This document shows, piece after piece, positions 1 through 64,000 of a DNA stretch of 64,000 nucleotides (the stretch's first letter is position 1; the number at the start of each line of letters is the position of its first letter). Under the pieces are notes generated by a model. It made no database searches, had not been told where the DNA came from, and was given only the letters and a program-made list of their open reading frames with translations. The position numbers and the translations under genes were made by a program. This DNA comes from Planctomycetota bacterium. Its GTDB lineage: Bacteria > Planctomycetota > Phycisphaerae > Sedimentisphaerales > Anaerohalosphaeraceae. The stretch lies in assembly GCA_029552545.1 (NCBI GenBank), contig JAKPDO010000013.1, forward strand, positions 124,001 through 188,000, read 5' to 3'.

Positions 1-678
1 TTGACTGTGTTGATTGCGGCAGTCGGGTGTCGGATTCAGGAGCCGGCGGAGCGTCCCGCAGGCAATTTTTATTTAAGTCCGACGGCGGATTTTGAGCAGA
101 TCGGCAAAGTGGTGATGCTGGAATTAGACAATCCGACATCGCATCCGGAACAGGGACGAATTTTTTCTGAAATGCTGGCAGACGGCTTGGGGAAAAAGCA
201 TTTGTTCAGTGTTCGGATGATACGGCGTGAAGAGCCCTCCTGGCGGCAGCTGGATTTGGATTCCATCCGTCGAAGCACGCCCCAGCAGCTGGCCGAGATT
301 CGACAGAATCTGGGAGCGGATGCCGTAGTATTCGGGACGATGGGCCGCTACAGTCCCTATCCGCATCTGCTGCTGAGTGTTCATTTGAAGATGCTGGATT
401 TGCGAACTGCGCGGATTGTCTGGGCGATTGAGGATGTGTGGGACAGCAGCGATCGTCTGATTCAGCAAAGAATCCGCCGGTATTTTGAAACCCAAATGCG
501 CACGGGGTATGAACCCCTGAATTGGAAGATTGTAGAGAACAGTCCGCTTTACTTTAACAAGTTCGTTGTTTTTGAAATCACGGAAACGCTTCCGAGTTAT
601 CAGACGATGCAGAAAGAACTATCGTCCGAGAAGAACGGGCTTCTGAGCCCTGTTTCAAAAATCAGCGCAATTTTCTGA
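1..678 (+). CDS. Putative lipoprotein / CsgG-like surface protein; 5' end may lie outside the window
   Basis: ORF open from base 1; hydrophobic start followed by Cys (IAAVGC); GADAVVFGTMGRYSPYPHLLLSVHLKMLDLRTARIVWA resembles outer-membrane CsgG/GNA1162-like lipoproteins. Confidence 0.5.
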   Translation: MTVLIAAVGCRIQEPAERPAGNFYLSPTADFEQIGKVVMLELDNPTSHPEQGRIFSEMLADGLGKKHLFSVRMIRREEPSWRQLDLDSIRRSTPQQLAEIRQNLGADAVVFGTMGRYSPYPHLLLSVHLKMLDLRTARIVWAIEDVWDSSDRLIQQRIRRYFETQMRTGYEPLNWKIVENSPLYFNKFVVFEITETLPSYQTMQKELSSEKNGLLSPVSKISAIF

Positions 679-756
679 AAAATTCCTAAAGTTCCTCTGC
701 CGGGGTACGACAATGGGGGCAGGTGAAAAGGCGAGTGAGCGAGTGAACTTTGAAAA

Positions 757-1032
757 ATGAATCCGGCGGAACCTTCCAGTTCGATGCAGATAAACGGAGC
801 ACTCGGAGCGGCTTCCCTTGCGGGGACAGCCGGACCGAAGCGAAAACCCCCTCGGAAAGAGGAACCGGCTCTTCGGCTCCGGTATGCCGGACTTTTTGAG
901 CGGGTGATGCAGATGCAGGGGGAGGAGCCGGAGGTGATCCGGCAGGCACGTGAACTGATTCTATCGGGCCGTGCGGATTCGATGGAAGCGGCTTTGGAAA
1001 CGGCCCGCCGGATGCTTCAATACGGGATTTGA
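757..1032 (+). CDS. Small protein, possible FlgM-like anti-sigma-28 factor
   Basis: 91 aa; C-terminal helical VIRQARELILSGRADSMEAALETARRML resembles the FlgM C-terminus; close to csrA. Confidence 0.4.
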   Translation: MNPAEPSSSMQINGALGAASLAGTAGPKRKPPRKEEPALRLRYAGLFERVMQMQGEEPEVIRQARELILSGRADSMEAALETARRMLQYGI

Positions 1033-1126
1033 GAGACCTCAAAGGTTTTCGATTGGTTTGAGAAAAAGTGGGATTCCAAACAAGGATGTTTGGACTATCG
1101 GCCGCACGGACCAGCGAGTTGGGCAC

Positions 1127-1164
1127 ACATGGCTTTGAATCCTCCGGGTGATTCAAAGCCATGT
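1127..1164 (+). terminator. Perfect 14-bp inverted repeat with 10-nt loop, terminator-like
   Basis: acatggctttgaat-cctccgggtg-attcaaagccatgt followed by ttgttt. Confidence 0.6.
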
Positions 1165-1585
1165 TTGTTTATTCGGCCCCTCAGGCCCAGCAGTCCACCC
1201 AGATTCCCCGCGGGGCCTTCGTCCGAAACGGATTTTGGATTGTCCATTGACGGGCAATCTGACGATTCCGTACGAATGGTGATGGGCTCATCGGCGCATA
1301 CGGTTCTGGTTCGGACGATGCCTTTGAGGTCCGAAGCGGACGAGATTGGATTACACGACAAATTACCGGTTTGGTCATCATCACCCCCAACCCAAAACAA
1401 CCAGTTTTTCATTAACTGAATTCTATCACAAATAGGGTTTCCAGACAAGGTAGGAAAGATTTCAGAGGGGTTTCGTCCTATAAAACCCCGAAATTGGCGC
1501 ATAAAAAAAGGTTTTTGGATAAAAACCGGTTGAATGAAGCCGAAAAATAATGGATATAGGAAAAAGCGTTTGTTGAGAGGAAAGA

Positions 1586-1786
1586 ATGCGTCTTTTGGCT
1601 CGATGTCCAGACTGCGGTGTTGCGATGCGGCTTTCTCTGGAGGATGCCGACAAGCGGAAACGCTGCCGGCAATGCGGACGATTATTCAAGGTGCCTGCCT
1701 TGGAGCAACTGCGGAAAGCGCTAGAACTCATCAAACAGGCGCATGCGGGGGTCTATGTGGATGAAAAAGGGAATGTTTATGGATAA
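1586..1786 (+). CDS. Small zinc-ribbon protein (MJ0042-like finger)
   Basis: CPDCG-x18-CRQCGRLFKVP, two CxxC knuckles. Confidence 0.6.
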   Translation: MRLLARCPDCGVAMRLSLEDADKRKRCRQCGRLFKVPALEQLRKALELIKQAHAGVYVDEKGNVYG

Positions 1787-1837
1787 TAGGAAAAAGAGGG
1801 CTTTTGAAGACCAAAGCGAATGGGCGAAAAATTGGTT

Positions 1838-2098
1838 TTAGGAATTTTTGACGGAAGCGGGGTTCGGATTGGTATTTTCTTTGGAGGGATCTTCTGAAGA
1901 TTTCTCTGCGGACTGCTGCTGTTGCTGCTGGGCTTTTTCCTTTTGAATGAGCAGATAAATTTCCTTGCGATGGACCTCCACTTTCCTGGGTGCGTTGATT
2001 CCTAAACGAACCTTGTCGCCGCGAACGTCCACAATTGTGATCTCGATATCATCGCCGATCATAATTGATTCATCTTTTTGTCTGCTAAGGACCAACAT
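1838..2098 (-). CDS. csrA: Carbon storage regulator CsrA with Q-rich C-terminal extension
   Basis: [52 protein letters not shown] is a full CsrA core. Confidence 0.96.
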
Positions 2099-2390
2099 AT
2101 ATCAAACTCCTTGCTGAATGCTGGTCATAAGTACTTGTTTTCAAAAGCATTCCGTTTCTATTGTCTTTACGCTGCCGGCTCGCGGTCGGTTGTCAAAATC
2201 CCGTTTGAAAACCCTGAATTCGGCATAGGTATCTTCGGCTATTTGGTTCAGTTGGGATAGCAGTTTTTGGATGAGGAGGGAAAAAAAGAGGGAAAAAAGG
2301 GGCAAATCAGGCATAACTATATGTAAAACAATCACTTGGAATCTTTTGATTCGAAAGATTCCAAAGACGGGGGCGGGATAATTTTGGTTG

Positions 2391-3374
2391 TTATAGGACT
2401 TCCTGGAGTTTTTTTGCCGATTTATATTTTATTATGAGCCACTGGCCTGCTAATGCCCCGATGGCCGAAAACGAGATAAACTGGATTGGTAATATCGCCG
2501 TTATTGTATTTGGAAAGTAGGTAACCGCCCAGTTTTCCGTCATATATTGGAGCATTTGAGGGCTGCAGGATACGGAGATGACAATGGCGTACAAGATGGG
2601 AGCGGCCAGAACAGCCCAATAATGTTCACAGTCCAAAAAGTACTTGATGACGGCACCAGCCAAGGCGAAGGAGGCCAGTACGGCAAAGGCGATTTGACGA
2701 TTGCCCGGCTGACCTGTCACGGAGCCGATACGGGTATCCGGATATCGGACATCCTGTGCAAAGAGACCGATGGTTAACTGAACAATCACTACAGAAGCTA
2801 AAACAGCGATGAGGATAGAAAGTGCAGGAAAGCGTTTGGTTTTTGCGGATGCATGGGAACTATCGAGGGTCTTTTTCGGGGGCAGGAAACGGGAGAGAAT
2901 CCAGATTCCGGCGGCGCCGCAGAGAAGCATTGCCAGCCAGAAGAGGGTTTCGATTCGGAGGAAGCGGTAAACTGCCAATCGCTCTTCGAAGGCGGAATGG
3001 GTCAGCAGGAGAGAACGGACGGAGCCGCTCTGGAACGTCCAGACGGCCAGGCCTGTCGGCACAGACAGAAGTCCTGCGGCTTTCCCGTAGGGATAGGCAA
3101 TCAGGTATCCCCCGGCGCCCGCTAACAAGGACGCAAGCATACAAAGAAGGATGTCTGACAAGGAGAAAGCCCCGTTGTAAAGGGTAACAGCACCGAGCGG
3201 ATCGATGGGAGCGATTTTCGGCCAAAGAAGAAATCCAATGAGAAATGCCCCGACTCCCATTGCCCCGAGGATGCGGAGGCGCATGAGCCAGTGGACGTTA
3301 AAAAGACTGAGCAGAATGTAAAGAAAGCCGGCGAAGGCGGCGGTCTTTAGTGTCCATTCGAGCGTTATGTGCAT
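2391..3374 (-). CDS. Multi-pass membrane protein of unknown function
   Basis: 327 aa with many hydrophobic segments. Confidence 0.65.
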   Translation of the reverse strand: MHITLEWTLKTAAFAGFLYILLSLFNVHWLMRLRILGAMGVGAFLIGFLLWPKIAPIDPLGAVTLYNGAFSLSDILLCMLASLLAGAGGYLIAYPYGKAAGLLSVPTGLAVWTFQSGSVRSLLLTHSAFEERLAVYRFLRIETLFWLAMLLCGAAGIWILSRFLPPKKTLDSSHASAKTKRFPALSILIAVLASVVIVQLTIGLFAQDVRYPDTRIGSVTGQPGNRQIAFAVLASFALAGAVIKYFLDCEHYWAVLAAPILYAIVISVSCSPQMLQYMTENWAVTYFPNTITAILPIQFISFSAIGALAGQWLIIKYKSAKKLQEVL

Positions 3375-3539
3375 TCCGGATTCCCTTTCTACAGAACAAG
3401 CAGGTTAACATGAGGCGGGAATGCGGTCAAGATTTTAGCCCCTAAATTGAAGAGGCGGGAAACTGTTGGAAGGATTTGCCGGTGGTGAAAAAGGTGGTAT
3501 AATATCCAGGATGAATGCGGATGATATAAGGAGACAATT

Positions 3540-4385
3540 ATGAAGCGGAACTGGAAAGAGTTTACTCTTCTCTTGACAGCGTTTTTGTTTGGCTGTGCGG
3601 AGGTTCCGATTACCGGCCGCAGCCAGCTGAATTTGGTGCCGGATTCGCTGGTGAATTCGATGGCTCTGGAGGAATACCAGGCCTTTTTGAAAGAAAATAA
3701 GGTGAGTACGGACCCGCAGAAGACGGCGATGGTGCGTGAGGTGGGCAAGCGGATTGCCGGGGCGGTGGAAACGTACTTTCGGCAGCAGGGTCTGGCCAGC
3801 CAGATAAGCGGGTTTTCCTGGGAGTTTAATTTGGTGGAGAACGAGGAGAAAAATGCCTGGTGTATGCCGGGCGGCAAAGTGGTTGTTTATACCGGTCTGC
3901 TGCCGATTACGCAGGATGAGAACGGGCTGGCGGTTGTGATGTCGCACGAGATTGCGCATGCCGTCGCCCGACACGGCAGCGAGCGGATGAGCCAGGGGCT
4001 TTTGTATCAAATGGGCGGGATGGCCCTTTCGGAAGCGATACAGAATCATCCGGCGGCAACTCAGCAGCTGTTTATGCAGTCGTACGGGCTGGGGGCGCAG
4101 ATTGGGGTTCTTCTGCCGTACAGTCGGCTGCATGAAAAGGAAGCGGACCGATTGGGTCTGATTTTTATGGGGATGGCAGGGTATAATCCGCAGACAGCAG
4201 TGGATTTCTGGAAACGAATGGCGGCGGACAAGTCCGCCAGTCCTCCGGAGTTTTTGAGCACCCATCCTTCAGACCAAACCCGCATACAGGCCATTCAGGA
4301 GGTCTTGCCGGAGGCGATGCGGTATTATTACCGGGCTACGGGGCAAACTCCCCAGATGTATCAGTATCCGTTTGGGAAGCCGTAA
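3540..4385 (+). CDS. M48 family metalloprotease, lipoprotein-like (LoiP/YggG type)
   Basis: Lipobox-like FLFGC; zinc motif HEIAH (MSHEIAHAVARHG); EADRLGL second Glu motif. Confidence 0.9.
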   Translation: MKRNWKEFTLLLTAFLFGCAEVPITGRSQLNLVPDSLVNSMALEEYQAFLKENKVSTDPQKTAMVREVGKRIAGAVETYFRQQGLASQISGFSWEFNLVENEEKNAWCMPGGKVVVYTGLLPITQDENGLAVVMSHEIAHAVARHGSERMSQGLLYQMGGMALSEAIQNHPAATQQLFMQSYGLGAQIGVLLPYSRLHEKEADRLGLIFMGMAGYNPQTAVDFWKRMAADKSASPPEFLSTHPSDQTRIQAIQEVLPEAMRYYYRATGQTPQMYQYPFGKP

Positions 4386-5208
4386 AGTCCTCACTTGACA
4401 AAAAGGGAAGGGGCTGGGCCGTCAGGATGGTGTGCAGGAGTTCTGCGTCCTGATTGTCCGCTGTCCGGCAAGAGCGGGCGTGCTTGAAAAGCATTTTGAG
4501 TGTGGCGGAAAACTTTTTGTCTAAGGGGGCGACAAACGTGCGGACCGTTTGCGGTTCGGTCGGCAGCGGCGGGATTTGGATTTGATACGCGTGGAGCGTA
4601 AGCCGACTGATGAGCGGGGATTCCGGGGTATCTTTTTTGAGGCGATAGTCTTTTTTGTAATCTGAAAGCATCAGGGGGTGCGGGCTGGCATAGAGCGGAT
4701 CCAGGGCCAATGGAATGCCTCGATGAGCCAAATGCACACGGATTTGATGCGTTCTGCCGGTCAGGGGCTGAACCGCCAGAAGAGCGAACGGGCCTAACTC
4801 CATCAATTTGAGCCAGTCGGTGACGGCTTCCTTCCCTTTCCAGGGCTGGACGTGCATGGTTTGGGGATTTTGCCGGCTTCGCAGAAGGGGGGCTTTGATG
4901 CGTCCCCGATTTTGGGGAAGAGGGCCCTGTACGATGGCCAAGTACAGTTTTGCGAATCGCTGTTTGGAAAAGCCGGAGGTGTAAAAGGTTTGGGCGGGCT
5001 TGTTTTTGGCCAGAAGGAGGACACCAGAGGTTTCTTTGTCGATACGGTGAACCAGCCGCAGCGGTTCCGGTGTCGGAAATTCCTTTTGGAGGATTTCCAT
5101 CAGCCAGGGGGCTCCGGAGCGGTCTTTGGTTACGGAGATGCCGGAGGGCTTGTTGAGAATCAGAATATCCTGATTTTCGTAAAGAACAGGAATAGAAACT
5201 TTCTTCAT
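4336..5208 (-). CDS. RluA-family 23S rRNA pseudouridine synthase
   Basis: HRIDKETSGVLLLAKN catalytic motif, PLTGRTHQIRVHLAHRGIPLALDPLY; internal Met start preferred over the ORF-track start at 5253. Confidence 0.9.
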   Translation of the reverse strand: MKKVSIPVLYENQDILILNKPSGISVTKDRSGAPWLMEILQKEFPTPEPLRLVHRIDKETSGVLLLAKNKPAQTFYTSGFSKQRFAKLYLAIVQGPLPQNRGRIKAPLLRSRQNPQTMHVQPWKGKEAVTDWLKLMELGPFALLAVQPLTGRTHQIRVHLAHRGIPLALDPLYASPHPLMLSDYKKDYRLKKDTPESPLISRLTLHAYQIQIPPLPTEPQTVRTFVAPLDKKFSATLKMLFKHARSCRTADNQDAELLHTILTAQPLPFLSSEDFTASQTDTDTSGEFAP

Positions 5209-5285
5209 ATGTATCTCACTTTTCCGCAGACCCGCGCAATCGTTTTGAGGCAAGTTTGGTTTTTTCCGTTCCGGCAGGAAAAGGG

Positions 5286-5921
5286 TCAGGTCAATTCAAC
5301 GGACCAGTACGCGTGGTCGAGGAACTGCTTCCAGCTGTGGTAGCGTTCGTGACTGAGATGGATGTGGATAACGGGATTCCGTTTGGGTTTGACCGGTTTT
5401 TGAATCAGCTTCATATTGGCCTGCTGCGGGGTTCGGCCGCCTTTTTTGATGTTGCACTGGAGGCAGGCACAGACCACATTTTCCCAAGTGCTTTGGCCGC
5501 CGAGCCGCCGCGGGATGACGTGGTCCAAAGACAGCTCGGAGGTGGGAAATTTTTTGCCGCAGTACTGACAACGGTTTCCGTCCCGTGCGAACAGGTTTCG
5601 GCGGTTGAACTTGACGGTTTGGCGGGGCAGACGGTCGTAAAACAATAGACGGATAATGCGAGGCACAGCCAGATCGAAATTGACGGTGGAGACCCAGTCC
5701 TGAGGGTGCGCTTTGAACTGGTCTTTCATCCGGCTGATTTGCTGCCAGGTTTGGAAGTCGTAGTTGGCATAGGTGCCGTCATCGCAGGAAATCACCTCTG
5801 CGAGATTGCGGCAAAGCAGAGAAAAGGCGCGTCTTGCACTAATGACCCGCAGGGCCATATAGTGCTTGTTCAATACCAAAACGCGGCAGTCCATTGCCGA
5901 TTGAGATGTTGCAGAAATCAT
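5286..5921 (-). CDS. HNH endonuclease family protein
   Basis: [52 protein letters not shown]. Confidence 0.88.
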
Positions 5922-6127
5922 GACTCCTCCGCAAAATCCCTTTAACCTGCCTAAAAGATACATTATCGGTCCTCATTGTACAAGTCAAAAATCGGCAAAA
6001 AATGGTGCTATCTGAAGGAAAATGGGCGGGGAGGTAAAACCAAACTTTCGTTGTCTGGAATTGCCCCCTTTCGGGGCTTCCGATGTTCTTAAACCTTTTT
6101 GCCTTTGGTGAAGAATAAGAGTACGGA

Positions 6128-6436
6128 TTAGGAATTTTTCTTAGCCGGAGCCGGAGCAGAAAGTTTTTCCCGCATTAAACGGCCCATTTTAAATTTAACG
6201 CTGCGTTTGGGCGGCACCTGAACGCGTTCGAGTGTTTTCGGGTTTTGAGCGATTCTGGAAGACCGTGTTCGGGTTTCGAAGACCCCGAAGTCGCGGAATT
6301 CGAGCCGATTGTCACGAGCCAACTCATCAATCACTTCATCCAAAAATGTCTGGATTATTTTTTTGACAATCACTCGTTTGGCCTGTGTGGACTCTGAAAT
6401 CCGGTCAATCAGTTCTTTCTTCGTAATAGTTGCCAT
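6128..6436 (-). CDS. HU/IHF family DNA-binding protein
   Basis: MATITKKELIDRISE...DFGVFETRTRSSRIAQNPKTLERVQVPPKRSVKFKMG. Confidence 0.92.
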   Translation of the reverse strand: MATITKKELIDRISESTQAKRVIVKKIIQTFLDEVIDELARDNRLEFRDFGVFETRTRSSRIAQNPKTLERVQVPPKRSVKFKMGRLMREKLSAPAPAKKNS

Positions 6437-6704
6437 CGGCCATCCTCTTGATAGTTTTGAAATAAAGAAACTTTTTGGTATCCAATGCAGCTGGGACATT
6501 CGTTTAAGAACTGCAACTTACTATACAGAAACGACTTCGAAACGGCAAGTTTTTTTTTCCTAATTTTTCATAGGGATGAAAAAATGGATACAGGATGTGG
6601 AGGGTCTGCAATAAACAACCTGTTTCTTTTTTTCTTTTCTTCTACTTGACCGATTTTTTTATCAAGGCCATAATGGAAAATCTTTATAAACAGCGAATGG
6701 TTCG

Positions 6705-8297
6705 ATGGCTTTGGGTAAAAAAAGAGACAATCCATCTTGTGAGTCCACCGGTTTTTCCGTAGAGGGAATCTATCATTTCCTCGAGTGGCTGGTCACGGCA
6801 CTGGCGTCCACGCTGGTTTTTATTGTTTTTATTATGCAGGTGTACCGCATACCGACCGGCAGTATGGCGGATACGCTGAAGGGGGCGCATTTTCGGCTTC
6901 GCTGTGAGCAGTGCGGATATCGGTATGAGTATGATTTTTCGCCGCGCCAGTATGGGCTGGGCGAGAATGTAATCCCAAAGCGGGATTTGCCGATTTTGAA
7001 GGAATGCCGCTGCCCGAGCTGCGGGTATGCGTATCGGGTCTGGATGCGGGAAAAAGACCCCCGGTATTACCGACGGGTGTATAAGGGGGATCAGATTTTT
7101 GTTCTGAAGTGCATTTATCAGTTCCGGGAGCCGAACCGGTGGGATGTGGTGGTTTTTAAGAATCCGCTGGAGCCGCACATCAATTATATCAAACGGCTGG
7201 TCGGCAAGCCCGGAGAGAAGGTGGAAATCATCGACGGGGATATTTATATCAATGATCGAATTGTGCGGAAGCCGCCGTCGGTTCAGGAAGAGTTATGGAT
7301 GCCGATTTATGAGAATGATTACCAGCCGGCCCGTCCGGAGGAAGAGCGTTTCAATCGTCATTCGTGGAGACAGCCGTTTGAAAATCTCGGACCGAGCCGA
7401 TGGGACTTGGGGGGACCGGGGCGTCCGTTTTTTGCGCTGGAGGAAAAGGGGCAGCAGGTTCATCGGATTCAGTATAATCCCCAGATAGGGAATGATTTTC
7501 GGGCTGTGTACGCGTATGACCCGCCGGATTTTATTCCGAATATGCCGATTTGCAGCGATTTGATGATTCGCAGTCTTCCTGAAATCGATTCCGGCAGCGG
7601 AGTGGGGTATGAGCTGGGCAAATACGGCAGACGCTATCAGGGATGGCTTCACGGGGATGGACGAATGGAGATTCTTCGGATTGAGTCCGATGAAAAATCC
7701 ACCCTTCTAATGAGCGGACAGGCGGAGATGAAGGATTCTTTTCAGCTGGAGGAGTTTCGATTTTCTCACGTGGACCATCAATTGATTCTTCAGTACGGCC
7801 GGAGGCAGTTGGTTTATGACCTTGGGCGCGGGGCGGATGATGCCGGGACCTGGCGGCATATCCAGCCGGAGGCGGCTGTTCTCGGGTACGGAAGACTGCG
7901 GCTTCGGCATATTGGTTTATTCCGGGACATTTACTATATGAACACGGATGTGTCCAATCCGCGGAATCCGATTCTGCAGGGCGGGGCGGGCAATCCGATT
8001 GTTCTTGGAGAGGGTGAGTTTTTTGTGTGCGGGGACAACAGCCCGTACAGTCTGGATTCCCGCTGGTGGAATAAACCTGGACGGGGAAATCACGGGCGGA
8101 CGTTTACCCAGGGGGTTGTTCCGAGGGATTATTTTGTCGGGAAGGCATTTTTTGTTCACTGGCCGGGCGGGGATTCGATTCTTCCGGGCTTTATCCGTTT
8201 TGTTCCCTATGTGGAGGGAATGAAAATCATCTATGGAGGCAGCCGGGACTGGGATAAGGCGGAAGCAGTGCCGGCGGATACGGAGAGGAAGCTGTGA
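6705..8297 (+). CDS. Signal peptidase I (S26), large zinc-ribbon/insertion variant, paralog 1
   Basis: Ser box YRIPTGSMADTL; Lys box NYIKRLVGKPGEKVEI; GDNSPYSLDSRWW; four-Cys ribbon CEQCG...CPSCG between Ser and Lys boxes. Confidence 0.9.
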   Translation: MALGKKRDNPSCESTGFSVEGIYHFLEWLVTALASTLVFIVFIMQVYRIPTGSMADTLKGAHFRLRCEQCGYRYEYDFSPRQYGLGENVIPKRDLPILKECRCPSCGYAYRVWMREKDPRYYRRVYKGDQIFVLKCIYQFREPNRWDVVVFKNPLEPHINYIKRLVGKPGEKVEIIDGDIYINDRIVRKPPSVQEELWMPIYENDYQPARPEEERFNRHSWRQPFENLGPSRWDLGGPGRPFFALEEKGQQVHRIQYNPQIGNDFRAVYAYDPPDFIPNMPICSDLMIRSLPEIDSGSGVGYELGKYGRRYQGWLHGDGRMEILRIESDEKSTLLMSGQAEMKDSFQLEEFRFSHVDHQLILQYGRRQLVYDLGRGADDAGTWRHIQPEAAVLGYGRLRLRHIGLFRDIYYMNTDVSNPRNPILQGGAGNPIVLGEGEFFVCGDNSPYSLDSRWWNKPGRGNHGRTFTQGVVPRDYFVGKAFFVHWPGGDSILPGFIRFVPYVEGMKIIYGGSRDWDKAEAVPADTERKL

Positions 8298-9796
8298 GAT
8301 TAGCCAGTCCTTCCAACGGTTTCTCGCCTGATTATCCGCGTTTGCGCCGCAGCAAGACGGTGGAGTCGGCTGTGAACGCTCTGGACGGACTGCTGGTGGC
8401 GTTTATTTTGGCACTGGTGTTTCGGGCGTTTGCGGTGGAGGCGTTTCAGATTCCGACAGGCAGTATGGCGGAGACGCTGAATGGGGCGCATTGGCATTTG
8501 CGCTGCCTGCGCTGCGGCATTCCTTACGATTTTGGGGCGGATGCGGGCTGGTCCGGACAGCCGGTCTGTCCGAACTGCGGGTATGAACAGCCCAGCACGG
8601 CGATGGGGGTGCTGGCGAACGGGGACCGGATTTTTGTGAACAAATGCATTTATCAGTTCTCGGAGCCGAAGCGGTGGGATGTGGTTGTGTTCAAGAATCC
8701 GCCGAATCCGCAGGAAAATTACATCAAGCGTCTGGTCGGCCTGCCGGGAGAGTCCATTGAAATTGCAGACGGAGACCTTTATATCAACGGACAGATTGTC
8801 CGCAAGCCGCGGAAGATTCAGGAAGAGCTGTGGACATGTCTGTACCACAACGATTATCAGGCAGGGTTTGCTTCCGGTCGGTTTTCATCCCCTTCGGAGG
8901 ATTCCTCCCAATCCTGGCCGTTGGAGCCGCGGTTTGAGTCCGAAGGGCAGAGTGCATGGGAACTGAACTCGGAGGGAGGGACTGTTTTCGTTTTGCGGGA
9001 GGACGGTGCGGATGAGCATTCGATTCGTTTTGTGCCGAGACGTCCGGATGTGTTTCGGGTTTTTTATGCTTACAATGGGCCGGATGTGAGTTCAAACCGG
9101 CCGATTTGTTCGGATTTAATGATTCGATTCTGGGTTCAGCCGACGAGGGAACAGGGACAGGTCGGGGCTTTGCTGAGCAAAAACGGGGTTGGGTATGTCG
9201 GCCGATTCGACTTTCTGGGCCAGCTGATTTTTGAAAAAGTGACCTCAGACGGCCAGCGGACAGAACTGAGAAAACTGGCTTTTTTGCCGGACTGGTCCCG
9301 AAAGGGCTTGTGGTTTGAGTTTGCAAATGTGGACCGTCGTCTGGTTATTCGCTGTGGGGATTATCGGTTTTCTTATGATTTGAAGGAGGAGGATTTGGGG
9401 GAACGCAGCGGCCGCCGTCAGAATCCGGAGGTAAAGATTTTGGGGCAGGGGGGGATGCGGCTTTCGCATATCGGGGTGTATCGGGATATTTATTATCTTT
9501 CGTCGGATTCGCTTCGAGCGCGGCGCGGGCGGCCGTTTCAACTCGGGCCGGATGAATTTTTTGTTTGTGGGGATAATACGCCGAACAGTTATGACAGCCG
9601 GCAGTGGGCTACAGAGGGACTGGGCAACAACGGCAAGCGGTATCGGGAAGGAGTGGTGCCGCGTGATTTTATGATGGGCAAGGCCTTTTTTATCTATTGG
9701 TCGGATGCGTTTCGGCCTCGGGAGTATATGCTGCCGGTGATTGTGAATTTGGAGCGGCTGCGGGTCATTTATGGGGGTTCGGAGGAGATTTACTAA
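8294..9796 (+). CDS. Signal peptidase I (S26), large zinc-ribbon/insertion variant, paralog 2
   Basis: FQIPTGSMAETL; CLRCG...CPNCG; NYIKRLVGLPGESIEI; VCGDNTPNSYDSRQW; overlaps paralog 1 stop by 4 bp. Confidence 0.9.
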   Translation: MRLASPSNGFSPDYPRLRRSKTVESAVNALDGLLVAFILALVFRAFAVEAFQIPTGSMAETLNGAHWHLRCLRCGIPYDFGADAGWSGQPVCPNCGYEQPSTAMGVLANGDRIFVNKCIYQFSEPKRWDVVVFKNPPNPQENYIKRLVGLPGESIEIADGDLYINGQIVRKPRKIQEELWTCLYHNDYQAGFASGRFSSPSEDSSQSWPLEPRFESEGQSAWELNSEGGTVFVLREDGADEHSIRFVPRRPDVFRVFYAYNGPDVSSNRPICSDLMIRFWVQPTREQGQVGALLSKNGVGYVGRFDFLGQLIFEKVTSDGQRTELRKLAFLPDWSRKGLWFEFANVDRRLVIRCGDYRFSYDLKEEDLGERSGRRQNPEVKILGQGGMRLSHIGVYRDIYYLSSDSLRARRGRPFQLGPDEFFVCGDNTPNSYDSRQWATEGLGNNGKRYREGVVPRDFMMGKAFFIYWSDAFRPREYMLPVIVNLERLRVIYGGSEEIY

Positions 9797-9801
9797 TCAA
9801 A

Positions 9802-9829
9802 CAGTCATCAGTTATCAGTCATCAGTTAT
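9802..9829. repeat. Perfect 14-bp tandem repeat x2 (cagtcatcagttat)
   Basis: Direct reading: cagtcatcagttat cagtcatcagttat. Confidence 0.85.
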
Positions 9830-9890
9830 CGGGGGGCGGCTGTTCGGCATCTGTTGGGCGGGGTTTGGCATCCGGAATGTTCATCGGATG

Positions 9891-9928
9891 AAAAAAAACG
9901 CCGGATGCAAAGAGCACATCCGGCGTTT
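9891..9928 (-). terminator. Rho-independent terminator of the tubulin-like gene
   Basis: aaaaaaaacgccggatg-caaagagca-catccggcgttt; on the minus strand the hairpin is followed by a T tract. Confidence 0.8.
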
Positions 9929-9949
9929 GGGATTGTTTTTGTCTGAAGC

Positions 9950-11275
9950 TTACGCTGTTACCATCTGAGCGGCGACGAGTTCCTCGACTCGTTGGGTCGG
10001 GAAGTCCAATCCGCCGATGATGGTATAGACCCGAAGGGCCTCACGGCCGTCCTCGTAGATGCCGCGATGAATGGTGGCTTTACCGGTCAGGTCGGCCAGG
10101 ACGTCGAAGGCGAAGTTGATGTTGTCCTGCAGGTTGGGTGTATTGGCCATCATCCGCTTTCCGCCGACGACGATGCAGCCGGCAACCTTTGCTGTGCTCA
10201 GGTCGAAGCCGTTGCTCAAGAGCGTCTTTTCGAGATTCTGCTTGACGGCGCTGCTGAGGGCAAACCGGTCTTTGTATTTTTCGACGCGGGTCAGGCCCAT
10301 AATGGCGCAGCCGCCGGCCTTCAGGATGCTCTGGTAATCGACCGGGTCCAGCGTGGTGTAGGGGCTGCTGAGCGAGCTGAGCCGGTTGAAGATGTCGAAC
10401 ATGCCGGCCACGGTGTTGTTGACGCTGGGCCAGAATTCGCGAACCGTCTTGCCCGGGTACATCCGGCTGATTTTCTCATTGTCGATGATAATCAGCGGAG
10501 AGATTTGTCCTTTGGAGGCCATCTTACCCAGCTCGGCGGCCACCTGATAGGCGTTTTCAGCCACCTGCGGCGAGTTGGCTTCACCGTTGGTCGGCAGGGT
10601 CATAATAACGCCGACGTGCTTGTTGGGCTCGGTTTTCCCGATGGAATAGACATAATCCTTGGCGATGCTGACCAGCTCGGCTGCACTGCCGCCGCCGGTA
10701 CCGCCGCCGGCACCAAAGCAGACCATCACATGGTCCACTTCCGTTCCGAAGGTCTTTCGGGTCAGGTGCAGGATGTCCTGCCGCCATTGAGCGGCGGCCT
10801 GCTGCCCGCGGCCCATGTCTTTGCCGGCGCCTTTTTCGCCGATGTCCATCAGAAACTTTTGCGAGGGGGGCAGACCCAGCAAATCAAGGTCGTGGTAAGT
10901 GGTGTTGACGGCGATGGCTTTTTTGTAGCCGAGGTCATAGAAGGCCTTCACGAGCCGTCCGCCGCACTGGCCGCTTCCTATCCAGGCAAAACGGGTGGAG
11001 CCGACAAAGTTGTCCTTCACGCCCGTTTCACAGACGGTCTTGACCTCATAACGTTCCAGGTCCAGAACGGGGATTATCTCTTTTTTGGCCTTAGCGGGCT
11101 TGGGAGCGGATGCTTTGACCTGTACGGAGGCGGTTTTTTTCGCGACCGGTCTGGGCTTGACGGTTTTGGTCTTTTTGACAGGGGTTGTTTTTGCGGTCTT
11201 GCGCACGGAGGTTTTGGCGACTTTTTTTACGGATTTGCGGGCGCCTGTCTTGGAGGACTTCTTTTTGGCTGTCAT
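9950..11275 (-). CDS. Divergent bacterial tubulin/FtsZ-superfamily protein with Lys-rich H1-like N-terminal tail
   Basis: T1-like GSGQCGGRLV, AVNTTYHDL, T4 GAGGGTGGGSA, T6 IIIDNEKI, T7-like LDPVDYQSILKAGGCAIMGL; N-terminal ~65 aa rich in K/A/T/P. Confidence 0.85.
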   Translation of the reverse strand: MTAKKKSSKTGARKSVKKVAKTSVRKTAKTTPVKKTKTVKPRPVAKKTASVQVKASAPKPAKAKKEIIPVLDLERYEVKTVCETGVKDNFVGSTRFAWIGSGQCGGRLVKAFYDLGYKKAIAVNTTYHDLDLLGLPPSQKFLMDIGEKGAGKDMGRGQQAAAQWRQDILHLTRKTFGTEVDHVMVCFGAGGGTGGGSAAELVSIAKDYVYSIGKTEPNKHVGVIMTLPTNGEANSPQVAENAYQVAAELGKMASKGQISPLIIIDNEKISRMYPGKTVREFWPSVNNTVAGMFDIFNRLSSLSSPYTTLDPVDYQSILKAGGCAIMGLTRVEKYKDRFALSSAVKQNLEKTLLSNGFDLSTAKVAGCIVVGGKRMMANTPNLQDNINFAFDVLADLTGKATIHRGIYEDGREALRVYTIIGGLDFPTQRVEELVAAQMVTA

Positions 11276-11581
11276 TCTTTTTCTCCTATTATTATTTTTT
11301 CATCATTCCTAAAAGTACTTCTGCCGGTAACCCTGTTTTACCGTCTGTAGAGTCTGTGCTGCCTTTGCGTTGTAGTTCGGATTTTTGAGGGTTGGGATTA
11401 AGGAGATTGTTTGAAAAAAAGAAAATTGAAGGCATTTGCCTCGAGAAGGGGCTTAAAACGGGGATTTTAAAGATTCCCGCAAGAGGTCCGATAAGCGGGA
11501 GGAAATTTTATCGGGCCTTCGAGAGGGGAAAGCGGTTCTTGTGTGTTGCCGCGGGAGCGGGTATAAAAAGGTCCGGCAGAA

Positions 11582-12124
11582 ATGAAACCGGAGACAAAAC
11601 AGGTGAAACATCTGAATATTGAAATAAAGGCGCACTGCCGGCATCCGGAAAGGGTTCGGCAGGTTTTGCAGGAGGCGGGGGCGGTTTTTCATGGAACGGA
11701 TGAGCAGACGGATGTGTATTTTCGTGTGCCGAAGGGGCGGCTGAAGCTTCGGCAGGGGACGATTGAAAATGCCCTGATTTTTTATGAACGGCCAAACCAG
11801 GCGGGGCCGAAACGGTCGGATGTGTTTTTGTATCCGGCGGAGGACAGCGGTCTGCTTTGGGCGGTGCTGGAGAAGGCTTTGGGGATTTTGACGGTCGTCC
11901 GGAAAAAACGGGAGATTTATTTTCTGGGGAATATCAAGTTTCATCTGGACTGCGTGGAGGGCTTGGGGGATTTTGCGGAAATTGAGGTGATGGATACGCA
12001 GGGAAGCGGCAATTGTGAAGGGCTTCGACGGCAGTGTGAGGACTTTATGAGGCGGTTTGGAATCGAAACGAAAGACCTTCTGGAGCGTTCATACAGCGAT
12101 ATGATTTTGGAGAAGGGGCGATGA
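11582..12124 (+). CDS. CYTH domain protein (class IV adenylate cyclase/thiamine-triphosphatase-like)
   Basis: HLNIEIKAHCRHPERVRQVLQEAGAVFHGTDEQTDVYFRVPKGRLKLRQG...KKREIYFLGNIKFHLDCVEGLGDFAEIE. Confidence 0.88.
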   Translation: MKPETKQVKHLNIEIKAHCRHPERVRQVLQEAGAVFHGTDEQTDVYFRVPKGRLKLRQGTIENALIFYERPNQAGPKRSDVFLYPAEDSGLLWAVLEKALGILTVVRKKREIYFLGNIKFHLDCVEGLGDFAEIEVMDTQGSGNCEGLRRQCEDFMRRFGIETKDLLERSYSDMILEKGR

Positions 12125-12726
12125 GGCCGAAAACGATTGGGGCGGTTATTTTTGATTTGGGCGGGGTGCTGATTGGGATTGATTTGGATCAGCTTCAGAA
12201 GGAGCCGGAAACAAAAGACTGGGCCCCGCTCATTCCAGAGATGCGCCGACAGCCGGAAACGGTGCTGCTGAACCGGGGGAAGATGCCGCCGGATGAGTTT
12301 TATCAGGTGATGCGGAATCGGTTTTCCCTGAGCGGCTCGTTCGAGGAGTTTCGACGGGCCTGGTGCGGGATTTTTACGCCGCGGCCGCCGATGGAGGATT
12401 TGGTGCGGCGTCTGGCGGGCCGAGTGCCGCTGGGGCTTTTGTCGGATACAGAGCCGATGCATTGGGATTATCTTCGTCGGCAGTACGGGTTTCTGGAGCT
12501 GTTTCAAAAGCCGGTGCTCAGTTTTGAGGCGGGGGCGGTCAAGCCGGCGGCGAAGATGTATCAGCTGGCGGCTGAATCGGTCGGCGTGCCGGCGGAGCGG
12601 TGCTTTTATATAGATGACCTGCCGGAAAATGTGGAAGGGGCCCGACGGGCGGGGATGAATGCGGCGGTCTTTGAAAGTGCAGAACAGGTGGGGGCTTTCC
12701 TGAAAGAGTCCGGAATTTGTTTTTGA
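12121..12726 (+). CDS. HAD-superfamily hydrolase
   Basis: IGAVIFDLGGVLIGID; LLSDTEPMHWDYL; FYIDDLPENVEGARRAGMNA. Confidence 0.85.
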   Translation: MRPKTIGAVIFDLGGVLIGIDLDQLQKEPETKDWAPLIPEMRRQPETVLLNRGKMPPDEFYQVMRNRFSLSGSFEEFRRAWCGIFTPRPPMEDLVRRLAGRVPLGLLSDTEPMHWDYLRRQYGFLELFQKPVLSFEAGAVKPAAKMYQLAAESVGVPAERCFYIDDLPENVEGARRAGMNAAVFESAEQVGAFLKESGICF

Positions 12727-12816
12727 AACGATACCGGATGTCAGAGCGGATTGACAGGAGGAGCGGCGGGGGGTACTATGGCGGAAAATCGAGCGAAGAA
12801 CGGGTCGGGAGCGGCT

Positions 12817-13587
12817 ATGCACATATTGCTGACGAATGATGACGGGATTTTTGCACCGGGACTTGCGGCGCTGTACAGCCGGCTGATTCGGCTGGGAAAG
12901 GTTACAGTGGCGGCTCCGTCGGATGTGCAGTCGGGAGCCAGCCACAGCATCTCGCTGAAGGAGATACGGTGTGATTCGGTGGAGCTGGTGGGCAAGTTCT
13001 GCGGATTTCGGGTGGAGGGTTCACCGGCGGACTGCGTGAAACTGGCGATGAACGAACTGATTGATGAGTCGGAGCCGGTGGATTTGGTGGTGTCGGGGAT
13101 GAATTGCGGGGCGAATGTGGGGATTAATGTGTTTTACTCGGGGACGGTGGCGGGGGCGATTGAGGGGGCTTTTTACGGACTGCCGGCGGCGGCGGTGAGT
13201 GCGGCAATCGATGAACCGATGAATTATGAAGCTGCGGCGGATTATGCCTTTGCGGTGCTTAAGAAACTTCTGCCGATGCCCGCCGGACAGGTTGTAAACC
13301 TGAATATTCCGCGTCTTTCCCAGGGCAAGCCCAAAGGGGTTCTGGTGGTACCGCAGTCGACCCACGGTTTTGAGGAGTCGTATGATGCTGTGGAGGATGC
13401 GAACGGTCAGAGTATTTATCGGCTGACCGGCGGGCCTCATCGGGACCCGCACAGCGAGGAACCCGTGTCGGACACCCAGGCCCTGGCGGCGGGATACATT
13501 ACTCTGACAGGGCTTCGGCTGGACCTGACGGATACGGCCGTCAACGAACGGCTGAAAAAAATCCGATTTGGGCCGGAGGGGATGTGA
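12817..13587 (+). CDS. surE: 5'/3'-nucleotidase SurE
   Basis: MHILLTNDDGIFAPGLAAL; SGASHSISL; VSGMNCGANVGINVFYSGTVAGAIEG; internal Met start. Confidence 0.95.
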   Translation: MHILLTNDDGIFAPGLAALYSRLIRLGKVTVAAPSDVQSGASHSISLKEIRCDSVELVGKFCGFRVEGSPADCVKLAMNELIDESEPVDLVVSGMNCGANVGINVFYSGTVAGAIEGAFYGLPAAAVSAAIDEPMNYEAAADYAFAVLKKLLPMPAGQVVNLNIPRLSQGKPKGVLVVPQSTHGFEESYDAVEDANGQSIYRLTGGPHRDPHSEEPVSDTQALAAGYITLTGLRLDLTDTAVNERLKKIRFGPEGM

Positions 13588-14150
13588 GTGTGATTTTTGA
13601 AAGCCCGTGGCTGCTGCTGGCGATTTCAGCGGTTCTGCTGGCGGGGGTTTCCGCCGTCTGGCAGATGCGGGGGCGTCGGGGGCGGTGGATGTTTGCTCTT
13701 CCGGTTTTGGCGGCGGTATCGGCTGTGGGGCTGGATGTGCTGGTGCAGACGGATTCGGAGCAGATTCAGTCGATGCTCGACGTGTGTCGGCGGGCGGCTC
13801 TGGCGGGGGATGCCGGGGCGATAGCTCCTTTTATCGCTTCCGATTATCGGGATGCTGTGCATTCAACCAGGGCGGAGCTGCTGAAGGCGGCGGAGGATGT
13901 TTTTCGTCGAGCGGCCCTGGAAAGAGTGGTGGAGCGGGGTCATAAACTTCAGATTGAGGGAAATACAGCCCAAAGCCGGGTGCGGTATCGTGTGCATCTG
14001 GATCCGCAGCGAAGTGTTTATGCGGCGGGGGGGACTCTGCTGTTTGTGGTGCTGGAAATTGACTATCGCCGAAACAGAGGACGCTGGCAAATCCAGCGGG
14101 TTGTTTTGGTGAGCGTAAATGACACGCCGATGGGGTGGAAAGATGTTTAG
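13584..14150 (+). CDS. Membrane-anchored hypothetical protein, possibly NTF2-like
   Basis: 188 aa, N-terminal TM segments, then a soluble alpha+beta region; GTG start overlapping the surE stop. Confidence 0.5.
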   Translation: MSVIFESPWLLLAISAVLLAGVSAVWQMRGRRGRWMFALPVLAAVSAVGLDVLVQTDSEQIQSMLDVCRRAALAGDAGAIAPFIASDYRDAVHSTRAELLKAAEDVFRRAALERVVERGHKLQIEGNTAQSRVRYRVHLDPQRSVYAAGGTLLFVVLEIDYRRNRGRWQIQRVVLVSVNDTPMGWKDV

Positions 14151-14156
14151 GTTATA

Positions 14157-14210
14157 AAAACCGGAGCCATGCACGGTTGGTTGTACCAGACCTGCACAGC
14201 TCCGGGTTTT
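14157..14210. terminator. Bidirectional terminator-like hairpin between convergent genes
   Basis: aaaaccggagc...gctccgggtttt between the ends of the 13584-14150 and 14231-14653 genes. Confidence 0.6.
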
Positions 14211-14230
14211 GTCGAAGAAAATCCGATTTC

Positions 14231-14653
14231 TTAGTTGCGGGCCAGGGCCTTGCGCTGTTCGACAATGCTTTCGATTTTTTCGAGCAGTTCACTCAGGTCG
14301 AACGGTTTGACGATATAGTCGTCAATGCCGCACGAGTTGGCACGAGCGATATCCTGGGTCTGGCTGCGTGCGGTGAGCATGATGACGGAGATATCCTGAC
14401 CCCAGGGTTGCCGACGAAGCGTTTCGAGCATCTCGTGGCCGTCCATCACCGGCATAATCACATCCAGGAGGATGACATCCGGCATTTCTTTTTCGGCCTG
14501 CTGAAGCCCTTCGCGTCCATCGTGGGCGGTCACGACCTCGTACTCGTTCATTTCAAGCCGGTCTTTGAGGGTTTGAACGATGTTGGGTTCGTCATCCACC
14601 ACGAGGATTTTGGTTTTTTTTGTTTTTTTCTTAATTCCAAAAAAGTCAAACAT
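14231..14653 (-). CDS. Response regulator (receiver domain only)
   Basis: KILVVDDEPNIVQTLKDRLE...DVILLDVIMPVMDGHEML...VIMLTARS...DDYIVKPFDLSELLEKI. Confidence 0.93.
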   Translation of the reverse strand: MFDFFGIKKKTKKTKILVVDDEPNIVQTLKDRLEMNEYEVVTAHDGREGLQQAEKEMPDVILLDVIMPVMDGHEMLETLRRQPWGQDISVIMLTARSQTQDIARANSCGIDDYIVKPFDLSELLEKIESIVEQRKALARN

Positions 14654-14665
14654 GGTTCCTTCTCC

Positions 14666-16522
14666 CTATTTTTTATTGCCCGGACATGTTTGCATGTCCC
14701 TATTGGACATTTTGATTCGTGCGATTTCCGGCAGCTGATTCGGATTCTTTGTGTCGGCCGGATATTCCGCCATTCCCATCATCGGCAAAATGGGCAGAAC
14801 GGAAAAGTTCTTTTTGATAGAAAGCTGAATCATTTTTTCAATTCTTTTTCGGACATTGTCTATCTTTTGGTGATTGGATTCGTTTATCACAAAGGTAATT
14901 TCCGACTCGCCGGTTTGAAGGGCCAAATCGGTGCTGCAGGTCAGATAAAAACGGCTTTGAGCGAGCAAATCATGGATGATTTTTTCGGCGGCGTCGCGTA
15001 TGTCTCCCTCGGGGCTTGCGGATTCAAAACGGATTATCAGGACGGCGGTCTGCCTGTTGGAATCTTTTGTTTTTGGGATGGCTTCGAGGTGTTTTGTGAG
15101 AACAAACTGCGGGTCTGCCTTCGGCAGCGAGAAGTAGAAGCTGCTTCCTTTGGAAGGAGTGCTTTCAAACCAGATAGACCCGCCGTGGATTTGAATGATT
15201 CCTTTGCTGATGGCCAGTCCCAGTCCGCTGCCTTTGGAGCCCGGGCCGGCCTGCCGGGCGACCTGGTAAAATTTGGTAAAGATGTATTTCTGAATTTCCG
15301 GCGGGATTCCGACACCGGTATCCTGAACGCAGGCAATGATATCGTTCCCTTCGGTTTTTAAGGAGACGGTAATTGTGCCTCCGGAGGGGGTAAATTGAAT
15401 GGCATTTCGGATCAGGTTGACCAGGACCTGGCGGAGCCGTTTGATGTCGGCGTAAACAGGAGTAATCGTTCCCTGGGTTTGAGCGGATATTCTGATGCCG
15501 GCTTTTTGGGCTTCCTGTTCAAACTCTTTCACGGTCATGCGAATCAGGGCGTCCATGTCCATGACCTTGCAGGTGATGGGCATGTTGCCGGCCTCGAGCT
15601 TGGCAATGTCGAGCAGGTCGTTGATGAGATCGGCGAAACGGCGGCAGTCCTGCTGCATGGATTGAAGGTATTCCCGTGTTTTGCCTGCGACTTTTCCGGT
15701 GACGCCGGCCAGGATATTGGAAACGGCGTTTTGGATGCTTGTCAGCGGGGTTCGCAGTTCGTGAGAGATGGCAGTGATGAAGTCATTTTTTGTGTTTTCG
15801 GCGATGAGTTCGTTGGTAATATCCCGGAGGTAAACGGCGGTGCCGATAATGTGCTCCCATTCGTCGCGGATGCGTGTCCAGCGGACCCTCAGGAGTCGCT
15901 GCGTTCCGGATTTAACCTGAAATTCACCCTGTGTGGGAGCCGCCAGTTCGCCGGGCTGCATCAGTTCCGCAAAACCGAGATGAGCGAGCGTTTCGGTTAC
16001 AGCTGCACTGTCGGCTTCCGTCGGCAGGCCGAGCAGACGAAGGGCTACCTGATTGCACTCTTCAATTTGTCCTTTCTCGTTAAACAGGATCATTCCGTCC
16101 ATCAGATTGTGGACGGCAGATTCGAGTTTGTGTTTGCGGGCTTCGAGAAGGCAGGCGGCGCCGACCTCCATTAATTCGATTTGGTTAGCCAGCTGATGCT
16201 CCAGCTGGGACTGAAGTTCATTGACCTTTTTTTGGATGTTGTCCAGTTCCCGGAGCATCAGTTCAAGCAGCCGGGCACGGGTCAGATAAACGGGTTTTTC
16301 ATAATCGGGCAGGGCGATTCCGAGCGCATCGGCACCGGTGTCGATAACCGCTCGGACTACCTGCTGAATGGGCATATCGCCGTTCACGATGAGTGCCCCG
16401 GGTTCTTCAAGGAACTCTGCAGGACTTTCAATCAAATCAGCGATTCGGGTCACAACGTTATCCTTTCGGACAGTGAACAACTTCGGGCACGTTTTTCCTG
16501 ATGGGACTATCGGAGATAGCAA
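14666..16522 (-). CDS. Sensor histidine kinase with C-terminal GGDEF-like degenerate region; start may be GTG at about 16453
   Basis: HisKA FITAISHELRTPLTSIQN; NLIRNAIQFTP; DTGVGIPPEIQKYIFTKFYQ; GSGLGLAISKGII; C-terminal ..FSVLPILPMMGMAEYPAD. Confidence 0.92.
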   Translation of the reverse strand: MLSPIVPSGKTCPKLFTVRKDNVVTRIADLIESPAEFLEEPGALIVNGDMPIQQVVRAVIDTGADALGIALPDYEKPVYLTRARLLELMLRELDNIQKKVNELQSQLEHQLANQIELMEVGAACLLEARKHKLESAVHNLMDGMILFNEKGQIEECNQVALRLLGLPTEADSAAVTETLAHLGFAELMQPGELAAPTQGEFQVKSGTQRLLRVRWTRIRDEWEHIIGTAVYLRDITNELIAENTKNDFITAISHELRTPLTSIQNAVSNILAGVTGKVAGKTREYLQSMQQDCRRFADLINDLLDIAKLEAGNMPITCKVMDMDALIRMTVKEFEQEAQKAGIRISAQTQGTITPVYADIKRLRQVLVNLIRNAIQFTPSGGTITVSLKTEGNDIIACVQDTGVGIPPEIQKYIFTKFYQVARQAGPGSKGSGLGLAISKGIIQIHGGSIWFESTPSKGSSFYFSLPKADPQFVLTKHLEAIPKTKDSNRQTAVLIIRFESASPEGDIRDAAEKIIHDLLAQSRFYLTCSTDLALQTGESEITFVINESNHQKIDNVRKRIEKMIQLSIKKNFSVLPILPMMGMAEYPADTKNPNQLPEIARIKMSNRDMQTCPGNKK

Positions 16523-16794
16523 CAGAGGGTTTTAGAAAGAAAGTTATGAACAAATCAGGTTTTTCTTGGGACGAAAGAGGGGTAAATCTGTTTTTGGTTG
16601 GGCTTTGGAAAGAAAGAGGGGGTCAGCGGGGTTTTTTCAGGTTTGTGGAGGATTTCTTTATCAGACGTATTCAAATGGGGCTGAACCAGACGAACAAAGG
16701 GGATGTTGAAAGGATTGCCGGCAAAAGAGAATCCGTGCCTTCATCGGTCCGTTTTCTTATGGCGAAGTTCCTATAATCTGCTGAGAGCGAATAT

Positions 16795-19700
16795 TTACCG
16801 GACGGAGGGGGAGCCGAAAGGATGTTCGAGAAGCCGGCCTGTTGGGGGTTGCGGGAGAGGGACAATTCGAAAGCGGCCCTGAAGCGGACGAGTCTGAGCG
16901 GCTTCGATGTGTGCTTCCGGAAGAGCGAATTTGGTTCCCAGACCTGCCAGAGCGGCGTTGTGGAATATGAGCAGGCCGTTTTCTGTTTTTTCCCAGCCGA
17001 GATTGCTCGGCGGGCAGACAATGCCCAACCGGACGGTGCCGATGGAAAAGAGAGCCGTTTCTACATCCATTCGGTTTCCGTTCAGGAAAGGAAATTCCGG
17101 CGGAATCGTGTGAAAGCCCCAGCGGCACAGTTCGCTTTTATCCGGATAAGCGGGATAAGGGCCAAACCCCTGCCAGGTGATAGCGGTGGGGCTCTGCGGC
17201 AGTTCAAACGCCAGACCGCACTCGAGCATCGCACCTTCCGGGGTTTTCGGAGTGAGGATGTATTCGACATCAACCCAGCCCTTTGGAGAGAGGGTATAGG
17301 AAATCTGTGCGTCAACAGTTTTTGTATCGTCCGGGCTTCGAAAGATCAAGTGGACGTGCAGGATGGTTCCCGCCGAAGTCTGTTCCTCCGAACGCTCGAG
17401 GATTTCTGTTTTCTCAAACAGAGGCGGTTCCCAGATTTGGAGTTTTGCGGAGGCATAGGTTCGGCGTTCGGCCATGGTTGGCTGTCGGCTTGCCCGCAAA
17501 ACAGGGCCTTTAAGGAGAATTTGGTTTTGGTCTTTGAGGGTCAGCCGCCCATTGGATTCAACCAACAGAGAGATGCCGTTTTTCCCCCACTGCCAGGTCT
17601 GCCCGTTTGCGGAGAGAGAAGAGGGAGCAATTTTTTGCTCGAGCCAGGCCATCCAGTCCGGTTTATTTCCATCTGGAAGGAGTCGAACGGAGTATTCAGC
17701 AACGGGCTGCCTTCGGCTGTTTTGAAAGAGGATTTCCATCCAAAAGGCGTCTTCAGAAAGGTTGTCGGGCAGGGTCAGAGGAATGGAAAGGGGCTGTGTC
17801 GAATGGGGCGGAGCGGCCAGGGAAAGATTCTGTTCACGGAGCAGGGTGCTGTTTTGAAAAAGCCGGCAGGTTGCTGTGCATTCTTTCAGGTCTGTAAAAT
17901 CATATCGGTTTTCAACAGTCAGGGTGATGGTTTGGGAACCGGGCCGGACGGAGATTTCCTTTTCAAGAATCCGGATGGGGGTGTACACGGCGCGGGTCTG
18001 GAAGTAATCGGTCTGAGGTCTGCGGTCGGCATAAACGATTCCGTCCGTACCGTACTGGCCGTGGCTGTCGAGAATCGTATCCGCATCCAGATAAACGTCG
18101 CCTGACAAGTCTGAGGGGCCGAGGTTTTCAATGTCCAGATAGGAATTATGGACGGGCCGTCCGCGGATGGAACGGCGAATTCCCTGATCGGCCCACAGCC
18201 AGATGAAGCCGCCGGCGATATGCGGTGTTTTCTGAATCAATTCCCACTTCGGGGCTAGTCCTCCAAAAGCAGTGTCGAGGGCGTGGTTGTATTCGGAATA
18301 CAGATAGGGGATGGGAACGGTTGTATTCTGTGCGTGCTGTTCGATGTGTGTCAACTGGGGGTAATGGCGGGAGAAGAGGTCGATAAAAGAGGCGTGTCCG
18401 GTGTCGGCGGTGGATTTGGAGGAGCGGAAGTCGCCGCCGGGATAATACACGAGCCGGCTGGGGTCCATTCGTTTGACGTACTGAGCGGTCTTTTCGAGAT
18501 TGACCGTCAGAGGATTTTCGTTGCCGATGCCCCAGGCGATGACGGAGGGGTGCAGGCGGTCCCGTCGAACGGCGGCATCCGCTCTGGACAGCATGGCCTC
18601 CAGACCTCTCGGGTCGGCCTGAAAGCGTTCGCCGAAACAGATGGGCACTTCATCAAAAACGTACAGCCCGTATTCATCGCATAGTTCGAGAAATCGCGGA
18701 TGAGGGGTATAATGAGAGCAGCGAACGGCGTTGATATTAGCGGCTTTCATCATTTCGATGTCCTGCCGCCAATGTTTTTCCTGCAGGGCCCGTCCGACGT
18801 CGGGATGCGTTTCGTGTCGGCAGACGCCTCGCAGTTTGACGGGGCTGCCGTTGATTTTCAGGATGCGGTTGTCAACAGAGACCTCACGGAAGCCGATTTT
18901 TCGGCGGATGCTGTGTGTTTCCTTCTCCTCCGTCAGCAGGGTTAGCGTCAGTTCATACAGGAAAGGGGTTTCAGCATTCCAGAAGCGGGCATTTTCGACG
19001 GGAATGCGGAAGGACTGGTGAGGGAAAAAATCGGGGTTTTGGGAGTTAAATCGGTATTGCTGCCGGAAGATTTGCCGGCCGTTTGGGTCGTTTAATTCCA
19101 CGTTGAGCTGAAGCGGGGGCAATGGGCCTTTGGGGTTCTCAGGGCGGCGAAAGAAGCGGATATCGACCTGTCCTTCGAGCAGACCGGATCGGCGGGCGGT
19201 GTCTATGCGGGTCTCGACGTTCAGATTGTCGAGAAAGTACAAAGGAGGCGAAAACAGGTAAACTTCGCGGAAGATGCCGGACAGGGCCCAGTCGTCGCTG
19301 CAGTCAAAGGGGGTTTGGGGCAAATCTCGGCGGCATTGCAGGGCGATGAGATTTTCTCCTTTTTGAATATACGGAGTAATGTCAAATTGGCAAGGCAGGA
19401 AGGTGTGCTCAAAACCGCCGACTTCTTTGCCGTTTACGTAGAGTGTATAGCCGAAGGCCACCCCTTCAAAATGGACGAAGACCTGGCGGCCCTCCCAGGA
19501 AGAGGGAATGGAGAATTCTTTGCGGTAGAGTCCGACTTTTTCAGGGTCGGGGTAATCGTATCGGGGTTCTTCAAATCCCTGCAGTTCCCAGTTGGACGGA
19601 ATAGGGATGGTTTTGAAGTCGCTGTCGCTGAAATCGGGTAGGAAAAAGGTTTCCAGAAGGGACTGCTGCGAGCGGTCGGCCAGAAAGAACTTCCAGTCGG

Positions 19701-19806
19701 AGTTCAGCGAAAGCGTCCACGGAGAGTCGGGCTCAAAGACAACGGCGACGGCGGAAACGGTCCAGAAGAGAAAGAGAAGTCCGTATGATTTTATCCTGTT
19801 TGTCAA
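16795..19806 (-). CDS. GH2 beta-galactosidase (LacZ-like), predicted exported
   Basis: Signal-like N-terminus; WGIGNENPLTV acid/base motif; PYLYSEYNHALD nucleophile region; Bgal small-N domain at the C-terminus. Confidence 0.92.
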   Translation of the reverse strand: MTNRIKSYGLLFLFWTVSAVAVVFEPDSPWTLSLNSDWKFFLADRSQQSLLETFFLPDFSDSDFKTIPIPSNWELQGFEEPRYDYPDPEKVGLYRKEFSIPSSWEGRQVFVHFEGVAFGYTLYVNGKEVGGFEHTFLPCQFDITPYIQKGENLIALQCRRDLPQTPFDCSDDWALSGIFREVYLFSPPLYFLDNLNVETRIDTARRSGLLEGQVDIRFFRRPENPKGPLPPLQLNVELNDPNGRQIFRQQYRFNSQNPDFFPHQSFRIPVENARFWNAETPFLYELTLTLLTEEKETHSIRRKIGFREVSVDNRILKINGSPVKLRGVCRHETHPDVGRALQEKHWRQDIEMMKAANINAVRCSHYTPHPRFLELCDEYGLYVFDEVPICFGERFQADPRGLEAMLSRADAAVRRDRLHPSVIAWGIGNENPLTVNLEKTAQYVKRMDPSRLVYYPGGDFRSSKSTADTGHASFIDLFSRHYPQLTHIEQHAQNTTVPIPYLYSEYNHALDTAFGGLAPKWELIQKTPHIAGGFIWLWADQGIRRSIRGRPVHNSYLDIENLGPSDLSGDVYLDADTILDSHGQYGTDGIVYADRRPQTDYFQTRAVYTPIRILEKEISVRPGSQTITLTVENRYDFTDLKECTATCRLFQNSTLLREQNLSLAAPPHSTQPLSIPLTLPDNLSEDAFWMEILFQNSRRQPVAEYSVRLLPDGNKPDWMAWLEQKIAPSSLSANGQTWQWGKNGISLLVESNGRLTLKDQNQILLKGPVLRASRQPTMAERRTYASAKLQIWEPPLFEKTEILERSEEQTSAGTILHVHLIFRSPDDTKTVDAQISYTLSPKGWVDVEYILTPKTPEGAMLECGLAFELPQSPTAITWQGFGPYPAYPDKSELCRWGFHTIPPEFPFLNGNRMDVETALFSIGTVRLGIVCPPSNLGWEKTENGLLIFHNAALAGLGTKFALPEAHIEAAQTRPLQGRFRIVPLPQPPTGRLLEHPFGSPSVR

Positions 19807-19818
19807 TCTGTTTTCCTC

Positions 19819-20688
19819 TCATTTGCCGGGGATGTAGGAGCGTTTGAACCAGAGATAATCCTCAGAAACGGTGCCGTTTGGATTGAGAGCGGACCAGTTT
19901 TTCTGCTGGGCTTTGGCCATTTCGAGGGTATTTTTGGAGACCCATTTGTGGCGCTCGGCATGGCCGTCGGCAAAGGCCAAGGTGCTGCTGCCGTTGTGCC
20001 AGATGGCGAAGGGGTCCACCCATTGTGGAGAATTCATATTCATATTCCAGGTGCGGTGATTCCAGCCGTAGCCGTCGGCCTCTTCCAAAAAGACGATTTT
20101 GTTTCCGGGTGCAGAAAACTGGGACAGTTTGGTGATGGTGTAGGCATCTTCGCCGGTTCCGCCGTCGGGCCGCTGGGAGAGGACTTTTCCGATAGAATAG
20201 CTGCGGTATCCGCCCATCCAGTCGGGGTCATAGTTGCTTGCGCTGTTGCCTTTGTAGGTGGCGGGTTTGGTGTATCGTGTATCGACGGGGCAGTTATAGA
20301 CCTTGGGGGCATCAATGTATCGCCAGAGGGCACCGGCCTGAAAGCCGCGAAACTTGTCGTCGAGAGTTTTGTTGACATCTTCGCGATTGGGGCCCATCGG
20401 CCTTCCGACCCAGTTCCAGACGCGGACGGAACGGCTGCTGATGGTGTAGTAATTGTATCCGGGTTCGGTCAAACTGTCCGAAGTGTCTCCGTCGACGATT
20501 CTGGCGGAGCTGTCTTCCGCATAGAGGAGCCATGCCTTAATCAGCTGGCTTTCATTGCCCAGGCAGACGGAGGCCGCCGCGAGGTTTTTGGCGCTTTTGA
20601 GGGCTGGGATGATGATAGCCAGAAGCAAACCGATAATGGCGATGACAACCAGCAGTTCGATCAGTGTAAAGGCCTTTTTGAACTTCAT
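19819..20688 (-). CDS. Prepilin-type N-terminal methylation protein (DUF1559/H-X9-DG-like)
   Basis: MKFKKAFTLIELLVVIAIIGLLLAIIIPAL; C-terminal STLAFADGHAERHKW. Confidence 0.92.
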   Translation of the reverse strand: MKFKKAFTLIELLVVIAIIGLLLAIIIPALKSAKNLAAASVCLGNESQLIKAWLLYAEDSSARIVDGDTSDSLTEPGYNYYTISSRSVRVWNWVGRPMGPNREDVNKTLDDKFRGFQAGALWRYIDAPKVYNCPVDTRYTKPATYKGNSASNYDPDWMGGYRSYSIGKVLSQRPDGGTGEDAYTITKLSQFSAPGNKIVFLEEADGYGWNHRTWNMNMNSPQWVDPFAIWHNGSSTLAFADGHAERHKWVSKNTLEMAKAQQKNWSALNPNGTVSEDYLWFKRSYIPGK

Positions 20689-20748
20689 GGAGCCAATCCT
20701 TTCCTACGTTTCGGCTTTTCGGCAAGTTTTCGGCCCCCTCTGAGGAAA

Positions 20749-20821
<73 letters not shown>

Positions 20822-20888
20822 GTTCAGAGAGGGACTATACCATAGTTTAAATATCCTGACAAGTCCTGATTTGCCGAAAAAAGAGGGA

Positions 20889-22112
20889 TTATTCGTTTTT
20901 GGGTTCGGCGTGTTTTTCAAGCCATTGCTGAACCCACCGGCGCGCCTGATGGGGGGTTTGGATTTCCTCGGCAAGCTGGGCGATATACAGTTCGCGGGCC
21001 AGCCGGCCGACCATCGGGCCGGGAACAGCCCCCAAAGCGATGAGCTGATGGCCGTCCAGCAAAGGTTTGGGGCGAAGGATTTTGCCTTTCAGAGCGGCGG
21101 CCCTCTTTTGAATCGTTTTCAGGGGGCTGATGGACTGACCCTCAGACAAAAGAAGGGCCTTGCGAAGGTGGACTAAGTCCTCCCAATAGGGTTCAGCCAT
21201 AAGCATTTTTAATTGGGCCAAAGGAAGTTCCGCGTCTGCCAGGACGTCTTTGTGTTCGAGCAGGTATCGGATATGTTTTATCGTGGAATTGCTGAGCCGA
21301 AGCGATTTGGCCCATTCCATACTTTTATTAACAGGAGCTGCTGTAAAATACGCCGCCAAAGCCAGCGGAAAGTCGATTTGTTCCGGCAAATGCCGAAGCA
21401 TTTTGCCCCCGAAGTGCCGGCAGGGTCCTTCAAAACCGGGAAAGATGGTTTGGGCCAGCCCGGAATCGTTCAGGAGACGTGCACCGCGAGCCCTGTTGGG
21501 ATGAGTCAGGATTTGCTCCAGCTCCATCGCAATCCGTTCAGGACTGATTTGGCTAATTTTGGGGGCGTGTCGGCAAACGGCCTGCCAGGTTTGTTCTTCG
21601 ATTTCGAAATCCAGCTGGACGGCAAAACGCACCGCCCGCAGGAGCCGCAGATAGTCTTCGCCGAATCGCTCATCTGGGTTGCCGATCGTGCGGATGATTT
21701 TCTTTTGGAGGTCTTCCCGCCCGCCGACAAAATCGAGGGTCTGCCGGCTGATGGGGTCAAAGAACATCCCATTGACGGTAAAATCTCGACGCATGGCATC
21801 TTCTTTTGCCGTGGCAAACTCAACCTTTTCGGGATGACGGCCGTCCTGATAATCGGATTCCGTTCGAAAGGTAGCCACCTCCACCTGTTTGCCTTCGAGG
21901 ATGACAATTACCACACCGAAACGTGCTCCGATTTTGAGGGTTTTTCGAAACAGCGGGATGATTTGGTCCGGTACGGCATTGGTGACGACATCGTAATCTT
22001 TGGGACGCCTTCCGAGCAGATAATCTCGCACGCAGCCGCCTGCGAAAAGGGCCTGATAGCCCTCCTGGCGGAGCCGTTTGAGTACTTTTAATGCCTGAGC
22101 ACGATTCGACAT
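20889..22112 (-). CDS. CCA-adding / poly(A) polymerase family tRNA nucleotidyltransferase
   Basis: LFAGGCVRDYLLGRRPKDYDVVTNA; DAMRRDFTVNGMFFDP; GNPDERFGEDYLRLLRAVRFA. Confidence 0.93.
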   Translation of the reverse strand: MSNRAQALKVLKRLRQEGYQALFAGGCVRDYLLGRRPKDYDVVTNAVPDQIIPLFRKTLKIGARFGVVIVILEGKQVEVATFRTESDYQDGRHPEKVEFATAKEDAMRRDFTVNGMFFDPISRQTLDFVGGREDLQKKIIRTIGNPDERFGEDYLRLLRAVRFAVQLDFEIEEQTWQAVCRHAPKISQISPERIAMELEQILTHPNRARGARLLNDSGLAQTIFPGFEGPCRHFGGKMLRHLPEQIDFPLALAAYFTAAPVNKSMEWAKSLRLSNSTIKHIRYLLEHKDVLADAELPLAQLKMLMAEPYWEDLVHLRKALLLSEGQSISPLKTIQKRAAALKGKILRPKPLLDGHQLIALGAVPGPMVGRLARELYIAQLAEEIQTPHQARRWVQQWLEKHAEPKNE

Positions 22113-22175
22113 TCCCAGTTGTTCCGATATCAGAATTTTGCTGAAGGTCTTATTCTTTCAGCCGCAGGCCGGACT

Positions 22176-22193
22176 GTCAAATTGTTCTTTGAC
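22176..22193. promoter_or_regulatory. Palindromic operator-like site 1 upstream of guaB
   Basis: gtcaaa-ttgttc-tttgac. Confidence 0.45.
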
Positions 22194-22229
22194 GGAACAA
22201 CTGTTTTTTCGGTTTTCGAAAGCCGAGGA

Positions 22230-22258
22230 TTGACAGGGTTTGTTTTGTCAGGTACAGT
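22230..22258 (+). promoter_or_regulatory. Candidate sigma-70-like promoter for guaB
   Basis: TTGACA (22230-22235), 17-nt spacer, TACAGT (22253-22258). Confidence 0.4.
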
Positions 22259-22300
22259 ATTGTATGGTTACAAAAAGAAGAGCATATCGAAACAGCCCAC

Positions 22301-22317
22301 GTCAAATTGTCTTTGAC
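22301..22317. promoter_or_regulatory. Palindromic operator-like site 2 upstream of guaB
   Basis: gtcaaa-ttgtc-tttgac. Confidence 0.45.
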
Positions 22318-22352
22318 GCATCTCTATTATGCAGATATATTCTGTCTTCTAA

Positions 22353-23861
<1,509 letters not shown>

Positions 23862-23872
23862 TGGTTGAATCG

Positions 23873-25411
23873 ATGCATGAGCAGATTGTCATTGTGGATT
23901 TCGGCAGTCAGTATGTTCAGCTGATTGCCCGTCGGGTGCGGGAGCATAAGGTCTATTCGGAGATTGTCCAGCCGAGTGTGCCGCTGGAGAAGATTCTGCG
24001 TCCGGGTCTGAAGGGGATTATTCTTTCGGGGGGGCCGGCCAGCGTCTATGCCCCGAATGCTCCGATGTGCGACCGTCGGCTGTTTGAGGCGGGCGTGCCG
24101 ATTTTGGGGATTTGCTACGGGATGCAGGCGGGGTGCAAACTGCTGGGGGCGCACGTCTCTTCGGCTCCGGCCCGCGAGTACGGACGCACGGCCCTGAGAA
24201 TCCTCCGTCAGGATGACTTGTTCCGGGGCCTTCCGGAGCATACAACCGTGTGGATGAGCCACGGCGACCAGGTGCAGCAGCTTCCGGATGAATTTATCCC
24301 GCTGGCCGAAACGCCGACCTGTCCTGCTGCAGCGGTTCGGCACAAAAACGGGCGATTCTGGGGGGTTCAGTTCCATCCGGAGGTAACGCATACGCCGCGC
24401 GGACAGGAAATCATCCGAAACTTCCTGTATGACATCTGCGGCTGTCGGGGCGACTGGCAGGTGAGCGATTTTGTTCAGGAGACGATTGAGGCCGTCCGTC
24501 GAAAAGTGGGCTCCTCGAGGGTGATTTGCGGCCTGTCAGGCGGGGTTGATTCGGCGGTGACGGCGACCCTGCTGCACAAGGCCATAGGCGACCAGCTGGT
24601 CTGCATCTTTGTGGATAACGGACTGCTGCGAAAAAACGAACGAGAAGGCGTTGTGGCGACCTTCCGCAACCATTTTCATATCGATCTGCGGGTGGTGGAT
24701 TGGGGAAAGCAGTTTCTGGCGAAGCTGGCCGGTGTGACGGACCCGCAGCAAAAGCGCAAAATCATCGGAGCGGAGTTTATTGAGGCATTTAAATCCGAAG
24801 CCGCCAAAATCCCGGATGCGCGTTTTCTGGCACAAGGGACGCTGTACCCGGATGTAATTGAATCGGGCAAAAAAGACGGCAATCTGGCGGCGAATATCAA
24901 ACTGCATCACAACGTCGGCGGGCTGCCGGAGCAGCTGGGGTTTGAACTGGTTGAGCCGCTGCGGGATTTGTTCAAGGATGAGGTGCGGCTGGTTGGGGAG
25001 TATCTGGGGCTGCCGGAGGAGATGGTCTGGCGGCATCCGTTCCCCGGACCGGGACTGGCGGTGCGGATTATCGGCGAGGTAACCGAGCCGAAGCTGGCGA
25101 TTCTGCGGGAGGCGGACGATATTCTGATTGAAGAAATCAAGGCGGCGGGGCTCTATCGGACTGTCAGCCAGACCCTGGCGGTTCTGCTGCCGATTGGAAC
25201 GGTTGGGGTGATGGGGGATGAACGCAGCTACGAGCATGTGATTGCGATTCGGTCCGTGGATACAACGGACTTTATGACGGCGGATTTCTCGCGGATTCCT
25301 TATGAGGTACTCGGCCGGATTGCCAATCGGATTATCAATGAAGTGCGCGGGGTCAATCGCGTGGTCTATGACATCTCGAGCAAACCACCGGCGACGATTG
25401 AGTGGGAGTAA
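23873..25411 (+). CDS. guaA: GMP synthase (glutamine-hydrolysing)
   Basis: [39 protein letters not shown]-loop; [10 protein letters not shown]-terminus; internal Met start. Confidence 0.97.
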
Positions 25412-25423
25412 GGAGACAACAAA

Positions 25424-26407
25424 ATGGCAAACAGCTGGTTCAGGGTATTCGGGGGGCTGGTGCTGCCGGCGGTGATGGTCCTGAGCTCGGCGGGACGAGC
25501 GGAGACCTTTACAATTTATGCCGAAAACGACAGCCGGTATCTGAAACCCAATCACAATACCGATCGCCATTACACCAACGGGTTTAAACTGGTGTATGGG
25601 TTTCAGCCGAACTGGCGATGGCTGGATGGGTACGGACAGATGGATGTGCCTTTCTTTCCGGCTCCTCAGGGGCCGGTCGAGACGGCAGCCGGTGTGTTTT
25701 TGGGGCAGAATATCTATACCCCCGATTATGTGGATGAGCCCGCCAAGCGGCGTCTGAAGGATATGCGGTTTGCCGGATGGCTTTACAGTGGACTTTTTGT
25801 GCAGCGGGCTAATGAACAGGTTCTGGACCAGGCGGAATTGAGCTTGGGCGTCATCGGGCCTTCCGCGAAAGGGCGCCAGATTCAGACCTGTGTTCATGAA
25901 GCGATGCATTCCGGAAGACCGATCGGCTGGGACAGCCAGCTGGGAGACCGTCCGGCAGTGGATTTTTCCTGGTACCGCAAACATCGTTTGCAGGGGGCGT
26001 TTTGGAAGCCGTCCGAAAAGATAGATTTTCTTTCGGAGTATGGGTTTACGGCAGGTTCGGTCTTTTGTCATCTGCAGGCAAGTGTAGTGGGGCGGTTTGG
26101 TTTTTGGGAATTGCCGAAAGACTGGGGGCCGGACCGACTGGAATTGCCTGCCGGAGCAATAGCCGAGGCATTCCGTAAGGAAAAAGCGGGGTATTTCTTT
26201 GTTCGGTTGGGCGGCAGGGCGGTTGGATACAATCAGTTCTTGACCGATTTAGACCCGGAACCGCTTGTCGGGCACCTTCAGGTGGGGTGTGTTATTCAAC
26301 TTCGTTCGTTGGAACTGGGCTACTCGCAGACCTATCTGACCCAGGAGTATAAGGAACAGAACTATTTCGACGGCTATGGTGCACTGACTGTAAAATGGGA
26401 TTTTTAG
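25424..26407 (+). CDS. LpxR-like outer-membrane lipid A deacylase family protein
   Basis: Signal peptide; ETFTIYAENDSRYLKPNHNTDRHYTNGFKLVYGF resembles the LpxR/DUF2219 N-terminus. Confidence 0.78.
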   Translation: MANSWFRVFGGLVLPAVMVLSSAGRAETFTIYAENDSRYLKPNHNTDRHYTNGFKLVYGFQPNWRWLDGYGQMDVPFFPAPQGPVETAAGVFLGQNIYTPDYVDEPAKRRLKDMRFAGWLYSGLFVQRANEQVLDQAELSLGVIGPSAKGRQIQTCVHEAMHSGRPIGWDSQLGDRPAVDFSWYRKHRLQGAFWKPSEKIDFLSEYGFTAGSVFCHLQASVVGRFGFWELPKDWGPDRLELPAGAIAEAFRKEKAGYFFVRLGGRAVGYNQFLTDLDPEPLVGHLQVGCVIQLRSLELGYSQTYLTQEYKEQNYFDGYGALTVKWDF

Positions 26408-26474
26408 AGTGGGAAAGTCTGTTTCTGGGGGATTCGGCAAATTTTCTAAAGACCTATAAAAACGATATTTGTGG

Positions 26475-26502
26475 TTGACATTTTTTGTAATGTCTGTATA
26501 TT
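26475..26502 (+). promoter_or_regulatory. Candidate promoter of the thrS operon with embedded palindrome
   Basis: TTGACA - 16 nt - TATATT; spacer region carries GACATT-TTTTGT-AATGTC (26477-26494). Confidence 0.45.
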
Positions 26503-26556
26503 TTTTTGAAGATTGTCGATAATAAAAAAGAAGATTCATTCAGGATGAAAGGATAA

Positions 26557-28482
26557 ATGGCAAAACTGACGCTCCCGGATGGGAAAGTGCTGGAAGCGGC
26601 CGACGGAATACGAGCCGAAGAGGCGGTGGAACAAATTGGGCCGGGGCTGGCCAAAGCCGCCCTGGCTGTCAAAATAAATGGAAAACTTGCCGACTTGTCT
26701 GCCCCTTTGCGGGGGGATGTTTCCTTTGAAGTACTCACAGCCCGCCAGCCGGAAGGACTGGAGGTGCTTCGGCACAGCTGTGCGCATATTATGGCGGAGG
26801 CAATCTGCCGGATTTGGCCGAAGGCCAAACTGGTTTACGGGCCGACGGTTGCTGACGGGTTTTATTACGATATTGACCTGGATGAGCCGATTCGTCCGGA
26901 GGATTTTGAGAAAATCGAAGAGGAGATGCGGAAAATCATCCAATCCAATCAGCCCTTCATTCGGATTGAGATGAGTCGGCAGGAGGCCCTCCGGAAGATG
27001 GCCCATGACCCGTATAAACTGGATAACATCCAGCGGGCCAGCGGGGACGTTATCAGTTTTTACCGGCACGGCGACAGCAATTTTGAAGACCTTTGCCGGG
27101 GGCCGCACATTCCGCGAACCGGCTGTATCGACCCGAAGGCCTTTAAGATTATGAGCGTGGCCGGCGCCTATTGGCACGGGGATGCCAGCCAGAAGATGCT
27201 TCAGCGGGTCTATGGAACAGTCTGGCCGACGAAGAAGGAGCTGGATGCCTATCTGGAACGGCTCGAAGAGGCCAAAAAGCGGGACCATCGGCTTATCGGA
27301 AAGCAGATGGAACTGTTCAGCTTCCACGAAGAAGGGCCGGGATTTGCTTTTCTGCACCCGAAGGGGATGATTATCTGGAATGAAATCATCGACTTCTGGC
27401 GGCAGGTGCACCGCAAATACAAATATGTGGAGGTCAAGACCCCGATTATCCTCAATGAGTCGCTTTGGCACCGCAGCGGGCATTGGGACCATTACAAGGA
27501 AAATATGTATTTTACCTCCGTGGACGGGGTCAATTACGCCATCAAGCCGATGAATTGCCCGGGCGGGCTTTTGATTTACAACTCCAAGAAGCATTCGTAT
27601 CGGGAGTTTCCGATGCGGGTGGCGGAGTTGGGGCTGGTTCACCGCTACGAGGCCAGCGGGCAGATGCACGGGCTGGTGCGGGTGCGGCAGTTTACGCAGG
27701 ATGATGCCCATATTTTCTGTACCCCCGAACAGATTGAAGGCGAAATTATCGGCGTGATCAATCTGGTGCAGGAGATTTACTCGACCTTCGGATTTGAGGA
27801 TTATCATATTGAACTGTCCACCAAACCGGAAAAGCATATCGGCTCGGATGAAATCTGGGAGCTGGCGACGAATGCACTGGCCGGAGCCCTGAAGCACAAA
27901 GGACTGGCCTTTCAGATTAATGAAGGCGACGGGGCGTTTTACGGGCCGAAGATTGATTTCCATATCAATGACTGTCTGGGCCGTTCCTGGCAGCTGGGGA
28001 CGATTCAGCTGGATTTTTCGATGCCGCAGCGGTTCAGCTTGGTCTATTCCGACCGGGACAATACCGAGAAAACACCTGTGATGATTCATCGGGCGATTTT
28101 GGGGTCGCTGGAGCGGTTTTTGGGGATTCTGATTGAACATTACGGCGGGAATTTCCCAGTCTGGCTGGCTCCGGAGCAGGTGCGGGTTTTGTCGATCAGC
28201 GAGAAAACAAATGCTTATGCTGAGCAGGTGCAGCGGCGGCTGGAAGAGGCAGGCATTCGCTGTACGGCGGACCTGACCGATGACAAGATTGGCGCCAAAA
28301 TCGCGAGGTCCCATTCCGACCGGATTCCGTATATGGCGGTCGTGGGGCCGAAGGAGGAGGAGACAGGTACGCTGACGGTTCGGCTTCGCCAGTCCAAAGA
28401 AAGCTGTTCAATGAATGTAGAAGCATTTCTATCCGGCGTGCAGGAAAAAATCCGCAGCCGTTCTTTGTCGTTGACGTTATGA
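26557..28482 (+). CDS. thrS: Threonyl-tRNA synthetase
   Basis: TGS-like N-terminus; HSCAHIMAEA; MNCPGGLLIYNS; VHRYEASGQMHGLVRVRQFTQDDAHIFC; HRAILGSLERFLGILIEHYGGNFPVWLAPEQ. Confidence 0.97.
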   Translation: MAKLTLPDGKVLEAADGIRAEEAVEQIGPGLAKAALAVKINGKLADLSAPLRGDVSFEVLTARQPEGLEVLRHSCAHIMAEAICRIWPKAKLVYGPTVADGFYYDIDLDEPIRPEDFEKIEEEMRKIIQSNQPFIRIEMSRQEALRKMAHDPYKLDNIQRASGDVISFYRHGDSNFEDLCRGPHIPRTGCIDPKAFKIMSVAGAYWHGDASQKMLQRVYGTVWPTKKELDAYLERLEEAKKRDHRLIGKQMELFSFHEEGPGFAFLHPKGMIIWNEIIDFWRQVHRKYKYVEVKTPIILNESLWHRSGHWDHYKENMYFTSVDGVNYAIKPMNCPGGLLIYNSKKHSYREFPMRVAELGLVHRYEASGQMHGLVRVRQFTQDDAHIFCTPEQIEGEIIGVINLVQEIYSTFGFEDYHIELSTKPEKHIGSDEIWELATNALAGALKHKGLAFQINEGDGAFYGPKIDFHINDCLGRSWQLGTIQLDFSMPQRFSLVYSDRDNTEKTPVMIHRAILGSLERFLGILIEHYGGNFPVWLAPEQVRVLSISEKTNAYAEQVQRRLEEAGIRCTADLTDDKIGAKIARSHSDRIPYMAVVGPKEEETGTLTVRLRQSKESCSMNVEAFLSGVQEKIRSRSLSLTL

Positions 28483-28527
28483 ACAGGTCAGAAACGGTTT
28501 CACAGACTTTTTGGAAAGGGAAGCACT

Positions 28528-29049
28528 ATCACTAAAGAGATTAATTTCCGGATTAATGAGCGGATTCGGGTCAGTCCGGTTCGACTGATCGATGAAAACA
28601 ACCAGCAGGTTGGGGTTGTGTCGATTGAGGAGGCCCGAAACCGGGCGATGGAAGCGGGACTGGATTTGGTGGAGGTGTCGCCGACGTCGAATCCGCCGGT
28701 TTGCCGAATTATGGATTACGGCAAATTTTTGTACCAGCAGAAACGCAAAGCCAAAGAAAGTCAGAAAAAACAGCACGTCGTTACGCTCAAAGAGATTCGG
28801 ATTCGCCCGAAAATTGACGACCATGACCGCCAGATTAAGCTGGCGCAGGCCGTCAAGTTCTTCGAAAAGGGTCATAAAGTACAGTTTACAATGCCGTTTC
28901 GAGGGCGGGAAATGGCCCATGTGGATCAGGGCTACCAAATGATGGATGAGATTGTTCAGGCCCTTCAGGAGGTGGCCAAGATTGAGCGTCCGGCCCAGAT
29001 GCTGGGCAAACGGATTACTATGGTTCTGGTGCCCGCCAAGGGCAGTTAG
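28528..29049 (+). CDS. infC: Translation initiation factor IF-3, probable ATC start
   Basis: TKEINFRINERIRVSPVRLIDENNQQVGVV...CRIMDYGKFLYQQKRKAKESQKKQ...; no ATG/GTG/TTG in frame between the stop at 28480 and 28618; SD-like ggaaaggg at 28513-28520. Confidence 0.93.
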   Translation: MTKEINFRINERIRVSPVRLIDENNQQVGVVSIEEARNRAMEAGLDLVEVSPTSNPPVCRIMDYGKFLYQQKRKAKESQKKQHVVTLKEIRIRPKIDDHDRQIKLAQAVKFFEKGHKVQFTMPFRGREMAHVDQGYQMMDEIVQALQEVAKIERPAQMLGKRITMVLVPAKGS

Positions 29050-29161
29050 ACAGGCAAAAAATCAGTTCTTTTGCAAATTTTAGGGTTGACGGAGCAGTCA
29101 ATCCGGGATAAATTGTTTGGCTCTTTTTCTGAAAATAATCTGTTTTTGAGGGATTCTATCA

Positions 29162-29356
29162 ATGCCGAAACTAAAAACCCATAAAGGACTTGCCAAGCGG
29201 GTCAAGATAACCGGTACCGGAAAGGTGAAGCGCAAACGCTGCGGCGGCGGGCACTTGCTCAGCGACAAGAGCGCCAAGCGGCGGCGGCGTTTCGGTTCAA
29301 CCACTCTGGTTAAAGGCGTTCGCGCCAAGAAAATCCGGGTCCTGCTCGGGCAGTAA
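29162..29356 (+). CDS. rpmI: 50S ribosomal protein L35
   Basis: MPKLKTHKGLAKRVKITGTGKVKRKRCGGGHLLSDKSAKRRRR. Confidence 0.96.
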   Translation: MPKLKTHKGLAKRVKITGTGKVKRKRCGGGHLLSDKSAKRRRRFGSTTLVKGVRAKKIRVLLGQ

Positions 29357-29446
29357 GTATAGGAAAGACAAGTAGATTCTGCCTGCTTCCCGGCCTCATC
29401 AGCTGCCGCAGCGGGCGAGAGAAATGGAAACGAAAGGAAAGCTGGT

Positions 29447-29800
29447 ATGCCGAGAGTACGTCGAGGCGCTGCACGGCGCCAAGCCAAAAAGAGAATTTTT
29501 CAGGTCGTTAAGGGACATCGCGGTCCGGACGGCAAGCTGCTGCGTCTGGCCAAAGAAGCCGCCGTTCGGGCCAACGTCAACGCCCGAATCGGAAGAAAGC
29601 AGAAAAAAAGGACCTACCGGGGTCTGTGGATTATCCGGCTCAGTGCCGCCTGCCGGCAGCGCGGAATCAGCTACAGCCATTTCATCAACGGCTGCAAGAA
29701 GGCCGGAATCGGGCTGAACCGCAAGATGCTCAGCGAGCTGGCCATTGCCGACCCGACCGCTTTTGACCAGATTGTGGAAAAAGCCAAAGCCGCCCTGTAG
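29447..29800 (+). CDS. rplT: 50S ribosomal protein L20
   Basis: MPRVRRGAARRQAKKRIFQVVKGHRGPDGKLLRLAKEAAVRANVNARIGRKQKKRTYRGLWIIRLSAACR. Confidence 0.97.
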   Translation: MPRVRRGAARRQAKKRIFQVVKGHRGPDGKLLRLAKEAAVRANVNARIGRKQKKRTYRGLWIIRLSAACRQRGISYSHFINGCKKAGIGLNRKMLSELAIADPTAFDQIVEKAKAAL

Positions 29801-29809
29801 GGTTGGGAT

Positions 29810-30796
29810 ATGCTCGAGCAGTTTGAACAAATCGGCCGAGCGGCTCTCCAGGAGCTGGAGACGGTTTCAAACGCCGAACAGCTGGAGGCCTTCCGCATCA
29901 AGTATCTGGGCCGTAAGGGCCAGGTAACCCTGATGCTCAGCCAAATTGGTACGCTGCCTGCGGAATTTAAAAAACAGGGCGGGCAGCTGGCCAATCGAAT
30001 TAAAAACGAGGTGACGGAGGCGTTTGAACGGAAAAAGAGCACCCTGGGTACCGTGCATCGAGGGGGGCCGATTCTCGATGTGACGCTGCCGGGACTTCCG
30101 GTTCGACAGGGCAAGAGCCATATCATTTCTCAGACCATAAGCGAACTGCTGGAGATTTTCGGGCGGATGGGCTTTGCTGTGGCTTATGGGCCGGAGGTCG
30201 AGGATGAATGGCATAATTTTATTGCGCTGAATATTCCGCCGGAGCATCCGGCCCGCGACCCGATGGACAATTTTTACATTGATGACCGGCGGCTGCTTCG
30301 CAGTCAGACCTCAACGATTCAAATTCGGGTGATGGAGCGGCAGAAACCCCCGATTCGGGTGGTTGCGCCGGGGCGGGTGTATCGGCCGGATACGGTGGAT
30401 GCCACGCATATGTTTATGTTCCATCAGCTGGAGGCCCTTGTGGTGGATGAGGGCATCAGTATGGTGGATTTGAAGAGTACGATTCATCAGTTTATTCAAA
30501 TCTTTTTCGGGGCCGGCACAAAATGGCAGTTTCGGCCGAGTTTCTTTCCGTTTACGGAGCCCAGCTGCGAGGTGGATATCCTGTGGACGGACAAGGACGG
30601 CAGCGAACACTGGATGGAAATCGGCGGCTGCGGGATGGTCGATCCGAATGTCTTTGATGCGGTGGGAATCGACAGCGAAAAATATACCGGCTGGGCGTTT
30701 GGATTCGGTATTGAGCGGCTGGCAATGAAGAAATACGGCATTTCGGATATCCGGCTTCTGTTCGAAAACGACATCCGCTTTCTGAATCAATTCTAA
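29810..30796 (+). CDS. pheS: Phenylalanyl-tRNA synthetase alpha subunit
   Basis: RTGS-like HTSTIQIRVME region; FHQLEALVVDEGISMVDLKSTIHQF; FRPSFFPFTEPSCEVDI; GFGIERLAMKKYGISDIR. Confidence 0.97.
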   Translation: MLEQFEQIGRAALQELETVSNAEQLEAFRIKYLGRKGQVTLMLSQIGTLPAEFKKQGGQLANRIKNEVTEAFERKKSTLGTVHRGGPILDVTLPGLPVRQGKSHIISQTISELLEIFGRMGFAVAYGPEVEDEWHNFIALNIPPEHPARDPMDNFYIDDRRLLRSQTSTIQIRVMERQKPPIRVVAPGRVYRPDTVDATHMFMFHQLEALVVDEGISMVDLKSTIHQFIQIFFGAGTKWQFRPSFFPFTEPSCEVDILWTDKDGSEHWMEIGGCGMVDPNVFDAVGIDSEKYTGWAFGFGIERLAMKKYGISDIRLLFENDIRFLNQF

Positions 30797-30814
30797 GTCA
30801 AAAACTTTGCCAAA

Positions 30815-30855
30815 AGGTCTGGATTCCCGCTTACGCGGGAATGACGGAAAGACCT
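30815..30855. repeat. REP/dRS3-like palindromic element
   Basis: aggtctgg-attcccgc-ttac-gcgggaat-gacggaa-agacct; core matches ATTCCC-N8-GGGAAT. Confidence 0.7.
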
Positions 30856-30923
30856 ATGCGCGGGAACACGTGTTTTGGGAGCAATTCTCGGCACGGCCGC
30901 AGAATGGAAGCACGGTGCTTTTC

Positions 30924-31637
30924 TTAAAACGGCTGCGAAGGCAGATACAGCCGCAGGAGGGGGATTTTTCCCTCTTGGACTGCCTCGATGTGTCCTTGGT
31001 GCTGAGAGAGAATTCGTGCTGCCAGCGGTAAATCCAATCCTGTCCCCCATTGGGCTCCTTTCGGTTCGGCGGGTTCAAAAAGATTGTTGGGGTTTTCCGG
31101 CAGGCGGCCTTGCCAGGCAAAAGAGATAAGCCATTCCGGTGTCTGCGGCTGGAAACGGATTTCGACGGAGATTGAATCGGTTTTCTGATCCAGCAGAAAA
31201 ATGAGAATGTGCCGAAACATCCGGCGGATTTTGTCCGGGTCCAGATAAGCGGCGGGCATGGGGCTATCGGTTTGCAGCGTAATGGCAGGGAGTTTTTCCT
31301 TCATTACATTGGGCAAATCCGCAACGGCCTCCTCCCAAAGGGTTTTCAGACTGCACGGGACCGCTTCAATGGGACGAATTCGGCTGTATTCACACAAATC
31401 AAGAAGGGTTCGGCGAAGCCGTTCGAAATTGGGCACAAGCAAAGCGAGACTTTTTTCGAGGCATTTGGAGTTGCCGGTTTGGGCGGCTGTATGGGCGATT
31501 TCGGCACTGCCGCCGACCATTTGAAGGATGTTTTTGATAAAGTGAGAGAGGGTTCGGACTGCCTCCCCTGTCTGTAGAAGGGTTTGTTCTTCTGTAATCC
31601 GGCCGGATTCAGGAGTAAAAGTTTCCGGTTTATTCAT
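30924..31637 (-). CDS. Histidine kinase-like protein (dimerisation plus degenerate HATPase)
   Basis: LSHFIKNILQMVGGSAEI resembles a HisKA H-box; GAQWGTGLDLPLAARILSQHQGHIEA resembles a G2 box. Confidence 0.75.
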   Translation of the reverse strand: MNKPETFTPESGRITEEQTLLQTGEAVRTLSHFIKNILQMVGGSAEIAHTAAQTGNSKCLEKSLALLVPNFERLRRTLLDLCEYSRIRPIEAVPCSLKTLWEEAVADLPNVMKEKLPAITLQTDSPMPAAYLDPDKIRRMFRHILIFLLDQKTDSISVEIRFQPQTPEWLISFAWQGRLPENPNNLFEPAEPKGAQWGTGLDLPLAARILSQHQGHIEAVQEGKIPLLRLYLPSQPF

Positions 31638-31834
31638 TATATATCCTAACGAAAATATCCAGAATATTCCGTTCCTTTTTTTTACAACGTCATCATATCG
31701 GTTAAAAACCCATTGGTTTTTGCAGAAATCTTTTTCCTGTGCGTAAAGCCGCGAACAATCGGCGGTTAAGCGGACCGGTGATTCGGTCGAAAAGAATGTG
31801 GAAACGTTTTGATTGTCTGCGCGTGGAGTATCGA

Positions 31835-33547
31835 ATGAAAGCGACTCCTTCGGGGATTGAGGAACAAAACGCGGCGGTCTTGGATGCCTTGCGGCAGCAG
31901 CATCTTCTGTCGGAAGAGCAGATTCAGGAGGTGCTGTCTGAACAGGAAAAGACGGGAGAGAGTCTTTTTCATCTGCTTCGGCAGAACGAGCTGCTGGATG
32001 AAGACGCTCTGACTCAGCTGGCGGCCGTCAGCAACGGAATCGAATATGTTCAGCTGAATCCGGAGATGGTGGACCCGTCGGCTCTGAAACTGATTCCACT
32101 GGAAACGGCCCGCCGCTATGTTTTGATACCGCTTCGGGTGGAAGGGGAAACGCTTCTTGTGGCGATGAGCAACCCGCTGAATCTGTCGGTTCGTCAGATG
32201 ATTGCAGCGCGAACCGGCTATCAGGTTCGGCCGGTAGCGGCGAGTGCGGAGGCGATTCGCCAGGCCCTGCAGAAACATTTCAATGTGGAAAATCTGACTC
32301 GGCAGGACATTGTGGCGATGCGTCTGAAGAACAAACCCGCCGAGGAGAAAAAAAATGCACCGGTGCGGCAGGCGGCCAAATCCGCCGATGCACCGATTGT
32401 GCGGCTTGTGGAATCGATTTTGACGGGGGCCATTGACAATCGGGCCAGCGATATTCATCTGGAGCCGCGCCAGCCGGATATGAAAGTACGCTACCGGATT
32501 GACGGACTTCTTCAGGATGCTCTGGAGGTTCCTTCTTCGGTGCAGCGTCAGGTGGTTTCGCATATCAAAATCCTGGCGAATATGGACATTTCGGAACGGC
32601 GGCTGCCGCAGGATGGGCATATTGCTCTGGAGCAGGGGGGAAAACTGTATGATTTGCGTGTTTCTTCACTGCCGGCGGTCGGCGGAGAAAAAATTGTCAT
32701 TCGAATTCTGGATTCGCAAACCGGTCTGCGTCGGCTGGAGGAGCTGGTGAGCGAGCCGTCGGATTTGGAGAAGTTTCGTTCCCTGCTGAGCAATCCGTAC
32801 GGAATGATTCTGCTGACAGGACCTACAGGAAGCGGCAAGACGACCACCCTGTATTCAATGATTCAGCATTTGAATCGTCCGGAGCGGAATATTGTTACCG
32901 TCGAGGACCCAGTGGAATATCAGATTGCCGGGATTACCCAGGTTCAGGTCAAGCCGGAGATTCGGCTGACGTTTGCTTCGGCTCTGCGAAGCATTCTTCG
33001 ACAAGACCCTGATATTATTCTGATCGGGGAAATCCGAGATGAGGAAACGGCTGAGATTGCTGTCAGTGCGGCCCAGACCGGCCATTTGGTGCTGAGTACG
33101 CTGCATACGAACACGGCGGTTGGGGTTATTCCCCGGTTTCTCAATTTGGGGACGGCTGCTCATCAGCTGGCCGGTGCCCTGCTGGGGGTGATTACGCAGC
33201 GGCTTGTTCGAACGATTTGCCCGCGATGCCGTCGTCCGTATAAACCCGATCAGGAAGCCCGGAAGATTTTGGAATTATCGGACATGAAAGCCGAACTTTA
33301 TCGGGGGGCGGGCTGTGAATACTGCCGTCAAACGGGCTATCTGGGACGGACGGCGGTCTATGAGATTTTGATGATGACGCCGTCGATTCGACATCAGATT
33401 GTTTCGGGAGGGTCGGAAGATGATTTGAGGGAAGAAGCGATTCGAGAGGGGATGAAAACGCTGAAGATGCAAGGGCTGGAAGCGGTGCGGCAGGGCCGAA
33501 CCACGCTGGAGGAAGTGATGCGGGTGATTGATATGCGGGAGAGATGA
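31835..33547 (+). CDS. gspE: Type II secretion / type IV pilus assembly ATPase (GspE/PilB)
   Basis: Walker A GPTGSGKTTTLYS; RQDPDIILIGEIRDEETAEIAVSAAQTGHLVLSTLHTN; CPRCRRPY...CEYCRQTGY. Confidence 0.95.
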   Translation: MKATPSGIEEQNAAVLDALRQQHLLSEEQIQEVLSEQEKTGESLFHLLRQNELLDEDALTQLAAVSNGIEYVQLNPEMVDPSALKLIPLETARRYVLIPLRVEGETLLVAMSNPLNLSVRQMIAARTGYQVRPVAASAEAIRQALQKHFNVENLTRQDIVAMRLKNKPAEEKKNAPVRQAAKSADAPIVRLVESILTGAIDNRASDIHLEPRQPDMKVRYRIDGLLQDALEVPSSVQRQVVSHIKILANMDISERRLPQDGHIALEQGGKLYDLRVSSLPAVGGEKIVIRILDSQTGLRRLEELVSEPSDLEKFRSLLSNPYGMILLTGPTGSGKTTTLYSMIQHLNRPERNIVTVEDPVEYQIAGITQVQVKPEIRLTFASALRSILRQDPDIILIGEIRDEETAEIAVSAAQTGHLVLSTLHTNTAVGVIPRFLNLGTAAHQLAGALLGVITQRLVRTICPRCRRPYKPDQEARKILELSDMKAELYRGAGCEYCRQTGYLGRTAVYEILMMTPSIRHQIVSGGSEDDLREEAIREGMKTLKMQGLEAVRQGRTTLEEVMRVIDMRER

Positions 33548-33551
33548 ACGA

Positions 33552-34754
33552 ATGCCTTCGTACCAGTACATTGCGGAAAACAGCCGAGGGGTTCGGCTGG
33601 CGGGTGTTTATGAAGATGTAGCAGATGCAGCCCATCTGGAGGCGGATTTAAGGAAACTGGGCTGCCGGCTGCTGGAGGCCAAGCCGGTGGAGCGGAAGGA
33701 GGGGGGCGGCGGAAAAAGGAAGATTCGTCCGACGGAAATTGTGGCATTTGCCTATGAGTTCTCCGGAATGTTTGCAGCGGGGCTGACGGTGGTTCGCTGT
33801 CTGGAGACCCTGGAGGAACAGGCCTCGAACGAGGACCTTAAGTCCATTTTAAATTCGGTTCGACGCTCCATTGAAGCCGGTGCTTCTGTTGCCTCCGCTT
33901 TTGAACCCTATCGGGGCGTGTTTGGAGATTTCTTTTTGGGGATGCTGGAGGCCGGACAGACCGGCGGCAAACTGGCCGAGACGCTCCGGAAAGCGGCGGA
34001 ATATTATGAAAAGCAGCTGGAGGTGAAAACGAAAGTAAAGGGAGCGTTTTTGTATCCGGCCGTCGTGGGGCTGCTGTGTGTGTGCATCTTAACGGCCATT
34101 GTGATTTTTGTGATTCCGGTTTTTCAGCGGCTTTATCAGCAGCTGCATATCGAACTGCCTTGGCCGACGCAGATTCTGATTGGGCTCAGCGAACTGTTCC
34201 GGCATTATTTCTGGATTTTTCCGCTGTTGACAGGGGTTGTTTACTGGGGTTGGAAACGATGGAGGAATCATCCGGGGCTGCGGGCGGTTTGGGATGAAGC
34301 GGTTCTGAAACTGCCGACAGTCGGGCCGCTTCTGGAGATGATGCTGGTCAGTCGATATATTCGGACGTTTGCAATGATGTCGTCGGCCGGTGTGGGAATT
34401 GTTCAGGCCCTTCAGCAGGCCCGTCAGGTCTGCCGCAACAGTGTTCTGAATCGAATCGGAGAGCAAATCGAACAGGAGATTATGACCGGCGGTTCGCTGG
34501 CGCAGCTGCTGGCGGAACATCCGATTTTTCCGCCGGTGATTGTGCAGCTGGCTCATGCCGGAGAAGAGGCGGGACTGACGGCGGAGATGCTCACCAAAGG
34601 GGCGGATTACCTGGACAGCGCCGTCCAGCGGCGGACGGCGGCGCTTCTGGTAAAGCTGGAGCCGATGTTATCGGTCATTATGGGGGCGGCGGTTGGGCTG
34701 ATTTTGCTGGGAGTGTACCTGCCGATGTTCGATTATATGAGCCATATTAAGTAA
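33552..34754 (+). CDS. gspF: Type II secretion inner-membrane platform protein (GspF/PilC)
   Basis: FAYEFSGMFAAGLTVVRCLETLEEQ; GGKLAETLRKAAEYYEKQLEVKTKVKGAFLYPAVV; LEPMLSVIMGAAVGLILLGVYLPMFD. Confidence 0.94.
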   Translation: MPSYQYIAENSRGVRLAGVYEDVADAAHLEADLRKLGCRLLEAKPVERKEGGGGKRKIRPTEIVAFAYEFSGMFAAGLTVVRCLETLEEQASNEDLKSILNSVRRSIEAGASVASAFEPYRGVFGDFFLGMLEAGQTGGKLAETLRKAAEYYEKQLEVKTKVKGAFLYPAVVGLLCVCILTAIVIFVIPVFQRLYQQLHIELPWPTQILIGLSELFRHYFWIFPLLTGVVYWGWKRWRNHPGLRAVWDEAVLKLPTVGPLLEMMLVSRYIRTFAMMSSAGVGIVQALQQARQVCRNSVLNRIGEQIEQEIMTGGSLAQLLAEHPIFPPVIVQLAHAGEEAGLTAEMLTKGADYLDSAVQRRTAALLVKLEPMLSVIMGAAVGLILLGVYLPMFDYMSHIK

Positions 34755-34883
34755 ACCGTTGCGGCAGGAGGCATATTGTTAAAAAAACAGGTTTCCGTGC
34801 AAAAGTCGGGTTTGTTTTTGGACGAAGAAAAGGGTGCACGGTGGAAGCGGAATAGACAGAGAATAGAACAGAAAGGTACAGCC

Positions 34884-35192
34884 ATGAAGGGTAAAAGAGG
34901 TATTACGCTGGTGGAACTGCTGATTGTCGTGATGATTTTGGGGGCATTGGCTGCGATTGCTCTGCCGCGAATTTCGCAGAGTGCCAGCAATGCCCGTCAG
35001 CGGGCTTGTGATACAAACATCAGCTTAATTAATTCAGCTATTGAAATGTATTATGTTGATACCGGCAGTTATCCGGCGGCGTTAACGAACGTCACCAACA
35101 ATACGACGTATTTTCCGGATGGGGCGCCGGTTTGTCCGCTGGGCGGCACCTATACAATGAATGCCAATCATCGCGTGACGTGCAATCACTGA
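34884..35192 (+). CDS. Major pseudopilin (GspG-like)
   Basis: MKGKRGITLVELLIVVMILGALAAIALPRISQSA; short C-terminal domain; Met37 of the ORF used as start. Confidence 0.88.
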   Translation: MKGKRGITLVELLIVVMILGALAAIALPRISQSASNARQRACDTNISLINSAIEMYYVDTGSYPAALTNVTNNTTYFPDGAPVCPLGGTYTMNANHRVTCNH

Positions 35193-35228
35193 TTGATTTC
35201 GAGCGGCTGTATTTCCAAAACAATCAGC

Positions 35229-35267
35229 AGGGATACCGCCTTTCTGATGCGGTGTCCCTCTTTTTTT
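35229..35267 (+). terminator. Intrinsic terminator/attenuator between the GspG-like and GspH-like genes
   Basis: agggataccgc-ctttctgat-gcggtgtccct followed by c and seven T. Confidence 0.82.
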
Positions 35268-35279
35268 GAGGACAAAGAG

Positions 35280-35741
35280 GTGAAACGGGTATCGGCGGGC
35301 ATCAGTGTTATTGAGCTGCTGTTTGTGCTTCTTTTGGCGGGGCTGCTGGCGGCGGTTGCGGTTCCGCATCTGCCGATGGGGGCCGTTGGGAAACAATCGG
35401 CCAAGACGGCCGCCCGTCAGCTGGCCGCCGACCTTCGATGGACCCGTCAGCTGGCGCTGGCGGAGGCCGCCGGCAATCCTTCCGGCTATGAACTTCGGAT
35501 GGAAGGCAGCGAGCCCTACAGCGGTTATTCCGTGCGGAATCGTCAAAGCGGACTGACGCTGGCGAGTTTTTCGTTTTCCGCCGGCGTGGGTTGCACAGGC
35601 GGGCGAAGCTTTGCATTCGGTCCGCTTGGCAATCTCATCAGCGGCAGCGATAGTCAAATTCATCTTTCTGCAGGCGATATCCATTATACCCTTACGGTGA
35701 TTCCGGCGACAGGAGCCGTTTTATGCCGGAAAGAAGATTGA
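35280..35741 (+). CDS. Minor pseudopilin (GspH-like), GTG start proposed
   Basis: SAGISVIELLFVLLLAGLLAAVAVPHL; AARQLAADLRWTRQLALAEAAGNP. Confidence 0.82.
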   Translation: MKRVSAGISVIELLFVLLLAGLLAAVAVPHLPMGAVGKQSAKTAARQLAADLRWTRQLALAEAAGNPSGYELRMEGSEPYSGYSVRNRQSGLTLASFSFSAGVGCTGGRSFAFGPLGNLISGSDSQIHLSAGDIHYTLTVIPATGAVLCRKED

Positions 35742-36136
35742 AGCTTTACTCAAGGACTTTTTGGCGTACGGGGATGACCTTTACGGAGGTTCTGATCTCC
35801 ACGCTTATTCTTTCGCTGGCGATGGTGCCGGTTTTGCAGGCGATGAGCCGGGTGCATTTCTTTACAGCCCGGACAGAAAAAGTTTCCCGTTCGCTGATTT
35901 TGGCCCAGAATCAGCTGGAGGAACTTCGGGCTCGTGCGGCTTCTGATTTTCTATCTTCGTGGTCATGTTCCAGTCAGGCGTTGGGAGGGGGGTATCTGGG
36001 AACCGTGAGTGCGGATACGGACCCGCTGCTTCGGACGGTTTCCGTGTCAGTGGGCTATGATGAGAATCGAAACGGTGTTTTGGACGAGTCGGAGATACTT
36101 GCAGTACTGCGGAGTCGAATAGCCCGGCTTCAATAA
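35723..36136 (+). CDS. Minor pseudopilin (GspI/PilV-like)
   Basis: RTGMTFTEVLISTLILSLAMVPVLQAM; LILAQNQLEELRARA. Confidence 0.82.
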   Translation: MPERRLKLYSRTFWRTGMTFTEVLISTLILSLAMVPVLQAMSRVHFFTARTEKVSRSLILAQNQLEELRARAASDFLSSWSCSSQALGGGYLGTVSADTDPLLRTVSVSVGYDENRNGVLDESEILAVLRSRIARLQ

Positions 36137-36144
36137 GAAATAAA

Positions 36145-37308
36145 ATGAAACAACGAATCGAACAATCCGAGCGATTCAGAGGCGGCTGGACGCTGATAGA
36201 GATGATATTAGCCCTGTCGCTGGTTTCGATGGTGTTTCTGGTGATTCTGCCGCAGTTTCGGCTCCTGCAGGCGGGATGGGACTCCAAAGAATCCGCTTCG
36301 GAGATTCAGCAGAATGCCCGGGTTCTTCAGGAGCATCTGAACCGTCATCTGGCGGCAGCTCGTTCGATATCCGCCGTCAGCGGCACCGCCCAGACCCTCG
36401 GATTTGTGGAGTTTCAGGATGCATCGGGGCAAACGTACCGTTATGAAGTCGGTCCTGACGGATATGTCTATTTTGGTCCGGCAGGGGATTTGTCACTGCT
36501 GGCCGGGCCGGTCAGCCGGTTTCAGATCACCGGTTTTTCTCTTGATGATTTGGTTAATCCCGCCGAAGAAGTGTCTTCGATTCGGCTCCTTCGTGTCAGT
36601 TCAGTCATTGCCGGCACAGGAGGGCGAAGTGAATCCTTTGATTTTTCTGTTTACCTGCGGACGGAGTCGGAGCCGACCGCGCTGCGTATTCTGCTGGTTG
36701 TGGGAAATCCTTCTTCTCTGACGGCGTATGAACAGCGGCTTTACCAGCGGCTGGAGGGCTGGGGATACGAGATTTCACTTTTGGATGATCACGCCGGCCA
36801 GACACAGATGGATGCAGCGGCTGCGGCGGCCGATGTGGTGTTTATTCCCTCCAGCTGCGGCTGTCAAAATCTCGGTTCGAAACTGGCACTCGTTCCAATC
36901 GGCGCAGTATTAGAGCACGAGAATTGCCATGATGATATGAGGATTTCGAATCAGGAAGGGACGACCTATTTGGCCTGGGGTGTGCGGATTGTGAACGATA
37001 CTCATCCCATTACAGATTCTTATGCTGTGAATGATTATGTGGTCGTTTTATCTTACTTGCTGGGGGATTTGGTTCGAATGAGGGGTTCGGCAGCGGGGGG
37101 ACTGATTCCGTTGGGGATGCGGCTTTTGCAGTCTCAGGTGAATCTGGCGGCTGTGGAGGCGGGCGGGGCTCTTTGGGGCGGGCAGCCGGCACCGGCTCGA
37201 CGGGTGGTTTTGCCCTGGGGCTACAGCGGATTTAACAACAGCTGGCTGACGGATGACGGCTGGCAGATTCTCCGCCGTTCGATTGAATGGGCTGCCGGAC
37301 GGATGTAG
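36145..37308 (+). CDS. GspJ-like pseudopilin fused to a C-terminal Rossmann/GATase-like domain
   Basis: RGGWTLIEMILALSLVSMVFLVILPQF prepilin N-terminus; second domain from LRILLVVGNPSSLTAYEQRLYQRLEGWGYEISLLDD to VLPWGYSGFNNSWLTDDGWQILRRSIEWAAG. Confidence 0.82.
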   Translation: MKQRIEQSERFRGGWTLIEMILALSLVSMVFLVILPQFRLLQAGWDSKESASEIQQNARVLQEHLNRHLAAARSISAVSGTAQTLGFVEFQDASGQTYRYEVGPDGYVYFGPAGDLSLLAGPVSRFQITGFSLDDLVNPAEEVSSIRLLRVSSVIAGTGGRSESFDFSVYLRTESEPTALRILLVVGNPSSLTAYEQRLYQRLEGWGYEISLLDDHAGQTQMDAAAAAADVVFIPSSCGCQNLGSKLALVPIGAVLEHENCHDDMRISNQEGTTYLAWGVRIVNDTHPITDSYAVNDYVVVLSYLLGDLVRMRGSAAGGLIPLGMRLLQSQVNLAAVEAGGALWGGQPAPARRVVLPWGYSGFNNSWLTDDGWQILRRSIEWAAGRM

Positions 37309-37515
37309 GGAATTTATCGGACCCGGTTTTTGTATTTTGAAGGCGGTTCCGAAGGAAATGCAGGGTTCCGATAAGGTTTTGATGGACGGGCCTTTTCGGT
37401 CTTTTTACCGCGTACTTCGGAGGGTTCAAACCGTTGAAAAAGCCGCTTAATTGGGGTCCTTGTATAGACGATGAACTCAAGGAGGCGGATTCTATAGTTT
37501 GTGTGATGAGGATAC

Positions 37516-37929
37516 GTGATAACCGATAAAAAAAAGACAACTTGTTCCGGAAGCATTCTGCTGGTTGTGGTCTTCCTGCTGGCCCTCACAGCGGCTCTGG
37601 TTATCGGGATGCTTCATTTGACAACCGAGGAGCTTCTGCAGGTTAAAAATCAAATGGAAATGGCCCGGGCCCTGGCGGTTGCGGAAGCGGGGCTGAATGA
37701 TGCCATTGCCGCGATTCGGCAGGATCTTTCCTGGAATAGCGGTTTTCTGAATAAACCGTTTTTCGATGATTTCTATACGGTTTCGGTAGCCGGAAGTCCG
37801 CCTTTGCTCACGATTGAGTCTGTTGGGATGACCGCGGCCGGCTATCAGGCGCGGCTTCAAGCCGAAGTGCGTACCGGATTGTCTTTGCCCTATCCGGTTT
37901 CGATAGAGTCTTTGCGAATCAATCCATGA
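37516..37929 (+). CDS. Short GspK/PilX-like minor pseudopilin
   Basis: CSGSILLVVVFLLALTAALVIGMLHLTTEELLQVKNQMEMARALAVAEAGLNDA. Confidence 0.72.
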   Translation: MITDKKKTTCSGSILLVVVFLLALTAALVIGMLHLTTEELLQVKNQMEMARALAVAEAGLNDAIAAIRQDLSWNSGFLNKPFFDDFYTVSVAGSPPLLTIESVGMTAAGYQARLQAEVRTGLSLPYPVSIESLRINP

Positions 37930-39434
37930 GAGTCCAACGGAAAAAAGAATCGCTTGGGATTGTGCTGACGGACAGCTATGCGGAGGCCGTGTGGGTGGAA
38001 GCGGTCGGGCCGAAGGTTGTCCGCCTGCGTTCGGGCCGCACGGATTTGCCGGCGGGGGAGGTCTGCGGAGGATGGATTGAACGTCCTGCTCGTACGGCGG
38101 GGCTGATTCGAAAGATGCTGAAAACAGCGCGGATCGGACTGCGGCGTGCTGTTGTGGTGGTTCCGGATGCTCAGACGGCGGCGCAGATTCTGGATTTGCC
38201 GGCGGAAATTCCGTCCAATATGCAGAAATTTATCCATACGGAGATGCGATTCAGCCCGATTCTGGTCAAACGGACGGCCTATGCGGATTATCGTTCCCTC
38301 GGGGCTGATGAGGAAGGGAAAGAAAGAATTCTGGCGGGTCTTACAACGCGGGAGTGCATTCGCAATCTGACGGAGACCTTCCGACTTGCCGGCGTGGAGA
38401 TTCAATCCCTCCAGATGGATTTCTGTGCCGTCTATCGGGCGATTGAGGCGTTTTGGGAAGAGGCCCGCAAAACCAAAAATCTTCTGACAGCTTCTCTGAC
38501 CGGGCGGACGCTGACGGTTTGCGCCTATTTGAACCGAAAGCTGGATTTTGTGCAGAGATTTTCATGGGAAGGTCGTTTGGAAGAGCTTTCCTCTTTTATT
38601 CTTGAGCAAGTTCGGACGATTCAGCAGTTTTACGAACTGGAGAAGGGATTTTCGTTTCAGCATCACTGGCAGGTGATGGTTGTGTTGGAGGATAGCTGGA
38701 AGGAGGCATTAGAAGGCCTGCAATCCGGTCTGGAGTCCCTGTTCGGGGACAGGGTGGTTCTGATTACACCGGAGCGGCGGCCTGAAGGTCTTGGGCTCAA
38801 GGGGAATGAGCCGGTTTGGCCGGCGGCACTGGGGGCCGCATGGAAAGGAATTGAGCCGGCGGCTCACTCGGTTCCAGAGCTGCTCCCGCCGGAGGTGCTG
38901 GAACAATATGCCTGGCAAAGAAGTTTTTGGAAAACTGTTGCGGCGGCGGCACTGATGCTCGGGGGATTTGCTGTTTCCGCCTGGCTGATGCCTTTCAATG
39001 CTCAGGCACTTTCTGATTCTGAGAAGCCGCCGTCTTTGATTCAGACGGCGGAGCGTCACAAACAACTCAAAGAAAAGATTGACATCCTTCGGGACTTGCA
39101 GCGAGTCAGTGAAGAAATGAATCGTCAGCGGGCGGTTTTTTCCTTTTCTTCCGTTTTTGAGGAGATACGCAAGGCGATACCGCCGGCCCTTCAAATCACC
39201 TCTCTCGAAATGAATCGAAACGGGATGATGGAAATTTCCGGCAGAGCCCTTTCGATTCAGGCCATTTATCAGTTTGCCGCACGGCTGGGGCAGAGTTCCC
39301 TGATTTCGAATGCCGCCGTGGCGGAAAGCCGGCTCAGTGCAGGTTCGGGACGAGTGTATGAGTATCGAATCATCTGCCGTCTGAAGTCTTTTGAAACAGG
39401 AGAAGAATATGATGCAGATGCCGTCTCTGACTAA
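37926..39434 (+). CDS. PilM/GspL-like actin-fold cytoplasmic domain fused to a PilN-like membrane segment
   Basis: 502 aa; LGIVLTDSYAEAVWVE; late single TM (WKTVAAAALMLGGFAVSAWLMPF) then coiled coil and a ferredoxin-like LQITSLEMNRNGMMEISGRA; position in operon. Confidence 0.75.
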   Translation: MRVQRKKESLGIVLTDSYAEAVWVEAVGPKVVRLRSGRTDLPAGEVCGGWIERPARTAGLIRKMLKTARIGLRRAVVVVPDAQTAAQILDLPAEIPSNMQKFIHTEMRFSPILVKRTAYADYRSLGADEEGKERILAGLTTRECIRNLTETFRLAGVEIQSLQMDFCAVYRAIEAFWEEARKTKNLLTASLTGRTLTVCAYLNRKLDFVQRFSWEGRLEELSSFILEQVRTIQQFYELEKGFSFQHHWQVMVVLEDSWKEALEGLQSGLESLFGDRVVLITPERRPEGLGLKGNEPVWPAALGAAWKGIEPAAHSVPELLPPEVLEQYAWQRSFWKTVAAAALMLGGFAVSAWLMPFNAQALSDSEKPPSLIQTAERHKQLKEKIDILRDLQRVSEEMNRQRAVFSFSSVFEEIRKAIPPALQITSLEMNRNGMMEISGRALSIQAIYQFAARLGQSSLISNAAVAESRLSAGSGRVYEYRIICRLKSFETGEEYDADAVSD

Positions 39435-40035
39435 ACGTCTGGTTCAGATTCGGGAGCGGCTGCCTTGGCTGACGGCGGGGGTGATTCTGGCGGCAGCTTA
39501 TCCGGTTTTTCTGCATCCTTATTTCCAGTCGGCGCAGGCCCGCTCCCGCAGTCGGAATTTCGAAGGCCTTTATGCGGAGCGGCTGGCGTCGATGGAAAAA
39601 CTCGGGGAGCGTCTGACAGTTCAGCTTCAACGGCTTGAGGAATGGAAAAAGGGGGAGTCATTTTCTGTTTTTACACCGGCGGAGGCGGAAGTGTTTTTTG
39701 CCCGGCTGGAACAAGGGGCCGTTCAGACAGGCTGTCATTTGGCGGCACTGGAGTATGACCTTGCTCCGAAAGGCCGTTCCGGTTTGCCGGATGAATCGGA
39801 AGCCGTGGAAATCCGGGCGGTAAAAATGCAGCTGTACGGTACCTACGATGCCTGGTCTCAATGGGTTCGGCAGATGGAATCCTATCCTCGATGTGTGCTG
39901 CTGGAGTCTTTGAAGATTGAGTCGGCCCGAGAGCGTCCGGGGGTGCTGGTCGGGCGGGTTTGCCTGCTGGTGCCGATTGCAAGGGATACAGACAGCCGGG
40001 AACCGTCCACGACCGAGAAATCAAAGGAGCAATAA
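39409..40035 (+). CDS. PilO/GspM-like protein
   Basis: Single N-terminal TM (LPWLTAGVILAAAYPVFLHP), coiled coil, small alpha/beta domain; operon position. Confidence 0.68.
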   Translation: MMQMPSLTKRLVQIRERLPWLTAGVILAAAYPVFLHPYFQSAQARSRSRNFEGLYAERLASMEKLGERLTVQLQRLEEWKKGESFSVFTPAEAEVFFARLEQGAVQTGCHLAALEYDLAPKGRSGLPDESEAVEIRAVKMQLYGTYDAWSQWVRQMESYPRCVLLESLKIESARERPGVLVGRVCLLVPIARDTDSREPSTTEKSKEQ

Positions 40036-40038
40036 GGT

Positions 40039-41253
40039 ATGAATGGAATAATAAAGACCATTTTGCCGGGATTTTTGCTGTTTGGAATGTTTGTGTACGC
40101 CCAGGAAACAACGGTTTCCCGTGATCCGTTTGGCAGTTTAACGGCTGAAGAGTCTGCGGTGCAGCCTGCTGAATCGGCTGCCGCTGCCATCGACGGGCGG
40201 CAGATGGCCGTTCAGACAGTGATGCTGAAGTTTCTTCGTGCGGAAAATCTGAAAGACCTGGTCAGCGGAATGCTTTCTCCGGCCGGCAAGGTTTCGATTG
40301 ATGCAGCCACCAACTCGCTGCTGTTGTGCGATTTGCCCGACTATCTGGAGCGGATTGTCAGCGAGGTGCGTCAGGCCGACCGGATGCCGGAGCAGATTCT
40401 GATAGAGGTTGTCATAGCGGACGTGATGCTTGTGGATGATACCGAAATCGGTGTCAACTGGCAGTTTCTGCTGGGCGGTGCGGAAGGCAGAGGAACGACC
40501 TCCAAGCAGATTTTGCTGGATACCTTTGACACATCCACGCCGGCTACGGCTGGAATGGACCTTACGTTTCTCAACGGGGATTTGACGGCGACGCTGCATG
40601 CACTTCAGCAGCAGCGGCACGTGGAACTGCTGGCGACCCCGCGGATTGTTGTACTCAGCGGACAGGAGGCGGAAATCAAAACCGTCGAGGAAATTCCGTA
40701 TACGGAGACCAGCGATACATCCGGCGGCGGAACGTTGACGAGCACGAAATTTAAGGAAGTGGGCGTAACGCTGACGGTCAAGGCGGTGGTGACGGACGAG
40801 CGGAAAATCCAGATGACAATTCAGCCCAAACAGAATGTGACATCGGGCAAGTCGTCCACCAATGTGCCCATTGTCAATACTCGGCAGGCCCGGACAACGC
40901 TGCTGGTAGAGGACGGTCAGGTAATTGTTTTAGGCGGCTTGCGCAGAAAAGATACGCTGATAACGACTCAGAAGGTGCCGGTATTGGGAAATCTGCCGCT
41001 TCTGGGGATTCTGTTTTCGAGCGAAAGGAGGGAAAAAACAAACTCGGAATTGCTGATTATGCTTGCTCCGCATTTGAATAAAGGATTTGAGCCCACGTCG
41101 GAGCAGGCGGAGCAATATCGAACCTTCCGTCGTGAACCGACGCTCAAAATTGCTCCTGAACAAACCAATCTGGCCCCGGCCTATCAGCCGGTGGACGCCA
41201 TCCTTGAATGGCTTGGCAGCCAGCCGCTGATGGAATCTGGAAAAAACGGATAA
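40039..41253 (+). CDS. gspD: Secretin (GspD/PilQ family), compact
   Basis: VMLKFLRAENLKDLVSGMLSPAGKVSIDAATNSLLLCD; ILIEVVIADVMLVDDTEIGVNWQ; ATPRIVVLSGQEAEI; LLVEDGQVIVLGGLRRKDT; VPVLGNLPLLGILFSSERREKTNSELLIMLAPHL. Confidence 0.93.
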   Translation: MNGIIKTILPGFLLFGMFVYAQETTVSRDPFGSLTAEESAVQPAESAAAAIDGRQMAVQTVMLKFLRAENLKDLVSGMLSPAGKVSIDAATNSLLLCDLPDYLERIVSEVRQADRMPEQILIEVVIADVMLVDDTEIGVNWQFLLGGAEGRGTTSKQILLDTFDTSTPATAGMDLTFLNGDLTATLHALQQQRHVELLATPRIVVLSGQEAEIKTVEEIPYTETSDTSGGGTLTSTKFKEVGVTLTVKAVVTDERKIQMTIQPKQNVTSGKSSTNVPIVNTRQARTTLLVEDGQVIVLGGLRRKDTLITTQKVPVLGNLPLLGILFSSERREKTNSELLIMLAPHLNKGFEPTSEQAEQYRTFRREPTLKIAPEQTNLAPAYQPVDAILEWLGSQPLMESGKNG

Positions 41254-41300
41254 AATAGGGTTTTATTGTTGGTGTTTTGCTTGTAAAGATAAAAAAAATA

Positions 41301-41333
41301 AAGCCAGATCCCAAACGAGTCAGAATCTGGCTT
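41301..41333. terminator. Hairpin after the secretin gene
   Basis: aagccagat...atctggctt, 9-bp perfect arms; A tract on the upstream side only, so polarity on + is uncertain. Confidence 0.5.
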
Positions 41334-41560
41334 CGGAGGAGGGCGATGAAAAGCCTGAAAAGTACTCTCTATAAGACCCTGAAAGACCCTTCTTTATGCT
41401 ATAGTCATATCGAACAGATTTTGTTCAGAACTTTAACAAAATTTTAATGCATTTTTAAGGACATATTGTATCTTGATTGATTAAGCAGAAAACGATTCCC
41501 CTTTATGATTTTTTCCGCTTGCAAAAGAAAAGAGAGTAAGTTATTGTAAAATATAATCTT

Positions 41561-42433
41561 GTGAAAGATATGGCAGCAAGAAAGAACATTTTGAGTTTGC
41601 TGGAAATGAAGCGAGCCGGCCGGAAGATTACAGCGGTTGCCTGTTATGACTATACAACCGCCCAATGGGTCAGCCGAGCCGGAGTGGATATGATTCTGGT
41701 GGGGGATTCGGCGGCCCAGGTTATCTTTGGATATGAATCAACCCTGCCGGCCACTATGGATATGATGGTGATGCTTACGGCAGCCGTGCGGAGAGGGGCA
41801 CCCGATGTCTGTTTGGTGGCGGATATGCCGTTCCTTTCGTATCAGACCTCTCCGGCGGATGCGGTCCGAAATGCAGGCCGGTTTGTCCGGGAAGCAGACG
41901 CACAAATCATCAAAATGGAGGTCTCAGCGGCCTATCTGGATGCCGTCAAGGCCGTCAGCGATGCCGGCATGGCGGTGATGGCTCATATCGGAATTCGTCC
42001 CCAGAGCATTACGAAACTCGGACGACTGAAAGCCGAGGGTACAACGGCGGAGCTGGCCTATGAGCTGCTTGAATTGAGCGAAAATATGGTCCGGGCCGGT
42101 GCCGGTGCACTCCTGCTGGAAGGCACAGCTCGAGAGGCCGCTGCTTTGATTGCCCGGCAAAGCCCTGTTCCGGTTATCAGCTGCGGCTCCGGGCCGGACT
42201 GTGACGGTCAGATTTTGGTCATCTCTGACATTCTTGGGCTGAGCACGGGACCGATGCCGAAGTTTTCCAGGCATTTTGCCGAGCTGGGACCGGCGGTCGA
42301 GCAGGCCGTAACCGCTTATGTGCAGGAAGTGCGGGAAGGCCGATTTCCCGATGATTCACAATGCTACCATATCAAGCCGGGCGAACTGGAAAAATTGACG
42401 CAAATCCTGACGCATCGCACCAAAAATCAGTAA
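41561..42433 (+). CDS. panB: 3-methyl-2-oxobutanoate hydroxymethyltransferase
   Basis: ITAVACYDYTTAQWVSRAGVDMILVGDSAAQVIFGYESTLPATMDMM; HIGIRPQSITKLG; ISCGSGPDCDGQILVISDILG. Confidence 0.95.
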   Translation: MKDMAARKNILSLLEMKRAGRKITAVACYDYTTAQWVSRAGVDMILVGDSAAQVIFGYESTLPATMDMMVMLTAAVRRGAPDVCLVADMPFLSYQTSPADAVRNAGRFVREADAQIIKMEVSAAYLDAVKAVSDAGMAVMAHIGIRPQSITKLGRLKAEGTTAELAYELLELSENMVRAGAGALLLEGTAREAAALIARQSPVPVISCGSGPDCDGQILVISDILGLSTGPMPKFSRHFAELGPAVEQAVTAYVQEVREGRFPDDSQCYHIKPGELEKLTQILTHRTKNQ

Positions 42434-42439
42434 AGGATT

Positions 42440-43540
42440 ATGCCTCCTGATGAAAACAATACCGGCGGTTTGTGTCGGAAGGTTTGCAGACCTCTGCTTT
42501 TTGTCCGGCCGGAGGTGCTTCGGCTGTATCCGGGGCTCTTTCGCAGCATGCTGGTAGGGCTGGTAGGGTCTTCCTATCGGCCGGCGCTGGCAGGGCCGCA
42601 GGGAAGCGATTTTTACAAAGTTTTGTGTCCATCCGTGGAGGTTTTTGAATATCCTCAGAACTGGCAGTTTCGGCGTCGAAGCCGAGCCATGCAGGAATTT
42701 ATCGAATGCCTCCGATACTATCGACCGACGGTGCTGCACGGCGTTTGGCCGGCCCATGCGCGTCTGCTGCATTTTCTTTCCGAGAGCTTTGAGGTTCCAT
42801 ATATCCTGTCTTTTTTTGACTTTCCGAAAAAACTGTTTTGCCGGCTGTTTCCTTTTGAGCAGGCGGATGCTCTGACAGCCGCCAGTGAGCCGATTCTGCA
42901 GGTCCTCCAACAAAGCGGACGCGGACAGCTGCCTCCGATTCACCTGATACGGCCCGGCTGCTATACAGAAGATGCGTGTGTCTGTTTTTCCGACTCCTCC
43001 CGTCTGCCGAGTCTGATTCTGGTGCATCCGCTGGACCGGGCGGATGCTTTGGAGCCGTTTCTTCAGGCCCTGCGTCATCTGCGGCTGGACGGCTTTGATT
43101 TTTTTGCGGCGATTCTCGGTTCCGGACGGGCGGAGCATGCGGTCCGCCGAAGAGTTCGAACTCTTGGATTGCGGTCGAATTTGAGCGTGGTTCCGATGGA
43201 GGAATCGATTCGGGATGTCTTGTCCGGTGCGGATATCTTTGTGTATCTGAATCCGGTACGGCGGTTCGAGCCGCTCCTGCTGGAGGTTATGGGAACGGGC
43301 CTGGCCATAGCGGGTGCCCCTGACCCGGCAGGGGGCCTGCTGCAGGACGGTGTAACGGCTCTTTGGCTGGAACCGAACAATGAATTGAGCATTTATACGG
43401 CTCTGAAGAAACTACTGAGCCGTCCGGAACTGGCGCGCCAGCTGGCGTCGGCTGCCCAGGATTACGTTCGCCGCCATCACCCCGTCAGCGGGATGATTGA
43501 GCAGCTGGTAGAAGTTTATAAAACCGTGCAGAAACCGTAA
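42440..43540 (+). CDS. Glycosyltransferase (GT-B, family 4-like)
   Basis: LHGVWPAHARLLHFLSESFEVPYILSFFDF; IRDVLSGADIFVYLNPVRRFEPLLLEVMGTGLAIAGAPDPAGGLLQDGVTALWLEPNN. Confidence 0.8.
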   Translation: MPPDENNTGGLCRKVCRPLLFVRPEVLRLYPGLFRSMLVGLVGSSYRPALAGPQGSDFYKVLCPSVEVFEYPQNWQFRRRSRAMQEFIECLRYYRPTVLHGVWPAHARLLHFLSESFEVPYILSFFDFPKKLFCRLFPFEQADALTAASEPILQVLQQSGRGQLPPIHLIRPGCYTEDACVCFSDSSRLPSLILVHPLDRADALEPFLQALRHLRLDGFDFFAAILGSGRAEHAVRRRVRTLGLRSNLSVVPMEESIRDVLSGADIFVYLNPVRRFEPLLLEVMGTGLAIAGAPDPAGGLLQDGVTALWLEPNNELSIYTALKKLLSRPELARQLASAAQDYVRRHHPVSGMIEQLVEVYKTVQKP

Positions 43541-43567
43541 TTATCTCTGAAGAGTATATAGACAGTT

Positions 43568-46528
43568 TCACTTGGTATTTATTGTAATATCATCCAATAC
43601 AATCTGTGCATGCCAGTGTTCCGCGGCTCGTGTACCGATGTTTTTGAGAACAAGACGCAAAGGATGCCCTAAACCCGGGGGAGCGTTTCCGGTTGACAGC
43701 AAAAGAGTCTGACGCGTCCAGGTGTTTTTGGCCTGGCTAGCCAAATCATAAACGCCCCGGGCGATTTGGGTGTCGGAAGTCGAATCTTCAAGAGAGACTT
43801 CGAGAATTCCTCCGTATGTTCCTTCTATTCCGGCTCTGCGTCCGGCCCAGACGGTGACTTCATAAGTCTTGCCGGCTTCGATGAGAACGGAGCTGCCGTC
43901 GGAATAGTTCAGGTTCTGCCCAATCCAGGAACCCTGGTTTAAACCGCAGGTATTTTCAGGGCTCTGTGCTTCGGGAACAATGGCTTGCGAATTCAGATTT
44001 TGGGCATGAGAATAACCGCCGGAATCATCACTCCATCCCAGAATATCCCCTGGTGCCGACCAGCTTCCGTCGGCGAGTGTTTGAGCATCAAAGCCGGGAT
44101 TTTGCAGAGCGATTCTCTTTTCCGGTTCTGAAATCGGGACGGTTTCGAGGATGGTTATCTTGTACAATTCCGCTCCGTGAGAGGCAACGGTCGGAGCGAA
44201 AAGTTCCGTAAACTCTCCCAAGTCGGTATGGGTCCATAAATCCCGGATGCGGCATCGCCTGATTCCCCGTCCGCTTTGTTTGATTTCCAATTGAGGGAGC
44301 ACGACCTGGACGGAAGCGGGCCCCGATGATGTGCGATTGAAAACAGCCAGATAGAGCTCATTGCTGTCGGGAATGTCTGCAATCCAGAGAGGGTAATTGC
44401 CGCTCTGAATGCAGCGATTGTGGAAGCTTCGCTGGTTTACCTGGAAAAGCTCCGAATTTGTCAGCAGCGACAGCGTATAGGTGTCATTATTGGGCATATG
44501 ACCGCCCATCATCAGCGGCGAGCGGGCAATCGCCCACAAAATCATCATGGTTTTCTGTTCGGTTTGGGTGAAATTAGTCCAGCCGCCGCTTCGGGCCCTG
44601 ATGTTTCCCAGCGGCAGCATATCTGCATCCGGAAAGTGACCGTCTGCGTTCCACTGACTCCAGTCGCTCAACCGCTGAAACTGGCTGTCGAGGGCTTCCC
44701 AGCTGTCCCAGAAGTCATCGCTGATACGCCACAAGTTGGCATGCTGCGAGATGTGTTCGCCGGAGGATAAGGGCGTTGCTCCGGGCGATGTGCTGAAAAC
44801 CATGCGCCGTCCGCACTGGTCGATGGCTTTTCGAATGGCCTCAATTTCTCCCTGATGATACGGGCGGCTTAAATCGTCAACCTTTACATAATCTACACCC
44901 CACTGGGCCAGAAGGTTGAAGACGGAGTTGTAATATTCCTGTGCTCCGGGTTTGGAGGTATCTACGCCGTACATATCAGGATTCCAGGAGCAGGTGCTTG
45001 ACGTGTCGGCAATATCCCTTGCGGTGTATGGTGTTCCCAAAATCGGCGTATTCTGATTGTATGCCGCTTTCGGGATGCCTCGCATCAAATGGACTCCGAA
45101 TTTTAAGCCCAGGTTGTGAACATATTCGGCCAGCGGGGCAAATCCCTTTCCGTTTGCGCTGGAAGGATGTTTATTGACGGCGGGCCAAAGACGGCCGTAC
45201 TCATCGATATTGGTATGGGGCGGATTGGGATATTGATAGGGGTCTGCTTCCACCTGCGGTTCATACCATTGAATGTCGACGACAACGTATTCCCAGCCGT
45301 AGGGCTTGAGGTGTTGGGCCATGTAATCCGCATTGGCCTTGACTTCCTCCTCTGTAACACTGGTGCCGAAGCAGTCCCAGCTGTTCCAGCCCATCGGAGG
45401 CGTTGTTGCCCAGCCATGAAAATGCCCGCCAGCCGGCGGCTGAAGCCATGCATTGCCCAAAAGCTCCAGGTCCGATTTATCCACAGTGCCGTTTAAATCA
45501 AAATCGGAGCCGCCGCACCAGAGTATGCCCTGACAATCCATATCCAGCCAATTGGAAGCGAAGGATGCAAAATCGGACAGGGTTACCTGACCATCCCCGT
45601 CCGAATCCGGCGTTGGACCGGTTCTCACGGAAACCGGTGCTGAATAATCAGTCGTATTTCCGAAGGCATCCCGCAGACGAACCCGATACGTATAGGTCTG
45701 CATGGGCTGGAGGCCGTAATCCGTATAAGTCGGGACGGAAATCCATCCGCTGTCACCGCCGCCGGCATGGCCCGTCATCTCTTCAAAATAATAGTCCACC
45801 GGTCCGCTGTCATCCGTTCCGACAGCGGCTGTCATCTGAACGGTGTCGGGCCCTGCAGCATGCGGACTTTCCGCCCAGGCAGCCGGGTCAGGAGTCGGAG
45901 CGGAGGTATCCGTCAGAACAGAGACCTCGTCGAAAACGGCTGTTGAGATTTGTCCATCGCTGTGAGCGGTTACGCACAGACCGATGTAGACAGTCGAAGA
46001 CATTGAAATCGTTACGGTTGAAATCAAGGTCCAGTTCGAACCGTCCGATGAACTGTATCCCTTGAATACATTTCCAACGCGAAGCAATTTCAGCCGGCAG
46101 GGGGTGGTCAGACCATTGAAGGGCGTGTCGTGATAAGAAATGCCGCCGGCTGCGGTTCTGTATTGGAAGGAACTGCCGTTAGAGGGGGTGACAATCATCA
46201 TCACATGTTTGGAGCTGCTGTCGAGGGTTTCCCGAATCATCAGACCGGCTTTGGCCCAGCCGTCTGTTGCGGTTTGAGAAGAAACCCGGACCTCAATCTG
46301 CACATTTCCTGAATACGGCTGATATACGAAATGGAATTCATCCGCTGTATTCCAGATGTCCGCACCGGAGCCGTTTACGGTGAAAACACCGTTTGAATAG
46401 GTGCAGGAGCCGGAAGCACCGACATTCCCAATATCCTGATTTTGCCAGGGACTCGGCAAAGCTCCCCGAACCGGAACCGCCAGCCAGAGCATCCCTACCC
46501 ATATAGTCTTGATGATTACGCGATTCAT
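43568..46528 (-). CDS. Secreted multidomain GH27 alpha-galactosidase with internal dockerin-like EF-hand pair
   Basis: Signal peptide; DUF1349/ConA-like domain; FN3; DSDGDGQVTLSDFASFASNW...DFDLNGTVDKSDLELLGNAW; GH27 TPPMGWNSWDCFG and WGVDYVKVDDL; C-terminal module shared with the next gene. Confidence 0.9.
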   Translation of the reverse strand: MNRVIIKTIWVGMLWLAVPVRGALPSPWQNQDIGNVGASGSCTYSNGVFTVNGSGADIWNTADEFHFVYQPYSGNVQIEVRVSSQTATDGWAKAGLMIRETLDSSSKHVMMIVTPSNGSSFQYRTAAGGISYHDTPFNGLTTPCRLKLLRVGNVFKGYSSSDGSNWTLISTVTISMSSTVYIGLCVTAHSDGQISTAVFDEVSVLTDTSAPTPDPAAWAESPHAAGPDTVQMTAAVGTDDSGPVDYYFEEMTGHAGGGDSGWISVPTYTDYGLQPMQTYTYRVRLRDAFGNTTDYSAPVSVRTGPTPDSDGDGQVTLSDFASFASNWLDMDCQGILWCGGSDFDLNGTVDKSDLELLGNAWLQPPAGGHFHGWATTPPMGWNSWDCFGTSVTEEEVKANADYMAQHLKPYGWEYVVVDIQWYEPQVEADPYQYPNPPHTNIDEYGRLWPAVNKHPSSANGKGFAPLAEYVHNLGLKFGVHLMRGIPKAAYNQNTPILGTPYTARDIADTSSTCSWNPDMYGVDTSKPGAQEYYNSVFNLLAQWGVDYVKVDDLSRPYHQGEIEAIRKAIDQCGRRMVFSTSPGATPLSSGEHISQHANLWRISDDFWDSWEALDSQFQRLSDWSQWNADGHFPDADMLPLGNIRARSGGWTNFTQTEQKTMMILWAIARSPLMMGGHMPNNDTYTLSLLTNSELFQVNQRSFHNRCIQSGNYPLWIADIPDSNELYLAVFNRTSSGPASVQVVLPQLEIKQSGRGIRRCRIRDLWTHTDLGEFTELFAPTVASHGAELYKITILETVPISEPEKRIALQNPGFDAQTLADGSWSAPGDILGWSDDSGGYSHAQNLNSQAIVPEAQSPENTCGLNQGSWIGQNLNYSDGSSVLIEAGKTYEVTVWAGRRAGIEGTYGGILEVSLEDSTSDTQIARGVYDLASQAKNTWTRQTLLLSTGNAPPGLGHPLRLVLKNIGTRAAEHWHAQIVLDDITINTK

Positions 46529-46576
46529 TCAAACCCCCTATTTTTGCGGCTTTCAAATTTCCCCACAGAGCAAAAA

Positions 46577-46613
46577 GAATCCGGGAGGGATGGTGTTCCT
46601 CCTTCCCGGATTC
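46577..46613 (-). terminator. Terminator after the LamG-domain gene
   Basis: gaatccgggaggga-tggtgttcc-tccttcccggattc with A tract giving T on the minus strand. Confidence 0.72.
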
Positions 46614-46628
46614 TCAAAAAACGTTCCA

Positions 46629-48647
46629 TTACGGAAGTTCCGCGACACAGGACGGAACGGCATTGCATTCGAGCCATGCTGCCGCTGCGACCGCCAGGTC
46701 ATACAGATTCACCCGGCAGTCCGGCGTACCCTGGGGTCCGCTGATGTCAAAGGTCGGACGGACCGGACAGAGTTCGATGCCCGGCTCCACGGCGGAGTAC
46801 AGGTCTGTATAAAGCTTGGCAATCGCATTGTTGGTCAAAGCATAGTTCCAGATACGGACATCATCCACAATGCCGGTAAAGGAGCCGACCGTTCCGGATG
46901 CCGTTTCAGCACCGATGGTCAGCATCTCCTGCGTGAGGGTCAGAGCATTCATATTATAAGCGGCGGAAGTCGCCCGCAGAAGGCCGTCCACATAAATCCG
47001 GGATGTCTGCGTCTGCGGGTCCATGACTGCCGTAAGCATGTGCCATCCGCCGTCTTTGACGGCAACCGGACCAAACAGATCCCCGTGGGCTCTGCGTACC
47101 GTAAAGTGGGGCTGATTGGGATTGTTGCTGATATCGAGCACCCAGCCAATCCAGTTGGCTGATGTATTATCAACCCGGTATTGTTTGCTGAGGATGCCAT
47201 CCCAGGTGGTGGTCTGCGTCTTCACCCAGACATTGGCTGTCATTCCCTGCGGATAGAAGTTGAAGTAGTCGCCGCTGTTCTGAATGACTACGGTTTGGCC
47301 GTCTCCGAAGAATTGACATCCGCTGCCGCTCAGGCCGGCTGTGAAGTTCGGGTCGGCGGCAATGCCGTTATGAGTCGGAACCCCGCTGATCACCTCCTGC
47401 ACGGAATCATTCAGATTCCCGTCCAGCTTCCACCAGCCGACAAGACGCCGCGTCATCAGACGCGCCATTCCGGAAACAGCACTGGAGGGTTTGGAGTTGC
47501 TGCCGATACAATAATACCAGCCCTCGTCACCGAGCTGAACGTTTGAGAGGGTGAGCGTATTGGAGTTGACGCCCAGGTTTTGGTCGTCCACGCTGACGGC
47601 GGCGTCATTTGACTTGTACCATGCGTACGAGGAGGCGTTCAGGAATTCCGCGGTGAAGGTGACATTCGAACCTGCCGAGACGGTTTGACCGACCGGATTG
47701 GTTTGAACAACCACTTCTTCAGGAACCGTTGTGAAACGCCAGATATTTCCTTTGCGAACAATCGGCGAGCCGTTATTGGGGTCGACGGCATCCACACGCC
47801 AGTAGTATGTCGTTCCGAATGCCAAATTGCCGCTCGGACTGGGATCAACGGAGGTTCCCGTTATCCCCAGAGCCGCAAACTGACTCACATTCGGGTCTTT
47901 TCCGAGGTACACATTGTAGCTCAGAGGGGTAAAGGCCTCCGGGGCGGACCAGCTCAGATTGACCGTAACCGGCACATTTGTTTCTCCGTGGGCGGGGCTG
48001 GGGCCGGCGGCAATATAGGGCTCGCTGATTGCGACATCATCCAGAACGACCTGCTGGTACCAGTGGGTAGAACTGCGGTTTCCGACGTTTCGCAGCATCA
48101 GCCGCAGCGGGCTGCCCAGCCCTGCAGGAGCCGGGCCGGTGGAAAGATACAGGGTTTGCCGGGTCCAAGTGTTCTGCCCTTGAGCAGCCAAATCATAGGT
48201 AGCTTCGGCGATGTTGGTTGGAGCCGCACCGGAGGTTTCCTGAAGATAGACTTTCAGGATGCCGGGGAAGGAACCCTGAACGCCGGTTCTGCGTCCGACC
48301 CAGACGGTTACTTTATAGATTTTGTCGGCCTGAACCAGTACGGGTGTTGTTCCGTCGTCTTCTTTGACAATCTGCGAGATGTAGGCACCGCCGTCCGTAC
48401 CGTCCACACCGTTGAGACCGCAGGTGTTTGCCCCGCTCTGGGCTTCCGGCGTGATGGCATCAGCAGCCAGATTTTGGGCGTGCGACCATCCGCCGTTCAG
48501 GTCCCAGCCGGTAATGGCGGCGGGAGCGGACCATGCACCGTCGCTGATGGTCTGTGCATCAAAGCCGGGGTTCGTTAGGGTCAAGCCCCAGGACAGGGAA
48601 GAGAGGATGGAAAGTATCCCTGCGAAACATGTGATTTTTTTCATCAT
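46629..48647 (-). CDS. Secreted protein with FN3-, Ig- and LamG-type domains, dockerin-like C-terminus
   Basis: MMKKITCFAGILSILSSLSWG signal; PAHGETNVPVTVNLSWSAPEAFTPLSYNVYLGKDP; QLGDEGWYYCIG; GWWKLDGNLNDSV...IVDDVRIWNYALTNNAIAKLY; DCRVNLYDLAVAAAAWLEC; start at internal Met with aaggagaatc upstream. Confidence 0.87.
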   Translation of the reverse strand: MMKKITCFAGILSILSSLSWGLTLTNPGFDAQTISDGAWSAPAAITGWDLNGGWSHAQNLAADAITPEAQSGANTCGLNGVDGTDGGAYISQIVKEDDGTTPVLVQADKIYKVTVWVGRRTGVQGSFPGILKVYLQETSGAAPTNIAEATYDLAAQGQNTWTRQTLYLSTGPAPAGLGSPLRLMLRNVGNRSSTHWYQQVVLDDVAISEPYIAAGPSPAHGETNVPVTVNLSWSAPEAFTPLSYNVYLGKDPNVSQFAALGITGTSVDPSPSGNLAFGTTYYWRVDAVDPNNGSPIVRKGNIWRFTTVPEEVVVQTNPVGQTVSAGSNVTFTAEFLNASSYAWYKSNDAAVSVDDQNLGVNSNTLTLSNVQLGDEGWYYCIGSNSKPSSAVSGMARLMTRRLVGWWKLDGNLNDSVQEVISGVPTHNGIAADPNFTAGLSGSGCQFFGDGQTVVIQNSGDYFNFYPQGMTANVWVKTQTTTWDGILSKQYRVDNTSANWIGWVLDISNNPNQPHFTVRRAHGDLFGPVAVKDGGWHMLTAVMDPQTQTSRIYVDGLLRATSAAYNMNALTLTQEMLTIGAETASGTVGSFTGIVDDVRIWNYALTNNAIAKLYTDLYSAVEPGIELCPVRPTFDISGPQGTPDCRVNLYDLAVAAAAWLECNAVPSCVAELP

Positions 48648-48701
48648 ATTGATTCTCCTTACTTTCAGAAACAACCAGGAAATGTGTCTGCTGAACAGGA
48701 T

Positions 48702-48729
48702 AAGGCGAGGCCGGATGCGGCCTCGCCTT
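48702..48729. terminator. Perfect 12-bp hairpin between the PEP-CTERM gene and the LamG gene
   Basis: aaggcgaggccg-gatg-cggcctcgcctt. Confidence 0.65.
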
Positions 48730-48752
48730 TTCTTTTGGGCATTCTGCAAAGT

Positions 48753-49496
48753 TTACTTTTTTCTCCGCAGCAGCAGCCCGCCCATGCTCAGCAGGATCAG
48801 GGATGCCGGTTCCGGAACAACAAGCTGAACAGCGGCGATGCCGCCCCATTCCTCCAAGTCGCGCATCTGAACGGTTACGGTTTGACTGGTGCCCGACAGA
48901 CCGCTGAATACGGCGTAATTGGCTGCCGTCAAATATCCCGCTTCGGTGGTGTCCGTCGCCTGAATGAACAGAGCGTTCCCGGACGCAATGCTGGCCGGTC
49001 CGAGCGTATTGAAATAATACGTTGCAGCTCCATTTGTAACATATCCTTCACGCCCCGCCACATCGCTGGAGAAATAGACAACAATGCTGTAGGATGAGTA
49101 CGGGATTTGAGAGAGGGTAACCGCCGAATGAGTCAGAGGCGGATTCCACCAGGCAGGACCGGAATTCAGATAGCCGTTCAGGATTTCTTTGTTATACGAG
49201 CCGTCAGCATCCTTGCCCGGATGAGAGCCCTGAATCGACCAGGAGTTGTAAGACACCCAGCTGATGTCGATCGTCGTGGGGGTTCCTGTATTGTCCAGCA
49301 GATCGGTGGTCCGTCCGTCCAGCCAGGTGTCATTCCAGTACGAAGCGGAATAAGGCGCCACACCGGCCACATCCGTGCTCTGGGTGCCGTAGGCATCCCC
49401 ATATCGATTGTAGTTCCAGCTTACAATGGTATCGGCCCGGCACACGGCGCCGAACACCACAACCGCCGTCAAAGCTGCTTTGTACACTGCTTTCAT
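48753..49496 (-). CDS. PEP-CTERM sorting domain protein
   Basis: N-terminal signal; C-terminal VVPEPASLILLSMGGLLLRRKK. Confidence 0.9.
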   Translation of the reverse strand: MKAVYKAALTAVVVFGAVCRADTIVSWNYNRYGDAYGTQSTDVAGVAPYSASYWNDTWLDGRTTDLLDNTGTPTTIDISWVSYNSWSIQGSHPGKDADGSYNKEILNGYLNSGPAWWNPPLTHSAVTLSQIPYSSYSIVVYFSSDVAGREGYVTNGAATYYFNTLGPASIASGNALFIQATDTTEAGYLTAANYAVFSGLSGTSQTVTVQMRDLEEWGGIAAVQLVVPEPASLILLSMGGLLLRRKK

Positions 49497-49585
49497 CGCT
49501 CAATCCTCCAAAAATGAATGTTTAGTTTCCGGTTCGCTTTTTTCAACACATCTTCACACGTCTTTACACACCTTCACACACGGAT

Positions 49586-51322
49586 TTATGGATTTGGCGA
49601 ATTTAGATGATGGCTTTCCTCTGAATCGGAATCTGTGATTTGCAGTTCCGGCTGAATCAGAACGAACCAGTCATACTTAATACTCCGATTTTCATCGGTT
49701 GCGGCAAGGGTTAAAAACCGTTCCGTCGGCTGAATGTCCACATCGATTTTCAGAATGCCGGACTCAAGCGTGATTCCAGTGAATGTCTGTTTTGCTTTTC
49801 CATCCAGCAGAACGGCAAAATCAACGCTCGGCCTTTCATCCTCCGGGATGTTTCCGTCCGGGTAGATTTTTTTCAGGGCTTCTCGAGCAGAAAGAGCGAT
49901 TCCGCATTCTGCGGTGAACCGCTGAATCTGAAGGGATGGAATCTGCCGGCGAATCTTGTTCAGGTCCAGCGTGAACCCCATATTCGGGTGCATGAAAAGT
50001 GACGGTTTTTCTGCGGAAGAGGGTTCTAAAAACAGAGGATAATAGGCGTCGGTTTTTGTGTCGTACACGGTTTTCTGATCGCTGAGATTAAAGTGCAGGC
50101 ACCCGCTGGTTTGCGGAAACGAGTACGATAAGCCGCTGCGGCTGATGTTCTGCACCCCTCCCTGCGGAATAAAACTTCCGTCTATGAATGGAGAACTCAT
50201 TGTGCGGTATTCGAGCTGTCCCCGGCGTTCGGTTCCCGAAACGTAGTTTTCATGAATTACATATTCTCCGCTTGCAGGGTCTATTTCGATGCCTTCCGGA
50301 GCGGCGGTGAAGATGTGTCCGGCAAGCAGATGAGTGAGCTGGATGGACCGTTGACCTTTCCAGAGGAGGCCGGTCCGTGAGTCAATTTTTTGGGTAAAGG
50401 CATAGGGGGCGTACCGGATTTCCTTTATTGTTGCACCGTTATCACAGACTGCTCCGGCGCTGCCGGCCGTCAGATTAAGGATGGATTTTTTTTCTTTGGG
50501 ACCGCTGCCGACCAGAATCGTTTGGCCCCTGAATACATGAACTTCTGTTTCTCCTGACGGGTTCGAGATGACCCCGAATTCCGTTCCCAAGTCAATAATT
50601 TTTGCATGGGGTGTAAGCACGGAAAAGCCGGTGGCGGATTTAGGAATCTTGACATAGACCCTTCCGTAGGTAAGGGCAAGCCGGTCTTCGGCGAGGATTC
50701 GAAACTCCGCCGGCCCTTCGAGGGTCACACGGGCTTGGTTGTCGAACAGAAGTTCTGCGTATCCTTCCCGCAGCAGCTGAGGATTATTTCCAGTTGTCAG
50801 GCGGGTTCCCCGTTCCAGCAGGGGGGCCCTGTCCGCCCATTTTGCATTCATGCTGTCGGTCAGGGTGGCGACCTCCACACCACGGCCCACTGAGACCAAA
50901 AAGGCATAGCCGATTACAAAAATCAGAGCGGCTGCTGACACCGCCAGAGATGCCATTGACAATCGACTGACTTTGGCGGGAATCCCGGCGGATTTCACAG
51001 ACGGCGGGATTTCCTGATGTTCTTTCCGTTCGGCAGGCCGCTCGATTTCCGGAGCTGTTTCCTCTTCGCGGGCCAGGGCCTTCCAGAAGGCCATGTTGTG
51101 CAGGGAATCACCTGCCTGCGGCAGCACGGACAGGTTCGGTTCAAAGGCCTTGCCGCTCCGCAGAAGGGCACACATATTGAAATATTCATAGTAAAACCGG
51201 CAGGCCTTTTTATCCTCCGCCAAAATGCGGTCCAGTTCCTCCACCTCTTCGGGACGGATTGTGCCTTCGCGAACGGCGTCCAGCAGTTCAAACATTCGCT
51301 GAATGTGTCGGGCGTTTTTCAT
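49586..51322 (-). CDS. FecR-domain transmembrane regulator with C-terminal NPCBM-like domain
   Basis: Single TM after a cytoplasmic helix; LTTGNNPQLLREGYAELLFDNQARVTLEGPAEFRILAEDRLALTYGRVYVKIPKSATGFSVLTPHAKIIDLGTEFGV; adjacent ECF sigma. Confidence 0.87.
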   Translation of the reverse strand: MKNARHIQRMFELLDAVREGTIRPEEVEELDRILAEDKKACRFYYEYFNMCALLRSGKAFEPNLSVLPQAGDSLHNMAFWKALAREEETAPEIERPAERKEHQEIPPSVKSAGIPAKVSRLSMASLAVSAAALIFVIGYAFLVSVGRGVEVATLTDSMNAKWADRAPLLERGTRLTTGNNPQLLREGYAELLFDNQARVTLEGPAEFRILAEDRLALTYGRVYVKIPKSATGFSVLTPHAKIIDLGTEFGVISNPSGETEVHVFRGQTILVGSGPKEKKSILNLTAGSAGAVCDNGATIKEIRYAPYAFTQKIDSRTGLLWKGQRSIQLTHLLAGHIFTAAPEGIEIDPASGEYVIHENYVSGTERRGQLEYRTMSSPFIDGSFIPQGGVQNISRSGLSYSFPQTSGCLHFNLSDQKTVYDTKTDAYYPLFLEPSSAEKPSLFMHPNMGFTLDLNKIRRQIPSLQIQRFTAECGIALSAREALKKIYPDGNIPEDERPSVDFAVLLDGKAKQTFTGITLESGILKIDVDIQPTERFLTLAATDENRSIKYDWFVLIQPELQITDSDSEESHHLNSPNP

Positions 51323-51324
51323 TT

Positions 51325-51855
51325 TTAAGCATCCCACCCCATCTGCCTGCGGATGCATTGGAAGAGCTGATAGTGAATCCGCTGGTATTCCTTGTAGAGA
51401 CTGTTGACGCTTTCCTGAATCCGCTGGGCGATTTTCTGAATAGTCGCCCCGTCCTCATACCGCAGGGAAAGAAGCTGCCGGCTGCGCTCCGACATCTTTT
51501 TGATGCACTGGCGAAGCGCCTTGAGGGATTCATCGGCATCCCCTGAAGAGGAAGCGGCTATTTCGCTGATATTTTCGATGGTTTTGCGGCTGAAATACTT
51601 GTTTTGAATCTTTTGCTTTTTGATATGGGACAAGACCTGAAAATGGGCCACCTTCATTGCCCAGGACAAAAAATCTGTTCCGGGTGTGTATTGTTCAAAC
51701 TTATTCCAGAGCACGCTCATTGTTTCCTGAAGGATGTCGTCCGCCTGATCCCAGCTGCCGATAATGGACATAATAAATCCGTAAATGCGATGCTGATACG
51801 TGGAGTAAAGATTTAAGAAAACCTTTACACGCTCATGGTCATTAGCGGACATCAT
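51325..51855 (-). CDS. ECF RNA polymerase sigma factor (Planctomycete/Verrucomicrobia type)
   Basis: YSTYQHRIYGFIMSIIGSWDQADDILQETMSVLWNKFEQYTPGTDFLSWAMKVAHFQVLSHIKKQK; LSLRYEDGATIQKIAQRIQESVNSLYKEYQRIH. Confidence 0.92.
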   Translation of the reverse strand: MMSANDHERVKVFLNLYSTYQHRIYGFIMSIIGSWDQADDILQETMSVLWNKFEQYTPGTDFLSWAMKVAHFQVLSHIKKQKIQNKYFSRKTIENISEIAASSSGDADESLKALRQCIKKMSERSRQLLSLRYEDGATIQKIAQRIQESVNSLYKEYQRIHYQLFQCIRRQMGWDA

Positions 51856-52054
51856 TTATCCTTTTTGAACTTCTGTTTTTCTTTCCCGCATTTGCCTATA
51901 TCCTGAGAAAGAAAATTTGGTAATAAGAAATGGTTTATGGTAAAAAAAAACATAAAAGGACTATGATTGTCTACTTTTGACGGCTCAAAAGTGAATCCGA
52001 TTGTTTATCGGTTGATTTTGGTTCTGTCTTTGGGGGATTCAAAGACAGTCGAGT

Positions 52055-52537
52055 TTAACGGATGGGAGATTTCTGGATCTCCAGGACTTCCAAATGAAGT
52101 TCGCCTCGGGGCACCTGAACGGAAATGCGGCTGCCGACGGTGCATTCGTTTAACGCCTGGCCGACTGGAGATAGAATGGAAATGCTGTCATCAGTCAAAT
52201 CTGAATCATATGGGCCAAGCAGGTGATAGATATGTATTTTTCCTGTGTCGAGGTCTTTGACTTTAACGACCGTGCCGAACCCAGCACGTTCCGTAGGAAT
52301 CTGGGTACAGTCAATTGTTTTGGAAAAGTTCAGCTTTCCGCGGATTTCGGCCATTCGCCCTTCAATGAAGCCCAGCTGCTGACGGCCGTAGATGTATTCG
52401 CCGTTTTCCCTCAAGTCACCCTGTTCACGTGCCTCTGCGACGCGCTGTCGGACTTCAACGGCTTCTTTTTCCAAACTGCGAAGCTCTTCTCTGAGTTTTT
52501 CATACCCCGTTTGGGATATAGGCATAATCTCCGGCAT
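52055..52537 (-). CDS. greA: Transcription elongation factor GreA/GreB family
   Basis: MPISQTGYEKLREELRSLEKEAVEVRQRVAEAREQGDLRENGEYIYGRQQLGFIEGRM; LSPVGQALNECTVGSRISVQVPRGELHLEVLEI. Confidence 0.92.
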   Translation of the reverse strand: MPEIMPISQTGYEKLREELRSLEKEAVEVRQRVAEAREQGDLRENGEYIYGRQQLGFIEGRMAEIRGKLNFSKTIDCTQIPTERAGFGTVVKVKDLDTGKIHIYHLLGPYDSDLTDDSISILSPVGQALNECTVGSRISVQVPRGELHLEVLEIQKSPIR

Positions 52538-52746
52538 AAACGTTTTCCTAAAACAAACCTTTTGAAAACGGCATAGATATATCATTTTTCGTTTTGTTGT
52601 AAAGGATTGTTTGTAGAATTAATTTTATATATATTTACAAAAAGAGTTATCAAGACGGGTTTTGTCCTTTATAAACCTGCCGAGCAGCGTTGCAGAGAGA
52701 AAAGAAACGAAGTATGATAACGTAATCGATAAAGAAAGGAGTTTGG

Positions 52747-54198
52747 ATGGATACCATTCAGAATACAAAGCGGAAAAAGGTTCGTCCTCTGGATTTGTCC
52801 CTGCCGTATCAGGTGGCGGATATTTCGCTGGCGGATTGGGGAAGAAGGGAATTGAAACTGGCCGAAAAGGAAATGCCCGGTTTGATGGCTATCCGAAAGA
52901 AATACGGCCCCAGCCGGCCCCTCAAAGGCCTGAAAATTTCCGGCAGTCTCCATATGACTCTCCAGACGGCGATGCTGATTGAGACGCTGGAGATTTTGGG
53001 GGCGAAGGTTCGCTGGGCCTCCTGCAATATTTTTTCCACGCAGGACCATGCCGCCGCAGCGATTGCCAAGGCCGGCCGTACAGCAGTCTTTGCCTGGAAG
53101 GGGGAAACGCTGGAGGATTATTGGTGGTGTACAGAACAGGCCCTTACGTGGCCGGACGGCGGGGGACCGGATATGATTGTTGATGACGGCGGTGATGCCA
53201 CGCTGATGGTGATTCAGGGAATGCGGGTGGAAAAAGACCCGTCCCTCCTCGAACGCACGTACGACAACAAGGAATTCAGCATCATCATGGACCGGCTGGC
53301 GGCCTCCTATTCGCAAAATCCAACCAAATGGACGCAAATTGCCGCCAATCTTCGAGGGGTTTCCGAGGAAACCACCACGGGGGTTCATCGGCTTTATCAG
53401 CTGCAGGCGGCTGGGGATTTGCCGTTTGCGGCGATTAACGTTAACGACTCGGTCACTAAGTCCAAGTTTGACAATCTGTACGGCTGCCGGGAATCGCTGG
53501 CCGACGGCATCAAACGGGCTACGGGCGTGATGGTAGCCGGTAAGGTGGTGGTTGTCTGCGGCTATGGCGATGTCGGTAAAGGGTGCGCCCAGTCCATGCG
53601 GGGCTTTGGGGCCCGTGTGCTGATTACGGAAATTGACCCGATTTGCGCCTTGCAGGCGATGATGGAAGGCTATGAGGTCACGACAATGGACGAAGCTGCC
53701 CCCATCGGAGACATCTTCGTAACGGCGACCGGCTGCTGCGATGTGATTACCGGCGCTCATATGGAGCGGATGAAGGATGAGGCGATTGTCTGCAATATCG
53801 GCCACTTCGACAGCGAAATCCAGATGAGTTATCTGGAGAACAACCCCAAGTGCAAAAAGCAGACGATTAAGCCGCAGGTGGACAAGTGGACACTCGAGAG
53901 CGGACGTTCCATTATTGTCCTGGCGGAGGGGCGTTTGGTGAATCTCGGCTGTGCAACCGGGCATCCGAGCTTTGTGATGAGCAACAGTTTTACCAATCAG
54001 TGCCTGGCCCAGATTATGCTGGCAACGGAGAATCTTAAGCCCGGCGTTTATACGCTGCCCAAGAAGCTGGATGAAGAGGTGGCGCGGCTTCACGTTGAGG
54101 CCCTCGGCGGGAAAATTACCAAACTGACGCCGAAACAGGCCGCCTATCTGGGAGTGCCGGTGGAAGGTCCGTACAAACCCGACCATTACCGCTATTAA
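52747..54198 (+). CDS. ahcY: Adenosylhomocysteinase
   Basis: [79 protein letters not shown]-terminal KPDHYRY. Confidence 0.97.
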
Positions 54199-54212
54199 GA
54201 GAACGCTCTCGT

Positions 54213-54620
54213 ATGTGGGAGCACTTTGCCCATCAGGCGGACATCGGCATCCGGGGAATCGGGGCGACGCTCGAAGAGGCCTTCGCAGAGGCCGCCTATG
54301 CCCTGATGGCCGTCATGTGCAATCCGCAGAAGGTTCGGCCTCTGGAGCCGGTGTCGGTTTCGGTTCAGATGGACGACAGGGAGCTGCTTTTGGCCGAATG
54401 GCTCAACCAGATTTTATATGAAGCGGACACACGGAAGATGTTTTTTTCCCGCTTTGAGGTGAAGATTTCCGGCGATACGCTCTCAGGCGTGCTGTGGGGC
54501 GAGCGGATGGACCCCGTGCGGCACGAGGCGGCTGTGGAAGCTAAGGCGGCCACGTATCAGATGCTGAAAGTTGCTTTTGAGGATGGACGGTGGATTGCCC
54601 AGTGTGTCGTAGATGTTTGA
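54213..54620 (+). CDS. Archease family protein
   Basis: MWEHFAHQADIGIRGIGATLEEAFAEAAYALMAVM; LAEWLNQILYEADTRKMFFSRFEV; adjacent to rtcB. Confidence 0.92.
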   Translation: MWEHFAHQADIGIRGIGATLEEAFAEAAYALMAVMCNPQKVRPLEPVSVSVQMDDRELLLAEWLNQILYEADTRKMFFSRFEVKISGDTLSGVLWGERMDPVRHEAAVEAKAATYQMLKVAFEDGRWIAQCVVDV

Positions 54621-54629
54621 GGAGTCTTT

Positions 54630-56060
54630 ATGGACCGCAAACTGGTCAAACGCAGAGATGAATACCGCTGGCTGATTGAACGAACGGGCAAAATGCATGT
54701 GGACGGCCTGATTTTTGCCTCCGAATCGCTGATTGCCGAGATGGACGACATGGTTGCCCGTCAGGTAGCGAATGTGGCCTGTCTGCCCGGGATTGTCGGA
54801 TATTCCTACGCGATGCCCGACGCTCATTGGGGCTACGGCTTCTGCATCGGCGGTGTAGCGGCCTTTGACCCGGACAAGGGCGGGGTCATCTCCGCCGGCG
54901 GCGTCGGGTTTGACATTGCCTGCGGTGTGCGGACGATGCATACCGGCCTGAAGGAAAAGGATTTCCTCCCGCACCGCGAACGAATTGCCGACGCGCTGTT
55001 CCGTCATATTCCCGCCGGTGTCGGCAGCACCGGCAAAATCGCCCTTTCCATCCCCAAACTTGATGAAGTGCTGGCAGGCGGGGCGGTTTGGGCCGTCCAG
55101 CAGGGCTTCGGCACAGCCGACGACCTTCGCTTTATTGAATCCGGAGGCCGCGTCGCCGGAGCCGACCCTTCCAAGGTCTCGGACGAGGCCAAGAAACGCC
55201 AACGGGAGGAGATGGGTACACTCGGTTCCGGCAACCATTATCTGGAGATTCAGAAGGTTGAAGAAATCTATGACCCCCAAACCGCCGCGGCCTTTGGGCT
55301 CGAAGAGGGCGACATCAAAATCAGCATTCACTGCGGCTCGCGCGGGCTGGGTCATCAAATCGGGACGGATTACCTGAAAAAGATGGCGACGGCGGCCCGT
55401 GAAGCGGGCATTGAACTGGCCGAGCGGGAACTGGCCTGTGCGCCGCTCAAATCCGAGGTCGGACGCAGCTATCTGGGGGCCATGCGCAGCGGCATCAACT
55501 GTGCCCTGGCCAACCGCCAGATTTTGATGCATCTGGTTCGGGAGGTTTTCGAGAAAGAGATGCCCGGCGCGCAAATCCGCCTTCTGTATGATGTCTCGCA
55601 CAATACCTGTCAGGAGGAGGAACACGAAATCGACGGCCGCCTGTGCCGTCTTTTTGTCCATCGAAAGGGGGCGACCCGTGCCTGGGGACCGGGGCATCCG
55701 GGACTTCCGGCGGAGTATCGTTCGGTCGGCCAGCCCGTTCTTATCGGCGGAACGATGGGGACTGCTTCCTATATTCTGGTCGGCACAAAAGAGGCCGAGT
55801 CGCTTTCGCTTAGTTCCTCCTGCCACGGGGCAGGCCGCCAGATGAGCCGAACTGCCGCCACCAAACGCTGGCACGGCAAGGAAATCATCCGAAATCTTCA
55901 GGGACGGGGGATTCTGATTCGAAGTGCTTCGATGCGGGGGCTGGCGGAAGAGGCCCCGGGCGCCTACAAGGATGTCAGCGAGGTTGTCGAAGTCTCCGAC
56001 AAGGCCGGTTTGGCCCGAAAAGTCGCCAAATTAGTCCCTCTGGTCTGCATCAAGGGCTGA
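54630..56060 (+). CDS. rtcB: RNA-splicing ligase RtcB
   Basis: MPDAHWGYGFCIGGVAAFD; GGVGFDIACGVR; LGSGNHYLEI; SIHCGSRGLGHQIG; DVSHNTCQEEEH; LIGGTMGTASYILVGT; SSSCHGAGRQMSR. Confidence 0.97.
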   Translation: MDRKLVKRRDEYRWLIERTGKMHVDGLIFASESLIAEMDDMVARQVANVACLPGIVGYSYAMPDAHWGYGFCIGGVAAFDPDKGGVISAGGVGFDIACGVRTMHTGLKEKDFLPHRERIADALFRHIPAGVGSTGKIALSIPKLDEVLAGGAVWAVQQGFGTADDLRFIESGGRVAGADPSKVSDEAKKRQREEMGTLGSGNHYLEIQKVEEIYDPQTAAAFGLEEGDIKISIHCGSRGLGHQIGTDYLKKMATAAREAGIELAERELACAPLKSEVGRSYLGAMRSGINCALANRQILMHLVREVFEKEMPGAQIRLLYDVSHNTCQEEEHEIDGRLCRLFVHRKGATRAWGPGHPGLPAEYRSVGQPVLIGGTMGTASYILVGTKEAESLSLSSSCHGAGRQMSRTAATKRWHGKEIIRNLQGRGILIRSASMRGLAEEAPGAYKDVSEVVEVSDKAGLARKVAKLVPLVCIKG

Positions 56061-56300
56061 TTAAAGAACAGCGCCGAGAAACAGTAGGAGCATTGCGGCG
56101 GCAATCAGGGCCATACTGGTTTGCAGTCCCCGCTGATACCGCTGCATAGCCGGATGGGCCTCTTCAAACTCGTAATACGTTTCCTCAATCTCGTGCCATT
56201 TCGGTTTCAGCTTCAGCCGTACATAAACGTAGGCCGCCAGTCCCGCCGCAAAAAGCAGCCCGCCCGCCGAAACCAGAAGAATTCTGATAAATCCGCTCAT
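56061..56300 (-). CDS. Small membrane protein of unknown function
   Basis: 79 aa with two hydrophobic segments. Confidence 0.55.
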   Translation of the reverse strand: MSGFIRILLVSAGGLLFAAGLAAYVYVRLKLKPKWHEIEETYYEFEEAHPAMQRYQRGLQTSMALIAAAMLLLFLGAVL

Positions 56301-56405
56301 CCCTCTATCTTATCTTTTCGCCTTCTTTTCGAAAAGGGATTTACAGACAGGAAAAAACAGATAAACTGACTTTCGTTTCAGACAGGACAAGAGGAAGAAA
56401 ATCGA

Positions 56406-57152
56406 ATGGAACAGGAAGAAGAACTCAAGTCCATGAGTTTAGGTGATCATCTCGAGGAACTTCGGGCGCGGCTCATTCTGGCGATTTTGGGGCTGGCCGT
56501 CGGGATGGGAATCGCTCTGTTCTGGGGGCGGGGGTTTCTGCATTTGATTCTGGTTCCTTTTGAGCAGGCGATGAAAACGTCCAGTCTGGAGCCGTCGCTT
56601 CAGGCTATCAGGGTGGCCGAGCCGTTTTTGGTTTACCTGAAGGCCTCCCTTGTGCTGGGGCTGCTTTTGTCCTCTCCATGGGTTTTTTATCAAATCTGGG
56701 CTTTTGTTTCGGCGGGGCTGTATCGTCACGAACGGCGCTATGTTTATGTGGTTGCCCCGATCAGTGTGGTTCTCTTTGTCGGCGGGGTTTTGTTTTTTTT
56801 GCTGGTGATTGCACCGATTGCCCTGAAATTTTTCGTTCAGTTTAACGCCGGTGTGGAGTATATCCGCTATCAGCCCTCTTTGTCGGATTATGTGTCCTTT
56901 ATTCTGATGCTTTCTGTGGTCTTCGGGCTGACGTTTCAGACGCCGATTTTTATCGTCTTTGCGGAGCGGATGGGCCTGCTTTCTCTGAAATCGCTTCAAA
57001 AGGCCCGCCGGTATATTTTTTTGGCGTCCTTTGTCATTGGAGCGATTGCTACACCGCCGGATGTGATTACTCAGATTGCTCTGGCGGTTCCGCTTTATTT
57101 ACTTTATGAAGCCGCGATGCTGGTCTGCCGTTTTTGGCGGCGGCGGGGATAA
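56406..57152 (+). CDS. tatC: Sec-independent translocase TatC
   Basis: MSLGDHLEELRARLILAILGLAVGMG; PEPFLVYLKASL-like AEPFLVYLKASLVLGLLLSSPWVFYQIWAFVSAGLYRHERRYVY; FGLTFQTPIFIVFAERMGL; ATPPDVITQIALAVPLYLLYE. Confidence 0.95.
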   Translation: MEQEEELKSMSLGDHLEELRARLILAILGLAVGMGIALFWGRGFLHLILVPFEQAMKTSSLEPSLQAIRVAEPFLVYLKASLVLGLLLSSPWVFYQIWAFVSAGLYRHERRYVYVVAPISVVLFVGGVLFFLLVIAPIALKFFVQFNAGVEYIRYQPSLSDYVSFILMLSVVFGLTFQTPIFIVFAERMGLLSLKSLQKARRYIFLASFVIGAIATPPDVITQIALAVPLYLLYEAAMLVCRFWRRRG

Positions 57153-57184
57153 AAAAACAGCCCGCATCATCCGCTGCGGACTGT
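57151..57184 (-). terminator. Terminator between convergent tatC and tatA
   Basis: aaaaaaa then acagcccgca-tcatccgc-tgcggactgt; minus-strand T tract. Confidence 0.65.
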
Positions 57185-57217
57185 CAAAGGTCTCGATATC
57201 CGAATTGTTTTGCGGAA

Positions 57218-57439
57218 TTACTGGGCGGAATTTTTCGGCAGATTTTTTTCCGCCGTCTTGTCGGAATCTTCGAGGGCTTTGTGGATTTCATTTTCAGATT
57301 CTTTAATGCCCTTTTTGAATTCCGTGATGCTCCTGCCGATGCTGCGGGCAATCTCCGGCAGACGCCGACCGAATAGAAGCACCGCAATAATCAGGATAAC
57401 CGCCCATTCCCACTGGCCTATAAAAGCCATAATTTGCAT
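57218..57439 (-). CDS. tatA: TatA/E family translocase subunit
   Basis: WEWAVILIIAVLLFGRRLPEIARSIGRSITEFKKGIKE; internal Met start. Confidence 0.9.
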   Translation of the reverse strand: MQIMAFIGQWEWAVILIIAVLLFGRRLPEIARSIGRSITEFKKGIKESENEIHKALEDSDKTAEKNLPKNSAQ

Positions 57440-57669
57440 AAAAAGTCCTTTCTTTTGCTTCACAGAAACAGCTGACTGAATGATATTGTACTGGAAATAC
57501 AGAAGACGTCAAGAAAACGATTGTTGAGAATATCGGTTTTTTGTGAAAGTATATCTACAATGGTTTTTTTGAGATTTTTTGAACCCTTTGCTCTTTGGGG
57601 CTAAGAGATTATAATCCTGTTTCTTGCGAATGGAAATCTTTTGAAGATGTTCACAGAACTGAGGACACG

Positions 57670-58263
57670 ATGGAATCACGTACCGGAATAAGATGGATTC
57701 TGCTTGTCTGTGCAGCCGGATTGGCGGCGGCCGGCGGATGTAAAAAGCAGTCCCCTGTGAATCCTTCTCAGCCCGTCTCGTCCGTCTCGACCCAATCCGA
57801 CGGGCAGCCGCGGCCGGCTGCGGCTCAGGAGAATCCTCAGCCCGAGTCTGGGGCTGAACCCGCCCATACAGGGGTACGATGGTACACCAATTTCGAGGAG
57901 GCCCTGGCCGCCGCCCAGAAGGAAAACAAGGATTTGCTTATCAATTTTTCGGGCTCCGACTGGTGTATTTTCTGCATTCGGCTGGAAAAAGATGTTTTTG
58001 CCCAGGAGGCCTTTGCCAAAGAAGCGGAAAAATATTTTGTCTTTATGCTGGTTGACTTTCCCAATGACCCGTCCAAACAGTCGGAGGAAATCCGCAAGCA
58101 AAATCAGCAGCTGGCTCGGCGATACCGTTTTCGAAATCTCTTTCCGACTCTCTATCTGGCTAAGCCGGACGGGACTCCCTATGCGATGGCGGAGTATCAG
58201 CCGCTTGGGCCGACGGAATATTTGGATTATCTGCTGAAGATTCGGCGGTACCGGGACAGATAA
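57670..58263 (+). CDS. Thioredoxin-fold lipoprotein (thiol:disulfide / DUF255-like)
   Basis: Lipobox AAAGGC; INFSGSDWCIFCIRLEKDVFAQEAFAKEAEKYFVFMLVDF; RYRFRNLFPTLYLAKPDG. Confidence 0.85.
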   Translation: MESRTGIRWILLVCAAGLAAAGGCKKQSPVNPSQPVSSVSTQSDGQPRPAAAQENPQPESGAEPAHTGVRWYTNFEEALAAAQKENKDLLINFSGSDWCIFCIRLEKDVFAQEAFAKEAEKYFVFMLVDFPNDPSKQSEEIRKQNQQLARRYRFRNLFPTLYLAKPDGTPYAMAEYQPLGPTEYLDYLLKIRRYRDR

Positions 58264-58275
58264 AGCAGGGCGGCT

Positions 58276-59067
58276 ATGAAGTTCAGCACTTTTCTTTTTC
58301 TCTGGTTTGTGGGTTGGCTTGGATTCGGCTGTCAAGCGCCTCCCGCCGTTCAGACTTCTGCATCGTCGGAAATTTCTCGTTTGAAAATTACCGATCTGGC
58401 TCCTCTGCAGCAATCGACGGTGCAGGTACAGTGTGCATTTGCTGTCCTTGTTTGGCGGATTCCGTCGGAGAAGATGCAGGACCTCCCGCGGTGTCTTCCA
58501 ATGCTTTCTTCCAAAGGAATCACCGTTTCAGAGCCTTCGGCCTTTGAATCCAACGGTTTGTGGGCTGCAGCGGGTTCCTATGACCAGGCCCCGGCCGTTT
58601 TGTCAGCTCTCGAGCAAATCGGGGCCAAACGGCTCGGGACGAAGAAGCTTCTGATCTTTCAGGATTATCCGGAAGAAATTACCGGTTTTCCGGTCGAAGC
58701 GGGTCAGACATTGTTCTATTTCGGGACGGATAAGATTCCCGCCGGCAAGCAGGTGCCGTCGGGACGTTTGTCTCTGATGCTTCGGGCCCGTCCGGACAAT
58801 CCGCAGCGGGGGTTTGCATCGGTGCGGATTGAACCGGTTTTTCAGCCGGCCGTTTCCGGATACGGCGGAATAGCAGCCTCTTTTTTTGAGTCGCTGTCGT
58901 TTCGGGAGGGACGTGTGCTGGCGACTATGACCGAAGGCGATATGCTTGTCCTGGCCTCCCCGAAACCCGAAGAGACAAGTGTTTTCAGCCGGTTCTTCTC
59001 GGCCCCATCCTCCAAGGAACCGGGGATGCTGCTTTTTTTAATTGTCTGTCAAAAGACGGGAGAATAA
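58276..59067 (+). CDS. Hypothetical lipoprotein
   Basis: Lipobox-like WLGFGC; no recognised family. Confidence 0.55.
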   Translation: MKFSTFLFLWFVGWLGFGCQAPPAVQTSASSEISRLKITDLAPLQQSTVQVQCAFAVLVWRIPSEKMQDLPRCLPMLSSKGITVSEPSAFESNGLWAAAGSYDQAPAVLSALEQIGAKRLGTKKLLIFQDYPEEITGFPVEAGQTLFYFGTDKIPAGKQVPSGRLSLMLRARPDNPQRGFASVRIEPVFQPAVSGYGGIAASFFESLSFREGRVLATMTEGDMLVLASPKPEETSVFSRFFSAPSSKEPGMLLFLIVCQKTGE

Positions 59068-60051
59068 ATGTCGGCAGGAGGCGGCAGGTCTTTCCAAAGA
59101 GATTCAGCGGCTCAAGAATATCCGGTTGTTTTGTGCCGATGCAGCTCGTATGAAGCTTCCGAGGTTCGAGAAGCCCTCGAACGATTTTGGAATCTGGCGG
59201 GCGGAATCGGAAAGTTTGTTCGGCCGTCCGACCGGGTTCTGATTAAACCCAATCTGATTGTGCCTTCAGAGTCGGACAAGGCGGCCCAAACCCATCCGGC
59301 CGTCATCGCCGCGCTTGCTCAGATGATGAAAGAGGCGGGAGCAAAACCGATGGTCGGCGATTCACCCGCCTGGGGCGATGTCCGCACGTGTCTGAAGGCC
59401 CTGCAAATCGATACCGTGCTCGATTCGATGCAGGTGCCGATGGTGCAGCTGGACAGGGCCGTACGGGTCAAGATAGACGGGGCAAGCGTCGGGATAAGCC
59501 GTGCCGCCCTCGAGGCGGACATCATTATCAATCTCCCCAAATTCAAAACGCACCAGCAGCTGGGGGCAACCTTTGCCGTCAAAAATATATTCGGCTGCGT
59601 TGTCGGCAAGGAAAAACCCCTCTGGCATTTTCTTCGCGGCGGCGATGCAGAGGCCTTTTGCCGGCTGCTGCTCGGGATTTACCGGTACCTGTCGCCGGCG
59701 GTCAATCTGGTGGATGCGGTTATTGCAATGGAGGGGCAGGGGCCTATCAGCGGCAGCCCCCGGCATTTGGGGTATTTCATCGGCGGTACAGACCCGATTG
59801 CCTGTGAATACGCCTGCTGTCGGCTGGTTGGTCTGGAGCCGATGTCCCTGCCGATTCTTCGAACCGCCGCGGCGATAAATTTCGGCTGCCCGTCTCCGGA
59901 AAGGATAACGGTGCTGGGAGACCCTCTGCCGGTGACGCCCTGTCCGGATTTTCGCTTTGCTCAGCAGACGCCGCTTCGCTTTACTCTGCCCAGAATCTGC
60001 AAAAGCGTAGCCAAGCAGGCCCTGCTTCTCCTGAAAAACCGTCTGGGTTAA
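59068..60051 (+). CDS. DUF362 domain protein
   Basis: VRPSDRVLIKPNLIVPSESDKAAQTHPAVIAALAQMMKEAGAKPMVGDSPAWGD; DIIINLPKFKTHQQLGATFAVKNIFGCVVGKEK. Confidence 0.88.
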   Translation: MSAGGGRSFQRDSAAQEYPVVLCRCSSYEASEVREALERFWNLAGGIGKFVRPSDRVLIKPNLIVPSESDKAAQTHPAVIAALAQMMKEAGAKPMVGDSPAWGDVRTCLKALQIDTVLDSMQVPMVQLDRAVRVKIDGASVGISRAALEADIIINLPKFKTHQQLGATFAVKNIFGCVVGKEKPLWHFLRGGDAEAFCRLLLGIYRYLSPAVNLVDAVIAMEGQGPISGSPRHLGYFIGGTDPIACEYACCRLVGLEPMSLPILRTAAAINFGCPSPERITVLGDPLPVTPCPDFRFAQQTPLRFTLPRICKSVAKQALLLLKNRLG

Positions 60052-60184
60052 ACAGTTTTTCTCCATTGCGGCCAAATGATTTCATCTTCAGGATTTCGGC
60101 AGTTGGGGTTTGAAAAGAATGATGAAGATGGGTAAAATCACATCTCTTACTAAATTTTTGAGTTGACAGGAGCGGCGGTCACAA

Positions 60185-61642
60185 ATGGGAATTGCATCCT
60201 TTTTCAGGTGGAAGCGGAAGGAAACGGCGGAGGGGTTGCGAATTCGTCTTCGTTTTTTGGGGGCGGCGGGAAACGTAACCGGTTCCCGTCATCTGCTCGA
60301 ATTTGACGGCACGAAAGTTCTGATTGACTGCGGACTCTATCAGGAACGGCAATATCAGAGCCGCAACTGGGAGGATTTCGGATTCGAGCCGTCTTCGCTG
60401 TCAGCGGTGCTTTTGACGCATGCACATCTGGACCACTGCGGGCTTCTGCCGAAACTGGTCAAAGAGGGCTTTCGAGGGCCGGTTTATTGTACCCAGGCGA
60501 CGGCGGAGCTGGCCCAAATCGTTCTGCTGGATGCCGGCAAGCTGCAGGAAGAAGATGCCGAGTTTAAGCAGAAACGTCACCGCAAGGCCGGCTATACACC
60601 GCCCCGTCCGGTTGAGCCGCTTTATACGATGGAAGAAGCGAAGGCCTGTTTTCAGCAGTTTCGCCCGCTGCCGTTTCATGAACCGATTCGGCTGGGGCCG
60701 GGGCTGGAGGCGGATTTTCACGAGGCGGGGCATATCCTCGGGGCCTCAATGATTCGCATCGGCGTCTGTCGAAACGGCCGGTGCCGAACGATTGTTTATA
60801 CGGGGGATTTGGGACGTGTGGGCCGGCCGATTCTGCGCGACCCGGAAACCTTTGACCGGGCGGATTATCTTCTGGTGGAGTCCACCTACGGCGACCGGGA
60901 GCATCAGACTCCGGAGGATACAAAGCGGCAGCTGGAGGCGGCGGTCAATCGGACCTGGCAGGCCGGCGGCAATCTGGTTGTGCCCAGTTTTTCCATCGGA
61001 CGCAGCCAGGAGGTGCTGTACTATATGAATCAGCTGCTTTTGGAGGACCGAATTCCGCATATTATGACGTTTCTGGACAGTCCAATGGCCGTGCGTGCGA
61101 CGCGGGTCTTTGAGAAATACTCCAACCTGTATGACAGTGAAATGTCCCGGCTGGTTTTGAATCATGAATCGCCGTTCAGCTTTCGAGGCCTGAAATTGAT
61201 CGAATCGCCGCGGGAGTCAAAGGCGATCAATCACATTAAAGGCACGGTTATGATTATTGCCGGCTCCGGGATGTGCACGGGCGGACGCATCAAGCATCAT
61301 CTGGTCAACAACATCAGCCGGCCGGAGAGCACGATTCTTTTTGTCGGGTACCAGGCGCAGGGAACGCTGGGACGGAAGATTTTGGATGGGGAGCCGGAAG
61401 TGCGGATTTTGGGACAGATGCTGCCGGTGAGGGCGGCGATTGTGAGGGTTCATGGGTTTTCCGCCCATGCGGACCGACGGGAGATTCTTGAATGGCTCAA
61501 AAAACTGCAAAAGAGACCGCAGAAGGTCTTTTTAATTCACGGTGAAAAAGAAAGTGCAGAAAACTTTAAAACGTATCTAACAGAGAAAACGGGTTGGGAC
61601 ATCCACGTACCCGCGTTTCAGGAGGAGGTACTGATTGATTGA
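60185..61642 (+). CDS. MBL-fold beta-CASP RNA-processing exonuclease family protein
   Basis: LTHAHLDHCGLLPKLVKEGFRGPVYCT; EAGHILGASMI; VVPSFSIGRSQEVLYYMNQLL; SGMCTGGRIKHHLVNNI; VHGFSAHADRREILEWL. Confidence 0.95.
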   Translation: MGIASFFRWKRKETAEGLRIRLRFLGAAGNVTGSRHLLEFDGTKVLIDCGLYQERQYQSRNWEDFGFEPSSLSAVLLTHAHLDHCGLLPKLVKEGFRGPVYCTQATAELAQIVLLDAGKLQEEDAEFKQKRHRKAGYTPPRPVEPLYTMEEAKACFQQFRPLPFHEPIRLGPGLEADFHEAGHILGASMIRIGVCRNGRCRTIVYTGDLGRVGRPILRDPETFDRADYLLVESTYGDREHQTPEDTKRQLEAAVNRTWQAGGNLVVPSFSIGRSQEVLYYMNQLLLEDRIPHIMTFLDSPMAVRATRVFEKYSNLYDSEMSRLVLNHESPFSFRGLKLIESPRESKAINHIKGTVMIIAGSGMCTGGRIKHHLVNNISRPESTILFVGYQAQGTLGRKILDGEPEVRILGQMLPVRAAIVRVHGFSAHADRREILEWLKKLQKRPQKVFLIHGEKESAENFKTYLTEKTGWDIHVPAFQEEVLID

Positions 61643-61772
61643 TGACGAAGAGAGTTATTCAGGATGTGTCATCTCGGAAATCGGGCCGCCGTTCTATAAA
61701 ATACTTTCCTTTCAGCTGCGGACAAGATATACTAATGCCCTGAAGTTTTTGGAAGGGAAAGGGGAATAAACA

Positions 61773-62738
61773 ATGGCAGAACGGATTCCCAAGGTGGTCA
61801 TCATTGGGCCTGCTTATGTAGAAATGGCCGTCAAGTGCGATTCCTGTCCGGAGCCCGGGCAAATGAAAGAGGGGATGGGCTTTACCTGCGTCCCCACCGG
61901 GCCGGGGGTCAATCGGGCGATTCAGGCGGCCCTTTGCGGGTGCGATGTGTTTGTCTTGGGACGTATTGGGGAGGACTGCTTTGGGGAGATGATTAAACAA
62001 AACCTCAGCCGATATGGGGTCTCAACCGAACTGCTTTATGCTTCACCAGCCATCAGCACAGGAATTATCCTGACACTGGTAGATGGACGCGGGTCGAATC
62101 GTTCCTGCCGTTCAGCAGGGGCCAATAAGGTTTTCGGAAGGGATGAAATTGAATATGCGGCGGCGGAGCAGACCATCGGCTCAGCCAATGTATGTCTGAT
62201 TCACGACAGTTTTTCGCCGGATGCCGTTGTGGCGGCCGTCCGATGTGCCCAGATTCACAAGACGCGGACGATTCTTGAGGTTAATCTTCCGATTCCCGAC
62301 CGTGGGGTTGTGCACGCGATTGACTGGCCGGTCGATTTTTACAATGCAGATATTTTGGTTCTGCGTTTTGCGGGGCTGTGGAGCCGGACGGAACTGGGGG
62401 CAAGCGGCGAACAGGATATTAAGTTTATTGCGACCGAGTTGGTGGCCAAAGGTGCCGGCAATGTTCTGATTAGTCTGGGCACACACGGGGCTTTGCTGGT
62501 GGACCGTCAGGGCACTCACTGGATTAAGGGCATTGCAACCGAGATGGTGGACTATACCGGTTGCGAAGATGCTTTCTGCGGGGCGTTGGCAGCCTGTTAT
62601 GCGACGGGCGACAGTCCGTTGTCGGCGGCTCGTTTTGCGGTTGCGGCGGAGGCCCTGGCCCGCAGCCGCTTCGGTCTGCAGGATGCTCTGCCGGTAAAAG
62701 AAGAGATTATTACTCTTCTTCAAGAGCAGCCGGATTAA
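61773..62738 (+). CDS. PfkB/ribokinase-family carbohydrate kinase
   Basis: GPGVNRAIQAALCGCDVFVLGRIGEDCFGEMI; GAGNVLISLGTHGALLVD; VDYTGCEDAFCGALAACYATG. Confidence 0.88.
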   Translation: MAERIPKVVIIGPAYVEMAVKCDSCPEPGQMKEGMGFTCVPTGPGVNRAIQAALCGCDVFVLGRIGEDCFGEMIKQNLSRYGVSTELLYASPAISTGIILTLVDGRGSNRSCRSAGANKVFGRDEIEYAAAEQTIGSANVCLIHDSFSPDAVVAAVRCAQIHKTRTILEVNLPIPDRGVVHAIDWPVDFYNADILVLRFAGLWSRTELGASGEQDIKFIATELVAKGAGNVLISLGTHGALLVDRQGTHWIKGIATEMVDYTGCEDAFCGALAACYATGDSPLSAARFAVAAEALARSRFGLQDALPVKEEIITLLQEQPD

Positions 62739-62894
62739 CCCCCGAACGATTCTTTGACGAAATTCCGTAACCCCCCAATTTTTGCAGATTTTTCCCTATC
62801 ATTATCGGGCATCACTTCTTTGCTTTTCCTTAAGCCCTTCTGCGTGTTTGACGATATTTCTGGGGAGGTTTTCCTGTTTGTTTAGGAAAAACGA

Positions 62895-63410
62895 ATGATG
62901 TCGAAGGGTTTTACGCTATTGGAAGTGCTGATTGTTGTGGCCGTGTTAGGGATTCTTGCGGCGATCGTGATTCCCCAGATGCACGGACAGACGCTTGCGG
63001 CCAAAGAAAGTACGGCGAAGGATACGCTTCAAATCTGGCGAACGCAGATAGAATTGTACAAAATGCAGCACGGAGGGCTGGCGCCGGGGTATAAAATCGG
63101 CTTTACAGGGACTCGAAGTGATGCCTCTGTTAGTGAACTAATTAGCCAATTTGTGGGAACCTCCACGGACAAGGGAGTGGCGGTGTCTTCTCCTGTGCCG
63201 ACGGCTCCTTATTTATATGGACCTTACCTGAAGACTATTCCGAAAAACCCCTTCAACAATCTGAATACAATTGATTACGTTGCCGATACGCTTACTTTTG
63301 AGTCAGCAGCAAACGGCATGTCGGGCTGGCTGTATAAGCGGGCGACGGCAGAGATACGTCTGAACTGGCCCGGAACGGACAGTCGGGGAGAGAAGTATGT
63401 GAATTATTGA
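62895..63410 (+). CDS. Prepilin-type protein (GspG-like), orphan
   Basis: MSKGFTLLEVLIVVAVLGILAAIVIPQMHGQTLAAKESTAKDTLQIWRTQIELYKMQHGG; GPYLKTIPKNPFN. Confidence 0.9.
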   Translation: MMSKGFTLLEVLIVVAVLGILAAIVIPQMHGQTLAAKESTAKDTLQIWRTQIELYKMQHGGLAPGYKIGFTGTRSDASVSELISQFVGTSTDKGVAVSSPVPTAPYLYGPYLKTIPKNPFNNLNTIDYVADTLTFESAANGMSGWLYKRATAEIRLNWPGTDSRGEKYVNY

Positions 63411-63416
63411 GAGGGG

Positions 63417-64000
63417 TTAATCCTCCAGATTGAGGGTGATGGTTTTTGTCTCTTCTCCTTCAGCTTTCTTGATTCCCTGTTCCGTTATCAGTTCCACAAT
63501 CACCTTTCGCAAAGGCCGCTGTCTTTGGCCTTCCTGACGGCTGATTTGAACCGAGACCGTTTTCCCGCTGCGTCGTGCGGTGTATTCGGTGAGCAGGTAT
63601 TGTCCTTTTTCGAATTCCCAGCCGTCGCCGGCATCTTCATAAAGGGTGCCTCTGGCGGTTCCGTTTTCATCCAGACAAACCAGAAGGGTCAGCTCCTCCA
63701 AAAAGTTTTCTTCGGTATTCTGGACGACTTTTCCGAGCGGCAGAATGGCTCCGCCGCGAACCTTCAGTTCGCACTGGTACGGGTCGCCGGCGGCGTCACC
63801 GTCCACCAGAGAAATGGTTTGCCAGATGCCGGAAGGCAGAGAGGGTTTGACGGCCCAGCGGGGAATTATCAGCAGGTCGCTGCCGAGGAGGAAGGCCTGA
63901 TCTTCGGTTCGAAGGGATGGATTATCGGGTTCGGCAAACAGGACGGGGCGAGCAGCCGGCAGGCCGGTTTTGTGCGATTCGTAAAAGAGGGTGTACAGAT
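63417..64000 (-). CDS. GH31 alpha-glucosidase/xylosidase family, C-terminal part; 5' end beyond window
   Basis: Frame stays open to the window edge: LYTLFYESHKTGLPAARPVLFAEPDNPSLRTEDQAFLLGSDLLIIPRW..., typical of the GH31 C-terminal beta domain. Confidence 0.78.
   Translation of the reverse strand, partial: LYTLFYESHKTGLPAARPVLFAEPDNPSLRTEDQAFLLGSDLLIIPRWAVKPSLPSGIWQTISLVDGDAAGDPYQCELKVRGGAILPLGKVVQNTEENFLEELTLLVCLDENGTARGTLYEDAGDGWEFEKGQYLLTEYTARRSGKTVSVQISRQEGQRQRPLRKVIVELITEQGIKKAEGEETKTITLNLED

Follow-up and report, generated by a model that had tools for sequence, protein, structure and literature searches.

The window (the whole analysed stretch of DNA, 64 kb) contains a gene of the tubulin/FtsZ superfamily, hereafter called copy A (Table 1). 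The open reading frame had been proposed as a tubulin homologue in a preceding sequence-only reading, and this assignment was confirmed by the Pfam family PF00091 (37.8 bits, with a cut-off of 33) and by the presence of the T1, T4 and T7 loops. All motifs quoted in that reading (the three loops, as given in Table 1, and IIIDNEKI) were found in copy A. Alignment of 22 homologues revealed that most residues of these loops are invariant, including both T7 aspartates (core alignment columns 246 and 249), which had been noted earlier as retained; in T7, Ser/Thr replaces the Asn of the FtsZ NxDxxD motif. The FtsA/ZipA-type C-terminal tail, also reported as missing, is indeed absent, the C-terminus lying only a few residues beyond the final helix. 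Within the genus, purifying selection on the core is very strong (dN/dS of 0.02-0.09). Judging from the conserved loops and this low ratio, copy A is predicted to be an active GTPase.

Table 1 Copy A and its sequence features, with positions given in window coordinates.
Feature	Position	Strand	Remarks
Tubulin-superfamily gene (copy A), 441 aa	9950..11275	-	ATG at 11275
AGGAG ribosome-binding site	11283..11287	-	7 nt 5' of the tail's ATG
N-terminal Lys/Ala/Thr/Ser-rich, histone H1-like tail, residues 1-68	11072..11275	-	net charge ~+23
Tubulin/FtsZ GTPase domain (PF00091), residues 98-273	10457..10984	-	
T1 loop GSGQCGG, residues 100-106	10958..10978	-	
T4 loop GAGGGTGGGSA, residues 188-198	10682..10714	-	
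T7 catalytic loop LDPVDYQSILKAGGCAIMGL, residues 309-328	10292..10351	-	includes Asp310 and Asp313
TubZ-like C-terminal domain (PF22453), residues 299-426	9998..10381	-	copy A below Pfam cut-off

The gene is surrounded by housekeeping genes, which in the window encode two signal peptidases and CYTH, HAD and SurE-like proteins, and in other genomes include rpe, accD and his genes (several of them named by eye). Such neighbours were found on all chromosomes examined and they are stable within lineages, the synteny being lineage-specific only (e.g. rpe - tubulin - accD). Neither a TubR-like gene nor any other constant partner was detected in the neighbourhoods examined, and in those seen there was no link to division or wall genes. 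The gene had no match in PADLOC and it is not located in a defence island; in the same search, a nearby HNH endonuclease matched many HNH models weakly.

Several other genes of these neighbourhoods were recorded. The two signal peptidase I (S26) genes of the window are adjacent (6705-9796, plus strand) and encode proteins of 530 and 500 aa, in both of which a long insert separates the S26 parts. An HU-family DNA-binding protein with a short basic end is encoded approximately 3.4 kb from the tubulin gene (6128-6499, minus strand). At six loci (among them L009:4780, L032:351 and L188:8263), a protein of approximately 219 aa (family F9; coiled-coil and GAF-like by eye) is encoded directly 5' of the tubulin.

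The basic N-terminal tail

Copy A begins with a tail of about 65 residues (64-68 aa), composed of approximately 30% Lys and almost devoid of acidic residues. It shows the features of histone H1-like tails (disordered, rich in Lys, Ala, Pro, Ser and Thr, with few acidic residues), and it is the only Lys-rich stretch of this kind in any reading frame of the window. Within the genus the tail evolves as protein-coding sequence (dN/dS of 0.2-0.5). The sequence-only reading had described this tail, and it proved to be both real and widespread, since most of the 27 chromosomal homologues carry tails that span 51-276 aa and contain 1-6% Asp+Glu. It is their composition and not their sequence that is conserved, and they often consist of short tandem repeats. 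Across the family, tail length ranges from 0 to 276 aa; the exceptions are two tail-less copies (L019 and L021), both in genomes that also carry a tailed copy, and a tail of 20 aa (L013). That the start had been misannotated, with the true one lying downstream and the tail missing from homologues, was rejected on the basis of the ribosome-binding site, the coding constraint of the tail and the tailed homologues.

The core of copy A is near neutral, unlike the acidic cores of FtsZ, TubZ and CetZ, and therefore offers the tail little to bind within the same protein. Its putative target is thus probably an outside polyanion, with DNA as the most plausible candidate and membrane, RNA and polyphosphate as the alternatives. 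Low-complexity basic tails bind any polyanion, and the tail of TubY binds membranes as well as DNA. Considering this general property, the variable length of the tail and a conservation limited to composition, the tail might bundle filaments or tie them to RNA, ribosomes or polyphosphate, with no role in the placement of DNA. Such a function is unlikely, as the near-neutral core leaves the tail little to bundle with and S/T-P-x-K motifs, which are characteristic of H1 tails, occur at roughly double the frequency found after shuffling (49 observed, 25.6 in shuffled tails), although unevenly across members. As for DNA, the favoured target, its non-specific binding by a flexible basic tail has been described for TubY in type III plasmid partition (PMC7762940).

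FtsZ and the distribution of the gene

Planctomycetes have been stated to lack FtsZ altogether (PMC6952346, PMC12283558), and Phycisphaerae were reported to divide without it, in a binary-fission-like process (PMC6952346). The absence of canonical FtsZ, mentioned for many Planctomycetota in the sequence-only reading, was borne out for the genome carrying copy A (99.97% complete): a TIGR00065 search found no canonical FtsZ in it, and the sole match was copy A itself (50.9 bits; the cut-off is 295). Among the 14 control genomes, 13 scored above this threshold. With FtsZ, copy A shares the GTPase fold and the T7 aspartates, but it has neither the FtsZ_C domain nor the conserved C-terminal peptide, and in the tree FtsZ forms a clade separate from the copy A family. 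The identity of copy A as an ordinary FtsZ, which the earlier reading had named as a finding that would overturn its proposal, was therefore rejected because of the score far below the cut-off and the distinct clade.

Searches of a genome collection revealed 27 close relatives that are 60-95% identical and come almost exclusively from Phycisphaerae or Sedimentisphaerales bins. Within the order, 29 of 162 genomes contain the gene (14 of the 67 near-complete ones), as do 15 of 297 genomes sampled from the class, and 393 genomes sampled from the phylum yielded hardly any further cases. Several relatives whose genomes are 98-99% complete have neither a copy A homologue nor FtsZ. One copy, with a tail, was found in an Omnitrophota-labelled genome (L024 / G735), in an order otherwise without an FtsZ-family match, which points to transfer. 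None of the other 42-43 genomes of that order gave such a match, and the order may lack FtsZ. In three other genomes, weak tubulin-superfamily matches were additionally recorded, at G653:C170:496-1152 (L076), G736:C130:12-659 (L103) and G460:C247:15913-16341 (L062).

The patchy distribution and the housekeeping neighbours indicate that copy A is not a general FtsZ substitute, and a class-wide replacement of FtsZ was rejected by the distribution. The notion of a stand-in for FtsZ in division is weakened in consequence. A division tubulin, whose basic tail would attach a ring to anionic lipids of the membrane or to polymers of the wall, would suit an FtsZ-less genome, a class dividing in the manner described above (PMC6952346) and a core under such strong selection. 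We regard it as decidedly unlikely, since nearly complete relatives do without both proteins, division and wall genes are not linked to the gene in the neighbourhoods seen and the tail is nearly devoid of hydrophobic residues.

Relationship to TubZ and phage tubulins

The sequence-only reading had considered the T1 loop to be closer to the CetZ/tubulin form. Its placement of copy A outside ordinary FtsZ, as a tubulin-superfamily GTPase, stood, whereas the kinship with CetZ/tubulin had to be corrected in favour of the TubZ and phage tubulin family. A profile search of the PDB gave weak and similar scores for CetZ, TubZ and FtsZ. In the profile-profile comparison, TubZ scored 221, FtsZ 104 and CetZ 80, the TubZ set being more diverse than the other two. 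The AlphaFold model of copy A (pLDDT 87.5, pTM 0.88; it replaced an earlier model with pLDDT 71) was compared with the PDB using Foldseek, and ranks 1-23 were all occupied by TubZ (E 7e-22 to 9e-19), with CetZ and FtsZ behind (E 1.5e-18 and weaker). The TubZ-like_C domain (PF22453) was detected in 11 of 16 members (best 6e-7), with the phage relative L105 above the Pfam cut-off. In the trees, the family forms one strongly supported clade, the position of which among TubZ, CetZ and FtsZ is not decided by the trees alone (AU test of alternative placements, including CetZ/tubulin, p 0.28-0.45; CetZ 0.45). The profile scores and the Foldseek ranking disfavour kinship with CetZ/tubulin, and, based on these and on the TubZ-like_C domain, the core of copy A is TubZ-like rather than CetZ/tubulin-like.

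With TubZ of the type III plasmid/phage partition systems (TubZRC) copy A shares the fold (best matches 2xka and 4ei7), the best profile match and the retained GTPase loops. It differs in being chromosomal, in its low identity to solved TubZ proteins (17-21%), in the lack of an operon with TubR and a tubC centromere (no small conserved partner gene adjoins it), and in having a basic tail at the N-terminus and no flexible C-terminal tail of the type contacting TubR. Tubulin-superfamily proteins already known from the phylum are FtsZl-1 / Tubulin_2 (PF13809), some of which have an N-terminal kinase domain (PMC2875224); copy A matches this family below its cut-off (20.6 versus 27) and carries neither kinase nor coiled-coil domains.

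Relatives of copy A were found on at least 106 IMG/VR viral contigs, with 35-54% identity over the whole core. These tubulins of uncultured Caudovirales (BFVD A0A6J5RW92; IMG/VR L105-L184) have an N-terminal LELEDYE-like motif in common with copy A, and A0A6J5RW92, a protein named FtsZ, was the best viral structure match (TM-score 0.85). Many of the viral genes lie beside terminase- and portal-like genes (portal by eye only), and one family encoded just 5' of them has a weak match to the terminase large subunit. Among annotated phages, a match was found in Bacillus phage G only (22-28% identity). PhuZ of nucleus-forming jumbo phages is likewise a phage tubulin, and one viral relative weakly matches PHROG 4733, but with respect to copy A PhuZ is a distant fold match (TM 0.5-0.6, 12-15% identity). 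The IMG/VR family (L105-L184) is large, and its PHROG matches comprise no more than a single family of unknown function (17961).

The chromosomal proteins constitute one clade (support 100/99), the sister of which is one viral group (96/93), and further viral groups branch outside both. The phage copies, located among phage genes, have short acidic N-termini (negative in 50 of 50 measured, median -12), whereas the chromosomal ones mostly have long basic tails (median +35.5); gain of the tail thus accompanies chromosomal life. This charge reversal, as well as the eroded copy B described below, had been missed by the sequence-only reading. Monophyly of all viral sequences costs 10.5 log units and is not rejected (AU test, p 0.19). 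A phage origin of the chromosomal tubulin is the simplest reading, favoured but not proven, with a chromosomal origin allowed by the latter value.

A captured phage tubulin could also act against phages, by co-assembling with or poisoning the tubulin of an invading phage and pinning it to DNA. The nearest relatives being phage tubulins, the patchy distribution with horizontal transfer and the availability of an eroded second copy as a poison subunit are consistent with this, but an anti-phage role seems quite improbable, as the low core dN/dS is unlike that of an arms-race gene, the gene has no PADLOC match and lies outside any defence island, and the neighbours are stable within lineages. Finally, an artefact (a tail created by a wrong start, or a prophage remnant, as might be suspected from relatives residing in phages) was refuted by the ribosome-binding site, the constraint on the tail, the tails of homologues and the housekeeping neighbours on every chromosome examined, and its probability is negligible.

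Second copies and a putative self-anchored filament

The genome encoding copy A contains a second tubulin gene, copy B (G000:C7:119466-120506, plus strand, 347 aa), which is present in 6 of 6 genomes of the genus and matches no Pfam family. The GTP-binding loops T1 (here GAGAAGC) and T4 (here LSEEESEKGG) have been lost, while T7 (FDSMDYLDV) keeps the aspartates. With a dN/dS of 0.16-0.23, indicative of purifying selection, copy B is a working gene. In several other genomes, a second copy is located directly 3' of copy A, in tandem. The trees point to at least two separate origins of second copies. Each origin includes some copies whose GTP loops are damaged, and the T7 aspartates are kept in all. 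Two second-copy tubulins (L019:7233-9026 and L028:7483-9183, both on the plus strand) are fused C-terminally to an AAA+ lid domain (PF25601, typical of sigma-54 activators, E 1e-15 to 2e-17).

Within a tubulin filament, each subunit uses its T7 to complete the GTPase of the one that follows. Since copy B has kept T7 and lost the GTP loops, it is expected to dock on copy A and not to be extended, and from this anatomy it may be a cap or a hydrolysis trigger of A filaments. In chloroplast division, ARC3-type FtsZ-like regulators, having a tubulin fold with eroded GTP loops, act on an active partner; their resemblance to copy B is an analogy and not a demonstrated kinship.

Most likely, a member of the phage tubulin family was captured onto the chromosomes of some Phycisphaerae (Sedimentisphaerales-like), where copy A would probably form GTP-dependent filaments like those of TubZ or PhuZ. 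TubZ moves DNA via the adaptor TubR. In copy A, the long, intrinsically basic tail would replace TubR as a built-in DNA anchor, binding DNA with no sequence preference and coating the filament in DNA contacts, through which filament and nucleoid would move or be organised together. Copy B would dock on the GTP face of copy A and trigger hydrolysis but accept no further GTP-bound subunit, and would thereby cap or regulate A filaments.

This overall reading, i.e. an accessory chromosomal TubZ-type filament with its own DNA anchor, including phage capture and the B cap, is put forward tentatively, with a confidence somewhat short of even. The tail-less copies and the lack of a constant partner gene speak against it, and RNA, polyphosphate or an anionic membrane would be equally possible targets of the basic tail. 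More speculative, and on balance rather doubtful, is the proposal that the captured tubulin, having gained a histone-like tail and thereby reversed its N-terminal charge, constitutes with copy B a self-anchoring cytoskeleton (A as the GTPase, B as the GTP-dead partner) which positions or segregates the nucleoid in these FtsZ-less bacteria. In view of the patchy distribution, any role in the nucleoid is dispensable in relatives.

The system is real and unusual: a phage- and TubZ-type chromosomal tubulin that bears a histone-like tail and is accompanied by an eroded partner, its role being accessory and not general. No paper describing a chromosomal tailed TubZ-type system was found in the open-access literature (subscription papers and preprints being outside the scope of the search). 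Some Planctomycetota, a phylum stated to be FtsZ-free, possess a chromosomal tubulin that is kin, in sequence and fold, to the DNA-moving tubulins of phages and plasmids, and the analysis exposes a large, mostly unannotated phage tubulin family. The eroded copy B provides a natural test case for the capping of tubulin filaments. If the proposed reading is true, a tubulin equipped with a DNA-binding-like tail would combine motor and adaptor in a single chain.
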